Shown here piece after piece: positions 1 to 64,000 of a stretch of 64,000 nucleotides of DNA; positions within the stretch are counted from its first letter, which is position 1; each line of letters starts with the position of its first letter. Position numbers and translations under genes: made by a program. The stretch lies in contig PNMC01000001.1 of assembly GCA_013823365.1 (NCBI GenBank), positions 1 through 64,000 on the forward strand, given 5' to 3'. The notes under the pieces are model-generated. The model was given only the letters and a program-made list of their open reading frames with translations. It had not been told where the DNA came from and did not search any database. The DNA is from Parvibaculum sp. Lineage in GTDB: Bacteria; Pseudomonadota; Alphaproteobacteria; Parvibaculales; Parvibaculaceae.

Positions 1-169
1 TTCTGACGGCGCCTATACGGAGCAGTGGATCGGCGCAGCCGGCTACCGCATCGCGGGCGGCACGGATGAAATCCTCCGCAACATCGTCGCCGAACGCGTG
101 CTCGGCCTTCCGGGCGATGTCCGCGTGGACAAGGACCTGCCGTTCAATCAGGCGCCCAAGGGAAAATAA
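1..169 (+). CDS. Acyl-CoA dehydrogenase, C-terminal end (partial)
   Basis: Only the last 55 codons lie in the window; the reading frame starts at base 2. The peptide contains GGTDEILRNIVAERVLGLP, the usual C-terminal signature of FAD-dependent acyl-CoA dehydrogenases. That segment contributes to the flavin and tetramer interface and precedes a short polar tail ending APKGK. These enzymes catalyse alpha,beta-dehydrogenation of acyl-CoA thioesters in beta-oxidation-type pathways. Substrate chain length cannot be judged from this fragment. A strong hairpin follows about 40 bp after the stop. The family assignment is secure and the specific role is not. Confidence 0.85.
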   Translation, partial: SDGAYTEQWIGAAGYRIAGGTDEILRNIVAERVLGLPGDVRVDKDLPFNQAPKGK

Positions 170-206
170 AGAAGGGGAAGTAAGACTTTCCTGCGAACGA
201 AAAGCG

Positions 207-240
207 AAAGGCCGGATCATCCGATCCGGCCTTTTCATTT
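207..240 (+). terminator. Intrinsic terminator after the acyl-CoA dehydrogenase
   Basis: An 11-bp perfect stem (AAGGCCGGATC, 208-218, with GATCCGGCCTT, 223-233) encloses a 4-nt loop and is followed by TTCATTTT. It lies between convergent genes, the dehydrogenase on the plus strand and the GST on the minus strand. The run of A residues on its left side means it could also stop the minus-strand transcript. Confidence 0.85.
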
Positions 241-255
241 TGCGCTGAAGATTTC

Positions 256-906
256 TCACTCCGCCGCGTCGGCATTCGCGTAGAGCGCGAGGTGGTCGCG
301 CATCGCCTTCTGGAAGGCGGGCCGCGCTTCGCCGCGCGCGCGATAGGCACGCAGGGTCGGGAACTGGGCGAGCACATCTTCCTGCCGTACTTCGCGGAGA
401 ACGGTGGTCATCATCAGATCGCCCGCCGTGAACCGGTCTTCGAGCCATTCGCGGTCACCGAGCCAGCCGGCAAGCTGCCGGAGCCGCAGCTGCAGGAATT
501 CCACCGCACTCGGGCGGCGGAGCTTCGCCCATTCCTCGTCCTTGTAGAAGAGGTCGATATGCGTCACCGCCGAAACGGCGGGCTCCACCGAATTGAGCGC
601 TGCGAAGACCCAGCTCATCGTCCGCGCGCGGCCCTGCGCATCGCGCGGCATCAGCGCTTCCGATTGTTCTGCGATGCGGAGCAAGATCGCACCGGACTCG
701 AACATGGACACCTCGCCATCTTCATAGCAAGGCACCTGCGCAAAGGGCTGTTTCTTCAGATAGGCAGGGGAGACCTTGTCGTCCATGGAGAGACACATCT
801 CCTCGTAACGCAGGCCTGCTTCCTCCAGCGCCCAGCGCACGCGAAACTCCTTCACATAGCCGCGCGCGAAATCCGGAACCCATTCGAACGAACTGAACTT
901 TATCAT
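256..906 (-). CDS. Glutathione S-transferase family protein
   Basis: 216 aa. Residues 1-82 form a thioredoxin-fold GST N-domain: QVPCYEDGEVSMFESGAIL contains the cis-proline and the Glu-Ser pair that binds the gamma-glutamyl part of glutathione. Residues 90-205 form the all-helical C-domain, with the N-capping box FTAGDLMMTTVL. Such enzymes conjugate or isomerise electrophiles in the cytoplasm. The start at 906 (MIKFSS) was chosen because AGAGGA lies just upstream; the open frame continues to 987, but that would run into the neighbouring gene. It follows the DUF899 gene on the same strand by 25 bp, suggesting co-transcription. The substrate is unknown. Confidence 0.85.
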   Translation of the reverse strand: MIKFSSFEWVPDFARGYVKEFRVRWALEEAGLRYEEMCLSMDDKVSPAYLKKQPFAQVPCYEDGEVSMFESGAILLRIAEQSEALMPRDAQGRARTMSWVFAALNSVEPAVSAVTHIDLFYKDEEWAKLRRPSAVEFLQLRLRQLAGWLGDREWLEDRFTAGDLMMTTVLREVRQEDVLAQFPTLRAYRARGEARPAFQKAMRDHLALYANADAAE

Positions 907-931
907 TACGCCGATCCTCTTGTTTGAATGT

Positions 932-1732
932 TCAAGCCTTGTGCGCCGCGCAGCCGCAGGCACTCGCGTGATAGCGCCCGTCGGCACTCACAGTGCCACC
1001 CTGACCGTAGAGATTGTTGGGTCGCGCCCAGTCTGCGAGCGTTCCATGCACCGGCTCGATGCGTCCTTTCGGCATTGAGTCGATATATTGATAGATGCCG
1101 AGGAAACGTTCACCGCCGCGTCCGGACACGGAATAGGTGTGGAAGATGCGGCCTGTATCGTCCTTGTAGAAAACGTCGTTGCCGGACGAATCTTCCATAC
1201 CCAGCGGCACCTGACCGCCACTGCGGAACCGCGCGCGGCCCGCTGCCACATCTTCTGGGCGGAAGGAGACGCCGAAGTCGTAGCCGAAATCGGTGCCGTA
1301 GGACGACACCCAGCGGAACTTCCAGTTCATCCGCTGACGGACGGCCTCGATTTCATCGAGCGGCGCCCTTGCCACCACCACATATGAAATGTCGTTCGCC
1401 GCGAAATGCTCCAGAAGTCCGGCGATGTGATCGACCTCGAGCGAACAACCGACGCATTGCGTGGTCTGGCCGGGGCTCAGCATGAAATGCTTGATGAAAA
1501 GCTGGCTTTTGCCGGCGAAGAGGTCGGAAAGCGTTACCTCGCCTTCGGGTGCCTTGAAGCGATAGTCCTTCGTCACTTCCATCCAGGGGAGGCGGCGGCG
1601 CTCGGCGGCGATCTCGTCCTGAAGCCGCATCAGCTCCTTTTCCTTCTGGAGCAGCGCCGCCCGCGCTTTGTCGCGGTCGGCCAGGGAAGGAACAGGTGGC
1701 GCGACAGGCTTGTTTTCCGCAGAAAGGCTCAT
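932..1732 (-). CDS. DUF899 thioredoxin-like protein
   Basis: 266 aa. An N-terminal charged helix (KARAALLQKEKELMRLQDEIAAERR) is followed by a thioredoxin-like fold with the family signatures QCVGCSLEVDHIAG and WKFRWVSSYGTDFGYDFGVSF. DUF899 proteins are usually found beside regulators and small detoxification genes; their reaction is not established. The C-terminus has a Cys/His-rich tail (HASACGCAAHKA). The ATG at 1732 has GAGGAG 8 nt upstream, whereas the GTG at 1741 sits too close to that site. The gene is divergent from a marR gene across two identical palindromes, and a GST follows it, so a MarR-controlled electrophile or oxidant response is plausible (inference). Confidence 0.8.
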   Translation of the reverse strand: MSLSAENKPVAPPVPSLADRDKARAALLQKEKELMRLQDEIAAERRRLPWMEVTKDYRFKAPEGEVTLSDLFAGKSQLFIKHFMLSPGQTTQCVGCSLEVDHIAGLLEHFAANDISYVVVARAPLDEIEAVRQRMNWKFRWVSSYGTDFGYDFGVSFRPEDVAAGRARFRSGGQVPLGMEDSSGNDVFYKDDTGRIFHTYSVSGRGGERFLGIYQYIDSMPKGRIEPVHGTLADWARPNNLYGQGGTVSADGRYHASACGCAAHKA

Positions 1733-1796
1733 GGGGGGCACTCCTCTTCGGAAGGTCTTGCGCGGGCCGCGACACTGCGACGCTTGCGGATATGTT

Positions 1797-1831
1797 TTGA
1801 TATCAATATAATATTATAAGTTTGATATCAA
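1797..1831. promoter_or_regulatory. Twin palindromic operator between DUF899 and marR
   Basis: Two identical 10-bp palindromes TTGATATCAA at 1797-1806 and 1822-1831 have centres 25 bp apart, separated by AT-only sequence. They sit in the divergent promoter region, 25 bp before the marR start and 65 bp before the DUF899 start. MarR dimers bind short palindromes of this kind in divergent intergenic regions, so these are probably the sites of the adjacent regulator. Confidence 0.75.
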
Positions 1832-1855
1832 CAGAAAATACTCCGCGAGGCGGAC

Positions 1856-2311
1856 ATGGCGAAAAATCAACCGAAACTCGAAGCGGATCTCGCCGATGCG
1901 ACGATCCATATTCGCGATCATTGCCTTTGCCTGCATGCGCAGCGCGCCGCTCGCGCGCTTGCTCGCCGCTTTGACGATGCGCTGCGCCCCCATGGGATTA
2001 CCAGCGGGCAATTTTCGCTGCTCAACGTACTGAACCGGCGCGAGCCGGTGGCGATGGGACCGGTGGCGAAGTTCCTCGCCATGGATCGCTCGACGCTGAC
2101 GGCAAATCTGAAGCCGCTGGAGCGGCAGGGCCTCGTATCGATCGAAGTCGATCCAGAGGACAGGCGGAGCCGCAAACTGCTGATCACCACGGAGGGGCGC
2201 AAGGTGCTGCGCGCCGCTGTCGGTGTATGGAAGCATGAGCATGCCGCGCTCGAAAGCGAGATCGGCGTCGATCCGGAGCCGCTGCGCGCAGGACTTCGCG
2301 CGATCGCCTGA
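1856..2311 (+). CDS. MarR family transcriptional regulator
   Basis: 151 aa, the usual MarR length. The winged helix-turn-helix spans roughly residues 60-110: VAMGPVAKFLAMDRSTLTANLKPLERQGLVS, then the wing DPEDRRSRKLLITTEGRKVL. MarR repressors dissociate from DNA on binding small phenolics or on cysteine oxidation; this protein has one cysteine pair near the N-terminus (HCLCLHA), a possible redox switch. The start at 1856 follows GCGAGGCGGAC. It is divergent from the DUF899-GST pair, which is its likely target, together with itself. Confidence 0.88.
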   Translation: MAKNQPKLEADLADATIHIRDHCLCLHAQRAARALARRFDDALRPHGITSGQFSLLNVLNRREPVAMGPVAKFLAMDRSTLTANLKPLERQGLVSIEVDPEDRRSRKLLITTEGRKVLRAAVGVWKHEHAALESEIGVDPEPLRAGLRAIA

Positions 2312-2322
2312 GGCTGCGAACC

Positions 2323-2688
2323 TCAGGCACCAAGCCAGGCGGCGGCGATCATCGCAGCGCCTGCAATTTCCACCACCGTGAAGATGAGCGGCATGCGTCC
2401 GATTTCGCCGTCAATGACGGCGGAGAGGAGGCGCCCTGTCGCCATGCCAGCCAGCGAAAGCGCGCCTGCCGCGGCGACACCCGGCAGCATTTCCGGCCAG
2501 GCAAGAGGCAGGACAAGCGCCGCTCCGATGAAAAGCGGGAAGCCGCCGTACACCGCGCGGATTTCATTCCGCGAGAGAGCGCTCTTTGCAGGCAGGTCGA
2601 ATCCGGCAAGAAGGTCTTGCGGCCGTGCTGCCGCGCGGAGCCCCAACAGGATAAAGAAAAGGGAGGGAGGAAGGAGAAGGAAAATCAT
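2323..2688 (-). CDS. DUF4345-like small membrane protein
   Basis: 121 aa with four predicted membrane helices: residues 1-18 (MIFLLLPPSLFFILLGL), about 48-66 (GGFPLFIGAALVLPLAW), about 72-93 and about 100-120. The motif SRNEIRAVYGGFPLFIGAAL between helices 1 and 2 matches the DUF4345 family, which has no known function. The ATG at 2688 was preferred over the GTG at 2715 because it starts directly at the first membrane helix. It is convergent with the marR gene, 12 bp apart. Confidence 0.65.
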   Translation of the reverse strand: MIFLLLPPSLFFILLGLRAAARPQDLLAGFDLPAKSALSRNEIRAVYGGFPLFIGAALVLPLAWPEMLPGVAAAGALSLAGMATGRLLSAVIDGEIGRMPLIFTVVEIAGAAMIAAAWLGA

Positions 2689-2833
2689 GCTGCGCGCTCC
2701 GCTCGTGGGGCCCACGATGCGGGCCCGCTGCCCGCACGCAGCGGCAATAGTGAGACGCTGCGCTCACGGCACGCCAGAGCTAAACGCGGTGGTTCCTTGC
2801 GAATTTCGGATGCGGCTCCCTCGGGGAAGTCTC

Positions 2834-3535
2834 TCACGCATAGGCGATCCAGCCGCGCCAGGTGAAACCCTGGTAGAATTGCGTGACATTGGAAAAGCCT
2901 GCGGCCTCAAGGATTGCGGGGTCGGTGTCCGCAGGCAGCATTCCCGACAACTTGTCCACTGCATCGCGCGCCTTCCCGGTATATTCAGGGTCCGCACCCG
3001 ACGCGACGGCGAATGCCATGTAGCGCGTGAGCCAGAGGTCCCGTTCCGCGCGCTCCTTCGGCAAAGAGGAATGCGCGATCACGAAGGGAGCGCCGCGCTT
3101 CAGCCGCCGGTGAATTTCCCTCACGGTTGAAAGCCTTTCATCGGCATCGAGAAAATGCAGCGTCAGCAGGCAGACCGCCGCATCGAACGGACCTTCGCTT
3201 GCGTCCTCAATGTAGCCCTCGCGCAAGGTGGCGCGGTGGGCATCGGGGCCCATCGTTCGCGCCGCCAGCTTCAGCATCTCTGCAGCCGGATCCACGCCCT
3301 CGAAAGTCCAGCCGGCCTGGGCCTGCGCGAGCGCGGTCAGTTCAAGCCCGCCGCCCGCGCCGAGTACCAGTACATGCGCATCCGCCGGCGCATGTTCGGC
3401 GAGCAGAATGCCGGCCATGCGGTGAAGATCGGCAAGGCCCGGCACGAAGCGGCGCGGCCCGTCCGTATAGCGCGCCACCGCTTCGGGGTCCGAGAATGCC
3501 TGCTGGAACATGTCGCTGCGTGTCCTATCCCTCAT
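2834..3535 (-). CDS. Class I SAM-dependent methyltransferase
   Basis: 233 aa with a Rossmann-type methyltransferase core: motif I VLVLGAGGGLELTALA at about residues 55-70, the acidic GVDPAAEM that binds the ribose of SAM, and motif IV-V FDAAVCLLTLHFL near residue 120. It may methylate a small molecule. The start codon lies inside the end of the upstream Rrf2 regulator gene (11-bp overlap), so the two are translated together and the methyltransferase is probably under Rrf2 control. The substrate cannot be inferred. Confidence 0.82.
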   Translation of the reverse strand: MRDRTRSDMFQQAFSDPEAVARYTDGPRRFVPGLADLHRMAGILLAEHAPADAHVLVLGAGGGLELTALAQAQAGWTFEGVDPAAEMLKLAARTMGPDAHRATLREGYIEDASEGPFDAAVCLLTLHFLDADERLSTVREIHRRLKRGAPFVIAHSSLPKERAERDLWLTRYMAFAVASGADPEYTGKARDAVDKLSGMLPADTDPAILEAAGFSNVTQFYQGFTWRGWIAYA

Positions 3536-3989
3536 GCGCCTTCTCCAGTTGATGAATGCCGCCGCGGGCGGCCAAGCGGCTGTGAAAGTCGGCGCTGAGT
3601 TGCGCGAGCGTCACGTCGCCGAGGCGCTCAAGGAGAAGCGCCTCGGCGTCATGAAAAGCGGTGTCGAGCGCCGCATTGACGGCCTGTTCGACGAGGCAGC
3701 CGGGCGCCTCCGTCCTGTTGCCGATGGCCAGCAGGGAAGGGCCGCCCAGCGCTTCATGAACATCGCGCAGCGTGACCTTGGAGAGATCGCAGGCGAGCGA
3801 CCAGCCGCCGCCGTGGCCCTTTTCCGACCGGACATAGCCGCGTTCGCGCAAGCCCGCCATCACGCGGCGCACAACCACAGGATTGGTCATCATGGCTCTC
3901 GCGAGAGCCTCGGACGTCACCGGGCCATCATGCTCCGCCATATGCAGAAGCACATGGAGAACGCCGGACAACTGGCTGTTTCGTTTCAT
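3525..3989 (-). CDS. Rrf2 family transcriptional regulator
   Basis: 154 aa with an N-terminal winged helix (residues 1-60: LSGVLHVLLHMAEHDG, then SEALARAMMTNPVVVRRVMAGL) and the Rrf2 wing GYVRSEKGHGGGWSLA. The three-cysteine cluster of iron-sulfur members (IscR, NsrR) is absent. A single cysteine occurs in APGCLVEQAVN, as in YwnA-like Rrf2 proteins, which sense without a cluster. The start codon overlaps a perfect palindrome, implying tight autorepression. It forms a two-gene operon with the methyltransferase. Confidence 0.85.
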   Translation of the reverse strand: MKRNSQLSGVLHVLLHMAEHDGPVTSEALARAMMTNPVVVRRVMAGLRERGYVRSEKGHGGGWSLACDLSKVTLRDVHEALGGPSLLAIGNRTEAPGCLVEQAVNAALDTAFHDAEALLLERLGDVTLAQLSADFHSRLAARGGIHQLEKAHEG

Positions 3990-4007
3990 GTAACATTAAA
4001 TGTTACA
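3989..4007. promoter_or_regulatory. Rrf2 operator overlapping the rrf2 start codon
   Basis: A perfect 19-bp palindrome, TGTAACATT-A-AATGTTACA, whose first base is the A of the minus-strand ATG. Binding here would block transcription start and also cover the translation start region. It is the only strong dyad before the gene, so it is the probable site of the Rrf2 protein encoded next to it. Confidence 0.78.
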
Positions 4008-4021
4008 AAAACGGCCTGATG

Positions 4022-4453
4022 TCAAGCTGCGGCCTGTTCGGAAGCGTTTTCAACGTGGCGCTTGAAACTGTCGAGGATTGCCTGCCATCCATCGCGTTGC
4101 TGCTCGAGCGGATATTCGGTTTCAGGGTCGAACGTCACGCCGACACGGACGCCGGTCTCGCCCGGTGAGAACTCGACTTTGGCGCGACGCCCACCGAATT
4201 CATATTCGATCAGGCTGTGGGATTCGATTTTCGTATAGATGCCTTCGAAGTCGAAACTCATGCTGCCGTCCCTGGCCTCCATGCGCGAACGGAACAGGCC
4301 CCCTTCGCGAAGGTCGACAGTCGCGCTCGGCGTGTGCCAGTCGTCGGACGCGGAATTCCACTGCATGATGTCGTCCGGAGTCGTGTACGCGTTCCAGACA
4401 CGCTCCACGGGCGCATTCACGGTCGTTTCCACGGTGATGGTTTGCGCAGTCAT
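4022..4453 (-). CDS. SRPBCC (AHSA1/START-like) domain protein
   Basis: 143 aa, essentially one START/Bet v1-like domain of the Aha1-C type. It shows [28 protein letters not shown] at the N-terminus, the central [17 protein letters not shown], and a final helix [16 protein letters not shown]. These proteins have a hydrophobic cavity and are often encoded beside TetR or ArsR regulators and glyoxalase-fold genes, as here. The start at 4453 has AGGAG upstream and overlaps the stop of the glyoxalase-fold gene by 4 bp. The ligand is unknown. Confidence 0.82.
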
Positions 4454-4944
4454 CTGCTTGCTCCTGTTGACAGGGCCGCTGCCTCGATAGCGGCGATATC
4501 GATTTTCGTCATCGTCATCATTGCGTCGAAGGCGCGCTGAGCCTCGGCGCGGTCGGCACTCGTTGTCAGGTCGAGTAGCCTCCTCGGAGTGATCTGCCAT
4601 GAGAAACCCCAGCGGTCCTTGCACCAGCCACAGGCGCTCTCTGCGCCGCCGTTGGAGACGATGGCGTCCCAATAGCGATCGGTTTCTTCCTGATTTTCTG
4701 TGACAACCATGAAGCTCACGGCCTCGTTCGGCGTGAAAACCGGGCCCCCGTTGAGGCCGAGGAAACGACGCCCAAGAAGCGTGAATTCCACGGTGAGCTC
4801 GCTGCCTTTCTGGCCGCCGGGAAAATTACCGGGAGCGATATTCACGCGCTCGACATGGCTGTTGGGAAAGGTCGTGGCATAGAATTCGGCCGCTTTGCGG
4901 GCTTCGCCGTGATCGAACCACAGGCAGGTAACGATATCGGTCAT
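4450..4944 (-). CDS. VOC superfamily protein (PhnB-like)
   Basis: 164 aa. It starts [22 protein letters not shown] and contains [43 protein letters not shown] and [16 protein letters not shown], the hallmark of the PhnB/YcjR-type branch of the glyoxalase/bleomycin-resistance fold, often mislabelled 3-demethylubiquinone methyltransferase. It probably binds a metal or small ligand; no reaction is known. It is translationally coupled to the downstream SRPBCC gene. The TetR gene upstream on the same strand probably controls both. Confidence 0.8.
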
Positions 4945-4981
4945 CTTCGGACTTCCTCTCGGTCGGTTCAGAGGCGGGAGC

Positions 4982-5596
4982 TCAGTTTTTTGCTGCGCCG
5001 AACAGCAATTCCAGATAGCGGATGAGGTGGTCGATGCTGTCGGCGGCGGCGTCCGCGCTGCCTTTCGCCTTTGCGAGGATGAAGGCACCCTGCAGAACCG
5101 CTTGTGTGTGGAGGGCGAGCGATTTCGCGGTCCAGTCCGGCGACATTCCCCGGGCATGCATTGCCGCTTCGATGTCCGCTTCAAGCGTCCTGGCATGTTC
5201 GCTGATACTGCGGTCGCATGCCTCGCGAATGGCGGGCACGCTCTCATAGGCTTCCTGCACCATGGTGCCGGCGAAACATGTGAAGTCAGGCACCCCGCCA
5301 GTGAGCAGCGATTTGCGGAAGGCGGCATAGCCGAGGACGCGATCAAGCGGATCGGCATGATCGTGATACGGAGCATTCGCAAATACGGTGCCCGTCATTT
5401 CCGACCAGTGTTCGACCGCAGCGACACCGAGCGCATCCTTGCTCTTGAAATGGTGGAAGAAGGCGCCCTTGGTAACGCCCGCCGCCGCGCAGAGCTCCTC
5501 GACGGTGGTGGCGGAATACCCCTTGGTCCGGATCACCGACATTGCAGCATCCAGTAGTTTCGACCTGGCGTCCGGTCTCGTGGTTAGTCGTGGCAT
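4982..5596 (-). CDS. TetR family transcriptional regulator
   Basis: 204 aa. The N-terminal helix-turn-helix (residues 8-54) reads [19 protein letters not shown] then [25 protein letters not shown], with the typical FFHHFKSK end of helix 4. The C-terminal ligand domain resembles AcuR/YxaF-type regulators ([14 protein letters not shown]). The ATG at 5596 follows AGGAGGG with good spacing; the longer frame to 5626 would enter the operator. The VOC and SRPBCC genes follow on the same strand and are the likely targets. Confidence 0.87.
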
Positions 5597-5617
5597 GGGA
5601 CCCTCCTGACAAAAGAC

Positions 5618-5639
5618 ACATACCAACCAGTCGGTATGT
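5618..5639. promoter_or_regulatory. TetR operator palindrome
   Basis: A 22-bp inverted repeat with half-sites ACATACC and GGTATGT around AACCAGTC, imperfect only in the centre, lies 21 bp before the TetR start. A further CAGTCGGTCGG lies about 10 bp on. Palindromes with this spacing are typical TetR operators, so autoregulation is likely. Confidence 0.75.
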
Positions 5640-5709
5640 TTGTCAATGCCAGTCGGTCGGTTCGCGCCTTCATGTGTGATCCTGTGCTAGCCTCTCTTCC
5701 CTGTGCAGG

Positions 5710-7173
5710 GTGAATTCGGCGGGCTGCTTGCGAAATTTCCAAGCTATCTCAGTAGCTTCCAGGGAACGCCTCAAAAGGGCGCTGGCCCGGCTGGCACCTC
5801 ACTGGCGGCGAAGCCGCATTCCGTGGATTGCACCTGTCCTGCTCGCTTTATTCGGCCTCAATCACTTCCTCTACGTCTATGTCTATGTCCCGCCGGTGCC
5901 GCAGGGGCTCGAGCATATCCGTGAGACAGGGCGTCTTGTCGTGCTCACACGCGAAGCGCCGACGACCTATTACGAGGGCATTGAGGGCCGCACCGGCTTC
6001 GAATACGAGGCAATGCAGCGGTTGGCAAAATCGCTTGGCGTCGAAACAGAATTCCGCATCTACGAAACGGAACGGGCGTTGATGAAAGCCCTTGCCGCCC
6101 GCAAGGGCCATGTCGCCGCCGCAGGCCTTGCGGTGACGCAGGCGCGCCGGGATGCCTTCGCTCTCGGAGGCGAATACGAAGCCGTCCGCCAGCTTGTGGC
6201 CTGCCGCCGTGGCTTGCCCCTGCCGAAGTCGCCCGCCGAACTGAGCGGCCTTGCCGTCGCCGCCTCTCGGGGCACACCGGCCGCCGATGCTCTCGCCGCA
6301 GCGCTTGCCGGTGTGGAAGGCGTAAATTTCAGGCAGGAAAACCGGCCGGTGGAGGATTTGCTCGCTCGCCTCGCAGAAGACGCTCTCGACTGCGTCGCTC
6401 TCGACTCTCTCGTGCTGCGCGTGACGAATCCCTATCACCCGGAAATCGCGGAAGCCTTCAAACTGCCGGGGGAGACGCCCTATGGCTGGTTTCTGGCACC
6501 GGGATCGGAAGACCTGGCCGAGCCCATGCGTCTGTGGCTCGCAGGCATGAAGAAAACAGGGGCACTTACCGCGTTGGAGCGGCGCTTTCACGGCTTTCTG
6601 CCCCTCTTCGACTATGTCGATATCCGTGCCTTCAAGCGCGCGATAAAGGATCGCCTGCCAGACTATGAAAAGGCGATCCGCCGCGCTGCGCGCAATCACG
6701 ATCTGCCCTGGCAGTTGCTTGCTGCCATGGCCTATCAGGAATCGCACTGGAATCCGGAGGCGCGGAGCTCGACCGGCGTGCGCGGCTTCATGATGCTGAC
6801 GCAGCAAACGGCGAAGCAATTGGGAGTGGAGGATCGCCTCAATCCGAACGAGAGTATCGAAGCTGCGGCCCGCTATCTCGCCGAACTCAAGACCCGCATC
6901 CCGGAAAGCGTCGAGGAGCCGGACCGCACCTGGTTCGCCCTTGCGGCGTATAATCTCGGGATCGGCCATGTCTACGATGCCCGCGCGCTCGCGACGCAGC
7001 TTGGCCGCGACCGCGACAGCTGGACGGATATGCGCCGTGTGCTGCCATTGCTCAACAATGCAGCCTATACGGACGGTCTCCGCCACGGGCGGGCGAGGGG
7101 CGGGCAGGCGGTGCATTTCGTCCAGCAAGTCCGCACCTATATGCACATACTTGACGGTGCTACTGGGACATAA
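5710..7173 (+). CDS. mltF: Membrane-bound lytic transglycosylase MltF-like
   Basis: 487 aa. A basic N-terminus leads into one membrane segment (about residues 37-60, IPWIAPVLLALFGLNHFLYV). Then comes a periplasmic solute-binding-protein type 3 domain (RETGRLVVLTREAPTTYYEG to about residue 280) and a C-terminal SLT lysozyme-like domain. The catalytic glutamate is in AYQESHWNPEA (about residue 344), followed by STGVRGFMMLTQQTAKQLG. The arrangement matches MltF, which cleaves peptidoglycan glycan strands to 1,6-anhydro products. The start is a GTG at 5710; no in-frame ATG precedes the membrane segment. Confidence 0.9.
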   Translation: MNSAGCLRNFQAISVASRERLKRALARLAPHWRRSRIPWIAPVLLALFGLNHFLYVYVYVPPVPQGLEHIRETGRLVVLTREAPTTYYEGIEGRTGFEYEAMQRLAKSLGVETEFRIYETERALMKALAARKGHVAAAGLAVTQARRDAFALGGEYEAVRQLVACRRGLPLPKSPAELSGLAVAASRGTPAADALAAALAGVEGVNFRQENRPVEDLLARLAEDALDCVALDSLVLRVTNPYHPEIAEAFKLPGETPYGWFLAPGSEDLAEPMRLWLAGMKKTGALTALERRFHGFLPLFDYVDIRAFKRAIKDRLPDYEKAIRRAARNHDLPWQLLAAMAYQESHWNPEARSSTGVRGFMMLTQQTAKQLGVEDRLNPNESIEAAARYLAELKTRIPESVEEPDRTWFALAAYNLGIGHVYDARALATQLGRDRDSWTDMRRVLPLLNNAAYTDGLRHGRARGGQAVHFVQQVRTYMHILDGATGT

Positions 7174-7307
7174 GCCCCTCTAAATACTGCGACATTTCGC
7201 GCGCGGCCTGCGACCGAATGACCACTCTCAAATTATGGATATTAGGCGGAAGCTGTTCCGGTATGGCGCCGCCGACGGGGCTCGGCGCATCCAACCGGAG
7301 AAGAGAA

Positions 7308-7937
7308 ATGAGACTGAACAGGAAATTGGGTGCAGGCATTGCAATGGCCGCCGCGGTGATGACGGCGGCGCCCGCCCATGCGGATTTCACGGGCAAGTCG
7401 GCCGGCGACATCATGGTCCGCGCCCGCGCGCTCTGGGTGGTGCCGGACGAGGACGCGACCGTGAGCGCGATTGGCGGCAATGTGAACGTCTCAAATGACG
7501 TCATCCCGGAAATCGACTTCACCTATTTCGTCACCGACAACATCGCCCTCGAACTCATCGCCGGTACGTCGCGGCACGATGTGTCGAGCACGGTCGCCGG
7601 CAGCCTCGGCAAGGTGAGCTTGCTGCCGCCCACATTGACCCTGCAGTACCATTTCATGCCGAAGGAGAAGTTGAGCCCTTATCTCGGTGCGGGCGTGAAC
7701 TACACGATCTTCTACAAGGAAGATGCGCCGGCCGGCATGACGATCGACTACGACAACAGCTTCGGCTGGGCCTTGCAGGCTGGCGTCGACTATGCCGTCG
7801 CCGACCGCTGGTACGTGAATTTCGATGTGAAGAAGATTTTCCTCTCCACCGACGTGTCGATCAATGGCGGCGCCATCACCGCAGATGTCGATCTCGATCC
7901 CTGGCTGATCGGCGTCGGTATCGGCTACCGCTTCTGA
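7308..7937 (+). CDS. OmpW family outer membrane protein
   Basis: 209 aa with a cleavable signal peptide (MRLNRKLGAGIAMAAAVMTAAPAHA, cleavage near residue 25) and an eight-stranded barrel. FTGKSAGDIMVRARALWVVPDE, NDVIPEIDFTYFVTDNIALELIAG, PTLTLQYHFMP and the terminal aromatic DPWLIGVGIGYRF are characteristic of OmpW. OmpW forms a narrow hydrophobic channel in the outer membrane. ATG 7308 has GGAGAAGAG upstream. It stands alone between MltF and a hairpin terminator. Confidence 0.9.
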   Translation: MRLNRKLGAGIAMAAAVMTAAPAHADFTGKSAGDIMVRARALWVVPDEDATVSAIGGNVNVSNDVIPEIDFTYFVTDNIALELIAGTSRHDVSSTVAGSLGKVSLLPPTLTLQYHFMPKEKLSPYLGAGVNYTIFYKEDAPAGMTIDYDNSFGWALQAGVDYAVADRWYVNFDVKKIFLSTDVSINGGAITADVDLDPWLIGVGIGYRF

Positions 7938-7945
7938 GACCGGCA

Positions 7946-7970
7946 GGGCGGGCCGTGTACCGGCCCGCCC
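7946..7970 (+). terminator. GC-rich hairpin after the OmpW gene
   Basis: A perfect 10-bp stem (GGGCGGGCCG / CGGCCCGCCC) with a 5-nt loop begins 8 bp after the OmpW stop. There is no T-run after it, so it may act as a 3' stabilising hairpin or a Rho-assisted stop rather than a classical terminator. Confidence 0.55.
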
Positions 7971-8144
7971 GCCATGCCGCAAGCGCCCTCATTCCGGAGG
8001 GGGGCTTACTCAGCGGCAAACTGGCCTTCGGGGCCCTTTGCAAGAGCAGTCTCGACTCCCCGCATTTCAGAGGCGATGATCGAACATCGCTTTTCAAATG
8101 CAACGAGAGCCGCCGAAACAGGGCGGCCAACCGGGGAAACTCCA

Positions 8145-9341
8145 ATGACTGCAGCGAATGACCGGGACTTCGTGCCCATGCGGAACGGCATCTTCATGGC
8201 GCCGTTCCATCCGACCGACCGCGACCCGACGGAAGCGCTCCAGCGCGACCTCGAACTGATCGAGCATCTCGACCGCTTCGGCTACGAGGAGGCCTGGATT
8301 GGCGAGCATCACTCGGCAGGCTTCGAAATCATTTCGAGCCCCGAACTCTTCATTGCCGCCGCCGCCGAACGCACCGGCCGCATCAAGCTCGGCACCGGCG
8401 TCGTCTCGCTGCCCTACCACAACCCGCTGATGACGGCGAACCGCATTCTTCAGCTCGACCACATGACGCGCGGCCGCGTCATGTTCGGCGTCGGCCCGGG
8501 CCTGCTGCCCTCCGACGCCATGATGCTTGGCATCGATCCGATGACGCAGCGCGACCGCATGCTCGAAGGCCTGCTCGTCATCATGCGTCTTTTCAATGGC
8601 GAGGTCGTGACCGAGAAGACCGACTGGTACAATCTCGTCAATGCGCGCGCGCATCTGACGCCCTACACGCATCCGCACCCGGAAATCTGCGTCGCGAGCG
8701 CGGTGAGCCCGTCGGGCGGGCGCGCCGCCGGCAAATATGGCCTCGGCATGCTCTGCGTCGCCGCGACCAATGCCGACGGCTTCGACGCGCTCTCGACCAA
8801 CTGGCAGATCGCCTGCGAAATCGCCGCCGAAAGCGGGCAGGTGATGGACCGGGGCAAGCTGCGCCTCGTTGGCCCGGTGCATATCGCCGAGAGCCGGGAA
8901 CAGGCCCGCAAGAATGTCGAATGGGGCCTCGACAAATGGCGCGAATATTTCGCCAATCTCAATCCGCTCGCACCGCCGCTGCCCGAAGGCATGGATCCTG
9001 TCGATGCGATGATCGCCAGCGGCCAGGCCGTAATCGGCACGCCGGACGATGCGATCGAACAGATCAAGCGGCTTCAGGCGAAGCAGGGCCAGTTCGGCGC
9101 CTTCCTCCAGCTCGCGCATAACTGGGCGCCCTGGGATGCGACGGTGAATTCCTACCGCCTTTGGGCCGAGCATGTTGCGCCGGTCTTCAAGCGCGCCAAT
9201 GAAAGCCGTCAGGCGTCTTATGAATGGGTCACGGAGAATGGCGCGAACTTCATGGGCCAGGCCATGCAGGCCGCCGGCGCCATGATCCAGAAGCACGCCG
9301 ATGAACGCGCCGCCAAGGCAAAGAAAAAGGCGGGCGAGTAG
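8145..9341 (+). CDS. LLM class flavin-dependent oxidoreductase (limonene monooxygenase-like)
   Basis: 398 aa, a bacterial luciferase-like TIM barrel. It shows MRNGIFMAPFHPTDRDPTEALQRDLELIEHLDRFGYEEAWIGEHH, IKLGTGVVSLPYHNPLMTANRILQLDHMTRGR and VGPGLLPSDAMMLG, as in limonene 1,2-monooxygenase and related FMNH2-dependent enzymes. It needs a separate flavin reductase, and none is adjacent. The C-terminus is extended by a Lys/Ala-rich tail (AAKAKKKAGE). ATG 8145 begins the conserved domain; the frame is open further upstream but lacks family sequence. The substrate is not determinable. Confidence 0.85.
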   Translation: MTAANDRDFVPMRNGIFMAPFHPTDRDPTEALQRDLELIEHLDRFGYEEAWIGEHHSAGFEIISSPELFIAAAAERTGRIKLGTGVVSLPYHNPLMTANRILQLDHMTRGRVMFGVGPGLLPSDAMMLGIDPMTQRDRMLEGLLVIMRLFNGEVVTEKTDWYNLVNARAHLTPYTHPHPEICVASAVSPSGGRAAGKYGLGMLCVAATNADGFDALSTNWQIACEIAAESGQVMDRGKLRLVGPVHIAESREQARKNVEWGLDKWREYFANLNPLAPPLPEGMDPVDAMIASGQAVIGTPDDAIEQIKRLQAKQGQFGAFLQLAHNWAPWDATVNSYRLWAEHVAPVFKRANESRQASYEWVTENGANFMGQAMQAAGAMIQKHADERAAKAKKKAGE

Positions 9342-9361
9342 TCGCCATCAATCTGGCAGGT

Positions 9362-9393
9362 CTTGCGGCTGCGCATCCTCGCGCAGCCGCAAG
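9362..9393. terminator. 13-bp perfect hairpin between convergent genes
   Basis: CTTGCGGCTGCGC pairs perfectly with GCGCAGCCGCAAG around the 6-nt loop ATCCTC. It lies 20 bp after the monooxygenase stop and 7 bp before the alcohol dehydrogenase stop on the other strand. No T-run is present on either side, so it is probably a shared 3'-end hairpin for both transcripts. Confidence 0.65.
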
Positions 9394-9400
9394 CACATTC

Positions 9401-10594
9401 CTACGCTGACAAGGCGACCTTGACCCATCCGGCCTGACGGCGGTCGAAGGACTTGTAGGCCTCGAGCACATCGATCAGCGGTTCGCGATGCGTCAGCACC
9501 TCTTGCGGATCGACGGCGCCTTCCCGCACCCATTCCACGATGCGCGGGACATATTTCCGGTGATTGCAGTTGCCCATATTGACCGTGACGTTCCGGTTCA
9601 TCGCCTTGCCGATGGGGAAGGAGTGGACGTTCGGCGGATAGACGCCGATGATGCCGAGCGTACCCGCCTTGGCCAGAGCGTCGATCGCCCAGTCGAGAAC
9701 GAGTGTCGGGGCGTTGCCGGGCACCCAGAGGTCGCCATCGGGATTCCGCTCGGGTGCTGCCTGCCGGGATTCCCTTTCATGGCGCTCGCGGTCGAGATCT
9801 TCCGTACCCGGGCCGCTCTCAGGCATGACCGCGTCGACCCCCACGGCATCGATCGCCCGGTCCGTGCCGATGCCGCCCGTGAGCTCCCTTATCGCCGCGA
9901 CCGGATTTTCCCTTGAGAAGTCGACGATCTCCGCTCCCTGCTGCGCCGCCATCTCGAGCCTGTCGGGCAGGCAATCTACGGCAATGACGCGGGATGCACC
10001 CATTAGCTTGGCGGCGAGAATGGCGAACTGGCCCACGGGCCCGCACCCCCAGACCGTCACCGTGTCGCCATCCGACACCTCCGCGCCGAAATAGCCGGTT
10101 GGAAAGATATCGGAAATCATGATCGCCTGATCGTCGCTGACTTCCTCCGGCAATTTGACGAGGCCGACATTGGCGAAGGGGATGCGTCCATATTCCGCTT
10201 GCAGCCCGTTGAAAGAGCCGGTGGCTTCCGGCCCGCCGAAAAAGGATGTTCCGCCCTGGTGTCCGTTGGGATTGGCCGTGTCGCACTGCGCGTAATATCC
10301 GGTGCGGCAATAAGAACAGGAGCCGCAAGCGATGGTGGATGGCACGACCACGCGGTCGCCGCGCTTGAGGTTGCGCACATTCGAGCCCGTTTCCTCGACG
10401 ATTCCGACCGCTTCATGCCCGAGGACGAGACCGGGCTTCATGCCGGGTATGGTGCCGCGGATCATGTGAAGGTCCGTTCCGCAGATGGCGCTGGACGTGA
10501 TCCGGATGATGGCATCGGTTGGCTCCTGGATCTCCGGCTCGGCCACGTCATCGAGCCTCACATCGCCGATATCGTGAAATACCACCGCTTTCAT
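9401..10594 (-). CDS. Zinc-dependent alcohol dehydrogenase (formaldehyde dehydrogenase-like)
   Basis: 397 aa, medium-chain dehydrogenase. Catalytic zinc ligands are Cys38 (AICGTDLH) and His60-Glu61 (LGHEAVG); the structural zinc site is Cys90, 93, 96 and 104 (CGSCSYCRTGYYAQC). The Rossmann motif is VWGCGPVGQFA. A 45-residue charged insertion before DWAIDALAKAG, together with FPTGYFGAEV, places it in the glutathione-independent formaldehyde dehydrogenase/threonine dehydrogenase-like branch often annotated as stress-related. ATG 10594 was chosen because GGAG lies 6 nt upstream; two earlier in-frame starts overlap that site. It oxidises an alcohol with NAD(P); the substrate is uncertain. Confidence 0.85.
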   Translation of the reverse strand: MKAVVFHDIGDVRLDDVAEPEIQEPTDAIIRITSSAICGTDLHMIRGTIPGMKPGLVLGHEAVGIVEETGSNVRNLKRGDRVVVPSTIACGSCSYCRTGYYAQCDTANPNGHQGGTSFFGGPEATGSFNGLQAEYGRIPFANVGLVKLPEEVSDDQAIMISDIFPTGYFGAEVSDGDTVTVWGCGPVGQFAILAAKLMGASRVIAVDCLPDRLEMAAQQGAEIVDFSRENPVAAIRELTGGIGTDRAIDAVGVDAVMPESGPGTEDLDRERHERESRQAAPERNPDGDLWVPGNAPTLVLDWAIDALAKAGTLGIIGVYPPNVHSFPIGKAMNRNVTVNMGNCNHRKYVPRIVEWVREGAVDPQEVLTHREPLIDVLEAYKSFDRRQAGWVKVALSA

Positions 10595-10707
10595 TTTCAT
10601 CTCCACTTCAGGATGTCAGAGCTTACACCGCTTCACACAGCCGTATTCGTGACCGCTCGTTACGACGGCAACAGAAACCGCGTGCTTATGTTCCGTTCGA
10701 AGGCGCA

Positions 10708-10732
10708 GGAACAATTGTTGTCGCCTCCGGTT
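10708..10732 (+). promoter_or_regulatory. EcfG-type promoter for a candidate small RNA
   Basis: GGAAC (10708-10712), 17 bp, GTT (10730-10732). This matches the EcfG (sigma-T/RpoE2) consensus GGAAC-N16/17-CGTT with G instead of C in the weak first position. The window carries an ecfG gene 3 kb away. No protein gene follows on this strand before the terminator at 10795, so the transcript would be a short RNA. Confidence 0.6.
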
Positions 10733-10738
10733 TGATGC

Positions 10739-10825
10739 GCACGGCGTCTGACGCCGTGATGCGGTCCCGGACCGCATCTCCCCCTCCCTGACTTGCCCCG
10801 CCTCTCGGAGGCGGGGCCTTTTCAT
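10739..10825 (+). ncRNA. Candidate stress-induced small RNA with C-rich linker
   Basis: Starting about 7 nt after the promoter above, the predicted RNA has hairpin 1 (CACGGCGT / ACGCCGTG, loop CTG, 10740-10758), hairpin 2 (GATGCGGTC / GACCGCATC, loop CCG, 10758-10778), a 16-nt single-stranded linker TCCCCCTCCCTGACTT (10779-10794), then a 10-bp terminator stem and T-rich tail. The hairpins share base 10758, so they stack or alternate at the junction. The CU-rich linker is complementary to Shine-Dalgarno sequences. A sigma-T-dependent small RNA with an exposed C-rich loop, GsrN, is known in Caulobacter; this is analogous in promoter and layout. The call rests only on sequence. Confidence 0.5.
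10795..10824 (+). terminator. Intrinsic terminator of the candidate small RNA
   Basis: GCCCCGCCTC (10795-10804) and GAGGCGGGGC (10808-10817) form a perfect 10-bp stem with loop TCG, followed by CTTTTCATTTCTT. The T-tract lies on the plus-strand side, yet no plus-strand protein gene lies upstream, which supports a non-coding transcript ending here. It abuts the stop codon of the DUF3008 gene on the other strand. Confidence 0.8.
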
Positions 10826-11010
10826 TTCTTGCTCTTCTTCTGCGGCTTGTCCTTGCGCTTGGTCGAGGCCATTTTCTCGAGTTCCTTCTTGCTCATGGAC
10901 TCGGCCATCGATTTCGACGCGCCTTTGAGCTCGCTTTTCTTCTTGTCGCCGCGTTTTGCGGCCAGCGCCGCGCCGGCCGCCATTTGTTGGGACTTGGATT
11001 TCGCGGGCAT
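10822..11010 (-). CDS. DUF3008 family small basic protein
   Basis: 62 aa, very basic. MPAKSKSQQMAAGAALAAKR, LKGASKSMAESMSKKELE and ASTKRKDKPQKKSKK match the DUF3008 family of short stress-associated proteins in alphaproteobacteria; the function is unknown. ATG 11010 has AAGGAAGG upstream. A weak EcfG-like promoter, CGAAC-N17-CGTT, lies at 11044-11069 on this strand with one mismatch in the -35 element. Its place beside the general stress island suggests it belongs to the EcfG regulon. Confidence 0.8.
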   Translation of the reverse strand: MPAKSKSQQMAAGAALAAKRGDKKKSELKGASKSMAESMSKKELEKMASTKRKDKPQKKSKK

Positions 11011-11117
11011 GGGTTCCTTCCTTTCTTCAAGAGGCAGAAACACAACGCCCGGACCCGGTGGCCGGTTCGGGCCGTCCGCCCGAAACCGGAGAAAACAGGC
11101 GATTCTCTTTCCCCATT

Positions 11118-11142
11118 GGAACAATTTCCACGTCAGCAGCTT
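11118..11142 (+). promoter_or_regulatory. Weak EcfG-like promoter before the flavodoxin gene
   Basis: GGAAC (11118-11122), 17 bp, CTT (11140-11142), 40 bp before the flavodoxin start. The -35 element is perfect but the -10 core is CTT instead of GTT, so this is a marginal match supported mainly by the four better promoters nearby. Confidence 0.3.
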
Positions 11143-11181
11143 GTGTCCAACGCAACATGGATCGAGAAGCGGGAGACCGGA

Positions 11182-11787
11182 ATGAAAGCCATCGCCCTCA
11201 ATGCCACGCTGAAGACGAGCGACGGAGACCCTTCCTCGACTGAAAAGATGCTCGAGCTCCTCCTGAGCGAACTGGAGAAGGAAGGCGTCGACGGGGAGAT
11301 CGTTCGACTTGCCGATCTGAATATCAAGCCGGGCGTCAAATCCGATGAAGGCGAGGACGATGACTGGCCGGAAGTTCGCTCCCGTGTTCTCGCCGCCGAC
11401 ATTCTGGTGCTCGGAACGCCGGTATGGCTCGGCCAGCCATCGAGCGTCGCGAAACGCGCACTCGAGCGCATGAATGCCTTTCTCTCCGAGAAGGACGATG
11501 GCGGGAGAATGGTCTCCTACAACCGTGTGGCTGCCGTCGCCGTTGTCGGCAATGAAGATGGCGCACACCATATTTCGGCCGAGCTTTATCAGGCGCTGAA
11601 CGATGTGGGGTTCACGCTGGCGCCCAACGCCGTCTGCTACTGGGTTGGCGAGGCGATGGGCGGAACGGACTTCAAGGAGCTCGACAAGACACCGGACCCG
11701 GTGTCCTCCGCTGCGACGATGCTTGCGCGGAACACGGTGCATCTCGCCCGGCTTCTCAAGGCAAATGTCTATCCGCCTGTCTCTTGA
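11182..11787 (+). CDS. Flavodoxin/NAD(P)H-dependent FMN reductase-like protein
   Basis: 201 aa with a flavodoxin fold. MKAIALNATLKTS followed by STEKMLELLLSELEKEG resembles the phosphate-binding strand-loop-helix of the NADPH-dependent FMN reductase family, and ADILVLGTPVWLGQPSSVAKRALERM is the conserved second flavin-binding loop. It probably binds FMN and reduces quinones or flavins. ATG 11182 begins the fold. The YghA-like SDR follows 40 bp later with its own AGGAG, so the pair is likely an operon in the stress island. Confidence 0.82.
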   Translation: MKAIALNATLKTSDGDPSSTEKMLELLLSELEKEGVDGEIVRLADLNIKPGVKSDEGEDDDWPEVRSRVLAADILVLGTPVWLGQPSSVAKRALERMNAFLSEKDDGGRMVSYNRVAAVAVVGNEDGAHHISAELYQALNDVGFTLAPNAVCYWVGEAMGGTDFKELDKTPDPVSSAATMLARNTVHLARLLKANVYPPVS

Positions 11788-11827
11788 GCCCGGCGAGGCA
11801 AACTCATGCATAATCAGGAGAAAGGAC

Positions 11828-12691
11828 ATGACGAGAGCGAAGGAAGCACCGGTGGCGCAGCACCAGGACCGCCAGCCCGGCAGCGAAGCCGAGATGGACC
11901 CGCCGCCGGACTATGAACCGCGCTATCCGGGCGCCGGGCGTCTTGCGGGAAAAGTCGCGATCATTACCGGTGGCGACTCCGGCATCGGTCGCGCCACTGC
12001 CATTCTTTTTGCGCGTGAAGGAGCGCACCTTGGCATCCTCTACAAGAACATGGATGAGGAAAAAGATGCCAGAAAGACGGCAGAACTTGTCGAGCGGGAA
12101 GGCGGGGAGTGCTTTCTTCTCGCCGGTGACGTCGGCAAGGAGGATGTGGCCCGTTCCTTCGTGGACGAGGCGGTGCGGAAGTTCGGCGGGCTCGACATCG
12201 TCATCTGCGGCGCAGCGGAACAGCATTTCGAAACCGGGTTCGAGAATATCCCGGAAGAGCAGATCGAGAGAACGTTCCGGACCAATGTGTTCGGGCAATT
12301 TTTCGTGATCCAGGCAGCACTGCCGCATCTGAAGGAAGGCGCTTCGATCATCTGCATCACATCCGTCACAGCCTATCGGGGGCAGCCGACCCTTCTCGAC
12401 TACTCATCCACCAAGGGCGCCATCCTCTCGCTCGTACGCGCGCTGTCTTCGAATCTCGCATCGAAGAGCATCAGGGTGAATGGCGTGGCGCCGGGCCCGA
12501 TCTGGACGCCGCTCATTCCCGCTTCCTTCCCGGCGGGCAAGGTGGCCGAGTTCGGCAAGAGCGCGCCGCTCGGCCGGCCGGGGCAGCCGAACGAAGTGGC
12601 GCCATCGCTTCTCTTCCTCGCCTGCGAAGACAGCTCATACATGAGCGGACAGGTGTTGCATCCGAACGGCGGCGACCTGATCGGGGGATGA
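11828..12691 (+). CDS. Short-chain dehydrogenase/reductase, YghA-like
   Basis: 287 aa. The N-terminal tail with MDPPPDYEPRYPGAGRLAGK is characteristic of the YghA/GsiB-associated SDR subfamily. It continues with the cofactor loop ITGGDSGIGRA, the catalytic LLDYSSTKGA (Tyr and Lys four apart) and VNGVAPGPIWTPLIP. These enzymes reduce aldehydes or ketones with NADPH and are repeatedly linked to general stress regulons. The start at 11828 follows AGGAGAAAGGAC. It sits 40 bp after the flavodoxin gene. Confidence 0.88.
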   Translation: MTRAKEAPVAQHQDRQPGSEAEMDPPPDYEPRYPGAGRLAGKVAIITGGDSGIGRATAILFAREGAHLGILYKNMDEEKDARKTAELVEREGGECFLLAGDVGKEDVARSFVDEAVRKFGGLDIVICGAAEQHFETGFENIPEEQIERTFRTNVFGQFFVIQAALPHLKEGASIICITSVTAYRGQPTLLDYSSTKGAILSLVRALSSNLASKSIRVNGVAPGPIWTPLIPASFPAGKVAEFGKSAPLGRPGQPNEVAPSLLFLACEDSSYMSGQVLHPNGGDLIGG

Positions 12692-12809
12692 CGAACGCGG
12701 CCGGCTCGTGCGCCGCAACTTTGCCCGAAAGATAAAGATGATGAACCATATAGACGGGGAGCGCGTAGATGGAAGTGCAGATACTGCGGCCACCGCCTTG
12801 GGAGAAATT

Positions 12810-13010
12810 ATGAAAAGTCAGAACAAAGCCAATCATCCGATAAAACCCCGGCCTGCGGGGCCGCTCGACAAGGCCGTGAAAGCGGCGATCGCCGGGGAGG
12901 CTCCCTATGTCCCCTCTGATCGGGTGGAGCACCTCTCGCGGGAACTCGCAAAGAAGCTTGCCGGGGCCGAAGCCGCCGGCAAGCCTGAGGATGGTCTCCC
13001 GGAAGATTGA
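12810..13010 (+). CDS. Small protein convergent with ecfG, function unknown
   Basis: 66 aa: MKSQNKANHPIKPRP, a central PLDKAVKAAIAGEAPYVPSDRVEHLSRELAKKLAG predicted as two helices, and an acidic tail KPEDGLPED. GGAG 5 nt upstream decides the ATG at 12810, although the frame is open to 12708. I do not recognise the family with confidence. The helix pair with P-x-D-R recalls the NepR anti-sigma core (VPDRF), but the match is short and has a one-residue insertion. Its stop is 5 bp from the ecfG stop on the opposite strand. Confidence 0.6.
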   Translation: MKSQNKANHPIKPRPAGPLDKAVKAAIAGEAPYVPSDRVEHLSRELAKKLAGAEAAGKPEDGLPED

Positions 13011-13015
13011 ACTTC

Positions 13016-13600
13016 TCAGTCGCGCGGAAGAGGCCGCGATTTCCGGTCGAGAATTTTCTGAAGGCCTGTGCGCCCTCGATTGACGCGGCTCTTGATCGTA
13101 CCGAGCGGGCACTCGCAGATCGAGGCCGCTTCCTCATAGCTCAGCCCGATCCCTCCCACGAGCACCACGGCGTCCCGCTGGTCGCAGGGAAGGGCGGCGA
13201 GAGCCCCCTTCACATCGTCGAGCTCCACCGACCATTCCTGTGCGCCATCGCTGCCGATGATGTCGCTCGGATCGGCCTCGCTCGGCATTTCGCGCTTGCG
13301 CCGCCGGTACTCGGAATAGAATGTGTTGCGCTCAATCGTGAACAGCCACGCACGCAGATTCGTCCCGCGCTGGAAGCGATGCACATTCGCCAGCGCCTTG
13401 AGCAGCGTTTCCTGGACGAGATCGTCGGCATCGGCGGGAGACTTGGTGAGGCTAAGGCCATAGGCCCTGAGGGCGGGAAGAAGATCGAGTATCTCTTCTT
13501 CCAGCGCTTCTGCTGTCGCCGCGGTCGAGGTGGAAGTGCGAGGCTCGTCTTCTTCGTTTGATCGGATATGACGTTGGGCTGCAGCATTGTGTGCGGCCAT
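13016..13600 (-). CDS. ecfG: EcfG-family (ECF15) general stress sigma factor
   Basis: 194 aa. Region 2 is DADDLVQETLLKALANVHRF followed by RGTNLRAWLFTIERNTFYSEYRRRKRE, the characteristic EcfG sequence. Region 4 is LPCDQRDAVVLVGGIGLSYEEAA then PLGTIKSRVNRGR. EcfG sigma factors direct RNA polymerase to GGAAC-N16/17-CGTT promoters after release from NepR by phosphorylated PhyR. Neither phyR nor a clear nepR is adjacent here, so this may be a secondary EcfG or a dispersed system. The ATG at 13600 follows GGGAGTGAGG, and a perfect EcfG promoter lies 50 bp upstream. Confidence 0.92.
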   Translation of the reverse strand: MAAHNAAAQRHIRSNEEDEPRTSTSTAATAEALEEEILDLLPALRAYGLSLTKSPADADDLVQETLLKALANVHRFQRGTNLRAWLFTIERNTFYSEYRRRKREMPSEADPSDIIGSDGAQEWSVELDDVKGALAALPCDQRDAVVLVGGIGLSYEEAASICECPLGTIKSRVNRGRTGLQKILDRKSRPLPRD

Positions 13601-13649
13601 GGCCTCACTCCCTTTGTTCGAAGTTCGAATTTGCAGCCCCGATGATGAG

Positions 13650-13674
13650 AACGGGTCACCGATAATTACGTTCC
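13650..13674 (-). promoter_or_regulatory. EcfG-type autoregulatory promoter of ecfG
   Basis: On the minus strand GGAAC (13674-13670), exactly 16 bp, CGTT (13653-13650), a full match to the EcfG consensus. The ecfG ATG is 50 bp downstream, leaving a leader of about 40 nt containing GGGAGTGAGG. This implies positive autoregulation. Confidence 0.82.
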
Positions 13675-13817
13675 GCAAGTGCGCCGGATTTCCGTTCACC
13701 GGGCAGGACGTATCCCTTTTAATGGGCGTCACGACGGGTTCTTCTCGATATAGGACGCACACAAAGCGGGCGCCGCCTGAGCGGAGCGGCTAAGCCACTC
13801 CGCTCCGCATAAACGCG

Positions 13818-14354
13818 TCAGCGGCCGAGATCGTCGCGCAATGACTCAAGCGTGTCGCGGTGCGACTCGACGGTGGAGGCAGCATCGGAAGCGATCTCCT
13901 GCAGCGGTTCGAGTTCTCCGTTCTCGGCATAATTGCGATGAAGCTGCAGCGCTTCATCATGTGCTTCGATTTGCAGCTGGATATAGAGCCGGTCGAACTC
14001 ACCTGCTTCGGCGTCTTCAAGTTGTCCGATCTTCTCCTGCTGGGCATCGTCGGGTTCGGTGGGCAGGGTCACAGGAAGCCGCGCATCCGCTACCGCAACC
14101 TTCAGATTGGAACTCGACTCCGTGTGATCCTCGATCATCGTCTGCGCGAATTCGCGAACGTCGTCGTTGCGGGACCTCTGAAGCGCAATTTCGCTCGACC
14201 GGATTTCGAAGAGATCGCCAGCCGCAGCCTGGGTCACATATTCTTCCGTGGATGCGAGGCCCGGTGCAGGTTCTTCCGCGTGAGCCATGGTGAAGCCGAG
14301 CGCGAGAAAGGCTGTCGCGGCGCCGAGAAGTGCCTTCTGGATTGTCTGTCTCAT
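13818..14354 (-). CDS. DUF4142 periplasmic protein
   Basis: 178 aa with a signal peptide (MRQTIQKALLGAATAFLALGFTMAHA, cleavage near residue 26) and one DUF4142 four-helix, ferritin-like domain: EYVTQAAAGDLFEIRSSEIALQRS, VREFAQTMIEDHTESSSNLK, then IEAHDEALQLHRNYAENG. Members are common in stress regulons of alphaproteobacteria; their function is not established. The start at 14354 follows GGAGACAG. An EcfG-type promoter lies 33 bp upstream and is divergent from another serving the CinA-like gene. Confidence 0.87.
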   Translation of the reverse strand: MRQTIQKALLGAATAFLALGFTMAHAEEPAPGLASTEEYVTQAAAGDLFEIRSSEIALQRSRNDDVREFAQTMIEDHTESSSNLKVAVADARLPVTLPTEPDDAQQEKIGQLEDAEAGEFDRLYIQLQIEAHDEALQLHRNYAENGELEPLQEIASDAASTVESHRDTLESLRDDLGR

Positions 14355-14386
14355 GTCTGTCTCCGGTGTCGTCGCCCCCGGGCTGA

Positions 14387-14411
14387 AACAGCCGCCGCCC
14401 GGACTTGTTCC
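14387..14411 (-). promoter_or_regulatory. EcfG-type promoter of the DUF4142 gene
   Basis: Minus-strand GGAAC (14411-14407), 17 bp, GTT (14389-14387), that is, N16 then TGTT. The spacing and core match the EcfG consensus, with only the weak first -10 base differing. Start codon at 14354. Confidence 0.72.
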
Positions 14412-14415
14412 CTCA

Positions 14416-14441
14416 GGAACATTCCAAGCGAACGGACCGTT
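14416..14441 (+). promoter_or_regulatory. EcfG-type promoter of the CinA-like gene
   Basis: Plus-strand GGAAC (14416-14420), 17 bp, CGTT (14438-14441), 47 bp before the CinA-like start. The -35 boxes of this promoter and of the divergent DUF4142 promoter are only 4 bp apart, giving a compact two-way stress promoter. Confidence 0.75.
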
Positions 14442-14488
14442 GAACGTCGTGATCTGCTTCAAGTTCACCATCACTGCGGACGGTGGCG

Positions 14489-15010
14489 ATGCCGACGGAC
14501 GACAAGGAAATTCTCGAATACGCAGACAAGGTGATGCACGCTCTGACAGAAGCGGGACTCTCGCTGGTTACCGCGGAGTCCTGCAGCGGCGGGCTCATCT
14601 GCGCGCTCCTGTCCGGGGCCGAAGGTGCAGGGAACGCACTGCATGGCGGTTTTGCCGTCTATACGAAGAAACAGAAATCCGCCGCACTTGGCATTCCACT
14701 GGCTCTGTTGCGTCAAGTCGGCAGCGTCGAACCGGAAATCGCGCGACGCATGCTCGAGGGAGCATTCGCGCATTCCGAGGCCACCGTTGCTCTTGCACTG
14801 ACAGGCGTTCTCGGCCCGGCGGAGGACGAGGATGGAAACCCTGTCGGCCGTGTCATCTTTGCTTGCGGCCTGCGCGGCGGGCAACCCGAAGTGGAGGAGC
14901 GCCGCTTCGGCACCATGCCGCCGGACGAATTACGCCACCTTGTTGTGTTGCATGCGCTGGGCTTGATCGAAAAGACAATTGCGCGGCATAGAGAAGGCGT
15001 CGGCAGATGA
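14489..15010 (+). CDS. pncC: CinA C-terminal domain protein (nicotinamide-nucleotide amidohydrolase-like)
   Basis: 173 aa, a stand-alone CinA-C/PncC domain. SLVTAESCSGGLICALLSG carries the conserved ES-C-T/S-GG catalytic loop, followed by YTKKQKSAALGIP and the conserved ALALTGVLGPAEDEDGNPVG. PncC deamidates nicotinamide mononucleotide to nicotinate mononucleotide, recycling NAD breakdown products. The canonical GPxG-GTxxxPVG has become GPAEDEDGNPVG, a small divergence. ATG 14489 was chosen over the GTG at 14483. An EcfG promoter upstream places NAD salvage in the stress response. Confidence 0.82.
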   Translation: MPTDDKEILEYADKVMHALTEAGLSLVTAESCSGGLICALLSGAEGAGNALHGGFAVYTKKQKSAALGIPLALLRQVGSVEPEIARRMLEGAFAHSEATVALALTGVLGPAEDEDGNPVGRVIFACGLRGGQPEVEERRFGTMPPDELRHLVVLHALGLIEKTIARHREGVGR

Positions 15011-15048
15011 TGAATCGCCCAACAGCGGTCGAAATTTCGGACAATGCA

Positions 15049-15073
15049 GGAACAAGGCTGTTGGCCAGCCGTT
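15049..15073 (+). promoter_or_regulatory. EcfG-type promoter of the ferritin-like gene
   Basis: GGAAC (15049-15053), exactly 16 bp, CGTT (15070-15073), a full match to the consensus. The start codon at 15110 is 36 bp downstream with AAGGAGTCCGGAG before it. Confidence 0.82.
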
Positions 15074-15109
15074 GAAGCCGGACACCCCCGTAGTGCAAGG
15101 AGTCCGGAG

Positions 15110-15628
15110 ATGACAATTTCAAGAGATGTGGCCCGCGACCTTTTTGTGACCGGCCTGAAGAACGCACACGCTACCGCTTCGCAGGGCAAGACGATGGTGC
15201 AGGCGCAACTGAACCGCATCGAGAATTATCCGGATGTCGAGGTGAAGTTGAACTCCCATCTTGCCGAGAAGGAAGCGCAGCTCCAGCGCCTGGAAACGAT
15301 CCTCGACGATCTGGGCGAAAGCCCGTCGGCGTTCAAGGACGCCACGATGTCGACCCTGGGTTTCATCGGTAGCCTCGGCGATGCCATGGCGGGCGACGAG
15401 ATCATCAAGAACAGTTTTGCGACCTTTGCTCTGGCAAACTATGAAGCCGCAGCTTACGCGACCTTGATCGTGATGGGTGAGGCCGCAGGCGAGACGGATG
15501 CCATCGGCGCGCTGGAAGCATCGTTGAACGAGGAGAAGGCCATGGCGGCCTTTATCGCCGAACACCTTCCGGCGGTCGGCATGCGCTTCATGCAGTTGCG
15601 CAGTCAGGGTCTGCAAGCAAGCCACTAA
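15110..15628 (+). CDS. Ferritin-like DUF892 (YciE-type) protein
   Basis: 172 aa, a four-helix bundle: RDLFVTGLKNAHATASQGKTMVQAQLNRI, HLAEKEAQLQRLETILDDLG, FATFALANYEAAAYATLIVMGE and LNEEKAMAAFIAEHL. This is the DUF892/YciE family, diiron-type proteins in stress regulons. The metal-ligand positions are partly occupied (E in NYEAAAY, E in NEEKAMA), but the canonical first-helix Glu is not obvious, so iron binding is uncertain. Its strong ribosome site and perfect EcfG promoter suggest high stress-induced expression. Confidence 0.8.
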   Translation: MTISRDVARDLFVTGLKNAHATASQGKTMVQAQLNRIENYPDVEVKLNSHLAEKEAQLQRLETILDDLGESPSAFKDATMSTLGFIGSLGDAMAGDEIIKNSFATFALANYEAAAYATLIVMGEAAGETDAIGALEASLNEEKAMAAFIAEHLPAVGMRFMQLRSQGLQASH

Positions 15629-15735
15629 CCTCCAGAGGGGGGCGGTTGCCTCCTTCCGATTTCCGGGCTTGCACTTCCTCTTCCCGGAAACTAAAGGCTA
15701 GACCTCGTGAGCTTCCGATTGGACGCGAGGTTGAG

Positions 15736-16338
15736 ATGGACGCATGTGGCGTCATCATTGCAGGCGGCAGCGCCTCGCGGATGGGCGGCCGTGAAAAGCC
15801 GCTGCTGCACCTCCGCGGGCGACCGCTCATAGAGCATGTGGCGGATACTGCCCGTCCGCAGGTCGGTTCCCTGGCCTTGAATGCGAAACCCGAAGCCGGG
15901 GCGCTGTACCTTGAGACGGCAGTGCGGGATCTGCCGCTTCTTGCCGACAGTTTCGGCGGAGAAGCCGGGCCCCTCGGAGGCGTGCTGGCGGGCCTCGCTT
16001 GGGTGGAGGCGAACGGCGCGCGCTGGCTTGCGACCTTCCCTGCCGACACGCCCTTCCTGCCCCACGATCTGGTGGCGCGGCTTTCCGCCGGTGCCGGGGA
16101 AGAAGTTCCCGCCGTTGCCGTTACGGAAGACCGTGTGCAGGCGCTCTGCGCCTTGTGGCCGGTGAGCGCTCGCGCCCGTCTCGCCGAGGGCATTGCCGCG
16201 GGCCGCTATCGCAGCCTCTGGTGGACGCTGGAAGAATTCGGCGCGGCACGTTGCCTTTTCGACGATGAGGCCGCCTTCTTCAACGTGAACACGGAGGAAG
16301 ATCTGGCACTCGCCGAGCGCATGGCGGCTCGCCGATGA
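15736..16338 (+). CDS. mobA: Molybdenum cofactor guanylyltransferase MobA
   Basis: 200 aa. The nucleotide-binding loop GVIIAGGSASRMGGREKPLL and the metal-binding FPADTPFLP identify MobA, which transfers GMP from GTP onto molybdopterin to form the bis-MGD cofactor used by DMSO-reductase-family enzymes. The nitrate reductase encoded about 9 kb downstream needs this cofactor. The stop overlaps the ATG of mobB (ATGA). Its length is normal for the family. Confidence 0.92.
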   Translation: MDACGVIIAGGSASRMGGREKPLLHLRGRPLIEHVADTARPQVGSLALNAKPEAGALYLETAVRDLPLLADSFGGEAGPLGGVLAGLAWVEANGARWLATFPADTPFLPHDLVARLSAGAGEEVPAVAVTEDRVQALCALWPVSARARLAEGIAAGRYRSLWWTLEEFGAARCLFDDEAAFFNVNTEEDLALAERMAARR

Positions 16339-16835
16339 ATGTCGTCGGCATCGCCGGGTGGAAGAACAGCGGCAAGACGACGCTTGTCGAAGCTCTTGTC
16401 GCAATCTTCAGCGCCCGCGGCCTCGCCGTCTCTACCGTGAAGCATGCGCATCACGAATTCGATATCGACCGCCCCGGCAAGGACAGTCACAGGCACCGGC
16501 AAGCCGGCGCATGAGAGGTGATCGTCGCCTCGCAGAAGCGTTGGGCCCTGATGCATGAGTTGCGCGTCGAGGCGGAGCCCTCGCTCGATGAGCTGCTTGC
16601 CCGTCTCAGTCCTGCCGATCTCGTCCTCGTCGAGGGATTCAGGCACGGCCTCCACCCAAGGCTCGAAATCCACCGCCGGGGGATCGAAGGCCCGCCGCTC
16701 GCCAAGGACGGCAATGGCGTGATCGCAATCGTCACCGATATACCGGAGCTCGCCTCCGCACTTCCGGTTCTCCCTTTGAACCAACCCGAGGAAGTTGCAC
16801 GCTTCATCGCCGGCTATTTCGGGTTTTCCTTCTAG
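16335..16835 (+). pseudogene. mobB: mobB with an in-frame TGA at codon 60
   Basis: From ATG 16335 the frame reads MNVVGIAGWKNSGKTTLVEA (a P-loop GWKNSGKTT), then VSTVKHAHHEFDIDRPGKDS, HRHRQAGA, then TGA at 16512-16514, and continues without a break as EVIVASQKRWALMHELR and LVLVEGFRHGLHPRLEI to 16835. The two parts together form a full-length MobB GTP-binding protein, so the TGA interrupts one gene; it could come from CGA (Arg) by one C-to-T change. Translation gives a 59-aa fragment. MobB aids but is usually not essential for molybdenum cofactor maturation. A base-call error is possible. Confidence 0.85.
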
Positions 16836-16932
16836 GGCGTATATGGGCTGGAACGGAACTTGCTGTCTTCGGGCAAGATGGCGGCAGAATCCGCTTCCTC
16901 ATCGCGTGGCATTTCGGGACGATAGTGCGGCA

Positions 16933-17526
16933 GTGAACAGCGCAAAGCCCCTCAGGATCCTCATCATCGACAGCAACGACGACCGCGCCGCCGTGGTCGA
17001 GGCGGGGCTTGCCGGCTACGGCGATGCGCAGATTCTCCGCATGGGCCTCTCGACCGATCTCATCCGCAAGATCGGGGAAATCGAGCCCGATGTGATCTTC
17101 GTGGATGTGGATTCGCCCGACCGCGACACGCTGGAGAACATGCGCAATGTCTCTGCCGTCATGCCGCGTCCCATCGTGATGTTCGTCGAAGAAAGCGAGG
17201 AATCTCTTGCGGAAGAGGCGCTGCGCGCGGGCGTCAGCGCCTATATCGTCGACGGGCTCAGTGCAAAGCGCGTGAAGCCGATCCTCGACGTCGCAATCCT
17301 GCGTTTCAAGGTCTTCCAGAAGATGCGAGAGGAGCTCGACAAGGCGAAGTCGGATCTCGCCAGCCGCAAGGTTGTGGAGCGCGCCAAGGGCCTGCTGATG
17401 GAGCAGCGTAAACTCTCCGAGGAAGAGGCCTACAAGCTGCTGCGCAACACCGCCATGAAAGAGGGCAAGTCGATTCTCGACATCGCCGACAGCCTCATTT
17501 CGATCTCCCGTTTGCTCAAGGGCTAG
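16933..17526 (+). CDS. nasT: ANTAR-domain response regulator NasT
   Basis: 197 aa from the GTG at 16933. An N-terminal receiver-like domain (LRILIIDSNDDRAAVVEAGL, then PDVIFVDVDSPDRDTLENM) is followed by a C-terminal ANTAR RNA-binding domain (SRKVVERAKGLLMEQRKLSEEEAYKLLRNTAMKEG). NasT binds hairpins in the leader of nitrate assimilation transcripts and prevents termination when nitrate or nitrite is present. The receptor NasS that normally restrains it is not beside it in this window. The operon it should control starts 300 bp downstream, behind a matching leader. Confidence 0.92.
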   Translation: MNSAKPLRILIIDSNDDRAAVVEAGLAGYGDAQILRMGLSTDLIRKIGEIEPDVIFVDVDSPDRDTLENMRNVSAVMPRPIVMFVEESEESLAEEALRAGVSAYIVDGLSAKRVKPILDVAILRFKVFQKMREELDKAKSDLASRKVVERAKGLLMEQRKLSEEEAYKLLRNTAMKEGKSILDIADSLISISRLLKG

Positions 17527-17664
17527 GCAAAGCCTGTTCGCTTCTTGGTCATCCGGTTGAAATTTTGTGCAATGCAAACAAAATTTATCCTTTAAAATCA
17601 ATTCACTATTGCGCGCTCCCTCCAATTGAATAATCCTCAGTGTCAGGCAGGCGCGCGGGATGAA
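17527..17664 (+). other. Promoter region of the nitrate operon, no gene
   Basis: This AT-rich stretch between nasT and the leader RNA holds no open frame with family features. TTTGTGCAATGC at 17564-17575 is followed by AAACAAAATTTATCC and a run TTTAAAATCAATTCACTATT that could contain a -10 element. No sigma-54 GG-N10-GC pair was found. The same 12-mer recurs before the AraC-acetamidase gene at 34478-34489. Transcription of the nitrate leader probably starts in this interval. Confidence 0.5.
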
Positions 17665-17785
17665 CCGCGAGCCGCCACCGCACCGGGCCAATGGCGGCCC
17701 ATCGCGGACATACCGGGTCAATGACGGCCCGCCTCGGACAATGGCGTCTGTTTCGACGAGCGATCGTCGGCAGGCGCCTTTTTTT
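17665..17785 (+). ncRNA. NasT-responsive antitermination leader with three ANTAR-type hairpins
   Basis: Three hairpins have hexanucleotide loops starting with A and with G at position 4: GGGCC-AATGGC-GGCCC (17685-17700), CGGGTC-AATGAC-GGCCCG (17714-17731) and CGGAC-AATGGC-GTCTG (17735-17750). These are the sequence rules for ANTAR targets. The third hairpin uses the same bases (17743-17750) as the left arm of the terminator, so the two are mutually exclusive. CCGCGA (17665) and TCGCGG (17702) could close an outer stem around the first hairpin. Confidence 0.82.
17743..17785 (+). terminator. Leader terminator (attenuator) before the nitrate operon
   Basis: GGCGTCTG (17743-17750) pairs with CAGGCGCC (17771-17778, one G-T pair). 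Inside it CGACGA pairs with TCGTCG around GCGA, and seven T residues follow (17779-17785). It lies 43 bp before the first structural gene. Its left arm overlaps the third ANTAR hairpin, so NasT binding would prevent its formation. Confidence 0.87.
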
Positions 17786-17828
17786 GTTTTCGCGCGGCGG
17801 GGCTGCGCAACCAAGGGGTGGCACGCGA

Positions 17829-19058
17829 ATGAACTCGAAGAGAATGAGATATCTGATCCCGTGCGCCTTGCTGGCGCTTGCCTTTCTGCCGGGCACGGCC
17901 CTCGCCGAAGAAGATTTCGGCGAGGCGCTGCTCGGGGGCAAGCCGATCGTCGATCTGCGCCTGCGCTATGAGCGTGTCGAACAGGACGGTTTTGCGAATA
18001 ACGCCCATGCCTGGACAGGCCGCGCCCGCCTCGGCTACGAGACGGGAAGCTTCCACGGCTTCTCCGCGCTCGCCGACTTCGACTTCATCGGCCATGTCGG
18101 CCCCGAAGACTACAACGACACGATCAATGGCCGCACGGCCTATCCCGTTGTGCCGGACCCCGACGCCGCAGAACTCAACCGGCTCCAGATTTCCTACGCG
18201 GGTCTCCCGGGCACCACCGTCACGCTCGGCCGCCAACGCATCGTGCTTGGCAATGCGCGCTTCGTCGGCAATGTCGGCTGGCGGCAGAATGAACAGACAT
18301 TCGATGCCCTGCGTGTCGTCAATAACAGCATCGAAGGTCTTACGCTCGGCTACGCCTATGTGAACCGCGTGAACCGCGTCTTCAGCGATCGCAGCCCCGC
18401 AGGCCGGTTCCGGGGCGACAATCATCTGATCAATGCGGATTACACCGGGCTCGCGAACCTGACCATCGGCGCATATGCCTATCTGCTCGACCTCAATGAA
18501 GCACAGGCTCTTTCCACGGCGACCTATGGCCTGCGCATCGCCGCGCCCTTCGACCTCGCGGACAAGGCAAAGCTGACACTGACAGGCGAATACGCCCGTC
18601 AATCGGACCGCGCCGGCAATCCGCTTTCGTTCGACCTCGACTATTACCTCGCCGAAGCCTCCCTCGCGCTCGCGCCTTTCGGCTTCACGGCAGGCTACGA
18701 AGTGCTCGAAGGCGACGGCACTGCCGGCTTCTCCACGCCGCTGGCGACGCTTCATGCTTTCAACGGCTGGGCCGACACCTTCCTCACAACGCCGGTGAAC
18801 GGCCTTGAGGATATTTATCTCGGCGCGTCCTGGACCGTGGGCGGCATCCCGGCCATCGAAAAGCTCGTGCTCGGCGTCACCTGGCACGACTTCTCCGCGG
18901 AGCGTGGGGGCGCGGATTTCGGCAGCGAGCTCGATCTCGTGGCGAACTTCGTCGTCACGAAGAACATCTCCGTCAATCTCAAATATGCGAGCTACGACGG
19001 CGATGGCGGCTTCGCCAGCCGCGACAAGGCCTGGGTCTCGCTCACCTACACCTACTGA
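17829..19058 (+). CDS. Alginate-export-type outer membrane porin of the nitrate operon
   Basis: 409 aa with a signal peptide (MRYLIPCALLALAFLPGTALA) and a barrel of the alginate_exp family: KPIVDLRLRYERVEQDGF, TVTLGRQRIVLGNARFVGNVGW, QTFDALRVVN and the closing aromatic strand KAWVSLTYTY. As the first gene after the NasT leader it probably carries nitrate or nitrite across the outer membrane. Family members in other nitrate clusters occupy the same place. ATG 17829 is 43 bp after the terminator T-run. Confidence 0.82.
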   Translation: MNSKRMRYLIPCALLALAFLPGTALAEEDFGEALLGGKPIVDLRLRYERVEQDGFANNAHAWTGRARLGYETGSFHGFSALADFDFIGHVGPEDYNDTINGRTAYPVVPDPDAAELNRLQISYAGLPGTTVTLGRQRIVLGNARFVGNVGWRQNEQTFDALRVVNNSIEGLTLGYAYVNRVNRVFSDRSPAGRFRGDNHLINADYTGLANLTIGAYAYLLDLNEAQALSTATYGLRIAAPFDLADKAKLTLTGEYARQSDRAGNPLSFDLDYYLAEASLALAPFGFTAGYEVLEGDGTAGFSTPLATLHAFNGWADTFLTTPVNGLEDIYLGASWTVGGIPAIEKLVLGVTWHDFSAERGGADFGSELDLVANFVVTKNISVNLKYASYDGDGGFASRDKAWVSLTYTY

Positions 19059-19093
19059 AACCGGATCAACGGATTTTCCGCAAGGAGCACGCC

Positions 19094-20512
19094 ATGACGA
19101 AGGACAAGACGCCACTGGACGGAAAAGCGGTCGACCGCCGCAGCGTCCTCAAGACGGGCGGGAAACTGCTCGGCGCCGCCGCCCTGTTCAAGGCCGCCGG
19201 CGCGGTCGTACCCGGCGGCGCTTGGGCCGCGGGCGGTGAGGGGCTGGAGAAGACCGATCTCACCCTCGGCATCATTCCGCTCACCGATTGTGCGCCGCTC
19301 GTCGTCGCGCATGAAAAAGGCTACTTCGCGAAGCATGGCATCAAGAGCCAGATTTCCAAGGAAGCATCCTGGGCGAATATCCGCGACAAGGTGTCGATCG
19401 GCGCGCTCGATGCAGCCCATATGCTCGCCGGCATGCCGATTGCCGCCTCGCTCGGCATCGGTGCCATCAGAAAACCTACCATCACGTCCTATTCGATGGA
19501 CCTGAATGGCAATGCGATCACGGTCTCGAACGAGCTTTACGACCGCATGATCGAGGCCGATCCCGAGGCGATGGCAGAGCGTCCGATTTCGGCCCGCGCA
19601 CTGAAAAAGGTGATCGACGCCGGCAAGGCCGTGGGCGAGGCGCCCATGACCTTCGCTGTCGTGTTCCCTGTCTCGACCCACAATTACGAGCTGCGCTACT
19701 GGATGGCCGATGCCGGCATCGACCCGGACAACGACATCCGCCTCATCGTCATTCCGCCGCCCCAGATGGTCGCCAATCTTCAGGCGAAGAACATCGTCGG
19801 CTATTGCGTCGGCGAGCCCTGGAACGAGCGTGCTGTCATCGCCGGTATCGGCAAGGTGCTGATCACGAACTACGAAATCTGGAACAACAACCCGGAGAAA
19901 GTGGTCGGCGTCAATCTCGACTGGGCCGAGAAAAATCCGAACACCCATATGGCGATGATCCGCGCATTGGTCGAGGCGGCGCAATGGATGGACAAGCCGG
20001 AGAACCGCCTTGAGGTCGTCGAGATCATCTCGCAGAGATCCTATGTGAATGCGCCGGTCGACGTCGTGAAAATGTCGATGACTGGCACCTTCCGCTATTC
20101 GATGGACGAAGAGCCGCGCCCTCTCCCCGATTTCAATGTCTTCTATCGCTACGGCGCCACCTTCCCCTGGAAGAGTCATGCCGCCTGGTTCATCTCGCAG
20201 ATGATCTGTTGGGGACAGATCGACAAGCCGGTCGACGTACTGAAAACGGCAGGCGAGGTCTACCGCCCGGACATCTACCGCGACGCCGTGAAGGGCATGG
20301 GCATTCCCGTTCCCTCGGTCGACTGGAAGACGGAGGGCACAAACGACGGTCCCTGGATGCTGACAGACGCCACCGCGCCGCTGGAAATGGGCCCCGATCG
20401 CTTCTTCAACGGCGATGTCTTCGACCCGGCTGAAGTTCTTTCCTACATCGACGGTTTCAAGGTGAAGAACCTTGCCCTGTCGATGGAAGAACTTTCCAAG
20501 CTCAACACATGA
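19094..20512 (+). CDS. nrtA: Nitrate ABC transporter substrate-binding protein NrtA
   Basis: 472 aa. The N-terminus has a Tat signal (DRRSVLKTGGKLLGAAALFK, then a hydrophobic segment ending AWAAGG), so it is exported folded. The mature part begins LTLGIIPLTDCAPLVVAHEKGYFAKHGI, the NrtA/CmpA/NasS signature. It binds nitrate in the periplasm and delivers it to NrtB. NasS is a cytoplasmic homologue lacking a signal; the Tat signal here argues for NrtA. The stop overlaps the nrtB start (ATGA). Confidence 0.92.
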   Translation: MTKDKTPLDGKAVDRRSVLKTGGKLLGAAALFKAAGAVVPGGAWAAGGEGLEKTDLTLGIIPLTDCAPLVVAHEKGYFAKHGIKSQISKEASWANIRDKVSIGALDAAHMLAGMPIAASLGIGAIRKPTITSYSMDLNGNAITVSNELYDRMIEADPEAMAERPISARALKKVIDAGKAVGEAPMTFAVVFPVSTHNYELRYWMADAGIDPDNDIRLIVIPPPQMVANLQAKNIVGYCVGEPWNERAVIAGIGKVLITNYEIWNNNPEKVVGVNLDWAEKNPNTHMAMIRALVEAAQWMDKPENRLEVVEIISQRSYVNAPVDVVKMSMTGTFRYSMDEEPRPLPDFNVFYRYGATFPWKSHAAWFISQMICWGQIDKPVDVLKTAGEVYRPDIYRDAVKGMGIPVPSVDWKTEGTNDGPWMLTDATAPLEMGPDRFFNGDVFDPAEVLSYIDGFKVKNLALSMEELSKLNT

Positions 20513-21423
20513 CGGGGGCTGCGATGAAAACCGCCGCGCTGAGCATTGTTGCAAAGGAGGAACCGCAGGAAGTGGGTGCTGCCCCGGCGGTGCCCGCCGC
20601 CCGCATCGAAGAGGTAAGCCGCATGGACACTCGCAGCACGCGGATCGAGGCGTTTCTTCGCCCTGTGATCCTGCCGGCCATCACCTTCGGCGTGATTCTC
20701 ATGGTCTGGACGGTGGCGCAGGCAGCTTTCCTGCCCACCTTCCCGAGCGTGCCCGAAGTCTGGGCGAAGGCGGTCGAGACTTTCGCGAGCCCCTTTTATG
20801 TAGGCGGTCCGAACGATATGGGCATCGCCTGGCAGGTGATGTATTCGCTCGCCCGCGTTCTCTCGGGTTTCTTCCTCGCGCTCGCTGTCGGCATTCCGGT
20901 CGGATTCCTCATCGGCTCGAACAAGACGTTCGAGCAGGCCTGGATGCCGCTCATCGCCATCCTGCGCCCGGTGAGCCCGCTTGCCTGGTTGCCGATCGGC
21001 CTGCTGATTTTCCGTGCGGTCGATCCCTCGGCGATCTTCGTCATCTTCATCACCAGCATCTGGCCCGTCATTCTGAACACGGCCGCCGGCGTGAAGGCGA
21101 TCCCCCAGGACTATCTGAATGTCGCCCGCGTGCTGAATTTCAACCGTCGCGAAATGGTGACGAAAATCTATGTGCCTGCCACGTTGCCCTACATGCTCAC
21201 CGGCATGCAGCTCTCTCTCGGCACGGCATGGATGGTGATCGTCGCCGCCGAAATGCTCACCGGCGGCATCGGTATCGGCTTCTACATCTGGGACGAATGG
21301 AACAACCTTTCCGTCCCTTCGATCATCGTCGCCATCGTCGTCATCGGCTGCGTCGGCATCCTGCTCGAAGCGAGCATGAATCTCATCCGCCGTCGCTACG
21401 ACTATTCGGGAAAGAAGGAGTAG
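20509..21423 (+). CDS. nrtB: Nitrate ABC transporter permease NrtB
   Basis: 304 aa, BPD-type permease with six predicted membrane helices. The EAA loop region reads IWPVILNTAAGVKAIPQDYLNVARVL, typical of the NrtB/SsuC family; VPATLPYMLTGMQLSLGTAWMVIVAAEML follows. The N-terminal 55 residues are cytoplasmic. The ATG at 20509 overlaps the nrtA stop; ATG 20524 is an alternative. It forms the inner-membrane channel for nitrate together with the adjacent ATPase. Confidence 0.92.
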   Translation: MTGAAMKTAALSIVAKEEPQEVGAAPAVPAARIEEVSRMDTRSTRIEAFLRPVILPAITFGVILMVWTVAQAAFLPTFPSVPEVWAKAVETFASPFYVGGPNDMGIAWQVMYSLARVLSGFFLALAVGIPVGFLIGSNKTFEQAWMPLIAILRPVSPLAWLPIGLLIFRAVDPSAIFVIFITSIWPVILNTAAGVKAIPQDYLNVARVLNFNRREMVTKIYVPATLPYMLTGMQLSLGTAWMVIVAAEMLTGGIGIGFYIWDEWNNLSVPSIIVAIVVIGCVGILLEASMNLIRRRYDYSGKKE

Positions 21424-21427
21424 ACCG

Positions 21428-22225
21428 ATGGAACGCAACGCAATCCTGCAGATCAGCAAGATCGGCAAAACCTTCGATACGCGCTCCGGCTCCTTCGAGG
21501 CGCTGCGCGATGTCGATCTCTCCATCGCCGAAGGCGAGTTCGTCTCGATCATCGGCCATTCCGGCTGTGGCAAATCCACCTTGCTCAATCTCGTGGCCGG
21601 CCTCGAAGCCCCCACGCTTGGCGGCATCTTCCTCCAGGGTGCGCTGGTGGACGGGCCGGGGCCGGAGCGCGCGGTCGTCTTCCAGAACCACTCGCTTCTC
21701 CCCTGGCTCACCGTCTATGGCAATGTCCGCCTCGCCGTGGACAAGGTCTTCGGCAATCGCAAGTCGGCAGTGGAGCGCGATGAATGGACGCACGAGATGC
21801 TCGCCCTGGTCAACATGTCCCACGCCGCCGAAAAGCGCCCGTCTGAAATTTCCGGCGGCATGAAGCAGCGTGTCGGCATCGCCCGCGCGCTCGCCATGGA
21901 GCCGAAAGTCCTTTTGCTGGACGAACCCTTCGGCGCGCTCGACGCGCTCACCCGCGCCCAGCTTCAGGACAGTGTCATGGACATCCACGCGCGGCTCGGC
22001 AACACCGTTGTGATGATCACGCATGATGTCGATGAGGCTGTGCTCCTCTCCGACCGTATCGTGATGATGAACAACGGCCCCGCCGCCTGCATTGGCGAAA
22101 TCCACGAGGTCAATCTCCCGCGCCCGCGCCGCCGCCTCGAATTGTCGGAAAACGCGGCCTATATCGCGGCCCGCACGGCGGTCATGCGCTTTCTTACGCG
22201 CCACCGGATTGAAAAGGCGGCCTGA
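21428..22225 (+). CDS. nrtC: Nitrate ABC transporter ATPase
   Basis: 265 aa. Walker A IIGHSGCGKSTLLN, Q-loop VFQNHSLLPWL, signature EISGGMKQRVGIARALA and Walker B KVLLLDEPFGALDAL with switch ITHDVDEAV are all intact. It has the short NrtD/NasD architecture without the C-terminal substrate-binding domain of cyanobacterial NrtC, so the symbol marks the role and not the fusion form. It starts 4 bp after nrtB. It energises nitrate uptake. Confidence 0.9.
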   Translation: MERNAILQISKIGKTFDTRSGSFEALRDVDLSIAEGEFVSIIGHSGCGKSTLLNLVAGLEAPTLGGIFLQGALVDGPGPERAVVFQNHSLLPWLTVYGNVRLAVDKVFGNRKSAVERDEWTHEMLALVNMSHAAEKRPSEISGGMKQRVGIARALAMEPKVLLLDEPFGALDALTRAQLQDSVMDIHARLGNTVVMITHDVDEAVLLSDRIVMMNNGPAACIGEIHEVNLPRPRRRLELSENAAYIAARTAVMRFLTRHRIEKAA

Positions 22226-22227
22226 TC

Positions 22228-24684
22228 ATGACCGGGAAGCAGAAACTCATCGTGATCGGCAATGGCATGGCGGGCTGCCGCGCCGTCGAGGAATTGCTCG
22301 CGCGGACCCCCGGCCTTTATGACATAGAGATCTACGGCGCCGAGCCGGAAGTGAACTACAACCGCATCATGCTCTCACCCGTCCTTGCCGGAGAGACGAG
22401 CTTCGATGAAATCGTCATCAATGGGTACGACTGGTACGAGGAAAACGGCATCACCCTCCGAAGTGGCGAGGAAGTCGTCGGCATAGACCGCGCCGCGCGC
22501 ATGATCGCCACGGGCAAGGGGCGCCGCGTATCCTATGACAGATTGCTGATCGCGACAGGCTCTCTTCCCTTCATTCTCCCTGTGCCCGGCGCCACGCTTG
22601 ACGGCGTCATCGCCTTCCGTGACATCGCCGATGTCCGCCGCATGATCGAAACGTCGAAATCCGGCGGCCGTGCCGTGGTGATCGGCGGCGGTCTTCTCGG
22701 CCTCGAAGCGGCAAACGGTCTGCGCACCCTTGGTATGGATGTCACCGTCATCCATCTCGTCGATACGCTGATGGAGCGCCAGCTCGATGAGGCGGCAGGC
22801 TTCCTTCTCCGCCGCGAACTCGAGTCGCGCGGCATCGAGGTGATAACGGGTGCCTCGACGGAAGAAATCCTTGGTACCGAGCGCGTCGAGGCCGTCCGCC
22901 TCAAGGATGGCCGTGTCATCGCCACCGATCTCGTGGTGATGGCGGCGGGCATTCGGCCCAATGTCGCGCTCGCCCGCGATGCCGGCCTCGCCTGTAATCG
23001 CGGCATCGTCGTCGACGATCACATGCGCACCTCGGACCCGTCGATCCTTGCTGTCGGCGAATGCGTCGAGCATGCCGGTCAGGTCTATGGCCTTGTCGCG
23101 CCGATCTGGGAAATGTGCCGCGCTGTGGGCGACACGCTGGCCGAAAGGCAAGGCGAGGGCTATCGCGGTTCCGTCGTCAGCACCAAGCTCAAGGTCACGG
23201 GCGTCAATGTTTTCTCCGCCGGCGATTTCGCAACTGGCGATGACCGCGAGGACATCGTCTTCCGCGATGCCGCGCGCGGCGTATACAAGCGTCTCATCGT
23301 TGCGGGCGATCGCCTGATCGGTGCCGTTCTCTACGGCGATACGGAAGATGGCAGCTGGTACTTCAATCTGTTGCGCGAGGGCGGCAGCATCGCCGATGCC
23401 CGCGAGACTTTGATCTTCGGCCCAGCCTTCGCAGGCGGAGCCGCCGCAGACCCTAATGCCGCCGTTGCCGCGCTGCCCGACACCAGCGAAATCTGTGGCT
23501 GCAACGGCGTCTGCAAGGGCACGATCGTGAGTGCGATCGCCGATAAGAACCTCACCACGCTCGATGGCGTGCGCGCGCACACCAAGGCATCGGCCTCCTG
23601 CGGCTCCTGCACCGGTCTTGTCGAGCGCCTGCTCGTTCTCACCCTGGGCGACGGCTACAACCCCGCCGCCGTTACCCCCGTCTGCGGTTGCACCGATCTG
23701 GGGCACGATGAAGTCCGCCGCCTCATCAAGGCGAAGGAGCTGAAGTCCATTCAGGCCGTGATGCAGGAGCTCGAATGGAAAACCTCTTGCGGCTGCGCGA
23801 AATGCCGCCCGGCGCTCAACTATTATCTCGTCTGCGATTGGCCGGATGAATATGCCGACGACTATCAGTCCCGCTTCGTCAATGAGCGCGTCCACGCCAA
23901 TATCCAGAAAGACGGCACCTATTCGGTGGTACCGCGCATGTGGGGCGGCATGACCAGCGCCTCGGAACTGCGCGCCATCGCCGATGTGGTGGACAAATTC
24001 GGCATTCCCGCCGTGAAGGTCACCGGCGGCCAGCGGATCGACATGCTCGGCATCCGCAAGGAAGACTTGCCCGCCGTCTGGGCCGATCTCGGTCAGGCGG
24101 GTTTCGTCTCCGGACACGCTTATGCGAAGGGCCTCCGCACGGTGAAAACCTGCGTCGGTTCGGACTGGTGCCGCTTCGGCACGCAGGATTCGACCGGCTT
24201 CGGCATCCGCCTCGAAAAATTCATGTGGGGCTCGTGGACGCCCGCCAAGGTGAAACTCGCCGTCTCCGGCTGTCCGCGAAACTGCGCCGAAGCCACGTGC
24301 AAGGACGTCGGCGTCATCTGCGTCGACTCCGGCTACGAGATTCACTTCGCAGGCGCCGCCGGCCTCGACATCAAGGGAACGGAAAAGCTCGGCCTCGTGC
24401 ACACGGAGGATGAAGCGCTCGAACATATCGTCGCTCTCGTCCAGATGTACCGCGAGCAGGCGCGCTATCTCGAACGCATCTATAAATGGGCGAAGCGCGT
24501 CGGCTACGACGAAATCCGCCGCCAGATCATGGACGATGCGGAGCGCCGCAGATCGCTCTTTGCGCGCTTCGTCTTTTCCCAGAAATTCGCGCAGGTCGAT
24601 CCCTGGTCGGAGCGCGTCTCCGGCAAGGACAAGCATGAGTTCAGGCCGCTCGCAGAGATCGGCGTGTCGCAGGCGGCGGAGTAG
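22228..24684 (+). CDS. nirB: Assimilatory nitrite reductase large subunit NirB
   Basis: 818 aa, normal length. An FAD/NAD(P)H domain comes first (LIVIGNGMAGCRAVEELL; second Rossmann loop VVIGGGLLGLEAANGL). Then follows a BFD-like [2Fe-2S] domain (CGCNGVCKG, then CGSCTGLV, about 418-465) and a further CGCAKC near 513. The nitrite reductase ferredoxin-like half-domain precedes the siroheme-[4Fe-4S] domain, with ligands Cys642 and Cys648 (CVGSDWC) and Cys682 and Cys686 (CPRNC). It reduces nitrite to ammonium in the cytoplasm using six electrons from NAD(P)H. It starts 2 bp after the ATPase gene. Confidence 0.96.
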   Translation: MTGKQKLIVIGNGMAGCRAVEELLARTPGLYDIEIYGAEPEVNYNRIMLSPVLAGETSFDEIVINGYDWYEENGITLRSGEEVVGIDRAARMIATGKGRRVSYDRLLIATGSLPFILPVPGATLDGVIAFRDIADVRRMIETSKSGGRAVVIGGGLLGLEAANGLRTLGMDVTVIHLVDTLMERQLDEAAGFLLRRELESRGIEVITGASTEEILGTERVEAVRLKDGRVIATDLVVMAAGIRPNVALARDAGLACNRGIVVDDHMRTSDPSILAVGECVEHAGQVYGLVAPIWEMCRAVGDTLAERQGEGYRGSVVSTKLKVTGVNVFSAGDFATGDDREDIVFRDAARGVYKRLIVAGDRLIGAVLYGDTEDGSWYFNLLREGGSIADARETLIFGPAFAGGAAADPNAAVAALPDTSEICGCNGVCKGTIVSAIADKNLTTLDGVRAHTKASASCGSCTGLVERLLVLTLGDGYNPAAVTPVCGCTDLGHDEVRRLIKAKELKSIQAVMQELEWKTSCGCAKCRPALNYYLVCDWPDEYADDYQSRFVNERVHANIQKDGTYSVVPRMWGGMTSASELRAIADVVDKFGIPAVKVTGGQRIDMLGIRKEDLPAVWADLGQAGFVSGHAYAKGLRTVKTCVGSDWCRFGTQDSTGFGIRLEKFMWGSWTPAKVKLAVSGCPRNCAEATCKDVGVICVDSGYEIHFAGAAGLDIKGTEKLGLVHTEDEALEHIVALVQMYREQARYLERIYKWAKRVGYDEIRRQIMDDAERRRSLFARFVFSQKFAQVDPWSERVSGKDKHEFRPLAEIGVSQAAE

Positions 24685-24688
24685 GGCG

Positions 24689-25024
24689 ATGGAAAACTGG
24701 GTCGAGATCGGAAACCTGTCGGACATTCCACTGCGCGGCGCGCGCTGCGTGAAAACGCCGCTCGGCCGCATCGCGGTCTTCCGCACGGCGGCAGACGAGG
24801 TCTATGCCATCGAGGACCGCTGCCCCCATAAGGGCGGCCCCTTGAGCCAGGGCATCGTCCACGGCGCCGCCGTCACTTGCCCCTTGCATAATTGGGTGTT
24901 GTCGCTCGAAACGGGCAGGGCCCTCGGCGCGGATGAAGGCGCGGTGCGCACCTTCGTGCTGAAATGTGAAGGCGGAAAACTTTTCCTCGACATGGCGTCC
25001 GCGGCCGCCCTCGCCGCCGATTGA
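24689..25024 (+). CDS. nirD: Assimilatory nitrite reductase small subunit NirD
   Basis: 111 aa, a Rieske-fold protein. It has the complete pair Cys45-Pro-His47 (RCPHKGGPLSQG) and Cys64-x2-His67 (TCPLHNW), so it can hold a [2Fe-2S] cluster, unlike NirD proteins that have lost it. It partners NirB in NAD(P)H-dependent nitrite reduction. ATG 24689 is 4 bp after the nirB stop with GTAGGGCG before it. Confidence 0.93.
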   Translation: MENWVEIGNLSDIPLRGARCVKTPLGRIAVFRTAADEVYAIEDRCPHKGGPLSQGIVHGAAVTCPLHNWVLSLETGRALGADEGAVRTFVLKCEGGKLFLDMASAAALAAD

Positions 25025-25043
25025 GGGGCCCGCCGGCAAAAGA

Positions 25044-27701
25044 ATGAACATGACGCAGGCACCGCTCACGAAAACCACCTGCCCCTATTGCGGCGTCGGC
25101 TGCGGCGTCGCGGTGCCCTCCGGTGCTGAGCGGAATACACCGGTCGCCGGCGATGCATCCCATCCGGTCAACAAGGGCCGTCTCTGTTCCAAGGGCTCGC
25201 TTCTCGGCGAGACGACCGGCCTCGAAAATCGCTTGCTCCATCCGATGAGGAATGGCGCCCGCATCGGCTGGGACGAGGCGCTCGATGAAGTTGCAACGAA
25301 ATTTTCCTCCATCATCGCCGAGCATGGGCCGGATGCTGTCGCCTTCTATGTCTCCGGCCAGTTGCTGACGGAAGATTATTATGTCGCGAACAAGCTGATG
25401 AAGGGCTTTATCGGCAGCGGCAATATCGACACGAACTCCCGCCTTTGCATGTCGTCTGCCGTCGCCGCGCACAAGCGCGCCTTCGGCGAGGATGTCGTGC
25501 CCGGCTGCTACGAGGATTTCGAGGAAGCAGATCTCGTCATTCTCGTCGGCTCCAACACCGCCTGGTGCCATCCGATCCTCTATCAGCGCCTCCTCGCCGC
25601 GCGCGAGCGCCGCGGCACGCGCATTATCGTCATAGACCCGCGCCGCACGGCCACCTGCGATGAAGCTGATCTCCACCTCGCGATTGCGCCGGGCGCTGAT
25701 CTCGCGCTGTTCAACGCGCTCTTCTGCGAGCTTGCCGCGTGCGGCGCATCCGATCCCGCTTTCATCACCGCGCATACCGAGGGTCTCGATGAGGCGCTTG
25801 ATGCCGCGCTTCTTGCACATCCCTCGCTCGCCGCCACGGCGGAGGCATGCGGCCTCGATCCCGACACGCTGGAAACCTTCATCCGCTGGTTTGCGGAAAC
25901 GGAGCGCGTGGTCACCGCCTTTTCGCAAGGCATCAACCAGTCGCAAAGCGGCGTCGATCAGGCCAACGCCATAATCAATTGCCACCTTCTGACGGGCCGC
26001 ATCGGACGGCCGGGTATGGGTCCATTCTCATTGACCGGCCAGCCCAATGCGATGGGCGGGCGCGAAGTCGGCGGCCTCGCAAACCAGCTTGCCGCCCATC
26101 TCGATTTCTCGGAAAGCGCCTGCGGTCTCCTCGCGCGCTTCTGGGAGAGCGACCGCATCGCTTCGTCGCCGGGTCTCAAGGCCGTCGACCTTTTCGATGC
26201 CGTCGCGGATGGCCGCATCAAGGCGCTCTGGATCATGGCGACCAACCCGGTGGTCAGTCTCCCCGATGCAGATGCGGTGAGGAAGGCGCTTCTGGATTGC
26301 GAATTCGTCGTCCTCTCCGATTGCATCGCTGGCACGGACACCGCCGCCTGCGCCGATCTTCTCCTTCCAGCCGTAGCCTGGGGCGAAAAGGATGGTACGG
26401 TCACAAATTCCGAGCGACGCATTTCCCGCCAGCGCGCCTTCATGCTGCCGGCAGGCGAGGCGCGGCCCGACTGGTGGATCATCAGCGAGGTCGCCCGCCG
26501 CATGGGCTTCGCGGATGCCTTCGCCTATGGAAGCTCAGCCGACATCTTCCGCGAACATGCCCGCCTCTCCGGCTTTGAAAATGAGGGCAGCCGCATCTTC
26601 GACATTTCGGCGCTGTCGGAAATAACCGACGCGGATTATGACGCACTCTCCTCCTTGCAATGGCCGCTGCGCGAAGGTGGTGGCACCGCGCGCCTCTTTG
26701 CCGACGGCGGTTTCCCCACACCGTCTGGTCGCGCGCGTTTTACCGCCGTTTCGCCCGTGCCCCGCGCCGCGTCTGCCCGCTTCCCCTTCACCTTAAACAG
26801 CGGCCGCCTGCGCGATCAGTGGCACACCATGACGCGCACCGGCCTTTCGCCGACGCTCGGCTCCAACGCGCAGGAACCCGAAGCAGAGATCAACGATCTC
26901 GATGCCCGCGACGTCGGCATCGAGGATGGCGGCCTCGTGCGTATCGTTACGGAATATGGCGCGGCCATCTTCCGTGCGCGCGTCACGGCGGCGCAGCGAC
27001 GGGGCTCGCTTTTTGTACCCATCCACTGGTCGTCTGAAAACAGCGCCGGCAGCGGTGCTGGCCGCCTCGCCCATCGAGCGCGCGATCCGCTCTCCGGCCA
27101 GCCCGCCTTCAAGCACACGCCCGCCCGCGCCGAAGCTGTCGCGCCCCTCTGGCGCGCCTTCTTTCTCACGCGAACGGAGATTGCAAAGCCGCAATATGGC
27201 TATTTCGCGCGCCGCCGCGTCGAAGGCGGCTTCCTTTACGAACTCGCCGGAATTGGTCCCGGAGACGGTCCGCCTGATGTCGAAAACCTCGCGCCCGCGC
27301 ATGGCGCCGTCGAGTACGTCGAAATGCGCGACAAACATGCAGGCGCGCTTCGTCAGGCCGCTCTTCTCGGTGGCCGCCTGGAGAAATGTCTGATCCTGAC
27401 GCGGCAGGGCGCGCTACCGCCGCGCGACTGGCTCATCGGCCTCCTCGCCTCGGAAAGTTTGAGCGAAGAGGATCGCCGCACATTGCTCTCCGGCCGCGGT
27501 GCAGGCGCATCGGGCGGCGAAGGCCGCATCGTCTGCGCCTGCATGGGCGTGCGCGCAGGCGCGATCCATGCCGCCATTGCGAGCGGCGCGGCAGATGTCG
27601 CCGCTATCGGCGAATGCACGGGCGCCGGTACGAATTGCGGTTCCTGCCGCCCGGAAATCCGTCTTCTCATCGCGCAACATCGAAAGGACGAAGCCGCATG
27701 A
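25044..27701 (+). CDS. nasA: Assimilatory nitrate reductase catalytic subunit NasA
   Basis: 885 aa. The N-terminal [4Fe-4S] ligands are Cys13, Cys16 and Cys20 (CPYCGVGCGV) and the later LCSKGS. The bis-MGD domains include MGPFSLTGQPNAMGGREVGG and IMATNPVVSLPDADAV. The molydopterin dinucleotide C-domain runs from FTLNSGRLRDQWHTMTRTG. A BFD-like [2Fe-2S] domain at the C-terminus (CACMGVRAGAIHAAI, then CTGAGTNCGSCRPEI) is typical of NasA/NarB forms receiving electrons from a flavoprotein or ferredoxin. It reduces nitrate to nitrite in the cytoplasm. The stop overlaps the cobA start. Confidence 0.95.
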   Translation: MNMTQAPLTKTTCPYCGVGCGVAVPSGAERNTPVAGDASHPVNKGRLCSKGSLLGETTGLENRLLHPMRNGARIGWDEALDEVATKFSSIIAEHGPDAVAFYVSGQLLTEDYYVANKLMKGFIGSGNIDTNSRLCMSSAVAAHKRAFGEDVVPGCYEDFEEADLVILVGSNTAWCHPILYQRLLAARERRGTRIIVIDPRRTATCDEADLHLAIAPGADLALFNALFCELAACGASDPAFITAHTEGLDEALDAALLAHPSLAATAEACGLDPDTLETFIRWFAETERVVTAFSQGINQSQSGVDQANAIINCHLLTGRIGRPGMGPFSLTGQPNAMGGREVGGLANQLAAHLDFSESACGLLARFWESDRIASSPGLKAVDLFDAVADGRIKALWIMATNPVVSLPDADAVRKALLDCEFVVLSDCIAGTDTAACADLLLPAVAWGEKDGTVTNSERRISRQRAFMLPAGEARPDWWIISEVARRMGFADAFAYGSSADIFREHARLSGFENEGSRIFDISALSEITDADYDALSSLQWPLREGGGTARLFADGGFPTPSGRARFTAVSPVPRAASARFPFTLNSGRLRDQWHTMTRTGLSPTLGSNAQEPEAEINDLDARDVGIEDGGLVRIVTEYGAAIFRARVTAAQRRGSLFVPIHWSSENSAGSGAGRLAHRARDPLSGQPAFKHTPARAEAVAPLWRAFFLTRTEIAKPQYGYFARRRVEGGFLYELAGIGPGDGPPDVENLAPAHGAVEYVEMRDKHAGALRQAALLGGRLEKCLILTRQGALPPRDWLIGLLASESLSEEDRRTLLSGRGAGASGGEGRIVCACMGVRAGAIHAAIASGAADVAAIGECTGAGTNCGSCRPEIRLLIAQHRKDEAA

Positions 27702-28483
27702 TCCCGGATCGAAAGACAGAGTCGCTCGTCTCCTTCGTCGGTGCCGGTCCCGGCGACCCGGAACTGTTGACGCTTCGCGCGATGCAGCGCCTGCAGCAGG
27801 CCGACGTCATCCTGCACGACGCACTCGGCACCGGCGAAATCCTCGCGCTTCTGCCGTCCTCCATCCGCCGCGTCGATGTCGGTAAGCGAGCCGGACGTCA
27901 TGCCATGCCGCAGGATGAGATCAACCGCCTGCTTGTCCGAATGGCGCGCCCCGGCCGCCGCGTCGTCCGCCTGAAGGGCGGCGACCCCTCCATCTTCGGT
28001 CGTCTCGACGAGGAAACGGATGCGCTCCGCGCCGCCGGCATTGCTTACGAAATCGTGCCCGGCATCACCGCCGCTTCGGCAGCCGCCGCCGCTACGGGCA
28101 TCTCGCTCACAAGCCGCGGCAAGGCGCGCCGCGTGCAGTTCGTCACCGGCCACACGCATGACGGTGAGGCCTTCGATCCGGTCGCTGCCGGTATCGCTGC
28201 GCCGGGTGTCACCAGCGTCGTCTATATGGCGCGGGGCGCCGCCCCGGCCATCGCGACAGGGCTCTTGTCCGCCGGCTGGCCTGCTGAAACACCGGTCGTT
28301 ATCGTTGCTGGCGCAAGTCAGCCGGAAGAACTCACGATCCATGCGAGGCTGGGGAGCCTCGCGCAGGCCGTTGCCGCTTTGCCCGCGCAGGCCCCGTTGC
28401 TGCTCATTCTGGGTGACAATGTTGCCGCCGCGCCCCTGAGAAGCGGCGCCCCGGCTTCGGCACCGGCTTCTGCAATCCAGTAA
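27698..28483 (+). CDS. cobA: Uroporphyrinogen-III C-methyltransferase (SUMT)
   Basis: 261 aa. FVGAGPGDPELLTLRAMQRL, VVRLKGGDPSIFGR and VPGITAASAAAAATGI are the three SUMT motifs binding SAM and the tetrapyrrole. It methylates uroporphyrinogen III at C2 and C7 to precorrin-2, the precursor of siroheme needed by NirB. No CysG-type dehydrogenase/chelatase part is present. The ATGA overlap with nasA couples siroheme supply to the nitrate operon. The last 15 residues are an Ala/Pro/Ser tail. Confidence 0.92.
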   Translation: MIPDRKTESLVSFVGAGPGDPELLTLRAMQRLQQADVILHDALGTGEILALLPSSIRRVDVGKRAGRHAMPQDEINRLLVRMARPGRRVVRLKGGDPSIFGRLDEETDALRAAGIAYEIVPGITAASAAAAATGISLTSRGKARRVQFVTGHTHDGEAFDPVAAGIAAPGVTSVVYMARGAAPAIATGLLSAGWPAETPVVIVAGASQPEELTIHARLGSLAQAVAALPAQAPLLLILGDNVAAAPLRSGAPASAPASAIQ

Positions 28484-28556
28484 ACAGGCGCACCGGAACA
28501 AGACGCGAATTGCCGGGCGGGAGAACCTTGGGCCGTGCGAGGGCCGCCGGGCGGCC

Positions 28557-29075
28557 ATGCGCCCAGCAAAGGGAACATCTGTCTTGTCCTATCCGAACAC
28601 CCTGATCTTTGTCGATCTCACCTCCGACGATCCGGCCGCCTGCGCGACATTCTATGAAGAAGTCTTTGGCTGGCAGAACGATCCGCGCCCTTACGGCGTC
28701 TTCCACCGCATGGTACCGGGCGGCAATGCGCTGAACCCGGACGGCAGCGAGAGCCAGATCGGCAATTTTCATATCGGCATTCATAATGCGGCGAATGCGC
28801 GCCCGCATCCCGATCCGGACGGCGTCGAGCCGCGCGTCGTTGCCGGGCCGGGCCGCAAAGCGCGTATCTGGGTGCTCGTCAGCGCCGACGACAGCGAAGA
28901 GCGCATCCTTGCTGCCGCGCAGGAGCGCGGCGCAGAAATTCTCTGGCGCGACCATTACTGGAAGGAGTTCAACGGCCTGAACCATGCCTTCCGCGACCCC
29001 TGGGGCAACGAAATCGTGCTTTGGGTGAAGGCAGGTAGCCTGCCCGAAATTCCCGCCCACTATACGCGCGAATAG
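28557..29075 (+). CDS. VOC family protein (glyoxalase fold)
   Basis: 172 aa. LIFVDLTSDDPAACATFYEEVFGWQ begins a beta-alpha-beta-beta-beta repeat, and NHAFRDPWGNEIVLWVKAG ends the second repeat with the usual D-P-x-G-N-E-I metal-site strand. The function is unknown; the fold includes isomerases, dioxygenases and antibiotic-binding proteins. A TTG at 28584 (LSYPNT) could be the true start, since the first nine residues lack family similarity. It converges with phoD, 6 bp apart. Confidence 0.75.
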   Translation: MRPAKGTSVLSYPNTLIFVDLTSDDPAACATFYEEVFGWQNDPRPYGVFHRMVPGGNALNPDGSESQIGNFHIGIHNAANARPHPDPDGVEPRVVAGPGRKARIWVLVSADDSEERILAAAQERGAEILWRDHYWKEFNGLNHAFRDPWGNEIVLWVKAGSLPEIPAHYTRE

Positions 29076-29081
29076 ACCCCC

Positions 29082-30938
29082 TCAAACGGGCTCGAAACCG
29101 GAGAGCTGCCCCGGCGCCTCGCGTGTCACGCGCAGGCGCTTGAGGCGGCTCGCCGTATAGTCCTTCGAGAAGACGGTGGAGACGGCGATGTAATCGGCCT
29201 GCACGGCCTCCGCGTCCACCTCCAGCAGGATGTAGCCGCGATGCCGCGTCTCGCAATAGGCGATCTCCGGCACCTCGCGCAGCAAGGTCTCCTCGGCAAT
29301 GTCATAGACGCGCGGGTCCGCGGCCAGATAGTCGTAGCCGCCCTTGGAGCTCACGCTGCTTGTGCCGAACTCGACGCCGATGCGCCGCCCGCCCGGCGTT
29401 TCGCGCAGATCGTTCGCCCAGAATTGATGCGAGTCGCCCGACAGCACCACGAGATGCGCTTCCGCCTCGCGCACAGCCTCGTAAAGCCGCTGGCGCGAGG
29501 CCGGATAGCCGTCCCATGCGTCGGGATTGATAGGCAGCCCGAGCTTCGTGCGTTCGAGCCACTGCTGCGTATAGGGGTTGTCGCGAATGGCGGGCTCGAT
29601 CACCTCCGGCGGAAAGGCCACGGTGAAATCCGGCGCATCCATTCGCGCCATGATGACCTGATTGCCGAGTATCTGCCACGGCACACCCTTCGCGCGCGAG
29701 GCTTTCAGCTCGCCGGAAAGCCAGTTGAGCTGCTTCTCGCCCAGCAATGTCCGCGACGGATCGCCGAGAATTTCGGCGCGGAAGCGTCCCACGTCCGGCT
29801 TGTAGCCATAACCCTCGGGCAGGCCTTCATCGGCGCATTTGCGCGCCATCGCATAATCCGTCACGGGCGTGCCATCGCTTTCGCGCCACGGCGTCTTCAA
29901 CCGTTCGACCTGCGCCGCGGGCATCATCGCCGCGGCCTCCTCCGTCAGCGGCGCGGGCGTGCTGCCGGACATGTCATAGGCAGTTTCGAAGTGAAGCATG
30001 TCCTTTTCATAGCTCACCGCCTCGCTGCGCGCGGTAAGCCGCGTCTCGATGAGATGCAGCGTCGCAAGGCCGCCCATGTCATAGGTACGATGAAGGCTGT
30101 GGAAGGCCTCGCCCGGCTTCGGGTCGCGCATCGGCATCCATTCGAAATAGGCGCGCAGCGCCGCATCGCGCCGTGTCTCCCACGCACCCTGTGTATCCGG
30201 CTTGTGGTTCTTCGCGCCGCCCGCCCATGAATCATTCGCCGTTTCATGATCGTCCCAGATGGTGATGAAGGGCGCCGCCGCATGCGCGGCCTGCAGGTCG
30301 GGGTCGCTGCGATATTGCGCAAAGCGCCTGCGATAACCGTCGAGCGTCACGATGTCATGCGCCGGCTCCGGCTCGCGGCCGAGCTCCTTGGCAACATCGC
30401 CGCCATAGCCATCCGGCCCATACTCATAGATGTAGTCGCCGAGGTGGATGATGGCGTCGAGCTCCGGCTCCATCGCGAGTTCGCGATAGGCATTGTAGAA
30501 GCCGAAGCCGTAATGAGAGCAGGAGACAACGCCGAGCCGGAGCTTCGTTGCGCCTTCGCTCGCAAGCGTGCGCGTGCGCCCGGTGGGGGAGGTGGTCTTG
30601 CCCGAGAGGAAGCGATAGAAATAGGACGCTCCGGCCTCAAGCCCCCGGATATCGGCCTTCACTGTATAGTCGCTTGCTGCCGTTGCCAGCGCCTCGCCTT
30701 CGTTCGCGAGTTCGACGAAATCTGCATCTCTCGCTACCTGCCAGCGAACCCGCGTGTCGCCGGGCGCCGTCACCCGCGTCCAGATGATAACGGCGGTCGC
30801 CTCCGGGTCGCCGCTCGCAACCCCGTGCAGGAATGACGCGCCGTTGTCTTTTTCATCGGTGCAGCCACCCATCAGCGCCGCACCGCCGGTAAAGGCAAAG
30901 CCCTTGAGCGTGTCGCGTCTGGTGGGCCGGAATTTCAT
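29082..30938 (-). CDS. phoD: PhoD-family alkaline phosphatase/phosphodiesterase
   Basis: 618 aa. The Tat signal TRRDTLKGFAFTGGAALMGGC ends in a possible lipobox cysteine, so it may be exported folded and lipid-anchored. The N-terminal PhoD domain begins FLHGVASGDPEATAVIIWTRV. Metal ligands lie in HLGDYIYEYG, IWDDHETANDSW and LSGDSHQFWANDL. PhoD enzymes use Fe and Ca to hydrolyse phosphate mono- and diesters outside the cytoplasm. ATG 30938 lies 8 nt after GAGGGT; the ATG at 30944 is too close to it. No Pho box was recognised. Confidence 0.9.
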   Translation of the reverse strand: MKFRPTRRDTLKGFAFTGGAALMGGCTDEKDNGASFLHGVASGDPEATAVIIWTRVTAPGDTRVRWQVARDADFVELANEGEALATAASDYTVKADIRGLEAGASYFYRFLSGKTTSPTGRTRTLASEGATKLRLGVVSCSHYGFGFYNAYRELAMEPELDAIIHLGDYIYEYGPDGYGGDVAKELGREPEPAHDIVTLDGYRRRFAQYRSDPDLQAAHAAAPFITIWDDHETANDSWAGGAKNHKPDTQGAWETRRDAALRAYFEWMPMRDPKPGEAFHSLHRTYDMGGLATLHLIETRLTARSEAVSYEKDMLHFETAYDMSGSTPAPLTEEAAAMMPAAQVERLKTPWRESDGTPVTDYAMARKCADEGLPEGYGYKPDVGRFRAEILGDPSRTLLGEKQLNWLSGELKASRAKGVPWQILGNQVIMARMDAPDFTVAFPPEVIEPAIRDNPYTQQWLERTKLGLPINPDAWDGYPASRQRLYEAVREAEAHLVVLSGDSHQFWANDLRETPGGRRIGVEFGTSSVSSKGGYDYLAADPRVYDIAEETLLREVPEIAYCETRHRGYILLEVDAEAVQADYIAVSTVFSKDYTASRLKRLRVTREAPGQLSGFEPV

Positions 30939-31128
30939 GGTCATACCCTCGGGTGAAAGAACGGTTGCGGCCTCATTCTCCGGCTTGCGGCGGATCGGTT
31001 CTGGCCTATGCGCGCACGGAAACTTGGCTTTCGCGTCCAGTACAAATTATTGAGCGGGTTTGACGCAGATTTGCGACGCAGCCCTGGCTAACATGCTGCG
31101 ATATTGCATTTTGTTGGGGAGGCGGTTC

Positions 31129-32046
31129 ATGCCGGACAAGGTTCTCTGCGTCGGGCGCAACAGCCTTGATCTTGTGTTCTCGGTCGATCTTGCGGCGATG
31201 CAGGCGGACGGCAAGCAGCGTACCGCCGATCCGGTTTTGCTCGCAGGAGGCCAATGCGTGAATGCCGCGGTGACGCTCGCCGGCCTCGGCTGCGCCGTTT
31301 CCTATGCGGGCGTCATTGGTGCTGATGCTTCTGCCGGGCGTGTTCTTGCCGCGCTGAAGGAACGTCAGGTCGATTATTCGCCGGTCGAAATGGCGAAAGG
31401 CATGGCGAACCCTTGCGCCTATATCATGGTGGATGCGGTATCCGGCGAGCGAAGCATCGTGGAGACGGCGCCGCCCGGTTTCCCGGCCTTTTCGGGCCGC
31501 ATCTCCGAAGATGTCTGGGATGGTCTCGCCGCCATCTATTTCGACGGGCACGAGCCCGAGGCCTCGATCGCAATTGCCGTGGAAGCCGCGCGCCGTTGCG
31601 TGCCGACGCTCACCGATGCCGAAGTGCTGACGGATGCAACGCGGGAGCTCCTCTCGCGCGTCGACACCGCCATCGTGCCGCGTGCGCTGGCCGCAAGCCT
31701 CGCAGGCTCGGAAGCGTCGGAAGACATGCTCCGCGCCCTTGCCGAACTCGGTGGCACCGCGCATGTCGTCACCCTGGGTGAGGGTGGCGCCGTGGGCATG
31801 GTGTCCGGCGGTACGTTGCATCATGTCCCGGCCTTCGCCTGCAATACCGTGGACACGACCGGCGCCGGCGATGCCTTCCATGCCGGATTTCTCTTCGCCG
31901 ATCTCGCTGGCATGACCTTTCCAGAAGCAATGACCTTCGGCGCTCGTGTCGCAGCGGCGGCGTGCGAAGTGCGCGGTGCCAATCTCGGTGTGGAAGTTTT
32001 GACGGGCCTCGCCGCCGCCTTCAATCGAGAAACATCGATTTCCTGA
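31129..32046 (+). CDS. PfkB family carbohydrate kinase
   Basis: 305 aa. The N-terminal PfkB pattern LLAGGQCVNAAVTLAGLGC and the C-terminal DTTGAGDAFHAGFLFADL, with catalytic Asp near 248, show an intact ribokinase-type sugar or nucleoside kinase. ATG 31129 has GGGGAGG upstream. The 3' end overlaps the end of the AraC-acetamidase gene on the other strand by 26 bp, so the two transcripts are antisense at their tails. The substrate cannot be told from sequence. Confidence 0.85.
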   Translation: MPDKVLCVGRNSLDLVFSVDLAAMQADGKQRTADPVLLAGGQCVNAAVTLAGLGCAVSYAGVIGADASAGRVLAALKERQVDYSPVEMAKGMANPCAYIMVDAVSGERSIVETAPPGFPAFSGRISEDVWDGLAAIYFDGHEPEASIAIAVEAARRCVPTLTDAEVLTDATRELLSRVDTAIVPRALAASLAGSEASEDMLRALAELGGTAHVVTLGEGGAVGMVSGGTLHHVPAFACNTVDTTGAGDAFHAGFLFADLAGMTFPEAMTFGARVAAAACEVRGANLGVEVLTGLAAAFNRETSIS

Positions 32047-34411
32047 TGACGGCGTGAACGCCCCAGTTCCCGTCCACCACCTGCGTGATGCCGAAGTCGA
32101 CGGCGACGGAGATCAGCGATATCGCTTCGTCTTCTGTCAGCCCCTTCGATGTCATGAGGAAACGCCGCGTCTTGCGGAAGGCATCGCGCATTGCCTGGTC
32201 GATCGAGGCTTGCTTGTAGACTTCCGTCTGGGCGTTCTTCCCGAGTTCCTTCAGATAGTTCGGATGTGAGAAGCCGGTGATCACCCATTCATCCTCGGTC
32301 TCGATCAAGGGGTAATCGAGATCCTGTAGCTTGCCCGCCTGGTCGCGCTTCTTGTGCAGGATCACCTGGAAGACGCCGGTGAGAGAGCATTCGATCGCCG
32401 TGCCGCAAAGCTCGGAATCGCCCTGCGAGGCATGGGGGTCGCCGACCGAGAGCAGGCCGCCCGGTACCGACACGGGCAGGAATATCCGCGCGCCCGCGCC
32501 GAGGCGCCAATTGTCGATATTGCCGCCGAAATGCGCCGGCGGCACGGAATCGACCACACCCCAATGATCGGGCGCAAGCGCCACGACGCCGAAATGCGCA
32601 CGCAAGGGAATCTCGACATTCTTCAGCACGTCGAAATTCTTTTCGATGGTCGTGTGGTCCACCGGCACGCCCGGATAGTCCATCATCTCATGCACCACGC
32701 CGAACGGATCGGTCTGTGGCGTCCAGCGATAGTTGTAGACGGCGCGGGCGGTTTCGCGCCCGGCCTTCTTCTCGATCTCGTAAATGGTGACGACTTCGCG
32801 CGGCGCAGGCGGCGTCAGCAATTCATTGTAATGAAAGCCCCACCATGCCGCGGCATTGCTGCCGAAATAACGCCCCTCGAACCGCTTGCCCGCGCAAGGC
32901 CGGGGATGGATGTCGAGAATTCGCAGCTCGACAATATCGCCCGGCTTCGAATCCTCGATGGCGATGGGGCCGGTGCAGATGTGAACGCCGAAACCCTCTC
33001 CCGTGCCGCGCCCATAGGTCGAGGCATCGACAGGACCGGCCCCACGGCGATCGACATTCTTGCCGTCCTTGGTCCAGTGGAACACGCTTTCCGCGCCCGG
33101 ATCGTTCTCGATCATGCGCTCATAATCGTCATAGGCGTGCTGGGTGAGCGTTTCGATGGTGACGAAGTCGCCCGATTTCATTTCAAGAACGGGCGGCAGG
33201 AAGCGGCTGAAATAGCCCCAATGCACCGTCTTCGCGGTGACCGGCAGATAGTGATGCCGCGCGCCATCCGGCGAGAGCGGGGCGAGCATCGGCTGGACTT
33301 CCATGGGCGGCGCAAGCGCGACATCGCCGTCACCCGCAGAATCCGGATCGAGCGCATCTGCCGCCGGCTGCATTGTGCGTTCGTCGCGGCCCGCGCTGCC
33401 CGGCTCGTCTGGCCGTCCGCGATTGACGACCCAGGGGTGGCCCTGTTGCGCACCGCCGGAAGACGCCCGGCGATATTCGCGCGGCGAAACGCCATACTGG
33501 TCGCGGAAGGCACGGCTGAAATGCGCCGCGTCGTTGAAGCCCCAGCGAAAGCAGATATCCGAAATCGAAAGCTGCCCGTTGATCGGGCTCTCGAGATCGT
33601 AGCGGCAACGCTCCAGCCTGCGATAGCGCACATAACGGATGAAGCTCTGGCCGACGGACTCGAAAAGCTTCTGCACATAGCGTGGCGAAATGCCATGTGC
33701 ATCGGCGACATTGGCAAGAGAGAGGTCCGGGTCGCCGAGCTGCGTTTCGATCGTCTGGCAGATGCGGTGGAGAAGCGCCGCGCGGACGCCCGCCGCGCCG
33801 CCAAGCGCGCGCGTATCCGCCTGGCGGAAAATCCCCGCCATCAGGAACTCCGGCAAGGCCATCTCAATCGGCCGCAGCTGATCGACGCTCAGATCTTCCA
33901 GCGCTTCCGAAACCGAAGCGAGAAAGCCCGCCAGCACATGGCCAATGCCTGCCCGCCCCGACAAGTGGATGACCTTTGTCGGCAGTGGCGCCATCAGACG
34001 CGGGCGGAAAGCAGGCCGCGGAATATAGATGATGACGAGGCGGCAGATCGTTTCCAGTGTGAAGGTCGTGTGCGAGCCGACCGCGCCATAAACGATGTCA
34101 CCTGCCGTTGCGCGCAGGTCGTTGCCGCCATCGTGGAATGTCGCCCGGCCTTCGAGCAGCGATGCCACCCAGACGCCGTCCTTGCCCGCTTCCTTGTTGA
34201 GTTCGTGAATGGCGGTGATGTGCTGCGGCGTCGAGACAAGGCGCGTGAAGCTGATGCCGGATTGCGAGATCACGGCGGAGAGAAGGCCGTAGGCGCCGTC
34301 TTCCGTTTCATGCCCCGTCGGCTTCAGGGCAAGGCGCTTCAGCGCCTCTTTCCAGGCTTCGTATCTGTCTGCCTTGGGATAGGCCTCAGTTGAAAATCGC
34401 CAAGCATCCAT
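32021..34411 (-). CDS. AraC-type regulator fused to acetamidase/formamidase
   Basis: One uninterrupted 796-codon frame. Residues 1-200 form an AraC-binding-like sensor domain (SFTRLVSTPQHITAIHELN, DLRATAGDIVYGAVGSHTTF). Residues 212-316 are an AraC/XylS double helix-turn-helix (LSLANVADAHGISPRYVQKLF; ISDICFRWGFNDAAHFSRAF; YGVSPREYRR). Residues 317-380 are a Gly/Ala/Asp-rich linker. Residues 383-796 are a full FmdA/AmdA domain (VHWGYFSRFLPPVLEMKSGD, HFGGNIDNWRLGAGARIFLP, GGLLSVGDPHASQGDSELCG, FGITQVVDG). Each half is of complete length. I infer a regulator whose catalytic part consumes or senses an amide. I know of no characterised protein of this architecture. A recent gene fusion is the alternative. 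Confidence 0.87.
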   Translation of the reverse strand: MDAWRFSTEAYPKADRYEAWKEALKRLALKPTGHETEDGAYGLLSAVISQSGISFTRLVSTPQHITAIHELNKEAGKDGVWVASLLEGRATFHDGGNDLRATAGDIVYGAVGSHTTFTLETICRLVIIYIPRPAFRPRLMAPLPTKVIHLSGRAGIGHVLAGFLASVSEALEDLSVDQLRPIEMALPEFLMAGIFRQADTRALGGAAGVRAALLHRICQTIETQLGDPDLSLANVADAHGISPRYVQKLFESVGQSFIRYVRYRRLERCRYDLESPINGQLSISDICFRWGFNDAAHFSRAFRDQYGVSPREYRRASSGGAQQGHPWVVNRGRPDEPGSAGRDERTMQPAADALDPDSAGDGDVALAPPMEVQPMLAPLSPDGARHHYLPVTAKTVHWGYFSRFLPPVLEMKSGDFVTIETLTQHAYDDYERMIENDPGAESVFHWTKDGKNVDRRGAGPVDASTYGRGTGEGFGVHICTGPIAIEDSKPGDIVELRILDIHPRPCAGKRFEGRYFGSNAAAWWGFHYNELLTPPAPREVVTIYEIEKKAGRETARAVYNYRWTPQTDPFGVVHEMMDYPGVPVDHTTIEKNFDVLKNVEIPLRAHFGVVALAPDHWGVVDSVPPAHFGGNIDNWRLGAGARIFLPVSVPGGLLSVGDPHASQGDSELCGTAIECSLTGVFQVILHKKRDQAGKLQDLDYPLIETEDEWVITGFSHPNYLKELGKNAQTEVYKQASIDQAMRDAFRKTRRFLMTSKGLTEDEAISLISVAVDFGITQVVDGNWGVHAVIRKSMFLD

Positions 34412-34595
34412 CCGCTTTTACACAACCCGGAACAAGGCGCACTCGACTGCCGGGAATCGGGCTTCACCTGCTACAAATTTGTGCAATGCGAATCGCGCGC
34501 TTCGCAGAAGCGCCGGAAATCCCGGAAATTTTCCGCCGGCCGCAATGCACCTTTCGCAGGGGAGCAAAAAGCATGCCTGAGGCCGGCGGCGTGGT

Positions 34596-35675
34596 TCACT
34601 TCGATTCCGGCGCGAATATGTTGCGCGGAATTTTGACATGGACGCCCTGCCGCCCGTCGACGACCTGGGTCACGGTGAAGTCCGCGGCAATGCTCATCAG
34701 CGAATAGGCGTCATCCTTGCTGAGGCCGCGGTCATCGTGAAGAAACTTTACCATGTCGAGCGAGGCATTCCGCATGGCGACATCGAGGTCTTCGTCGAAG
34801 CCATGCACGATCCAGTAGCCCGGCGTTTCGAGCAGCGGCGAGGGAAACTCGAAATCCTTGCGCAGCACGATCTGGAAGAGAACGTTGAGCGAGGCTTCGA
34901 TGGCCGTACCGCTGATTTCACCATCGCCTTGGGAAACATGCGGATCGCCGATGGAGAAAAGTGCGCCGTCCACGGCGACCGGGTAAAACATGGTCGCGCC
35001 CGCGCCGATGCGCCAATTGTCGATATTGCCGCCATGTGCGCCTGGCGGAATGGTGCTGACGCGGCCTTGCACATCCGGCGCGACGCCGGCCGTGCCCAGA
35101 TGCGGTCGCACCGGCACGCGAACGCCGTTCAGCGCGCGCTGCCTGTCGCATTCCGGACAATTGGTGATCTTGCCCGGCGTCTCGTATTTGCCGGGGAAGT
35201 CATAGGCATAATGCGCTTCGGCAATGTTCGTCGCGCGGTCGAGCCGGTAGATGGTGACGCGCTCCTTCTCGCCGAATTCCTTGTAGAGGTGACCCCAGTT
35301 CGCGGCGAGGTTCGAGCCATAGTCGAAGCGCGGCACCATGCGCAGGTAGCGGACTTCCAGCATGTCGCCGGGCTTTGCGTCCTTCACATAGATGGGCCCC
35401 GTCATCAGATGGACGCCCGGGTTGCGGTCGCTTTCGGGGATGGTGTTGAAGATGTGGCGCACCGCATCGTCCATCATGAGCTCCGGCGCGTCGCCGGCGT
35501 GATGGGTGACGGCTTCGGCCTGAATGAGATCGCCGCTATTGACGGTGAGAACGGGCGCAAGAGCCGGGTCGAAATAGCCCCAATGGCAGGTTTCAGGTGT
35601 CGCTCTCAGCAGGTGAAGGGCAGTGGGATGCGCGTATTCCGACGCTTTCGATCCCGGTAGTGACGAATGCGCCAT
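34596..35675 (-). CDS. Acetamidase/formamidase family protein
   Basis: 359 aa. CHWGYFDPALAPVLTVNSGD, AHGGNIDNWRIGAGATMFYP, GALFSIGDPHVSQGDGEISG and TVTQVVDGRQGVHVKIP match the FmdA/AmdA family, which hydrolyses short amides to carboxylate and ammonia. It is paralogous to the C-terminal half of the preceding AraC fusion. A pair NCPECD near residue 190 may bind metal. ATG 35675 has AAGGAG upstream; the longer frame to 35846 is not supported. It is on the same strand as the fusion gene with 184 bp between, so it may be its target or partner. Confidence 0.88.
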   Translation of the reverse strand: MAHSSLPGSKASEYAHPTALHLLRATPETCHWGYFDPALAPVLTVNSGDLIQAEAVTHHAGDAPELMMDDAVRHIFNTIPESDRNPGVHLMTGPIYVKDAKPGDMLEVRYLRMVPRFDYGSNLAANWGHLYKEFGEKERVTIYRLDRATNIAEAHYAYDFPGKYETPGKITNCPECDRQRALNGVRVPVRPHLGTAGVAPDVQGRVSTIPPGAHGGNIDNWRIGAGATMFYPVAVDGALFSIGDPHVSQGDGEISGTAIEASLNVLFQIVLRKDFEFPSPLLETPGYWIVHGFDEDLDVAMRNASLDMVKFLHDDRGLSKDDAYSLMSIAADFTVTQVVDGRQGVHVKIPRNIFAPESK

Positions 35676-35874
35676 GAGAACTCCTTGCACTCGAACCGAC
35701 TGATGGTCGCGGACCCGCGTAAAGCGGGAATGCTTGCATTGTCTGTCTTGTGGCCCGGTGCGGTCTTGCCCGCTTGCGCAAAAGTTGTTGCCGCGTGCGG
35801 GTGTGTGGAAGGCATATGCCTCGCAAACGGGCAAGGCCTTGTGCATTTGCCTTCGCTTCGGGCGGGAGATGCGC

Positions 35875-36645
35875 TCAGGCGCCGATCACGACGGTCGTCA
35901 TGTCGAGCGAGCCATATTCGACGACCGGCGTTTCGAAGCGCACCGGCTCCCCGTCGCGCCGCGCGCCCATGACGTAGAGGATCGGCAGGTAGTGATCGGG
36001 ATGGGGAACGGAAAGGCTCGCGTCGCGGCCCTGGGCCTCATAGCCGATCAGGTCGTTCGGGCGGTCGGCGGCAATCGCCTCGCGAATATAGTCGCCGAAG
36101 CGGCTCGCCCAGTCATAGCTGCCATCGCGCATCTGCCAGTCCATTTCCGGCAGATTGTGAACGATATTGCCGCTGCCCATCAGCAGATAGCCTTCGTCCC
36201 GGAACTCGCCGAGCACACGGCCAATCTCGAAATGCTCGCGGGGCGAGAGGCGCGCATCCATGCTGATCTGCACCATCGGCACATCGGCTTGCGGAAAGAC
36301 CTTGAGCAGCACGCACCACGAACCGTGATCGAAGCCGCGCTCGTCGTCGAGTTCGACCTCGAGAGGCGCCAGCCGGTCGCGGATCGCTTCCGCAAGCGCC
36401 GGGCTCCCCGGCGCCTTGTATTGCATTTCATACATGGCGCGGGGGAAGCCGCCGAAATCATGGATCGTTGGCGGCGCCTTGCCGGACGTGACCTTGATGC
36501 CGCGCGTGTACCAGTGTGCGGAAACGCAGATGATACCTTTCGGCTTGCCGAACTCGCGGCCGATGGCCTCCCATGTCCGGGTGATGAAATTATCCTCCAT
36601 CACATTGCCCGGGCTACCGTGGCCGAAAAAGATCGCGGGTTGCAT
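35875..36645 (-). CDS. DODA/LigB-type extradiol dioxygenase (YgiD-like)
   Basis: 256 aa. It starts MQPAIFFGHGSPGN and has His9, His44 (SAHWYTRG), His107 (FDHGSW), His163 (GSGNIVHNL) and His215/His218 (PHPDHYLP), the metal-site and catalytic histidines of the 4,5-DOPA extradiol dioxygenase family. Bacterial members cleave catechol-type rings using Fe or Zn. It lies between the acetamidase and Rieske oxygenase genes on the same strand, which fits an aromatic degradation role, but the substrate is unknown. Confidence 0.88.
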   Translation of the reverse strand: MQPAIFFGHGSPGNVMEDNFITRTWEAIGREFGKPKGIICVSAHWYTRGIKVTSGKAPPTIHDFGGFPRAMYEMQYKAPGSPALAEAIRDRLAPLEVELDDERGFDHGSWCVLLKVFPQADVPMVQISMDARLSPREHFEIGRVLGEFRDEGYLLMGSGNIVHNLPEMDWQMRDGSYDWASRFGDYIREAIAADRPNDLIGYEAQGRDASLSVPHPDHYLPILYVMGARRDGEPVRFETPVVEYGSLDMTTVVIGA

Positions 36646-36690
36646 CCTGCGCTTGCCTTTCTGAATCGAGTGTTCGCTTGCTATGCAGAC

Positions 36691-37890
36691 TCAGGAGGCC
36701 GCCTGCAGGCGCTTGCCCCGCAGCCGTTTCCATGTGGCCTGATAGCGCGAAACCAGCCAGTGGTTGAGGTCGCTCTGCGCGCGCTCCTGCCACGAATAGC
36801 GCCCGCGGATTGCGAAGCGCGACTTGAGGCCGATCTGCACCAGCTTGTCTACATGGAGATCCTGCTCGGTGATTTCCATAGCCGTGCGCATGTTCATGTC
36901 CAGCCGCTCCTGGAAAAGCGGTTCCGACATGGCGCCCGGCGCCACCAGCCAGCCGATCGTCATGGAATGGCTGTTCGCGGATTCGGCATGGAGAATGAGA
37001 TAGATGACCATGTCGGAGGTAATGACGAGCGAGAGCGTCGGCGGAATATTCGCAAACATCGCCCGGTGCCGCTCTTCCGCGGTCAGCTTTGGGAAAACCG
37101 GCAGCACGGCGCGCTGCAGCGGGTTGAAGGCCGCGTCGGGATGCAGTGTACCGTTGAAGCGCAGATAACCGGCGCTTCCCTCCGGCATCTCCGGGAAACT
37201 CGCAAGCTCGCTCGGAATGAAGTCGTGAAGCGGGCCCTTGTGCAGACGGGTGGCGTGATACCCGTCATTATTGTTCTCCATCATCACTTTCCAGTTCCAG
37301 GGGTAGCTTTGCGGCGCATCCGGCATCGCTCCCTCGGCATTGGGCAGATCGTAATTGGCCAGCGCCTCGCTGATCGTCGTGAGGCGCGGCGCAAGCGGCG
37401 CCGCATCGGCATCGAAATTGACGAAGATGAAGCCTTCCCAGATTTCCGTGCGGATTTCCGGCAGGCGGATGCCTTCGCGTTCAAAGCCGCAGGTCTTGCT
37501 CATGGCCGGTGCGCCGACAAGCCGCCCGTCGAGGCCGTAGGTCCAGTGGTGATAGGGGCAGACAAAGGCCTTCGTGTTGCCATGACCTTCGGCGACAAGC
37601 ATCGCCCGGTGCTGGCAGACGGCCGACAGCGCCTTCAATTCGCCATCGCGTGTGCGCGAGATGATGAGCGGCTCGCCGATATGTGTGGCGGTGAAGTAGT
37701 CACCGGGATTTTTCACCCATTCCTCGCGGCCGACGCAAAGCCATTCGCTGTTGAAGAGGGCTTCCTTCTCGAATTCGAAGAATTCCTCGCTTGTGTAGCA
37801 CTCGGGCGGCAGGGTTTCCGCCTCGGTGACGTCGCCAAGCGATGTCTTCAATCCATCGATAAAATCGTCGGTCAGAAATGTACCGGCCAT
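36691..37890 (-). CDS. Rieske non-heme iron oxygenase, alpha subunit
   Basis: 399 aa. The Rieske [2Fe-2S] ligands are Cys92-x-His94 (VCQHRAM) and Cys111-x2-His114 (CPYHHW). The mononuclear iron site follows in NNNDGYHATRLH, with Asp209 bridging and His212 and His217 as ligands. The overall architecture resembles ring-hydroxylating and quaternary-amine oxygenases (carnitine/choline monooxygenase group). It needs a reductase that is not adjacent. ATG 37890 has GGAG upstream. It hydroxylates or demethylates an organic substrate using NAD(P)H and O2. Confidence 0.88.
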   Translation of the reverse strand: MAGTFLTDDFIDGLKTSLGDVTEAETLPPECYTSEEFFEFEKEALFNSEWLCVGREEWVKNPGDYFTATHIGEPLIISRTRDGELKALSAVCQHRAMLVAEGHGNTKAFVCPYHHWTYGLDGRLVGAPAMSKTCGFEREGIRLPEIRTEIWEGFIFVNFDADAAPLAPRLTTISEALANYDLPNAEGAMPDAPQSYPWNWKVMMENNNDGYHATRLHKGPLHDFIPSELASFPEMPEGSAGYLRFNGTLHPDAAFNPLQRAVLPVFPKLTAEERHRAMFANIPPTLSLVITSDMVIYLILHAESANSHSMTIGWLVAPGAMSEPLFQERLDMNMRTAMEITEQDLHVDKLVQIGLKSRFAIRGRYSWQERAQSDLNHWLVSRYQATWKRLRGKRLQAAS

Positions 37891-38197
37891 TGCGCACTCC
37901 GCTCGAACCAAACCCTCTGGAGAAACGAAGGCAAGTTTCGGTCCTCCGCATCGTTTGGGCGATACTATGGCGATGATCGCGGCGGCTCTTGCGGTTCCGC
38001 GACCAAACTATTGCCGATGCGAATGTCCCGTACCGGACTTTGCCTAGAAATGCGGCGCGCCGCCGCCCGTAAATGCGGCAATCCACCCGCCGCACGACAA
38101 CATTAGAGCGCGCCAAGACAAGATCGGCGCGCCGCTGCAGCGTAGCGTCTTGGTTGCCGGCGACCTGCCGCCAGATAAAGTTACCGGGATATTCAGC
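37891..38197. other. Divergent intergenic region with structured repeats, no gene
   Basis: 307 bp between the Rieske oxygenase and the FMN reductase. No convincing gene. It holds an inverted repeat CCAAGAC (38113-38119) and GTCTTGG (38147-38153) enclosing the palindrome CGGCGCGCCG (38125-38134), 45 bp before the reductase start. It also holds two copies of AAATGCGGC, near 38047 and 38072. The dyad is a possible operator or leader hairpin. No regulator gene is adjacent. Confidence 0.4.
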
Positions 38198-38806
38198 ATG
38201 AAAATCAGTGTTATCGCCGGCAGTCATCGCCCTGCCTCTCAATCGAAAAAGGTGGCGGACTGGATCGCCGCGCGACTCAAGCAACGCGAGGTGATAGCGA
38301 CAGAGCCGATCCATCTCGGCGCAACCCCGCTGCCATTCTGGGATGAAACGGCCTTCACCGCGGACCCGTCACCCCTCAATCTCGCATGGCGGCCTGTTTC
38401 CGAAGAACTTGCCGCCTGCGACGGCGTGGTCGTGGTGGCGCCGGAATGGCACGGCATGGCGCCGCCCGCCCTCAAGAATCTCCTGCTTCTCTGCAAGACG
38501 GAACTTGCCCACAAGCCGGGCCTGATCGTTGGCATTTCCGGTTCGCTCGGCGGCACCTATCCGGTGGTCGAGCTCCGGCTGACGGGCTTCAAGAACAATC
38601 GCATCTGCTGGATCCCGGACCACGTGATCCTGCGCAATGTGAGCAAGATCCTCAATGAAACCGCGGCGGAAGACGAGGCTGCCGATGCCGCCGCAAAGGG
38701 CCGGCTCGATCACTCGCTCGGCATCCTTGTCGAATATGCGAAGGCATTGCGCGGCGTTCGCGCCAGCGGCGCCTTCGATGCAAAGGCTTATCCTTTCGGT
38801 ATGTAA
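38198..38806 (+). CDS. NAD(P)H-dependent FMN reductase family protein
   Basis: 202 aa, flavodoxin fold. MKISVIAGSHRPASQSKKVADWI is the phosphate-binding loop (S-H-R-P-x-S-x-S), and DGVVVVAPEWHGMAPPALKNLLLLC with ISGSLGGTYPVVELRLTG are conserved in the FMN reductase/ArsH-like family. It could supply reduced FMN to the flavin-dependent monooxygenases of this region, or act as a quinone reductase. ATG 38198 follows a weak ribosome site. Confidence 0.82.
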   Translation: MKISVIAGSHRPASQSKKVADWIAARLKQREVIATEPIHLGATPLPFWDETAFTADPSPLNLAWRPVSEELAACDGVVVVAPEWHGMAPPALKNLLLLCKTELAHKPGLIVGISGSLGGTYPVVELRLTGFKNNRICWIPDHVILRNVSKILNETAAEDEAADAAAKGRLDHSLGILVEYAKALRGVRASGAFDAKAYPFGM

Positions 38807-38849
38807 GGCGGCTCCCGGTCAAATGCTTGGGCGTATTCAGGCAAGCGCT

Positions 38850-38865
38850 TGGCACGGGTTTTGAT
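38850..38865 (+). promoter_or_regulatory. Near-consensus sigma-54 promoter before a TauD-like gene
   Basis: TGGCACG-GGTT-TTGAT has the full -24 element and the correct GG-N10-G spacing, but A instead of C at the -12 position. It is 35 bp before the TauD-like start. Two direct copies of TCAATGTGCA follow at about 38871 and 38883. The -12 mismatch makes this uncertain. Confidence 0.4.
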
Positions 38866-38900
38866 TAGCGTTCAATGTGCAATCAATGTGCAGGGTCGGA

Positions 38901-39719
38901 ATGATGGCTTACGAAGTCTTGAAAGTGAAACCGATGACGGCGCGGATCGGCGCGGAGATCGAAGGCGTCGATCTTTCGCAGCCGCTGACGAACAAGATCG
39001 TCGATGAGCTCAATTCGGCCCTCATGGAACATCAGGTCATTTTCCTGCGCGATCAGGACCTGGACCATGACCGGCACAAGGAACTTGGCCGGGCTTTCGG
39101 TGAGCTCGCGATTCACAGCGGCGTCGCCGGCTTGCCGGACCATCCCGAAATCGTGGCCATTCATGCCGATGAGAATTCGAAATTCGTCGCGGGCGAGAAT
39201 TGGCACTCCGACCTCACCTGCAACGAGATCCCGCCCATGGGCAGCATTCTCTATCTGCCGGTCGTGCCGGAAGTGGGCGGCGATACGATGTTCGCCAGCA
39301 TGTATGCGGCCTATGACGCGCTTTCGCCCGGCATGAAGACCTATCTTGACGGGCTGCAGGCCGTGCATGACGGCGAGCATGTCTACCGGCCCATCGTGAA
39401 CGATCCGAACAAGCGCTTCCCCTGCAATACGCATCCCGTCATCCGCACGCATCCCGTGACGGGCCGCAAGGCGATTTTCGTCAATCCGTCCTACACGACG
39501 GAGATCGTCGGCCTCGGCAAGGCGGAAAGCGATGGCGTGCTGGAGATGCTCTACAAGCATTGCGCCAATCCGAACTTCCATGTGCGCTTCCGCTGGCAGC
39601 CTAAGTCCGTTGCCTTCTGGGACAATCGCTGCACCTGGCATCTCGCGGTCTGGGATTACTTTCCGCAGGTCCGTTCCGGCTATCGCGTGACCGTGGCGGA
39701 GACGCGGCGCCCGATCTGA
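38901..39719 (+). CDS. TauD/TfdA-family 2-oxoglutarate-dependent dioxygenase
   Basis: 272 aa. Iron ligands are His102 and Asp104 (NWHSDLT) and His247 (NRCTWHLAVWD), with Arg262 (SGYRVTVAE) to bind 2-oxoglutarate. The N-terminus IGAEIEGVDLSQPL is typical of the family, which oxidises taurine, alkylsulfonates or phenoxy acids with release of sulfite, alcohol or glyoxylate. A similar enzyme is encoded 1.7 kb away on the other strand. Either of the tandem ATGs at 38901 and 38904 may start it. A clear terminator follows. Confidence 0.9.
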   Translation: MMAYEVLKVKPMTARIGAEIEGVDLSQPLTNKIVDELNSALMEHQVIFLRDQDLDHDRHKELGRAFGELAIHSGVAGLPDHPEIVAIHADENSKFVAGENWHSDLTCNEIPPMGSILYLPVVPEVGGDTMFASMYAAYDALSPGMKTYLDGLQAVHDGEHVYRPIVNDPNKRFPCNTHPVIRTHPVTGRKAIFVNPSYTTEIVGLGKAESDGVLEMLYKHCANPNFHVRFRWQPKSVAFWDNRCTWHLAVWDYFPQVRSGYRVTVAETRRPI

Positions 39720-39742
39720 GCGAAGCCAGAGAACGAGAGGGG

Positions 39743-39781
39743 AGGCCGTCGCGAAAAAAATCGCGGCGGCCTATTTCTTTT
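39743..39781 (+). terminator. Intrinsic terminator after the TauD-like gene
   Basis: A 12-bp stem (AGGCCGTCGCGA / TCGCGGCGGCCT, one T-G pair) with an A6 loop is followed by ATTTCTTTT. It overlaps the stop codon of the convergent SDR gene. Confidence 0.87.
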
Positions 39782-40622
39782 CGTCATAGGCGATGGAAAC
39801 GGTGACAGGCGCCCAGTCGGCAATCTCCGCCTGCATGGCGCCGAGCTTGCGGCCGACATAATGCAGCGCATCGGCGCCGAGCAGCAGGTGAAGCGGCGGC
39901 TCTTCCGCCCGCGCAACCTGGACCACGGCGCGCGCCGCCTTGGCCGGATCGCCGCCCTCGCTGCCGCCTTGGCCGGAAAGGATCGAACGGGCGAGATGCG
40001 CCGTTGGCTCGTAATCGGCTATCTCCGTGCGGCAGGTCGTGAGCGAGCGCGTGGCGAAATCCGTTCTCAGGCCCCCCGGTGCAACATTGGTCACCTTGAT
40101 GCCGAGGGGGCGCACTTCTTCGGCAAGCGTCTGCCCGATGCATTCAAGCGCATATTTCGTCGCGCCATAAATGCCCGTGCCCATCCAGGGGGCAAGCCCG
40201 CTCACCGAGGTGACATTGATGATGCGGCCCTGACGGCGCGCACGCATCGAAGGCAAGGCGGATTGGATGACGGCGATGGCGCCGAAGAGGTTGACGTCGA
40301 ATTGCGCGCGGATTTCCGCCGCGCTCGCTTCCTCGATAGCGCCAATCAATCCGTAGCCCGCATTGCTGACCAATATATCGATGGCACCGGCGCGCTCTTC
40401 GATGGCGCGCACGGTTTCGCGGATGGCGGGTTCATCGGTCACATCGAGGAGAAAGCCGAGCGCACGGCCGGGCGAGAGTGCCTCGAAGGCCAGCCTGTCT
40501 TCCTCGCGCCGCACGGTGCCGGCGACGATGTCGCCCTCGGCAAGTGCCGCCTCCGCAATCGCGCGGCCGAAGCCGCTGCTTACCCCGGTGATCCACCAGA
40601 CGGCAGGCTTCTCGTCGCTCAT
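39771..40622 (-). CDS. Short-chain dehydrogenase/reductase
   Basis: 283 aa classical SDR: cofactor loop ITGVSSGFGRA, VSNAGYGLIGA, catalytic Ser in NVTSVSG and YGATKYA (Tyr/Lys), then NVAPGGLRTDF. FLLDVTDEP suggests NAD(H) or NADP(H) specificity without deciding it. It starts 22 bp after the stop of the second TauD-like gene on the same strand, and so probably oxidises or reduces a product of that dioxygenase. Confidence 0.87.
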   Translation of the reverse strand: MSDEKPAVWWITGVSSGFGRAIAEAALAEGDIVAGTVRREEDRLAFEALSPGRALGFLLDVTDEPAIRETVRAIEERAGAIDILVSNAGYGLIGAIEEASAAEIRAQFDVNLFGAIAVIQSALPSMRARRQGRIINVTSVSGLAPWMGTGIYGATKYALECIGQTLAEEVRPLGIKVTNVAPGGLRTDFATRSLTTCRTEIADYEPTAHLARSILSGQGGSEGGDPAKAARAVVQVARAEEPPLHLLLGADALHYVGRKLGAMQAEIADWAPVTVSIAYDEKK

Positions 40623-40644
40623 TGCATACTTCCGGTTTACGGGA

Positions 40645-41499
40645 TCAGAAAGGCTTGTCGCCCTTGACCCAGAGACGATGCATCAGCCGCACATATTTCG
40701 TGTCGTCGAAAACGGTGCCCGTATGCAGCGTGCAGCGATTGTCCCACATGAGAATGTCGCCCACCTGCCATTTATGACGATGCACGAAGCGCTCCTCGGT
40801 GACGAATTCGATCAGCTCGTCGAGAAGCACCAAGGCTTCCTCGTCCGGCATGTCGACAATGCCCTTCACCGTGCCCGTGCTGACCCAGAGCGCCTTGCGG
40901 CCATCGGCCGGGTGGGTGCGGATCAGCGGGTGGAAAACATCGGGATTGGCGGCTTTCAGCTCGTCGCTGATTTCCATGCGGCCGAACTGACGGGTGGACA
41001 TCAAATGCTGATAGCTGTGGTGAAGAACAAGCTTGTCGAGCTTCGCCTTCCTGTCGTCTGGCAGCGCATCATAGGCTGCGCAAAGATCGGAGAGAAGTGT
41101 GTCGCTGCCTTCCTGCGGCACTTCCACGGCATAGAGCATGGTGCACATCACCGGCTCCGCCTTGTAGGAATAGTCGGTGTGCCAGCCCACGCCATCATTA
41201 TGCGCGCCGATCGGCTTGCCATCGACGGTCTTGTTCGAGAGGAGGAAGATTTTCGGATAGCCGGGCAGGGTGAACTGCGTCTGCGTGTGATCTTCCGCTT
41301 CGCCGAACAGGCCGATGAACGACATAAGATCGTCCGGGCTCATATCCTGGCCGCGCAGGAGAATCGCGCCATTGGCATGAAACAGGTCGACGACCTTGCG
41401 GCGATCTTGCTCCTCGGCGGTTTTCAGGTCCACATCGAAAATTTCGACGCCAAAGCCCGGCATCAATGGCCGGGTGCGCAGTTCGAGTTCGGTCGCCAT
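40645..41499 (-). CDS. TauD/TfdA-family 2-oxoglutarate-dependent dioxygenase
   Basis: 284 aa. Iron ligands are His107 and Asp109 (VGWHTDYSY) and a distal His in DNRCTLHTGT, with the 2-oxoglutarate Arg in YVRLMHRLW. It has the TfdA/TauD core but diverges from the copy at 38901, for example AEDHTQTQFTLPGYPKIFLL. ATG 41499 was chosen as the start of the conserved region; a GTG 18 bp upstream lacks a ribosome site. It is the first gene of a two-gene unit with the SDR. Confidence 0.88.
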   Translation of the reverse strand: MATELELRTRPLMPGFGVEIFDVDLKTAEEQDRRKVVDLFHANGAILLRGQDMSPDDLMSFIGLFGEAEDHTQTQFTLPGYPKIFLLSNKTVDGKPIGAHNDGVGWHTDYSYKAEPVMCTMLYAVEVPQEGSDTLLSDLCAAYDALPDDRKAKLDKLVLHHSYQHLMSTRQFGRMEISDELKAANPDVFHPLIRTHPADGRKALWVSTGTVKGIVDMPDEEALVLLDELIEFVTEERFVHRHKWQVGDILMWDNRCTLHTGTVFDDTKYVRLMHRLWVKGDKPF

Positions 41500-41921
41500 C
41501 GTCACGCCATTTCTCACAACAGGAGTTACTGGCGCAGACTAGGCTTTATCCTTGATCTCATTCTTGTCCGTTCGCGCCCTATGAATTGGTCGGTCTGAAG
41601 GCGCATCAAGGCCAGACATCGATTTGATCAAGATTGCGGCAATTGCCCGGGCGGGCCTGCCCGACGTGCAAACACCATCCGCAAAGCGAGCCATTGCGCC
41701 GGATTCCGCGCTCGGCAGGGGCGGGGGCTGCTCGCCAGAAGGACCGGTTGGCGCGGGTAGTGGCGTGCGGTGACCATGGCGTCCGGCCCGAAATCGCGCT
41801 CAGCCGGGCCGCCGGACTTGTCTCTATTCGCAAAGGCGAACTGAAACTTGACCAAATTCGCCGCCCGCCCCGGGGCTGCCGAGAACATATGCATGCGCCC
41901 ATTATTTTTGCTGCGACGCGT

Positions 41922-41938
41922 AATGATATTTTGTCATT
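41922..41938. promoter_or_regulatory. Inverted repeat, possible activator site for the sigma-54 promoter
   Basis: AATGATATTTTGTCATT: half-sites AATGA and TCATT, 7 bp apart, centred about 75 bp before the -24 element at 42000. This is within the range at which sigma-54 activators bind. There is only one such dyad, so the call is tentative. Confidence 0.35.
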
Positions 41939-41999
41939 TTTTCGAGTGTTTCAGCACCAGATTTCCAAAAAGCCGAATAATAACAATGGGATAATCTTC

Positions 42000-42015
42000 T
42001 GGCACACGCCTTGCT
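42000..42015 (+). promoter_or_regulatory. Sigma-54 promoter of the TonB-receptor/RutA-like operon
   Basis: TGGCACACGCCTTGCT fits TGGCACG-N4-TTGC(T/A) with one mismatch in a weak position and exact GG-N10-GC spacing. The start codon of the receptor is 60 bp downstream, giving a leader of about 50 nt. The AT-rich tract upstream supports it. Control by RpoN implies an enhancer-binding activator; none is encoded in the window. Confidence 0.72.
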
Positions 42016-42075
42016 CTCTATCCCGCATCTGCGAAGAAAGTTGTCTTCACTGAATTGCGACTGGGGGCGTTGAGT

Positions 42076-44526
42076 ATGAGCAAGTCACACTATCTGGGAA
42101 CCACATCGCGTCTGGCCCTCTTGGCCGTGGTCGCGTCGCTGCTGGTTACGGCAGGGGGAGCGAAGGCGCAGGAGGTGGTGGAAGACGAAGCCGTCGAAGC
42201 CGAAACCTCGACCGAGGTAAGGGAAATGACGGTCGTCTCCGAGCGCGACAGGGCCGGCCTGCTGGAGCAGCAGCCGAGCGATCTGCTGTTCGGTTTGAAA
42301 AAGCCGCTTCTCGAAACGCCGCGTTCGGCGACATTCGTGAGCGATGAAACACTCGCAGCCTATGGCATCGAGACGGTGGACGACCTGACGGCGGTTTCGC
42401 CTGGCACCTTCACTGCTTCTTATTATGGTGTGTCGGGCGCGCTCAATGTGCGCGGCCTTCTCGCCGAGACCTATTTCCACGGCTTCAAGCGCATTGAAAA
42501 TCGCGGCACTTACCAGACGCCGATCGGGGCAGCCTCACGCGTGGACATTCTGCGCGGTCCGCCCACGGCGAACTTCGGCCCGGGCAAGGTTGGCGGCATG
42601 CTGAACTTCGAGCCGAAGACGGCGAAGATCAGCGAGGAAGCCGGCTACATGACCGAGGTTTCCGGCGAGGTGAATGCCACGCTCGGTTCCTACGACAAGA
42701 AGAACGGCAGCTTCGAAGTCGGTATCCCTCTCAACTTCGGCGACACGGCGGGCGGCGTTTTCGTCTATGCCGAGATCGAGGACTCCAAGAGCTTCTACCG
42801 CGGTATCGAACCCGAGCATCAGCTCATTCAGACGACCGCGCAGTTCGAAACGCTCAATGGCTGGCGCTATGGCGGCGGCGTCATGTACTACAATTCGGAT
42901 GGATACCTGCAGACACCCGGCTGGAACCGCGTCACGCAAGACCTGATCGACAACGGCAACTATACGACCGGCACGAACTCGGGCGTCCCCGACCTTAATG
43001 GCAACGGCTATCTCGACCTTTCCGAAATCGGCGGCGGCCTCAGCTACTACCCGGCCTGGTGGGTATTTCCGACGCCCGGCACCGCGGAACTCGATACCGG
43101 TGTGGGTACGGCACCGCTAAGCCGCAGGACGGTCTACACAAGCCCTTACGATTTTAACGCCACCACGACGCTCACACTCTATGGCGACCTCATCAAATCC
43201 TTTGGTGACGGGTCCGAACTGAAGTTTCAGCTCTTCTATGACTCTCTCGATAACGAGCGCTTCGTGAGCTACGGATTCCCCGCCGCTTACGACGCTTACA
43301 CGATCGAAGGCCGCGTCAGCTACAATTTCGCCGTCAAACCGCCGGAGTCACCCGTCGGTGCGGATTTCAACTTCGGATTCAGCAACCGCTACTACAACGC
43401 GACGAAGAAGGAATCCTTCAACTATGCAGGTATCGCGCTTGATCGCCGCGATCTGACTCAAGGTGCAACACCGACAGACATTCTAGGCTCTCCTTTCATT
43501 CCCGGTTCCGGCTACACCTGGGACTACGACACGAAGTCGAAATGGAACAATCTCGGCTTCTTTGGAATGGCCGATTTCGACTTCGAGAATCTCGTCAAGC
43601 TGACCACGACCGGCCGCTATGACATGTACTGGGTGGATTCGGTCGAGCGTGGCAGTCTCTGCTACTGTGTTCCCGACCGTCAGCACGATATGGACGACAG
43701 CTTCACCTACAGCGTCATGCTGATGGTGATGGGACCTTACGGCATTCGTCCTTATGCGACCTATGCCGAAACAGCGGCACTCGAGTTCGGTCAAGCGGGC
43801 GATCTTGCCCCGGAGCGGATCGGCAGAGGCAGCTACGTTTCGGAGGGCGATCTCCTTGAGGCGGGCATCAAGCTTGAAGCCTTCGACGGCATCCTAACGG
43901 GCAGCCTCGCAGCCTATCGCCAGCACCGAACCGTTCTCGACAATGTCGGCGGCGGCGTCGACGAAACGCGAGGCGAGGGTGTCGAGCTTGAGCTGCGCTA
44001 TCTTGCCACGCCCAATCTGAGCTTCACATTTGCCGGCAATGTTCAGAAGACCGTCTTCCTCGATAGCTACGACGCCTTCTACTACTTCCGGCCTGAAAGT
44101 CTCGGTCTCAATCCGGTCGACTGGTATGGCGTGGGCATAGCAAGCCCCTTCAGCTCGCTCGCCGGTATCACCGGGAACAACTACTACGCGGGTGAAATCG
44201 AGGACCGCCGCATTCCCGAGAAGGTGTTGAGCCTCTACGGCACTTACACGACCGATCAGTATGCCTGGGGCCATGCCGGCACCACCTGGGGCGTGCGCTA
44301 CGTCTCCGAGACGGCGGGACTCGCGGCCAATCCGGTCAAATACCCCGACTACTTCCTCGTTCAGGCGTCCGCCTATGTGGACTTCCAGAGCTGGAAGCTC
44401 GCCCTCAACGTCGACAACGTCTTCGACGAGGAATACTTCACGCCGCTTCAGGATCTCTATGGCGATGTGGCCGTGCTCCCTGGCAAGGGGCGCGAGTGGC
44501 GCCTGACGGCAACCTACCGCTTCTGA
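42076..44526 (+). CDS. TonB-dependent receptor heading the RutA-like operon
   Basis: 816 aa. The signal peptide ends near VTAGGAKA. REMTVVSERDR is a likely TonB box. The plug domain (about 70-190) includes SALNVRGLLAETYFHGFKRI and VDILRGPPTANFGPGKVGGM, then a 22-strand barrel ends in ALNVDNVFDEEYFTPLQD and GKGREWRLTATYRF. It resembles siderophore-type receptors but lacks a FecA signalling extension. It imports a large or scarce ligand across the outer membrane, powered by the TonB-ExbBD genes 5 kb downstream. ATG 42076 begins a normal signal peptide; the frame opens seven codons earlier. Confidence 0.9.
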   Translation: MSKSHYLGTTSRLALLAVVASLLVTAGGAKAQEVVEDEAVEAETSTEVREMTVVSERDRAGLLEQQPSDLLFGLKKPLLETPRSATFVSDETLAAYGIETVDDLTAVSPGTFTASYYGVSGALNVRGLLAETYFHGFKRIENRGTYQTPIGAASRVDILRGPPTANFGPGKVGGMLNFEPKTAKISEEAGYMTEVSGEVNATLGSYDKKNGSFEVGIPLNFGDTAGGVFVYAEIEDSKSFYRGIEPEHQLIQTTAQFETLNGWRYGGGVMYYNSDGYLQTPGWNRVTQDLIDNGNYTTGTNSGVPDLNGNGYLDLSEIGGGLSYYPAWWVFPTPGTAELDTGVGTAPLSRRTVYTSPYDFNATTTLTLYGDLIKSFGDGSELKFQLFYDSLDNERFVSYGFPAAYDAYTIEGRVSYNFAVKPPESPVGADFNFGFSNRYYNATKKESFNYAGIALDRRDLTQGATPTDILGSPFIPGSGYTWDYDTKSKWNNLGFFGMADFDFENLVKLTTTGRYDMYWVDSVERGSLCYCVPDRQHDMDDSFTYSVMLMVMGPYGIRPYATYAETAALEFGQAGDLAPERIGRGSYVSEGDLLEAGIKLEAFDGILTGSLAAYRQHRTVLDNVGGGVDETRGEGVELELRYLATPNLSFTFAGNVQKTVFLDSYDAFYYFRPESLGLNPVDWYGVGIASPFSSLAGITGNNYYAGEIEDRRIPEKVLSLYGTYTTDQYAWGHAGTTWGVRYVSETAGLAANPVKYPDYFLVQASAYVDFQSWKLALNVDNVFDEEYFTPLQDLYGDVAVLPGKGREWRLTATYRF

Positions 44527-44578
44527 GTATCGAAGCGTCTATCGAGTAACGCGCGCAAAAGAAGACTGGAGGCGGCAG

Positions 44579-45916
44579 ATGACTGACACGAAAGAAGTTA
44601 TGTATCCGTGGTTCGTGCTGCTGTCCTTCAGTCTTCTGTTCTTTCTGGTAACGGCCGGCACGTTCACCTCGCTCGGGGTGGTTCTCCCCGACATGGTGGG
44701 CGAGCTTGGCTGGGACTGGACGGCGGCGGGGCTGGGCTTCACGCTGCTCGGTGTCTCCTGCGGCCTGTCGAGCTATCCGCCCGCCTTCATGATCCGCAAG
44801 ATTGGTGTCCGGGCGACCGTTCTCTTCGGTACCGCCATTCTCGTGGCCGGCTTTCTTCTCCTTTATGTTGTGGAGGACGTGCCGACATATTTCCTCGCCA
44901 TGCTCCTCGCAGGCACAGGTTTCTCCTTCGTCGCCACCGTGCCGGGCACCTACATGATCGCCCGCTGCTTCAAGCGGCAGTCGATGGCATTTGGCATTTA
45001 CTTCACGATCGGCGGCGTCGGTGGCATAGCCGGACCTTTGATCTACTTTGCGGCAGTCGGCTTCTGGGATGAATGGCGCATGCACTGGATGATCGTCGCG
45101 GTGCTGATGGGCGCTGCGGGGCTTCTCACGGCGGCGCTGCTTCGCGAGGGCGAAGCGGAAGATCGGCGCGCCGAAGAAGTGGCCGCTGCCGCTGTTCAGG
45201 AAGCATCTTCCGGCGTCTATGTGACAAGTGAGAAATGGACCGCAAAACAGGCCCTGCGCACACCGCAATTCTATATCATCGCGGCGGGCTATGTATCCTT
45301 TCTGCTCTGCGGCATCACCGTGAACAGCCTCTCTGTCGGCCATCTCACCGAGATCGGGGTCGTCATGGCGGTCGCTGCGGGTCTTCTGAGCTTCGAATCC
45401 TTTCTCAATGCGGCGTCACGCGCCGTCAGCGGCTTCATCGGCGAGTATATCGACCCGAAGAACCTGCTCATCGGCTCGCTCGCCCTTCTCGTACTGGGCA
45501 TGATCGCGCTTGGCATCGGAACGAACTGGTTCGCGCTGGCCATCTACGCCATCGGCATCGGGATCGGTTACGGCACGACCTTTCTCGCGACAAGCGTTCT
45601 GCTGATGAACTATTACGGCCGCAGCGCCTATCTTGAGCTGTTCTCCTTCATGAATGTCGCCGCGACCCTCGCGTCATTCGGGCCTTTCCTGGGGGGTTAT
45701 CTGCGCGATGTGACCGGCACATTCGTCTGGGCCTTCTTTCTATATGCTCTGGTACCGCTTGTCGTGATGGCTGCCGTCTTCTTCATGCGGCCGCCGGTCC
45801 ATGCGCGCCCTGCAGAAGAGGAAGAAGAGGAAACGGCGCTCGTTACAGCGATCCTCGTCCAGGCTGGCGACATGGAGCATGCGGAGGAGGCGAAGCCCGC
45901 CGAAATCTGCGCATAG
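44579..45916 (+). CDS. MFS transporter
   Basis: 445 aa with 12 predicted membrane helices in two halves, linked by a charged loop near residues 190-220 (EGEAEDRRAEEVAAAAVQ). LGVVLPDMVGELGWDWTAAGLGFTLLG is like the oxalate/formate-antiporter branch. The C-terminal tail is acidic (EEEEEETALVTAIL). GGAGGCGGCAG precedes the ATG. It lies between the TonB receptor and the RutA-like monooxygenase, and so probably moves the periplasmic substrate across the inner membrane. Confidence 0.88.
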   Translation: MTDTKEVMYPWFVLLSFSLLFFLVTAGTFTSLGVVLPDMVGELGWDWTAAGLGFTLLGVSCGLSSYPPAFMIRKIGVRATVLFGTAILVAGFLLLYVVEDVPTYFLAMLLAGTGFSFVATVPGTYMIARCFKRQSMAFGIYFTIGGVGGIAGPLIYFAAVGFWDEWRMHWMIVAVLMGAAGLLTAALLREGEAEDRRAEEVAAAAVQEASSGVYVTSEKWTAKQALRTPQFYIIAAGYVSFLLCGITVNSLSVGHLTEIGVVMAVAAGLLSFESFLNAASRAVSGFIGEYIDPKNLLIGSLALLVLGMIALGIGTNWFALAIYAIGIGIGYGTTFLATSVLLMNYYGRSAYLELFSFMNVAATLASFGPFLGGYLRDVTGTFVWAFFLYALVPLVVMAAVFFMRPPVHARPAEEEEEETALVTAILVQAGDMEHAEEAKPAEICA

Positions 45917-45960
45917 GTTGAAATCCGATTTTTGTTCTCGCGTACCCAAAGGGAAGTGAA

Positions 45961-47028
45961 ATGTCTGCCTCGGCCAAAAAAATCGAATTCGGTGTCTTTC
46001 TCCCAATCGCCAATGGTGGGTGGATCATCTCCAAGAATACGCCGCCCCTCGATGCGTCCTACAAGCAGAACCGCGAAGCGGCGATGATTGCGGATGAGAT
46101 CGGACTCGATTTCATCATGTCGATGATGAAATGGCGCGGCTTTGGCGGTGAGACGGAACATTGGGGCACCTCGCTCGAATCCGTCACCATGATGGCCGGA
46201 ATCGCCGAGGCGACGAAGAATGCGCGCATCATCGCCACCGTTCACACACTGCTGCAGAACCCGGCGGTCGTCGCGAAGATGATCACGACGCTTGATCACA
46301 TCTCGGGCGGACGGGCGGGTCTCAACATCGTCTCGGGCTCCTTCAAGGACGAGTTCGACCAGATGGGGGCATGGCCGGCGAACCTCGATCACGATGGTCG
46401 CTACCGCTACGCCGAGGAATGGACGAAGCTCGTCCGCACCATCTGGGCGCAGGATCATGTCGACTATGACGGCGAGTTCTTCAAGTTCAAGGATTGTGTG
46501 TCCGAACCGAAGCCAATGTCGAGCCCGCGGCCCTATCTCATCTGTGCCGGTCAGTCCGAGCGCGGGTTGAGCTTCACCGTTCAGAACTGCGATGCCTGTT
46601 TCATCGGCGGCAAGACGGCCGAAGACACGCTGCGCATCAGCCGCCTCGCGCGCCGCGTCGCCGCCGATCACGGCACCACCATCCGCGTCTTCGCAATGAG
46701 CACCATCGTTTTCGGCGAGACGGACGACGAAGCAGCCGAAACGGTCGCTCATTACAAGGCCGGTCTCGACTGGGGTGCCGTGCAGGGAATGATGCGCAGC
46801 TACGGTATGGAAGCCGATGGCAGTTCCAGTGTCATGGGCGAGAAGGCGAAGGAAACCTTCATGACGCATACGGTTGCAGGCACTCCCAAGACCTGTATCG
46901 AGAAGATCAAGGAGCAGATCGAGGGCTGCGAACTCGACGGCATCATGACGATCTATCCGGACTACGTGAAGGGCCTCACCACGTTCGGCAAGGAAGTGCT
47001 TCCCGAGCTCAAGGCACATTTCGCATGA
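45961..47028 (+). CDS. RutA-like flavin-dependent monooxygenase (LLM class)
   Basis: 355 aa. FGVFLPIANGGWIISKNTPP, DFIMSMMKWRGFGGETEHWG, TTLDHISGGRAGLNIVSG, MGAWP and PYLICAGQSERGLSF match the RutA group. RutA opens the uracil ring with a flavin peroxide and cleaves an amide C-N bond. The rest differs from true RutA (355 against about 380 aa, divergent C-terminus), and no rutC, D, E or G is present, so another cyclic amide or N-heterocycle is likely. Reduced FMN should come from the flavin reductase three genes downstream. The stop overlaps the next start (ATGA). Confidence 0.87.
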   Translation: MSASAKKIEFGVFLPIANGGWIISKNTPPLDASYKQNREAAMIADEIGLDFIMSMMKWRGFGGETEHWGTSLESVTMMAGIAEATKNARIIATVHTLLQNPAVVAKMITTLDHISGGRAGLNIVSGSFKDEFDQMGAWPANLDHDGRYRYAEEWTKLVRTIWAQDHVDYDGEFFKFKDCVSEPKPMSSPRPYLICAGQSERGLSFTVQNCDACFIGGKTAEDTLRISRLARRVAADHGTTIRVFAMSTIVFGETDDEAAETVAHYKAGLDWGAVQGMMRSYGMEADGSSSVMGEKAKETFMTHTVAGTPKTCIEKIKEQIEGCELDGIMTIYPDYVKGLTTFGKEVLPELKAHFA

Positions 47029-47699
47029 ACGCTACGGATACCACGATGGAACGGACTGGTTCCTCCAGCGAATTGCGGGACTGGATCGCGCCGCCGCATA
47101 CGGCGCTCTGTGTCATCGACATCCAGGTGGATTTCGCTTCCCCCGAAGGCCTGCTCGCAGGATTCGGCGTGAATATGAGCGCTGTACCGTCCGCCATTGC
47201 AAAGTCGGAGCGCCTCATTGCGGCAGCGCGGGGCGCGGGTGTGCCTGTCGTCTTCATCGGCCTTGAAACGAGTCCCGAAACGGATTCGCCGGTTTGGGCC
47301 GAGCGCATGCGCCGGCGCGGCGGCGATCCCGAGACCGAAAGTGCGGTCTGCCGCGCGGGCACCCCCGGTGCCGCCTTCTATGGCCCGCAACCGCAGCCCG
47401 GCGACCTCGTCGTGATGAAGCCGAAATACAGCGCCTTCCATGCCACCGGCTTCGCCGACGTACTAGCCGGTATCGGCGTGGATACGCTGGTCGTCTGCGG
47501 TCTCACCACGGAATGCTGCGTCGGCAGCACGGTCGGCGACGCCTTTCATCGCGACTATCACGTGATCGTGGCCGAGGATGCCTGTGCTGCTTATGGCGGC
47601 GAGATACATCGCGCGGCGCTCACTATCATGGAAATGAACAGCGCCGTGCTCCGCAGCACAGCCGACATAGAAGCTGCATGGGGAGCGCGTCATGACTGA
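47025..47699 (+). CDS. Isochorismatase-like cysteine hydrolase (RutB-like)
   Basis: 224 aa. The catalytic triad of the family is visible: Asp32 (CVIDIQVDF), a Lys in VMKPKYSAF (132 or 134) and Cys165 (GLTTECCVGSTVGDAF). Members hydrolyse amides, N-carbamoyl groups or isochorismate. RutB removes the carbamoyl group from ureidoacrylate after RutA, and this gene is translationally coupled to the RutA-like one, so it probably acts on the ring-opened product. It overlaps the next gene by 8 bp. Confidence 0.87.
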   Translation: MNATDTTMERTGSSSELRDWIAPPHTALCVIDIQVDFASPEGLLAGFGVNMSAVPSAIAKSERLIAAARGAGVPVVFIGLETSPETDSPVWAERMRRRGGDPETESAVCRAGTPGAAFYGPQPQPGDLVVMKPKYSAFHATGFADVLAGIGVDTLVVCGLTTECCVGSTVGDAFHRDYHVIVAEDACAAYGGEIHRAALTIMEMNSAVLRSTADIEAAWGARHD

Positions 47700-49074
47700 C
47701 CCATTGAAGATCGAGGCGAAAGCCCCCTACAAGGTGAGCGACGACGAGCGCGCCGCTATTGCCGCCGCGATCGACGAAGACGAACTCTGCAGTCTGGCGC
47801 TGGAACTCGGAAATATTCCGAGCCCGTCGCGCAGTGAAGCGGCTGCCAGCAAATATGTCTTCGATTGGATGCAGCGAGAGGGGTTTAACCCCCGCACGAC
47901 CGGCGCCACCCCGGAGCGGCAGAATGTCATCGGCGAATATGGCGGTCTTGCCGAAGGGGCGAACCTCCTCTTCACCGCGCATCTCGATACCGAGAGCCCG
48001 ACCTACGAGCCCGATCTCGACAACGCGAAATACCGGCCGGAAACCCTCGCCAACCGCGAATGGCTGGAATGCTGGCTCGAAGACGGAAAGCTGTTCGGCT
48101 ACCCGATCGCGAATGACCGCGGGCCGATGAGTTGCTTCATGATTGCAGCAAAGGCCCTCCGCAAGGCGGGCATTCCGCTCGCCGGTAAGCTCTATCTCAC
48201 CGCCTGTCCGGGCGAGATCGGCCCGGAGCCGATTGAGGACCGCAAAGGCGTCGACTATCTCGGCAAGGATATCGGCGCACATTATCTCTTCCATCACGGC
48301 GGTGTCGCGCCGGACTATGCGATCGCCGCCGAAGGCTGCGATTTCGGCCTTACCTGGGTGGGCTGCGGCTATGTCGTATTCCGCATCCGCATTTTCGGGC
48401 AGGGCGTGTTCACGCCGATCCTCGACTATCCAGGCGACCCGCAGCAACACCCCAACCCGATTTATCGTCTCGGCCCCGTAATCAAGGCGTTGCACGACTG
48501 GGGTATGACCTACCCGGAACGTCATCGTTATGAGAGCGCAGGGGGCATCTCTATTCCGAAAACACAGATTGATTCCATCAAGGCTGGCATCCCTTACTCC
48601 TTCGGTACGGGCACCGAAGTTGTCTCGATCTATCTTGAGGCGGGTCTCACGCCACGTCAGAAGGCTGCGGATGTCGAGCATGAACTCGCGGCCTTGATGC
48701 GGCAGTTCGACATTGACGGCTTTGATATTGAACCGATGGTCGTGCGGCACGGATTCGAGGCAGATGCAGCGGAGGTCGGGCCGCTCGTCGCCGCGGTTAG
48801 CGATGCGACGCGGTTCACGCTCGGCGAGCCGCTGCAGCGCGCTAATCCGGTCTATTCGAGCATGTGGCGGGATCAGAACGTCTTCAACATGCACCGCATA
48901 CCGGCTGTTACGACCGGCATGCCGAGATGGCGACCGACGCCGGGAGACATGGCGAAGAGCGCATTGATCTATGCGCTCACCGCCCTCTCGATCTGCGGCC
49001 GTGCGCCGGTTGAGGCGGGCAGGGCGGCGTACAAACCGGTCTACGGCGACAACCCCTTCGAGGCAGCGGAATAG
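47692..49074 (+). CDS. M20 family metallohydrolase
   Basis: 460 aa. The domain begins CSLALELGNIPSPSRSEAAASKYVFDWM. The metal site is approached by NLLFTAHLDTESPTYEPD (H-x-D) and later NDRGPMSCFMIAAKAL. TACPGEIGPEPIEDRKG takes the place of the usual catalytic EE, with a single Glu-Ile. The ArgE/DapE/carbamoylase superfamily cleaves amide bonds of acylated amino acids or N-carbamoyl compounds. The altered EE position is worth testing. In this operon it probably removes a second amide from the imported compound. Confidence 0.82.
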   Translation: MTDPLKIEAKAPYKVSDDERAAIAAAIDEDELCSLALELGNIPSPSRSEAAASKYVFDWMQREGFNPRTTGATPERQNVIGEYGGLAEGANLLFTAHLDTESPTYEPDLDNAKYRPETLANREWLECWLEDGKLFGYPIANDRGPMSCFMIAAKALRKAGIPLAGKLYLTACPGEIGPEPIEDRKGVDYLGKDIGAHYLFHHGGVAPDYAIAAEGCDFGLTWVGCGYVVFRIRIFGQGVFTPILDYPGDPQQHPNPIYRLGPVIKALHDWGMTYPERHRYESAGGISIPKTQIDSIKAGIPYSFGTGTEVVSIYLEAGLTPRQKAADVEHELAALMRQFDIDGFDIEPMVVRHGFEADAAEVGPLVAAVSDATRFTLGEPLQRANPVYSSMWRDQNVFNMHRIPAVTTGMPRWRPTPGDMAKSALIYALTALSICGRAPVEAGRAAYKPVYGDNPFEAAE

Positions 49075-49087
49075 CGAGACAGTGAGT

Positions 49088-49609
49088 ATGAGTCAGTCAC
49101 CGAAATACATGCCCGGTTCCGTCGACCCGGCAACCTACCGCAAGGCGCTCGGCAGTTTCGTCACAGGCGTCACCGTCGTCACGACCCTTGTAGGTGAAGC
49201 ACCGGTCGGCACGACGGTCAGCGCCTTCTCCGCGCTGTCGCTCTCGCCGCCACTCATTCTCGTGTCGCTCGCTCGCAAAAGCGAAACGCTGGCGCATATC
49301 AAGCGCACAGGATTTTTCGCCGTGAACATCCTGTCTGACCGGCAAAGTGAAATTGCGACCCGCTTCGCAACGAACGCCGGCGCGGGCAAGTTCGATGGCA
49401 TCGTCTATGAGCACGGGCAGAACGGTGCACCGGTCTTTAGCGAAGCGGGTGCAACGATCGAGTGCGATCTCGAAGACAGCTTTTCAGGCGGCGACCACGA
49501 AATCCTGATTGGCCTCGTGCGCAATGCCACTATTGAAGGCAGCCATCCGCCCCTTGTCTATTTTCGCGGCAAGTTCGAGGAAATCGCCGGCGCGCTTCCG
49601 GGAATATGA
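49088..49609 (+). CDS. Flavin reductase domain protein (RutF-like)
   Basis: 173 aa. FVTGVTVVTTLVGEAPVGTTVSAFSALSLSPPLILVSLARKSET and FAVNILSDRQSEIATRFA are standard for the HpaC/RutF family of NAD(P)H:FMN oxidoreductases. It reduces FMN for a two-component monooxygenase, here most likely the RutA-like enzyme. It starts 13 bp after the M20 gene, so it is the last of the four enzyme genes before the TonB block. Confidence 0.9.
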   Translation: MSQSPKYMPGSVDPATYRKALGSFVTGVTVVTTLVGEAPVGTTVSAFSALSLSPPLILVSLARKSETLAHIKRTGFFAVNILSDRQSEIATRFATNAGAGKFDGIVYEHGQNGAPVFSEAGATIECDLEDSFSGGDHEILIGLVRNATIEGSHPPLVYFRGKFEEIAGALPGI

Positions 49610-49706
49610 AAGGGAAAATGCGGCATCTTTCATGCATAGGTTTTCGTCGTGAGCAGTAGAGAGGCCGGGCAGATGCTACGCAAGGCACGCCTGGAAGTGA
49701 CAGAGA

Positions 49707-50333
49707 ATGAGTACGCTTGATTTCCGCGAAGGTCATCCTTCATCGAGCCGCGTTGTTGGGCTTGCGATCGTTCTCGGGCTTCACCTTCTGCTCGTCTGGG
49801 CGCTGGTGAGCGGCCTTGCGAGAGATGTCGTGAAGGCGGTGCAGGAGCCGCTCCAGGTCGCGCTGATCGCGGAACTGCCGAAGGAAGTGCCGCCGGCACC
49901 GCCCCCGCCGCCAGAAGTCGTAAAGCCGCCGGAGGCTTATGTGCCGCCCCCCGTCGTGCAGAAGGCGCCGCCTGTCGTTCCGCAGAAGACAATCCAGCAG
50001 GTACAGACGGTACAGCCCGAGCCGCAGCCCGTTATCGTCGAACCGCAACCTGTCCTGCCGCGCGCCGATCCGAGTCACGGCAATACGCAGCCACCTTATC
50101 CTGCGGCCTCGCGCCGGGCGGGTGAGGAAGGCCGGGTGATCCTGATGCTCTATGTGGATGCGAATGGCCGCGTGACCGATGGCCGCGTCGACCAGTCGAG
50201 CGGCTATGACCGTCTCGACAAGGTAGCGCTGATGCATGCGCGGCGCACCTGGCGTTTCCTGCCAGCGACGAAGGACGGTGCCCCCGTGGGCCACTGGATG
50301 AAGTTTGCCGTGAATTTCAAGTTGACGGACTGA
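49707..50333 (+). CDS. tonB: TonB energy-transducing protein
   Basis: 208 aa. One N-terminal membrane helix (about 16-38, VVGLAIVLGLHLLLVWALVSGL) contains the His that is functionally important in TonB. A periplasmic proline-rich spacer follows (about 58-125), with PPAPPPPPEVVKPPEAY. The C-terminal domain runs from NTQPPYPAASRRAGEEGRVILMLYVDANG. It transmits the proton-motive force to outer membrane receptors. GGAAG precedes the ATG. It sits 97 bp after the flavin reductase and heads TonB-ExbB-ExbD-ExbD. Confidence 0.92.
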   Translation: MSTLDFREGHPSSSRVVGLAIVLGLHLLLVWALVSGLARDVVKAVQEPLQVALIAELPKEVPPAPPPPPEVVKPPEAYVPPPVVQKAPPVVPQKTIQQVQTVQPEPQPVIVEPQPVLPRADPSHGNTQPPYPAASRRAGEEGRVILMLYVDANGRVTDGRVDQSSGYDRLDKVALMHARRTWRFLPATKDGAPVGHWMKFAVNFKLTD

Positions 50334-50395
50334 CAGCAGCCGATGCGCCGCTTGGCGGATACAAAACAAGTTGAGTTAGTACAGAGGACCCATCG

Positions 50396-51304
50396 ATGAA
50401 GACCCGGACCAAACATATTACACGCCTCCTTGGCGCTGCCATGATTGCCTTTGCCCTGTCGGCCGGGTTCGCATCCGCGGTCGCCCCTGCGCTGGCGCAG
50501 CAGGAAGAAGTGGCCGAAGAGGCACCCGCCGCCGAAGGCGAAGAAGGCGCGGAAGCCCCGGAAGCCCCGGAAGCCCCGGAAGGTGAGACGGCGGAAGGCG
50601 AAGCGGCTGACGCCGCGCCGATGGCAAGCGAAGAGCCCGCGGTGGATCACAACCCCTATGGCCTCAAGGCGCTCTGGGACGAAGGCGACTTCGTGTCGAA
50701 GGGCACGCTTCTCGTGCTCGTCATCATGTCGATGGGTTCCTGGTACATTCTCTTCACCAAGCTTTTCGAGCAGCGGCGGATGTTCGACCAGTTCAACCGG
50801 GTCATCAAACTCTTTGCGCCTACAGACACGCTGAAGGAAGGCATCGATGCCCTGCCGGCTCGCAACTCCTACCGCGTCATCGCCGAAGACGGCAAGGAGG
50901 CCGTCGAACAGTTCAGCAAGGGGCTGAGCAGCGAAGTGACGCTGACCGAATGGTCCACGGCCGCGCTCAGCCGGTCGGTCGACGGTCTGGCTTCGAAGCT
51001 GCAGGGCGGCCTCGCCTTCCTCGCGACGGTCGGCTCCACAGCACCGTTCGTCGGCCTTTTCGGTACGGTCTGGGGCATCTATCACGCGCTCGTTGCCATC
51101 GGCGTGTCGGGCCAGGCCTCGATCGACAAGGTTGCCGGTCCGGTGGGTGAGGCGCTCATCATGACGGCGATCGGTCTTGCCGTCGCCGTCCCGGCGGTGC
51201 TCGGCTACAACCTGCTGATCCGCCGCAACAAGGCCGTGATTGAACGCGCACGCCGCTTCGCGACGGAAGTCCATCTGCGCATCTTGTCCGGCAGGACGGC
51301 GTGA
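50396..51304 (+). CDS. exbB: ExbB-type proton channel with acidic Ala/Pro-rich N-terminus
   Basis: 302 aa. A cleavable-looking signal (AMIAFALSAGFASAVAPALAQQ) is followed by a Glu/Ala/Pro-rich segment (about 37-82), then the MotA/TolQ/ExbB domain: helix 1 TLLVLVIMSMGSWYILFTKLFEQ, helices 2-3 GGLAFLATVGSTAPFVGLFGTVWGIYHAL and GEALIMTAIGLAVAVPAVLGYNLL. With ExbD it forms the proton-driven motor for TonB. The acidic periplasmic extension is longer than in E. coli ExbB and is partly encoded by a 9-bp tandem repeat. Confidence 0.92.
   Translation: MKTRTKHITRLLGAAMIAFALSAGFASAVAPALAQQEEVAEEAPAAEGEEGAEAPEAPEAPEGETAEGEAADAAPMASEEPAVDHNPYGLKALWDEGDFVSKGTLLVLVIMSMGSWYILFTKLFEQRRMFDQFNRVIKLFAPTDTLKEGIDALPARNSYRVIAEDGKEAVEQFSKGLSSEVTLTEWSTAALSRSVDGLASKLQGGLAFLATVGSTAPFVGLFGTVWGIYHALVAIGVSGQASIDKVAGPVGEALIMTAIGLAVAVPAVLGYNLLIRRNKAVIERARRFATEVHLRILSGRTA
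50552..50578 (+). repeat. 9-bp tandem repeat in exbB
   Basis: Three perfect head-to-tail copies of GAAGCCCCG, then a partial copy, encode Glu-Ala-Pro repeats in the periplasmic tail of ExbB. Copy number changes would stay in frame, so the tail length could vary between strains. Confidence 0.85.
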
Positions 51305-51328
51305 ACGAAACAAGGATGGGTTAGCATC

Positions 51329-51754
51329 ATGGCGATGAATATCGGAACCGGTGAGGGCGATGACGAAGTCATGTCGGCCATCAACACGACGCCGCTCGTC
51401 GACGTCATGCTGGTGCTTCTCATCATCTTCCTGATTACCATTCCGGTCGCGATCCAGACAGTGCCGGTGGAACTGCCCAAGGCGAACAACGAGATCAACC
51501 AGACACAGCCCGAAAACATCACCATCGCGGTCGATGTCGACGGCAACTACTACTGGAATGCCATGCGTATGGCGAACCGGGCGGATCTGTTCGACAAGCT
51601 GACAGAAACGGCGCAGATCGAACCGCAACCGGAGATCCAGGTGCGCGGCGACGAAGCCGTCCGGTTCGAGGCGGTGGGCCGTCTCATTTTCGATATACAG
51701 CGAGCGGGCATTCACAAGGTCGGCTTCATCACCGAACCGGTGCAGGGTAGCTAG
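51329..51754 (+). CDS. exbD: ExbD-type stator protein (copy 1)
   Basis: 141 aa. A short cytoplasmic N-terminus leads to one membrane helix with the essential Asp (NTTPLVDVMLVLLIIFLITIP), then a periplasmic domain (IAVDVDGNYYWNAMRM to VGFITEP). It partners ExbB and TonB. It is followed after 11 bp by a second, divergent ExbD. Confidence 0.92.
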   Translation: MAMNIGTGEGDDEVMSAINTTPLVDVMLVLLIIFLITIPVAIQTVPVELPKANNEINQTQPENITIAVDVDGNYYWNAMRMANRADLFDKLTETAQIEPQPEIQVRGDEAVRFEAVGRLIFDIQRAGIHKVGFITEPVQGS

Positions 51755-51765
51755 GAGGCAGAACG

Positions 51766-52194
51766 ATGGCGATGAACGTCGGAAGCGCGGGTTCGGATGA
51801 CGATCCCATGATGGAGATCAACACCACGCCTTTGATTGACGTGTTGCTGGTCCTGCTCGTCATGCTCATCATTACCATTCCGTTGCAGACCCATGCGGTC
51901 AAGCTCGACATGCCGCAAGCTGTTACCGAGGCAACGCCCCCGGAAGAATCCACCGTCGTGCAGCTCCTCGTGAATGCGGAAGGCCTTGCCTTCTGGAATG
52001 GAGAGGAACTCCCTGATACCGCCGCGCTCGAGGAGCGCTTTCTCGCGTCCGTCGGCGGCGTCGCCGATCCCGAGATCCATTTCCGCCCCGACCGGAACGT
52101 CGAATACGACCACGTGGCGAAAATCCTCTCCGCCGCCCAGAGAGCCGGTGTGGTGAAGATCGGCTTCGTGGGCAACGAACAGTATATGGAGTAA
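51766..52194 (+). CDS. exbD: ExbD-type stator protein (copy 2)
   Basis: 142 aa, with the same layout as copy 1: INTTPLIDVLLVLLVMLIITIP with the membrane Asp, then VVQLLVNAEGLAFWNGEELP and AAQRAGVVKIGFVGN. It shares the MAMNxG start and the membrane helix with copy 1 but little else, so it is an old duplication. Two ExbD genes in one TonB cluster are known in Xanthomonas-type systems, where the second is needed for certain substrates only. Confidence 0.92.
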   Translation: MAMNVGSAGSDDDPMMEINTTPLIDVLLVLLVMLIITIPLQTHAVKLDMPQAVTEATPPEESTVVQLLVNAEGLAFWNGEELPDTAALEERFLASVGGVADPEIHFRPDRNVEYDHVAKILSAAQRAGVVKIGFVGNEQYME

Positions 52195-52220
52195 GGCGCA
52201 AGAGGCCGGTACCGAATTAT

Positions 52221-52240
52221 CGGACTTTGCGGGAAGTCCG
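52221..52240. other. Hairpin between exbD and the TetR gene
   Basis: CGGACTT (52221-52227) and AAGTCCG (52234-52240) form a 7-bp perfect inverted repeat with a 6-nt spacer, 21 bp before the TetR start. No T-run follows, so it is more likely an operator for the TetR protein than a terminator. Confidence 0.5.
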
Positions 52241-52261
52241 CCGTCCTCTAGATTCGAGGGT

Positions 52262-52882
52262 ATGAAGAATTCGGCCCTCTACACCACCCCGCTTGTGGAG
52301 CCCACGCAAAAGCGGGCGAAGGAAACCTATCGCAGCCTGCTCCGGGCAGCCCAGGAAATCATTGCCGGAGAGGGCTTTGAGGCACTGAACTCCAACGCGA
52401 TCGTGGAGCGAGCCGGCCTGACGCCGCCAGCCTTCTACCGCTATTTCGAGAACAAGCACAGCATCCTCGCCGTACTCGGCCGCCAGCTGATGGACGCGCA
52501 AAATGCCATCGTGGAAGAATTGCTCTCGCATGATGGCTGGACAGGTCGGAATGCACTGGATGAGACCAGAACCCTCCTGCGGGAAACGCTGAAAGTCACC
52601 GAGACCTTCGAGGGCGGATATGCGCTCATGGTCTCACTGCGTGCAATCCCTGCCCTGCGCGAGATACGTCTTTCATCGCACACCCATGTGGCAACGCAGA
52701 TGACCGACCGTTATCTGGAACTCAATCCCGTCGCCGACCGCGGCGAAGTCTATGACCGTTTCCGACTGACCAGCGAAATCGGTTATGCCAGCGTTGAGAT
52801 GCTTCTGGAAACCGACGAATGCGATCGGGACCGCATTATCGACCGGACGGCAATAGCGATCACCTCGGTGCTGCGGTCCTAG
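52262..52882 (+). CDS. TetR family transcriptional regulator
   Basis: 206 aa. The helix-turn-helix (about 18-64) reads TYRSLLRAAQEIIAGEGFEALNSNAIVERAGLTPPAFYRYFENKHSIL. The ligand domain is divergent (ALMVSLRAIPALREIRLSSHTHVATQM). It is the last gene of the TonB block, 67 bp after exbD, and faces the convergent aldolase gene. It could control the operon it ends, or the kinase/aldolase and aminotransferase genes that follow. Confidence 0.85.
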   Translation: MKNSALYTTPLVEPTQKRAKETYRSLLRAAQEIIAGEGFEALNSNAIVERAGLTPPAFYRYFENKHSILAVLGRQLMDAQNAIVEELLSHDGWTGRNALDETRTLLRETLKVTETFEGGYALMVSLRAIPALREIRLSSHTHVATQMTDRYLELNPVADRGEVYDRFRLTSEIGYASVEMLLETDECDRDRIIDRTAIAITSVLRS

Positions 52883-52909
52883 GTTTTGCGGTCTGAAACC
52901 GGAAAGCGC

Positions 52910-53566
52910 CTAGCTCTCCTTGCGCGGCTTCTGCCCATAGGAAAGAAACGCACCGAATACCGCTTCCATCTGTTCGCTGGAGAGAAGGGTGGGGCCGCCA
53001 ATGGCGAGCGTGCCGTAGTAGAATGACGCCTGCACCTCCACCTCGCGCGCGATCAGCAGCGCTTCGGGCAATGAGCGCCCCAGAGCAATTTGCCCATGAT
53101 TGGCCATAAGGCAGGCGCGGCGCCCTTGAAGCGTTTCAATGACGATTTCCGCAAGTTCGTCCGAACCGAAAAGCGCATAGGGCGCAACGCGAATATCGGG
53201 CCCACCGCTCACCGCCGTCATGTAATGCAGCGGTGGAATGGGTTTGTTGGCACAGGCAAGTGTCGTTGCATATTGCGAGTGGCAATGGACCACGGCGTTG
53301 ATGTCGGGCCGCCCCGCGAGCAATCCGGCATGCATCCGCCATTCACTTGTCGGGCGCACATCACCGCTATAGGCACCGGAACGGTCGATCTTCACCATGT
53401 GTTCAGGTGCCAGTTGCGGCGCCGGTATGCCGGAGGGCGTGACGAGAAAATGCTCGCCAATCCGTACGGAAGCATTGCCTGCCGTGCCGTGGTTGAGACC
53501 GGAGGTATCCATCTCCCGCATGACGGTCACAAGCCCCTGACGAAGCGCATCTTCATTCACGGTCAT
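52910..53566 (-). CDS. Class II aldolase/adducin family protein
   Basis: 218 aa. The zinc-binding HCH motif of fuculose-phosphate-type aldolases appears in AVVHCHSQYATTLACA, with a third His in LMANHGQIALG; the substrate phosphate loop is GNASVRIGEHFLVTPSGIP. It cleaves a sugar-1-phosphate-type substrate to dihydroxyacetone phosphate and an aldehyde. It starts 1 bp after the stop of the PfkB kinase gene, so the two are coupled: phosphorylation, then retro-aldol cleavage. The ATG at 53566 was chosen; the longer frame overlaps the kinase. Confidence 0.88.
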   Translation of the reverse strand: MTVNEDALRQGLVTVMREMDTSGLNHGTAGNASVRIGEHFLVTPSGIPAPQLAPEHMVKIDRSGAYSGDVRPTSEWRMHAGLLAGRPDINAVVHCHSQYATTLACANKPIPPLHYMTAVSGGPDIRVAPYALFGSDELAEIVIETLQGRRACLMANHGQIALGRSLPEALLIAREVEVQASFYYGTLAIGGPTLLSSEQMEAVFGAFLSYGQKPRKES

Positions 53567-53567
53567 G

Positions 53568-54467
53568 TCAGGCAACCCTTCTCTTGAGCTTGCCGAGCGT
53601 TCCAAGGCCCTGCGCCACCTCCGCCGCGGTCTCGGTCGCAACGCCCATCGCATCGCGGAATGACAGGCCCTGTGAAAGGCCACTGATGAAGCCGGCACAA
53701 TAGCTGTCGCCGCAGCTTGTTGTATCGACCGGCGTGATCGATTTTGCCGGAACCTCGAAGATTTCGCTATCGCTCCAGCCGATACTGCCCGCCCCGCCGC
53801 GCTTGATGATGCAGGAGCCGGCGCCCATGCCGGTGAAGGCCGTCAGCGCCTCTGCCGGCGCCACATCGCCGAGCAGGACGCGCACTTCCGCCTCGCTCGG
53901 CATGAAGCAATCGACATGGGGGAGCAGGCCGCGCAGCGTTTCGATGGTCTGCGGCTGCGGGGCGATGAGATCGCAGGTAACGTAGGTGCCGCCGGCACGG
54001 ACACTCTTCACCGCCGCAAAGGCCTCGGGCGACGACAGGTTCGGAAAGCCGACGCCGCCGAAATGGAAGAAGCGCGATCCACGCGCCGTCTCGATGGCGG
54101 CGGGGCTCATGGCGGTGAGTATGCTCGCGCCCAACATGTGAAACACGGGCCGCTCTCCATCCGAACGGATGGTCAGCACGCTGGTTGAGGTCGGCCGCTC
54201 GCCGAGGCGCGCGACCTGGCTGCAGTCGATGCCGGCCCGCCGCAAGAGCTGCAACACGATGTCGCCATTGACGTCCTGGCCGACCGCCGAGATTACCGCA
54301 GTGTCGAGCCCGAGCGTCGCCGCCACCATGGCCGTTCCCGAGGCGGTGCCCGCGGGAGCGAGCGCAATTTCCTCGACCAGCGTCGGCTGCTGCGCATCGG
54401 GCAGGGCGTCCACCGGCCGAACCAGAATGTCGAGCGTGGTCAGTCCCACGCATGTCAGATCGCGCAA
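53568..54467 (-). CDS. PfkB family kinase with variant DTTSCGD motif
   Basis: 299 aa ribokinase fold: LAPAGTASGTAMVAATLGLDTAVIS, FHFGGVGFPNL and CIIKRGGAGSIGW are conserved. The anion-hole motif, usually D-T-T-G-A-G-D, reads DTTSCGDSYCAGF, keeping the catalytic Asp but replacing Gly-Ala with Ser-Cys. It probably phosphorylates a sugar for the coupled aldolase. It is first on its strand and divergent from an aminotransferase across a 12-bp palindrome. Confidence 0.85.
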   Translation of the reverse strand: MRDLTCVGLTTLDILVRPVDALPDAQQPTLVEEIALAPAGTASGTAMVAATLGLDTAVISAVGQDVNGDIVLQLLRRAGIDCSQVARLGERPTSTSVLTIRSDGERPVFHMLGASILTAMSPAAIETARGSRFFHFGGVGFPNLSSPEAFAAVKSVRAGGTYVTCDLIAPQPQTIETLRGLLPHVDCFMPSEAEVRVLLGDVAPAEALTAFTGMGAGSCIIKRGGAGSIGWSDSEIFEVPAKSITPVDTTSCGDSYCAGFISGLSQGLSFRDAMGVATETAAEVAQGLGTLGKLKRRVA

Positions 54468-54522
54468 AATCCCCTCCGTGGAGTCGTACTAAAGAGCCCT
54501 TGCATCCGCCCCTGATCCATAC

Positions 54523-54541
54523 AATAGTAATTACTACTATT
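54523..54541. promoter_or_regulatory. Operator between the kinase/aldolase and aminotransferase genes
   Basis: TAGTAATTACTA (54525-54536) is a perfect 12-bp palindrome. It lies inside a wider inverted repeat AATAGTA-ATTAC-TACTATT (54523-54541). It is 56 bp from one start codon and 19 bp from the other, so one regulator could control both directions. The TetR gene at 52262 is the nearest candidate. Confidence 0.65.
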
Positions 54542-54559
54542 TTGCAAGCGGAGGCGGCA

Positions 54560-55795
54560 ATGAGCGGTAAACTGGACGAGGCGTTGAAGGCGCGGGCTGC
54601 CAAAGTCATTCCGGGGGGCATGTATGGCCACCAGTCGGTCGCCATTTTGCCGCCGCATGCGCCGCAGTTTTTCGTGCGCGCGAAGGGGGCTTATCTCTGG
54701 GATGCGGACGGAAACCGCTACATCGATTTCATGTGCGGTTACGGTCCGAACCTTTTCGGCTACTGCCATCCCGAAGTCGATGCCGCCTATGCGAAGCAGA
54801 TGGCGGAGATTGATGCGGCAACGGGCCCGACACCTCGTATGGTGGAGCTTGCCGAAGCCTTCACCGGCATGGTGAGCCACGCCGATTGGGCCATGTTCTG
54901 CAAGAACGGTACGGACGCCTCCAGCATGGCCCTGCTCACGGCACGCGCCTACAAGGGGCGCAAGAAAGTACTGATGGCAAGCGGCGCCTATCACGGCGCT
55001 GCGCCCTGGTGCACCCCCATCCCGGCAGGCACGGTTGAGGATGATCGCGCCCACTTCATCTATTATCAGTATAATGACGTAAAGAGCCTCGAAGAGGCTG
55101 CGGACAAGGCGGGTGACGATCTCGCCGCGATATTCGCGTCGCCCTTCAAGCATGACGTGTTCGTCGATCAGGAACTGCCCGATCCCGCCTATGCGCGCCG
55201 CGCGCGCGAACTCTGCGACGAAAAGGATGCGCTTCTCCTGGTCGACGATATTCGCGCAGGCCTGCGCATCGAGCGCGATTGCAGCTGGACGCATCTTGGC
55301 GTTCAGCCCGACCTTTCCACATGGGGCAAGGCAATTGCGAATGGCCATCCCATTTCGGCGCTTCTAGGCAATGACCGGGCAAGGGAAGCCGCGTCGAAAA
55401 TCTATGTGACGGGTTCTTTCTGGTTTGCCGGCGCCGCTATGGCCGCCTCTCTCGAAACGCTCCGCCTCATTCGCGAAACGGACTATCTGGAACGCACCGT
55501 TGCCCTGGGCGACAGGCTTCGGGAGGGGCTCGCCTCCATTGCGAAATCATGCGGCCTGGATCTCAGCCAGACAGGGCCGTCGCAGATGCCGCTCATCATG
55601 ATCATGGATGGCGAGGGCCATTGCGACTTCAAGCGCAGCAGCGCCTTTGCGGACGGGATGATTGCAGGTGGCGCCTATTTCCATCCCTTCCACAACATGT
55701 TCATCGGTGCCGCGATGACCGAGGCCGATATCGACCGGACCCTCGAAATCGCCAATGACGTGAGCGCGAAACTTTCTTCGAGAGTATCGGTGTAA
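54560..55795 (+). CDS. Class III aminotransferase (glutamate-1-semialdehyde aminomutase-like)
   Basis: 411 aa PLP enzyme. YLWDADGNRYIDFMCGYGPNLFGYCHPEV is the N-terminal signature, and FCKNGTDASSMALLTARAYKGR binds the phosphate. The PLP-contacting Asp is in LLLVDDIRAGLR, and the Schiff-base Lys is in DLSTWGKAIANGHPISALLG. The sequence belongs to the glutamate-1-semialdehyde branch but is not hemL itself. ATG 54560 follows GGAGG. It is divergent from the kinase/aldolase pair and may aminate the aldehyde that the aldolase releases (inference). Confidence 0.87.
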   Translation: MSGKLDEALKARAAKVIPGGMYGHQSVAILPPHAPQFFVRAKGAYLWDADGNRYIDFMCGYGPNLFGYCHPEVDAAYAKQMAEIDAATGPTPRMVELAEAFTGMVSHADWAMFCKNGTDASSMALLTARAYKGRKKVLMASGAYHGAAPWCTPIPAGTVEDDRAHFIYYQYNDVKSLEEAADKAGDDLAAIFASPFKHDVFVDQELPDPAYARRARELCDEKDALLLVDDIRAGLRIERDCSWTHLGVQPDLSTWGKAIANGHPISALLGNDRAREAASKIYVTGSFWFAGAAMAASLETLRLIRETDYLERTVALGDRLREGLASIAKSCGLDLSQTGPSQMPLIMIMDGEGHCDFKRSSAFADGMIAGGAYFHPFHNMFIGAAMTEADIDRTLEIANDVSAKLSSRVSV

Positions 55796-56109
55796 GCGAC
55801 ACTGCGCAGGTTCGTTCCTTGCCGCGTCTTGCGGGAATGAAATCAGTGGCATTCCGGGGTGAGTCGTCGGCGCGTTGGCGCTAGCGGCTTTTCACGTCGG
55901 CTCGGCGCCTCGGAACGCAGGGCACATCGCTGCGGCCGTGATTGCTTTGCGCCCTCCGCTCGTAAATCGTGCGACCCACCCAAGCGGGGGGCGGCCGAGG
56001 CTTGACTCATCGTCTAAATTGAACATGTTATGTTATAACGTAACGGTCTGTTCCTGCGCTTCCGTGCACGAGGGTAGGGCCGTGTTGTTTTTGCAGGCGG
56101 GGGTACTCC
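55796..56109. other. Intergenic region before the heme-type locus, no gene
   Basis: 314 bp. No gene and no convincing terminator were found in the left part. The right part (56000-56045) becomes AT-rich and carries a promoter and a dyad, listed separately. A GCCACTG on the minus strand near 55850 is not part of a cobalamin riboswitch. Confidence 0.5.
56002..56044 (+). promoter_or_regulatory. Promoter with metal-regulator-like dyad before the TonB receptor
   Basis: TTGACT (56002-56007) is a -35 element with a weak -10 near 56024-56030. Over it lies the 18-bp dyad GTTATGTTATAACGTAAC (56027-56044), symmetrical except for one pair. From memory, cores around GTTATAAC occur in alphaproteobacterial Zur boxes, whereas Fur/Irr boxes look different. 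The start codon is 65 bp downstream. Confidence 0.6.
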
Positions 56110-58080
56110 ATGTTGCGTTCGATGGTCCGGGGCGGTTTCGCCGGAAGTTTCTTTGTATTGTCCGCGTGGACGGCGTTCCCCGGGGACGCGTTGGCCGAGG
56201 TTCCGCCAACGAGTGAGGACGCGGTGGTGTTGTCGCCACTCGTGATCAGCGCCACCTCCACGGAACGCGCCCTGCGCGATGCTCCCGCCAGCGTCACGGT
56301 AATCACAGGCGAAGAACTGCGCGAACGCCCGGTACTGGATCTCACCGATGCGTTGCGGGGCACGCCGGGTGTTACCATAAACAGCATCGGCCTCGGGCGC
56401 CGCGGCATCAGCATTCGCGGCATGCCTGAAGACTACACGCTGGTTTTGGTAGATGGTAAGCGCATTGCCAACGCAGGCAGCGCCATCGCCCATGCGGATT
56501 TCGATCTTGGCTGGGTACCGGTCGAAGCGATCGAGCGGATCGAAGTCGTGCGCGGCCCCATGTCCTCGCTCTACGGTTCGGAAGCGCTTGGCGGTGTCGT
56601 CAATATCATAACGCGCAGCGCGACAGACGAATGGCGGGGTAGCGCGACCATGCGTGGCGGGCTCCAGCAAGGCACAGGTGGTGACGAATATCAGATGGGT
56701 GTCTATCTGGGTGGTCCCATCGTTCCGGGAAAGCTTGGCATAAATTTCTACGGAGAGATGCAAGGGCAGGACGAGACGCCGGACGCCAATAACCCGCTGC
56801 TTTCGGAGCGCGAGAAGCGCGAAGGGAAGAGCGGTAACCTGACGCTCACCTTCAAGCCTGACGACGCCCAGCGCATCGATCTTGGCTATGGCTACAGCGA
56901 GGAAACGCGCAGCCGCAACACACAGACATCGGGCGGCGCGCCGGTGCTCTATACCTCGACCGATGACGTATGGCGCCAGCACCTCTCGCTCTCCCATACC
57001 GGCAAATGGTCATGGGGTGAAACGCGCCTGCGTGCTTATCGCTCGCAACTCGACCGGGACAACAAGCGTACCTTCGGCACGCCGACAGGCTCGGCGAAGA
57101 TCAGGGACGATGTTCTCGACGGGCATGTAACGGCTCCGGTCTTCGGTAGCCATGTGGTGAGTGCGGGCGGCGAATGGCGCCGTGAGAGTCTGGAGGATCC
57201 CACGGTCAATACGCAGGGTGAGGATGAGGCGAAGCGCTACGCCCTGTTCTTGCAGGATGAGTGGCAGCTCGCGCCGAACCTCTCCTTCGTATTCGGCAAT
57301 CGCGCCGATCATCACGAGCAATATGGCTGGGAGAACAGCCCGCGAGCCTATCTCGTCTATCATCCCACAGAACCCTGGACGCTGCGCGGCGGCGTGGGGC
57401 AGGGCTTCAAGGCGCCGACGCTCAAGGAGCTTTCGCCGGGATATCAGGCAGTGGCGGCAGGTGGGCGTTTCGTCATTGTCGGCAACCCGGACCTTGAGCC
57501 CGAGACGAGCACGACCTACGAATTCGGCGTTGAGTATGATGCGGGTAGCTGGAAGCTGGGTGGGACGGTGTTCCAGAACGACCTGGAAAATCTCATCCAG
57601 ACGCGATGCATCCTCTCATGCGGTATTTTCGGAGCGGAGCGTCGCACATACGAAAATGTGGACAAGGCGCGGATCCGCGGCGTCGAAGTCGGCGGCGGCG
57701 TGAACCTGCCATGGAATCTGCGGCTCGATGCGAACTATACCCACCTCGACACGGAGGACCGCACCACGGGTCTTGAACTCACCGAGCGTCCGCGCCATGC
57801 CGCCAATCTCACGCTGGCCTGGTTTCCGCTCGATGATCTCATGGCGCAGATTCGCAGCGAATATGTTGGCCGTCAGGTCGTTGTCTCCGGTGTAAACAGG
57901 TTGGATCTCAAAGCCTATTCGATCTGGTCCACGGACATATCCTATGAACTGACCGGCAGCACCACGCTGCGCGGTGGTATCGAGAATATCTTCGATGAAC
58001 GCCTTGTGGAGACTTCGCTCAACTATCCCTATGCCGAGCGTCGCCGCATGGTGTGGGTCGGACTTGGGTACAGTTTCTGA
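56110..58080 (+). CDS. TonB-dependent receptor of a heme-type (HmuR-like) locus
   Basis: 656 aa. The signal peptide ends near FPGDALA. The TonB box region is DAVVLSPLVISATSTER. Plug: DAPASVTVITGEELRERPVLDLTDALRGTPGV, RGISIRGMPEDYTLVLVDGKRI and IEVVRGPMSSLYGSEALGGVVNII. The barrel ends GGIENIFDERLVE and RRMVWVGLGYSF. The size and plug match BtuB/HmuR/ZnuD-type receptors. The stop overlaps the CobN-like start (TGATG). It likely imports a metal complex or heme. Confidence 0.9.
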   Translation: MLRSMVRGGFAGSFFVLSAWTAFPGDALAEVPPTSEDAVVLSPLVISATSTERALRDAPASVTVITGEELRERPVLDLTDALRGTPGVTINSIGLGRRGISIRGMPEDYTLVLVDGKRIANAGSAIAHADFDLGWVPVEAIERIEVVRGPMSSLYGSEALGGVVNIITRSATDEWRGSATMRGGLQQGTGGDEYQMGVYLGGPIVPGKLGINFYGEMQGQDETPDANNPLLSEREKREGKSGNLTLTFKPDDAQRIDLGYGYSEETRSRNTQTSGGAPVLYTSTDDVWRQHLSLSHTGKWSWGETRLRAYRSQLDRDNKRTFGTPTGSAKIRDDVLDGHVTAPVFGSHVVSAGGEWRRESLEDPTVNTQGEDEAKRYALFLQDEWQLAPNLSFVFGNRADHHEQYGWENSPRAYLVYHPTEPWTLRGGVGQGFKAPTLKELSPGYQAVAAGGRFVIVGNPDLEPETSTTYEFGVEYDAGSWKLGGTVFQNDLENLIQTRCILSCGIFGAERRTYENVDKARIRGVEVGGGVNLPWNLRLDANYTHLDTEDRTTGLELTERPRHAANLTLAWFPLDDLMAQIRSEYVGRQVVVSGVNRLDLKAYSIWSTDISYELTGSTTLRGGIENIFDERLVETSLNYPYAERRRMVWVGLGYSF

Positions 58081-61000
58081 TGTTGCGTTTCGTTCTGTTC
58101 CTCGCGGCGCTGTTCGCGGTGGCGGCTCCTGCCGCCGCCGCGGATATGCGCGTTCGTGTCCTGACCAATGATTTTGTCCTGCCCGGCAAGTTCGCGAAGC
58201 TTGCCGACCTTGCCCGCGCGGAGGACATCGTTCTCGACGCTGTTAATGTGAGCCGGGCGGGCGGCGCGCCGGCCGATTGGCTTGCCGGCGCCGATCTTCT
58301 GATCATCGATGCGCCCCGCCCGAATGACCGCGCTGAAGTCCTGGAGCGCCTTGCCGGGTCGCACGAGGCCGAGGGCGCGGTCCCTTGGGTTCTGATCGGC
58401 GGGGGTCCGCCCGCCTTTGGCGGAATCGATCCTCGTCAGGCAAGAACATTCGTTGCCTACTACAGCAATGGTGGCGACGCGAATATGCGTCACCTGTTTG
58501 CTCACATTCGTGCCTGGCGCGATGGCGGGGACACGGCGTCGATCCCGCCGCCCCTGGTCCTGCCGAAACAGGGTATCTATCACCCCGATGCGCCGGAAAT
58601 CTTCACGGCGCCGGAAGAATATCTTGCCTGGGGCAAGGATCGCTGGAAGCCGGATGCAGCGAAACTAGCCCTGTCCATCCATGATGGCTACCTGTCGAGC
58701 ATGCAGACCGGGCCGATCGACGACATCATTCGCGGTGCGGAGAAACGCGGCCTGATTCCGCTCGCCTTCTGGTTCGACGCGCGCGACGCGGTGGGCCTGC
58801 GTTCGGTATTGGAGCCCGCCGGCGCGGACATGCTGCTCAACCTCACCCATATGCAGAATGGCCCGGCGCGGCAGGAAGAATTCCTCGCTCTCGGTATTCC
58901 CGTTCTGCAGGGCTTGTCGCATCGGATGGGCACGCGCGATGCGTGGCGCGGCGCTTCAAGCGGTGTACCGATGCATATGGTGGCGCCCTTCCTGTCGGTA
59001 ACGGAAACCTGGGGCATGAGCGACCCGCTCGTGCTCGATGCGGTGGAGGACGGTGAGCCCGTATCCATCGAGGAACAGGTGGACCTGCTTCTCGGCAAGG
59101 CGGTCGCGCTTGGCGCATTGCGGAAAACGCCAGACCCGGAGAAGCGTCTCGCGCTGATGTTCTGGAACTACCCGCCGGGTGAGCGGAACTTCTCGGCATC
59201 GAACCTTAATGTGCCGCGCAGTCTCGAACAATTGACGGCGGCGCTTGCCGAGGCGGGATATGATGTACCCGCAGCGGACGAAGAAGCCTTGATCGCCGCC
59301 GGGCAGAAGATGCTCGCCGGTTTCTATCGGCCGGAAACGCTGCCGGCGCTTTATGAAGAGGGGCTCGCGGCTGCATTCCCCGTCGAGGCATATGAGAAGT
59401 GGCTTGCAGACCTCCCCGCCTTTATTCGCGACCAAATGGAATCCCGTTACGGCGCGGCGGCGGCAAGCCCGCATCTTCACGATGTCGGCGGCAGACAGCA
59501 TTTTCTGATCCCGCGTCTTGCGCTCGGCAAGCTTCTCATCATGCCGCAGCCGCCGCGCTCCGGCGAGACGGGTGCTTCCTATCATGATGGCAAGGAGCCG
59601 CCATCGCACGCCTACCTTGCGACCTATCTCTATTTGCGTGAGGCATTCGGCGCGCATGCGCTCATCCATTTCGGAACGCATGGCACACAAGAATGGACGC
59701 CGGGCAAGGATCGCGGGCTGTGGGCCTATGACTATCCCTACCTTGCACTTGGCGATCTGCCGGTCTTCTATCCCTATATCCAGGACAATATTGCCGAGGC
59801 CATACAGGCGAAGCGGCGCGGGCGCGCGGTTATCGTCAGCCATCAGACGCCGCCCTTCGCGCCTGCCGGTCTTTATGACGAACTGCGCGACCTGCACGAC
59901 CTGATCCATGAATATGAACAGCTCATGGAAGGCGCCGTGCGCGAGGAGACGGCTTCACGCATCGCCGCACTTGCCCTTTCAAGCGGACTTGCCGCAGACA
60001 TGGAGTGGGATGAGGCGCGCATCGATGCGGATTTCGACGGCTTCATGAGGGACATGCACGATCAACTGCACGTCGTGGCGGGGGCTGCGATGCCGCTCGG
60101 TCTGCATACATTCGGCAAGGCCGCTGCGCCAGAGCATCGGTTGACGACCGTCATTCAGCAGCTGGGCCGGGACTTCTATGCCAGGCTCATCGACGATCCG
60201 GACGAAATGTTCGCGGACGAAAGCGACAAGGTCGAAGAGTCTCCGGCCTGGACGTTTCTTGCGCGCTACCTCCGCGAGGGCGGTGCGACCGAAGAGATAG
60301 ACGATCCCGACCTCCGGGCCATGGTTGAGCGCGGTATCGGCCTCGACAGACATCTCGCCGATGTTCGCGAGATCGATGCATTGCTGGCGGGCCTTGCCGG
60401 CGGCTTCGTCGTGCCGGGCTCCGGCGGCGACCCGATCCGCAACCCGGACGTACCGAACGGACGAAATCTCTATGCCTTCGAAGCAAACAAGATCCCGACG
60501 CGCGCAGCCTATGAGTCAGGCGGAGAAGCCTTTACAGCGCTTGTGGACGCCTTCCGCGAGGAACATGGCCGCATGCCGGAGAAGCTCGCCTTCTCGCTCT
60601 GGTCGTCCGAGGCCTTGCGCCATCTCGGCGTGCTCGAGGCACAGGTGCTGCACGCGCTGGGGCTCCGCCCCGTCTGGGACGAGGGCGGCAGGGTCGTGGC
60701 GCTCGACATCATTCCATCGGTTGAGCTCGGCCGGCCCCGCGTCGACGCAGTGTTGCAGGTGACAAGCGTCTATCGCGACCAGTTCGATCACTTCATGAGG
60801 CTGCTCGCCGATGCAGTCGAGAGAATTGCGGCGCTGGAGGAAGAAGAGGGCAATGCGGTCGCGCAGAATGCCGCCCGTATCGCCGCCGCACTGGAGGCGG
60901 AAGGCATCGCGCCGGATGAGGCGAGGGGACTCGCGGCCTTGCGCATTTTCTCGAATGAGCCCGGCGACTACGGAACCGGACTGCCTGACGCGACGCTCGC

Positions 61001-61916
61001 TTCCACCGAATGGGAGGATGACGCGCCTCTCGCCGAGAATTTCCTTGCGCGCATGCGCTATGCTTACGGAAGTTCCCATTGGGGTGAGACACCCGCCGGA
61101 GCGAATCTTCTCGCCGAACAGCTCCGCGGGACGGACGCGGCCATCCTGTCGCGGTCTTCCAATCTGCATGGTGTTCTCTCGACGGATCATCCCTTCGAAT
61201 ATCTCGGCGGCCTCGCGCTGGCCGTGCGTCACCTCGATGGCAAGAGCCCCTCACTCTATATATCCGACCTCCGGGACCGCGAACCGCGCCTCACGACAGC
61301 GGCACGCTTTCTCGCCAGCGAATTGCGCAGCCGCTACCTCAACCCAGCCTGGATCGAGGGTATGAAGGAAGAGGGGTATGCGGGCACGCTGGAGATGTTG
61401 AACGCGGTCAACAATCTCTGGGGCTGGCAGGTCACGGCGCCGGAAACGGTGCGTGCCGATCAATGGCAGGCCGTGCACGACACCTATGTGGCAGACAAGC
61501 GCGGCCTTGATCTCCAGGAATGGTTCGAAGCGCATAACGCGGCGGCGCAGGCGCAACTCATCGAGCGCCTGCTCGAGGCGATTCGCAAGGGCTACTGGGA
61601 CGCTTCGGAAGAGACGCGCCGGGAGATTGCCGAACGCTGGCAGGAATTGCAGCAACAGGACGTGCCGCCCGTGGCCGAGGTAACGAGAGAATTTGCTGCA
61701 CAGATGGCGGCGGGATTCGGCCTTTCCGCTGCGGCGCCCACGGTGCAAGGCGGCGAGAGCGCGGCTTCGGTATCCGTCCAGGGGCAGGTGATGGAGCCCG
61801 TTGCACCGCCTCAAGGCTCGGCGCCGCAACACTGGCGCTATTGGATCGGCCTTTCCCTGCTAGCGATTTTCTTCATGCTCGGTGCGCTGCGCCAGCTTCG
61901 TACCGCTCGACACTGA
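58080..61916 (+). CDS. hmuS: Membrane-anchored CobN-like chelatase (HmuS-like)
   Basis: 1278 aa. An N-terminal signal (MLRFVLFLAALFAVAAPAAAA) is followed by a complete CobN/Mg-chelatase-H domain with IHFGTHGTQEWTPGKDRGL, PFAPAGLYDELRDLHDLIHEYE and a segment starting PFEYLGGLALAVRHLDGKSP. The C-terminus ends in one membrane helix (about 1251-1270, IGLSLLAIFFMLGALRQL). True CobN of cobalamin synthesis is cytoplasmic and lacks both features. Signal plus anchor, with a TonB receptor before it and ExbB-like and DUF2149 genes after it, is the HmuS layout; HmuS removes iron from heme in Bacteroidetes. Heme as substrate is inferred. Confidence 0.85.
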   Translation: MLRFVLFLAALFAVAAPAAAADMRVRVLTNDFVLPGKFAKLADLARAEDIVLDAVNVSRAGGAPADWLAGADLLIIDAPRPNDRAEVLERLAGSHEAEGAVPWVLIGGGPPAFGGIDPRQARTFVAYYSNGGDANMRHLFAHIRAWRDGGDTASIPPPLVLPKQGIYHPDAPEIFTAPEEYLAWGKDRWKPDAAKLALSIHDGYLSSMQTGPIDDIIRGAEKRGLIPLAFWFDARDAVGLRSVLEPAGADMLLNLTHMQNGPARQEEFLALGIPVLQGLSHRMGTRDAWRGASSGVPMHMVAPFLSVTETWGMSDPLVLDAVEDGEPVSIEEQVDLLLGKAVALGALRKTPDPEKRLALMFWNYPPGERNFSASNLNVPRSLEQLTAALAEAGYDVPAADEEALIAAGQKMLAGFYRPETLPALYEEGLAAAFPVEAYEKWLADLPAFIRDQMESRYGAAAASPHLHDVGGRQHFLIPRLALGKLLIMPQPPRSGETGASYHDGKEPPSHAYLATYLYLREAFGAHALIHFGTHGTQEWTPGKDRGLWAYDYPYLALGDLPVFYPYIQDNIAEAIQAKRRGRAVIVSHQTPPFAPAGLYDELRDLHDLIHEYEQLMEGAVREETASRIAALALSSGLAADMEWDEARIDADFDGFMRDMHDQLHVVAGAAMPLGLHTFGKAAAPEHRLTTVIQQLGRDFYARLIDDPDEMFADESDKVEESPAWTFLARYLREGGATEEIDDPDLRAMVERGIGLDRHLADVREIDALLAGLAGGFVVPGSGGDPIRNPDVPNGRNLYAFEANKIPTRAAYESGGEAFTALVDAFREEHGRMPEKLAFSLWSSEALRHLGVLEAQVLHALGLRPVWDEGGRVVALDIIPSVELGRPRVDAVLQVTSVYRDQFDHFMRLLADAVERIAALEEEEGNAVAQNAARIAAALEAEGIAPDEARGLAALRIFSNEPGDYGTGLPDATLASTEWEDDAPLAENFLARMRYAYGSSHWGETPAGANLLAEQLRGTDAAILSRSSNLHGVLSTDHPFEYLGGLALAVRHLDGKSPSLYISDLRDREPRLTTAARFLASELRSRYLNPAWIEGMKEEGYAGTLEMLNAVNNLWGWQVTAPETVRADQWQAVHDTYVADKRGLDLQEWFEAHNAAAQAQLIERLLEAIRKGYWDASEETRREIAERWQELQQQDVPPVAEVTREFAAQMAAGFGLSAAAPTVQGGESAASVSVQGQVMEPVAPPQGSAPQHWRYWIGLSLLAIFFMLGALRQLRTARH

Positions 61917-61931
61917 TGACCGGAGATTTGT

Positions 61932-62420
61932 ATGAGTGCCCTTGAAGGCAGTCTCTACGAGATTGCACAGATATTTCTTGCCCCCGTTCTTCTGCTTATT
62001 CTCGCATCGCTCGCCTACAGCTTCCTGCTGCTGGGCAGCTTTGCGGTTGAGGTTTGGCAGCGCCGTAATCCATCCTTCCGGTCTGTCTTCCTTGATGAGG
62101 CGAGCAGGAGCGGCGCTTCGAGCGACGATCTTGAGCTCCGTATTCTGAAGCAGCTCGAATGGCCGCGGATCGTTTCCCGCAGCACGCCGATGCTGGGCCT
62201 GGTGGCGACCATGATCCCCATGGGTCCGGCGCTCCTCGCCCTCGCCGAAAACGACACCGCGAACGTCGGACGCAATCTCGTCGTCGCCTTCTCGGCCGTC
62301 ATTCTTGCGCTGATCTCGGCGAGCATCTGTTTTTTCGTCATGACGGTTCGCCGCCGCTGGCTGTTGCAGGAACTGCGCCTCGTTGAGAAGGCGAGGGAGG
62401 CACGTCATGCGGTTTCTTGA
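61932..62420 (+). CDS. MotA/TolQ/ExbB-like proton channel (HmuU-like)
   Basis: 162 aa with three membrane segments (about 13-37, 84-104 and 112-137): FLAPVLLLILASLAYSFLLLG, STPMLGLVATMIPMGPALLAL, LVVAFSAVILALISASICFF. STPMLGLVATMIPMGPAL matches the conserved helix 2 of ExbB/TolQ (T-P-L-L-G-L-x-G-T). It is shorter than ExbB, with a reduced cytoplasmic loop. It starts 15 bp after the chelatase gene and overlaps the next gene by 14 bp. Confidence 0.85.
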   Translation: MSALEGSLYEIAQIFLAPVLLLILASLAYSFLLLGSFAVEVWQRRNPSFRSVFLDEASRSGASSDDLELRILKQLEWPRIVSRSTPMLGLVATMIPMGPALLALAENDTANVGRNLVVAFSAVILALISASICFFVMTVRRRWLLQELRLVEKAREARHAVS

Positions 62421-62727
62421 TCGCGAGGACGATGACGATCCGCTTCTTTCGATCGTCAACCTGGTCGATCTCTTTCTCGTCATCATCGGCGTCCTGATGG
62501 TGGTGATCGTCACCAATCCGCTCAATCCCTTTTCAAGCGCGAATGTCACCGTCATCGAAAATCCCGGCGAAGCCGATATGCGGATCGTGGTGAAGCGCGG
62601 TGAGGAACTGACGCGCTATGAGTCGACCGGCGAGATCGGCGAGGGCGAGGGCATCAGGGCGGGCATCACCTACCGCCTGCCGGATGGCCGCCTGGTTTAT
62701 GTGCCGGAAGGTGAGGGCGCAGAGTAG
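62407..62727 (+). CDS. DUF2149 protein, ExbD-like (HmuV-like)
   Basis: 106 aa. An acidic cytoplasmic N-terminus (MRFLDREDDDDPLLS) precedes one membrane helix, IVNLVDLFLVIIGVLMVVIV, then a small periplasmic domain (MRIVVKRGEELTRYES). The helix aligns with ExbD helices (TPLIDVLLVLLVML), with an Asp at the same position. DUF2149 is the family found at this place in hmu-type operons. I propose it pairs with the upstream ExbB-like protein as a proton-driven stator. The overlap with that gene supports a complex. Confidence 0.85.
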   Translation: MRFLDREDDDDPLLSIVNLVDLFLVIIGVLMVVIVTNPLNPFSSANVTVIENPGEADMRIVVKRGEELTRYESTGEIGEGEGIRAGITYRLPDGRLVYVPEGEGAE

Positions 62728-62804
62728 AGAACCTTCGGCCGGCCCGGCATGCCGGGCAAGGAGCCTGCGGGCCGGCAGGGCTGAAAATTCTCACGATAAG
62801 CCGC

Positions 62805-62835
62805 TTGACAAAAATGTAATGTATATTACATTACA
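62805..62835 (+). promoter_or_regulatory. Promoter with 21-bp operator before the efflux adaptor gene
   Basis: TTGACA (62805-62810), 16 bp, TACATT (62827-62832). The half-sites TGTAATGTA and TACATTACA (62815-62835, 3 bp between) form a perfect 9+9 inverted repeat covering the spacer and -10. A repressor here, probably TetR-type as for other RND pumps, would block polymerase. Its gene is not in the window. The start codon is about 105 bp downstream. Confidence 0.78.
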
Positions 62836-62939
62836 ACTCCAGGCCGTTCCGGCTGCGGCGTCCCTCTGCCGCTTGGCGCACCTCCCCCCTCCTCTGCGCA
62901 CCGGGACGGCCTCCTTCGTTGTTACCGACAGGAGTCGAG

Positions 62940-64000
62940 ATGCGTGGCGGTGTGTTTGTGGGGCTCGCGGCTTTCCTCATGGCAGCGGCGGTCCTGAGCG
63001 GATGTGACAACAGCGAAGAGCAGGGCGGGCCACCGCCGCCGGAAGTGGGGGTCGTGACGGTCAAGCCCGAGCGGCTCGAAGTCACGACCGAACTTTCCGG
63101 GCGAACCTCCGCTTACCGCGTGGCCGAGATCCGTCCCCAAGTGACAGGCATCGTGCAGAAGCGCCTTTTCGAGGAGGGCGCCAGGGTCGAGGAGGGCCAG
63201 CAGCTCTACCAGATCGACCCGGCGCTCTATCAGGCGAATTTCGATGCAGCGAAAGCGGCGCTCGCAAAGGCCGTGGCAAATGAAAGGGCCGCTGGGACGC
63301 GCGCCGCGCGCTATAGGGAGCTGGTCGAGGTCAATGCGGTGAGCAAGCAGGACTATGACGACGTCATGGCTACGCTCGCCCAGAATTCCGCGGATGTCGC
63401 CTCCGCCAAGGCGAACCTCGATACGGCCGAGACAAATCTGGCCTATACCAAGGTTTTTGCGCCGATCTCTGGGATCATTGGACGATCCACGGTAACGGAA
63501 GGCGCGCTGGTGACGGCGAACCAGGCAACCGAGCTTGCCACCGTGACGCAGCTAGACCCCATCTATGTCGATCTCACGCAATCGGCGTCGGAAATGCTGC
63601 GAATGCAGCGCGCAATGGTCGAGGGCCGCATTCAGGGTGCGGCGGACGGTAAGGCGCCTGTGACACTGAAGCTCGAAGGCGGCGAAGAGCAATATGGCGG
63701 CACCGGCGAATTGCAGTTCTCCGGCGTCACGGTGGCGCCGGACACGAGCATGGTCCAGCTGCGCGCGATCTTCCCCAATCCCAATGCTGAGCTTCTGCCC
63801 GGCCTCTTTGTCAGGGCGGTCGTGAAGCAGGGCGCTCTCGAAAGCGCGATCCTCGTTCCGCAGCAGGGCGTCTCGCGGAGTCCGGATGGGCAGGCGCAGG
63901 TCTGGCTTGTCGGCGAGGACGGGACGGCAATGCAGAAATCGGTCACCGCGTCGCGCGCCATCGGCGACAAATGGCTCATCACTGAGGGGCTCGAAGCGGG
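62940..64000 (+). CDS. RND efflux periplasmic adaptor (partial)
   Basis: The 5' 353 codons are in the window and the gene runs off the end. The lipoprotein signal ends in AAAVLSGC. The MexA/AcrA order is visible: barrel-sandwich half VTTELSGRTSAYRVAEIRPQVTG and FEEGARVEEGQQLYQIDPALYQA, helical hairpin (about 95-160), second lipoyl half NLAYTKVFAPISGIIGRSTVTEGALV, beta-barrel PIYVDLTQSASEML and membrane-proximal start. It links an inner-membrane RND pump to an outer-membrane channel. The pump gene should follow outside the window. Confidence 0.92.
   Translation, partial: MRGGVFVGLAAFLMAAAVLSGCDNSEEQGGPPPPEVGVVTVKPERLEVTTELSGRTSAYRVAEIRPQVTGIVQKRLFEEGARVEEGQQLYQIDPALYQANFDAAKAALAKAVANERAAGTRAARYRELVEVNAVSKQDYDDVMATLAQNSADVASAKANLDTAETNLAYTKVFAPISGIIGRSTVTEGALVTANQATELATVTQLDPIYVDLTQSASEMLRMQRAMVEGRIQGAADGKAPVTLKLEGGEEQYGGTGELQFSGVTVAPDTSMVQLRAIFPNPNAELLPGLFVRAVVKQGALESAILVPQQGVSRSPDGQAQVWLVGEDGTAMQKSVTASRAIGDKWLITEGLEA

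Follow-up and report, generated by a model that had tools for sequence, protein, structure and literature searches.

The described RNA targets of ANTAR regulators are pairs of hairpins (PMC3369931; PMC7496416), as the sequence-only reading of this DNA had stated. In Enterococcus faecalis, the EutV targets are short stems with hexaloops that carry A1 and G4, and the second hairpin (P2) is mutually exclusive with an intrinsic terminator, so that the ANTAR protein holds P2 and thereby blocks the terminator. The linker between the two hairpins is 5–12 nt, and shortening it to 3 nt drastically lowered induction (Ramesh 2012, PMC3369931). In the Klebsiella oxytoca nasF leader, the regulator is NasR, a one-component NIT-ANTAR protein. 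SELEX with NasR picks a C:G-closed A1/G4 hexaloop, and NasR binds a pair of hairpins about 10 times better than one (PMC7496416). In Paracoccus denitrificans, NasT binds the nasA leader, NasS is the sensor, and expression strictly requires the upstream hairpin HI; HI and HII alone were analysed there (PMC3795266; PMC5424462). The 2022 structural study of EutV showed that each dimer contacts one hexaloop and proposed that P1 recruits a dimer that moves to P2. The need for two hairpins, given that a single one accommodates a dimer, has yet to be explained (PMC8934654).

The leader analysed here belongs to Parvibaculum and lies in a window of 64 kb, which denotes the whole stretch of DNA that was analysed. 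A segment of about 145 nt separates nasT from a porin-nrtABC-nirBD-nasA operon and contains, from 5´ to 3´, the hairpins H0, H1, H2 and H3 and an intrinsic terminator. The features are as follows.

16933..17526, + strand: nasT, response-regulator receiver-like domain plus ANTAR domain, probable GTG start codon
17609..17636, + strand: putative sigma-70 promoter TTGCGC-16 nt-TAATCC, placed by eye in an alignment of eight Parvibaculum leaders
17647..17675, + strand: H0, 5´ hairpin, hexaloop GATGAA here; a hairpin recurs at the same place in the relatives folded
17678..17707, + strand: H1, distal ("far") ANTAR hairpin, loop AATGGC at 17690-17695
17714..17731, + strand: H2, middle ("near", the canonical P1 position) ANTAR hairpin, CGGGTC-AATGAC-GGCCCG, loop at 17720-17725
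17735..17750, + strand: H3, P2-type ANTAR hairpin, CGGAC-AATGGC-GTCTG, loop at 17740-17745, one G:U pair
17743..17785, + strand: intrinsic terminator, 8-bp lower and 6-bp upper stem, GNRA apex GCGA, followed by T7
17829..19058, + strand: first controlled gene, outer-membrane porin-like protein (Pfam Alginate_exp)
19094..20512, + strand: nrtA, nitrate-binding protein with a twin-arginine-like leader

The regulator had been placed directly upstream of the leader, and this assignment was correct. The nasT product matches the Pfam families ANTAR (E 2.5e-19) and Response_reg (E 6.9e-07, slightly under the cut-off), the domain composition of NasT, and is 96% identical to the NasT of a Parvibaculaceae assembly. 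It was the sole ANTAR protein found in the source assembly, which is 89% complete. Transcription would start near 17643, judging from the putative promoter. Downstream of nrtA, the genes nrtB, nrtC, nirBD and nasA (names assigned by reading) extend to about 27701. An imperfect palindrome, TTTTGTGCAATGCAAACAAAA (17563-17583), is conserved in the Parvibaculum leaders about 70 nt 5´ of the putative transcription start; Ferrovibrio leaders have a similar sequence 5´ of their sigma-54-like promoters, and the palindrome is possibly a nitrogen-regulator site. Three other members of the genus (L128 in G003, L129 in G016 and L130 in G007) encode a different NasT, 41–43% identical, and the L128 leader has two hairpins with AATGAT loops.

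The three tandem hairpins with loops AATGGC, AATGAC and AATGGC are present as originally read, beginning at 17690, 17720 and 17740. H1 is formed by an upper stem, GGGCC-AATGGC-GGCCC (17685-17700; arms 17685-17689 and 17696-17700), and, beyond a 3x3 internal loop, by a lower stem CCGC/GCGG (17678-17681/17704-17707). All three loops have six nucleotides with A1 and G4, and each is closed by a C:G pair. With a strict hairpin defined as C-AANGNN-G on a stem of at least 4 bp, the 64 kb contain 18 on the + strand and 13 on the - strand, and the triple in the leader is the only one within 60 nt, whichever strand of the window is considered. ANTAR antiterminator RNA has so far been described with two hairpins, and three are present here; since the functional core of P1, P2 and terminator is complete, the leader is classed as a variant of it. 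An Rfam search gave no match for the leader and one tRNA only for the loci of eight relatives. Two further elements were considered and set aside. H0 is not counted as an ANTAR hairpin, its loop varying among relatives (GATGAA, CATGAG, ATCGAT and others). The terminator apex (cgacg-AGCGAT-cgtcg, loop at 17759-17764) also fits A1 and G4, yet it is a GCGA tetraloop of the GNRA type closed by A-U, which accounts for the apex without NasT; the apex (17753-17770) reads AGCGAT in seven of the eight Parvibaculum leaders and AGTGAT in L035.

The lower stem of the terminator pairs GGCGTCTG (17743-17750) with CAGGCGCC (17771-17778), and T7 follows at 17779-17785. H3 and the terminator share 17743-17750 and are therefore mutually exclusive. 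The third hairpin had been described as built from the 5´ arm of the terminator. The overlap is real, but it does not extend to the 5´ arm of H3: GGCGTCTG takes from H3 only the 3´ half of the loop (GGC) and the 3´ arm (GTCTG). Likewise, the proposal that NasT binding would exclude termination agrees with the exclusion between H3 and the terminator, although the principle is already known as P2 of ANTAR attenuators. The terminator-overlapping hairpin is thus this known P2, and the real departure is the additional hairpin upstream. The computed energies are -22.2 kcal/mol for the terminator and -4.9 kcal/mol for H3, which suggests that termination would be the default and that H3 needs help. 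H1 and H2 are compatible with either state.

Compared with the EutV targets of E. faecalis (PMC3369931), the leader shares the short stems, the A1/G4 hexaloops, a hairpin exclusive with the terminator, a genome-encoded ANTAR regulator and a nitrogen-metabolism operon. It differs in having three recognition hairpins rather than two, and in an H2-H3 linker of 3 nt as opposed to 5–12 nt, which is under the EutV optimum; the loop spacings of 20 and 30 nt fall inside the range of 18–30 nt of near-type NasT leaders (see below). It resembles the K. oxytoca nasF leader (PMC7496416) in the C:G-closed A1/G4 hexaloops and the nitrate assimilation operon; the latter has two hairpins and is controlled by NasR, not NasT. 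A further likeness is to the P. denitrificans nasA leader (PMC5424462; PMC3795266), a NasT-bound nitrate-operon leader with an upstream hairpin. Unlike P. denitrificans, where NasS is the sensor, the genome of the window (G000) and seven Parvibaculum genomes with this NasT (L225-L231) yielded no separate cytoplasmic NasS. Each of these eight genomes has one strong PF13379 (NrtA/NasS-family) protein, which is the operon's NrtA, compared with two to four in the control genomes G204, G331, G393 and G240. A diverged NasS-like sensor in Parvibaculum is possible.

All three hairpins, and not one pair only, are kept in the eight Parvibaculum leaders, whose mean column identity is 80%. The closing C:G pair, A1, A2, G4 and C6 are retained in every core of every leader, and only positions 3 and 5 vary. 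Of the 24 core columns 19 are invariant, against 77 invariant columns among the 150 of the leader; the hypergeometric P of 0.002 is approximate, as it ignores relatedness. The stem of H1 changes in a compensatory manner, from GGGCC/GGCCC to GGGaTC/GACCC; one pair is UA in three leaders and CG in three, and two-sided changes occur at two pairs (GC to CG and CG to UA). In the two deepest leaders (L038 and L039), a G:G mismatch adjoins the closing pair, which makes H1 weaker there. Loop spacing is 29–31 nt between H1 and H2 and 19–20 nt between H2 and H3; both spacings fall in the near-type range or at its limit. The H1-H2 linker GCGGACATA (17704-17712) is unchanged in seven of the eight leaders, with one change in L032, and its lower-stem partner is not conserved; the linker repeats the 5´ arm of H3, and pairing with the 3´ arm of H3 is possible.

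NasT loci were gathered from relatives, the class and the phylum, and their DNA was scanned for a strict hairpin overlapping a terminator with at least one strict hairpin upstream, which gave 58 leaders. The upstream hairpins are bimodal relative to P2, either near (-18 to -30) or far (-40 to -83). Nineteen leaders have near only, 23 far only and 16 both, counts that are not frequencies, as the home-made hairpin finder misses leaders with diverged loops or without a detected terminator. Near-only leaders include those of Ferrovibrio (L041-L043) and of a family of another class (f194), among others. The 16 leaders with both come from nine families, several of them proteobacterial: that of Parvibaculum and eight others, including f66 (L095, -56/-23; L101, -57/-23), f43 (L103, -66/-26), f128 (L114, -69/-23), f39, f22 and f174, and two families outside the class (L218, -63/-23; L221, -62/-23). 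A far hairpin thus accompanies the near one in 16 of 35 near-type leaders, compared with 0.29 expected and at most 2 in dinucleotide shuffles of the upstream DNA; the background rate of strict hairpins in real DNA is 2.7e-4 per nt. The genes downstream of the leaders checked are nitrate/nitrite genes of the NrtA, NirB-like or MFS transporter types. On a NasT tree of 57 rows, including two added by hand (L034, a near-duplicate, and L038, missed by the scan with a terminator score of 14 against a cut of 15), the label "both" takes 9 changes, at least 7 of them forced by well-supported branches. The near-plus-far layout has therefore been gained or lost several times. At the level of sequence, three-hairpin leaders are a recurrent variant of the ANTAR antiterminator and not peculiar to this genome. 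In 385 genomes, coding repeats overwhelmed the matches of a bare DNA pattern of three cores. In three Ferrovibrio-type leaders (L044, L045 and L077), P1 and P2 are 67–81 nt apart with a long structured insert between them, a distance far above the linker length tolerated by EutV.

NasT leaders accordingly look as if they were organised in three places. P2 is an ANTAR hairpin, and of the two places upstream, one or both hold another. The Parvibaculum leaders fill all three places, and the sister genus (L124 and L125) has the far hairpin and P2 with no near hairpin seen, so that either H1 or H2 may have been added. These far-only leaders bear on the roles of the two upstream hairpins. H1 and H3 could be the working pair, with H2 a spacer that keeps an ANTAR loop by chance. 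This arrangement would suit the 23 far-only leaders and the sister genus, and several far-only leaders do carry a plain hairpin at the near place (L046/L047, GGGC-GAAA-GCCC; L212, GCCCG-GAAA-CGGGC; L187; L219), while others have no clear middle hairpin. It is nonetheless unlikely, in that H2 retains every recognition letter in 8/8 Parvibaculum leaders, many other leaders consist of near hairpin and P2 only, and the H2-H3 loop distance fits known pairs. Still less probable is that H1 lacks a function of its own and is what remains after the P1-linker-P2 start was duplicated in tandem. Between the units 17683-17712 and 17713-17742, about 23–24 of 30 places match, the H1-H2 linker repeats the CGGAC of the H3 5´ arm, and in L036 the hairpins are 15/16 identical and 29 nt apart; however, H1 is found genus-wide, its stem varies in a compensatory way and its recognition letters do not vary, and the far hairpins of unrelated leaders have stems that are not copies of the near hairpin. 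That the loops are kept as AUG starts of leader peptides, or arose by chance from GC-rich inverted repeats, is very improbable: AATGGC does contain ATG, and the mechanical ORF list starts the porin frame at 17691 in the H1 loop, but relatives carry AACGGC, AAGGGC or AACGAC in the same places, losing ATG while retaining A1 and G4, on which ground the start-codon reading was rejected, and 16 near-plus-far leaders were seen against 0.3 in shuffles.

We favour, with moderate confidence, a reading in which H3 acts as the switch with H2 as its canonical partner, and H1 is predicted to offer NasT a further docking site. The leader would attenuate transcription under the control of NasT. Its default state would be the folded strong terminator, which would leave the nitrate operon unread. 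Active NasT would keep H3 as a hairpin; the bases that H3 and the terminator have in common would then be unavailable for termination, and transcription would continue. H2, 20 nt before H3, would serve as P1, the first NasT loading site. H1, 30 nt further upstream and transcribed first, would be an additional docking site: by capturing a NasT dimer early, it would make it more likely that NasT sits on H2, and next on H3, while the polymerase has yet to clear the T tract. An extra recruitment site is suggested by the model in which P1 recruits the dimer (PMC8934654). The sequences show that the hairpins exist, are conserved and recur, and that H3 and the terminator exclude each other; protein binding and antitermination are expected by analogy with EutV, NasR and Paracoccus NasT, and the recruitment role of H1 is a conjecture, antitermination being much the safer claim. 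Three points speak against the favoured reading: the 3-nt H2-H3 linker, given that EutV induction suffers at 3 nt (PMC3369931); the weaker H1 in the two deepest leaders; and the missing near hairpin in the sister genus, which would fit an addition of H2 instead of H1.

What is new is that there is a third recognition hairpin, that it is conserved, and that NasT leaders as a class show a near/far layout. No description of three-hairpin ANTAR leaders was found in a literature search, most subscription papers lying outside it. The earlier reading had suggested either two alternative binding pairs or more than one dimer on the leader; both may apply, but the second would not be new by itself, as one dimer per hexaloop has already been proposed (PMC8934654). 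More tentatively, NasT leaders may follow a three-place grammar (far, middle, P2), with an array of NasT dimers loading hairpin by hairpin on the nascent RNA; three-site leaders would then be cooperative or more sensitive switches, in Parvibaculum with a NasS-less NasT. For NasT, the textbook pair of hairpins seems an oversimplification. Far-only leaders could escape ANTAR regulon searches in which adjacent pairs only are modelled, and naturally occurring leaders that carry a single additional site at a defined spacing are ready substrates for the study of recruitment, hand-over and cooperativity.
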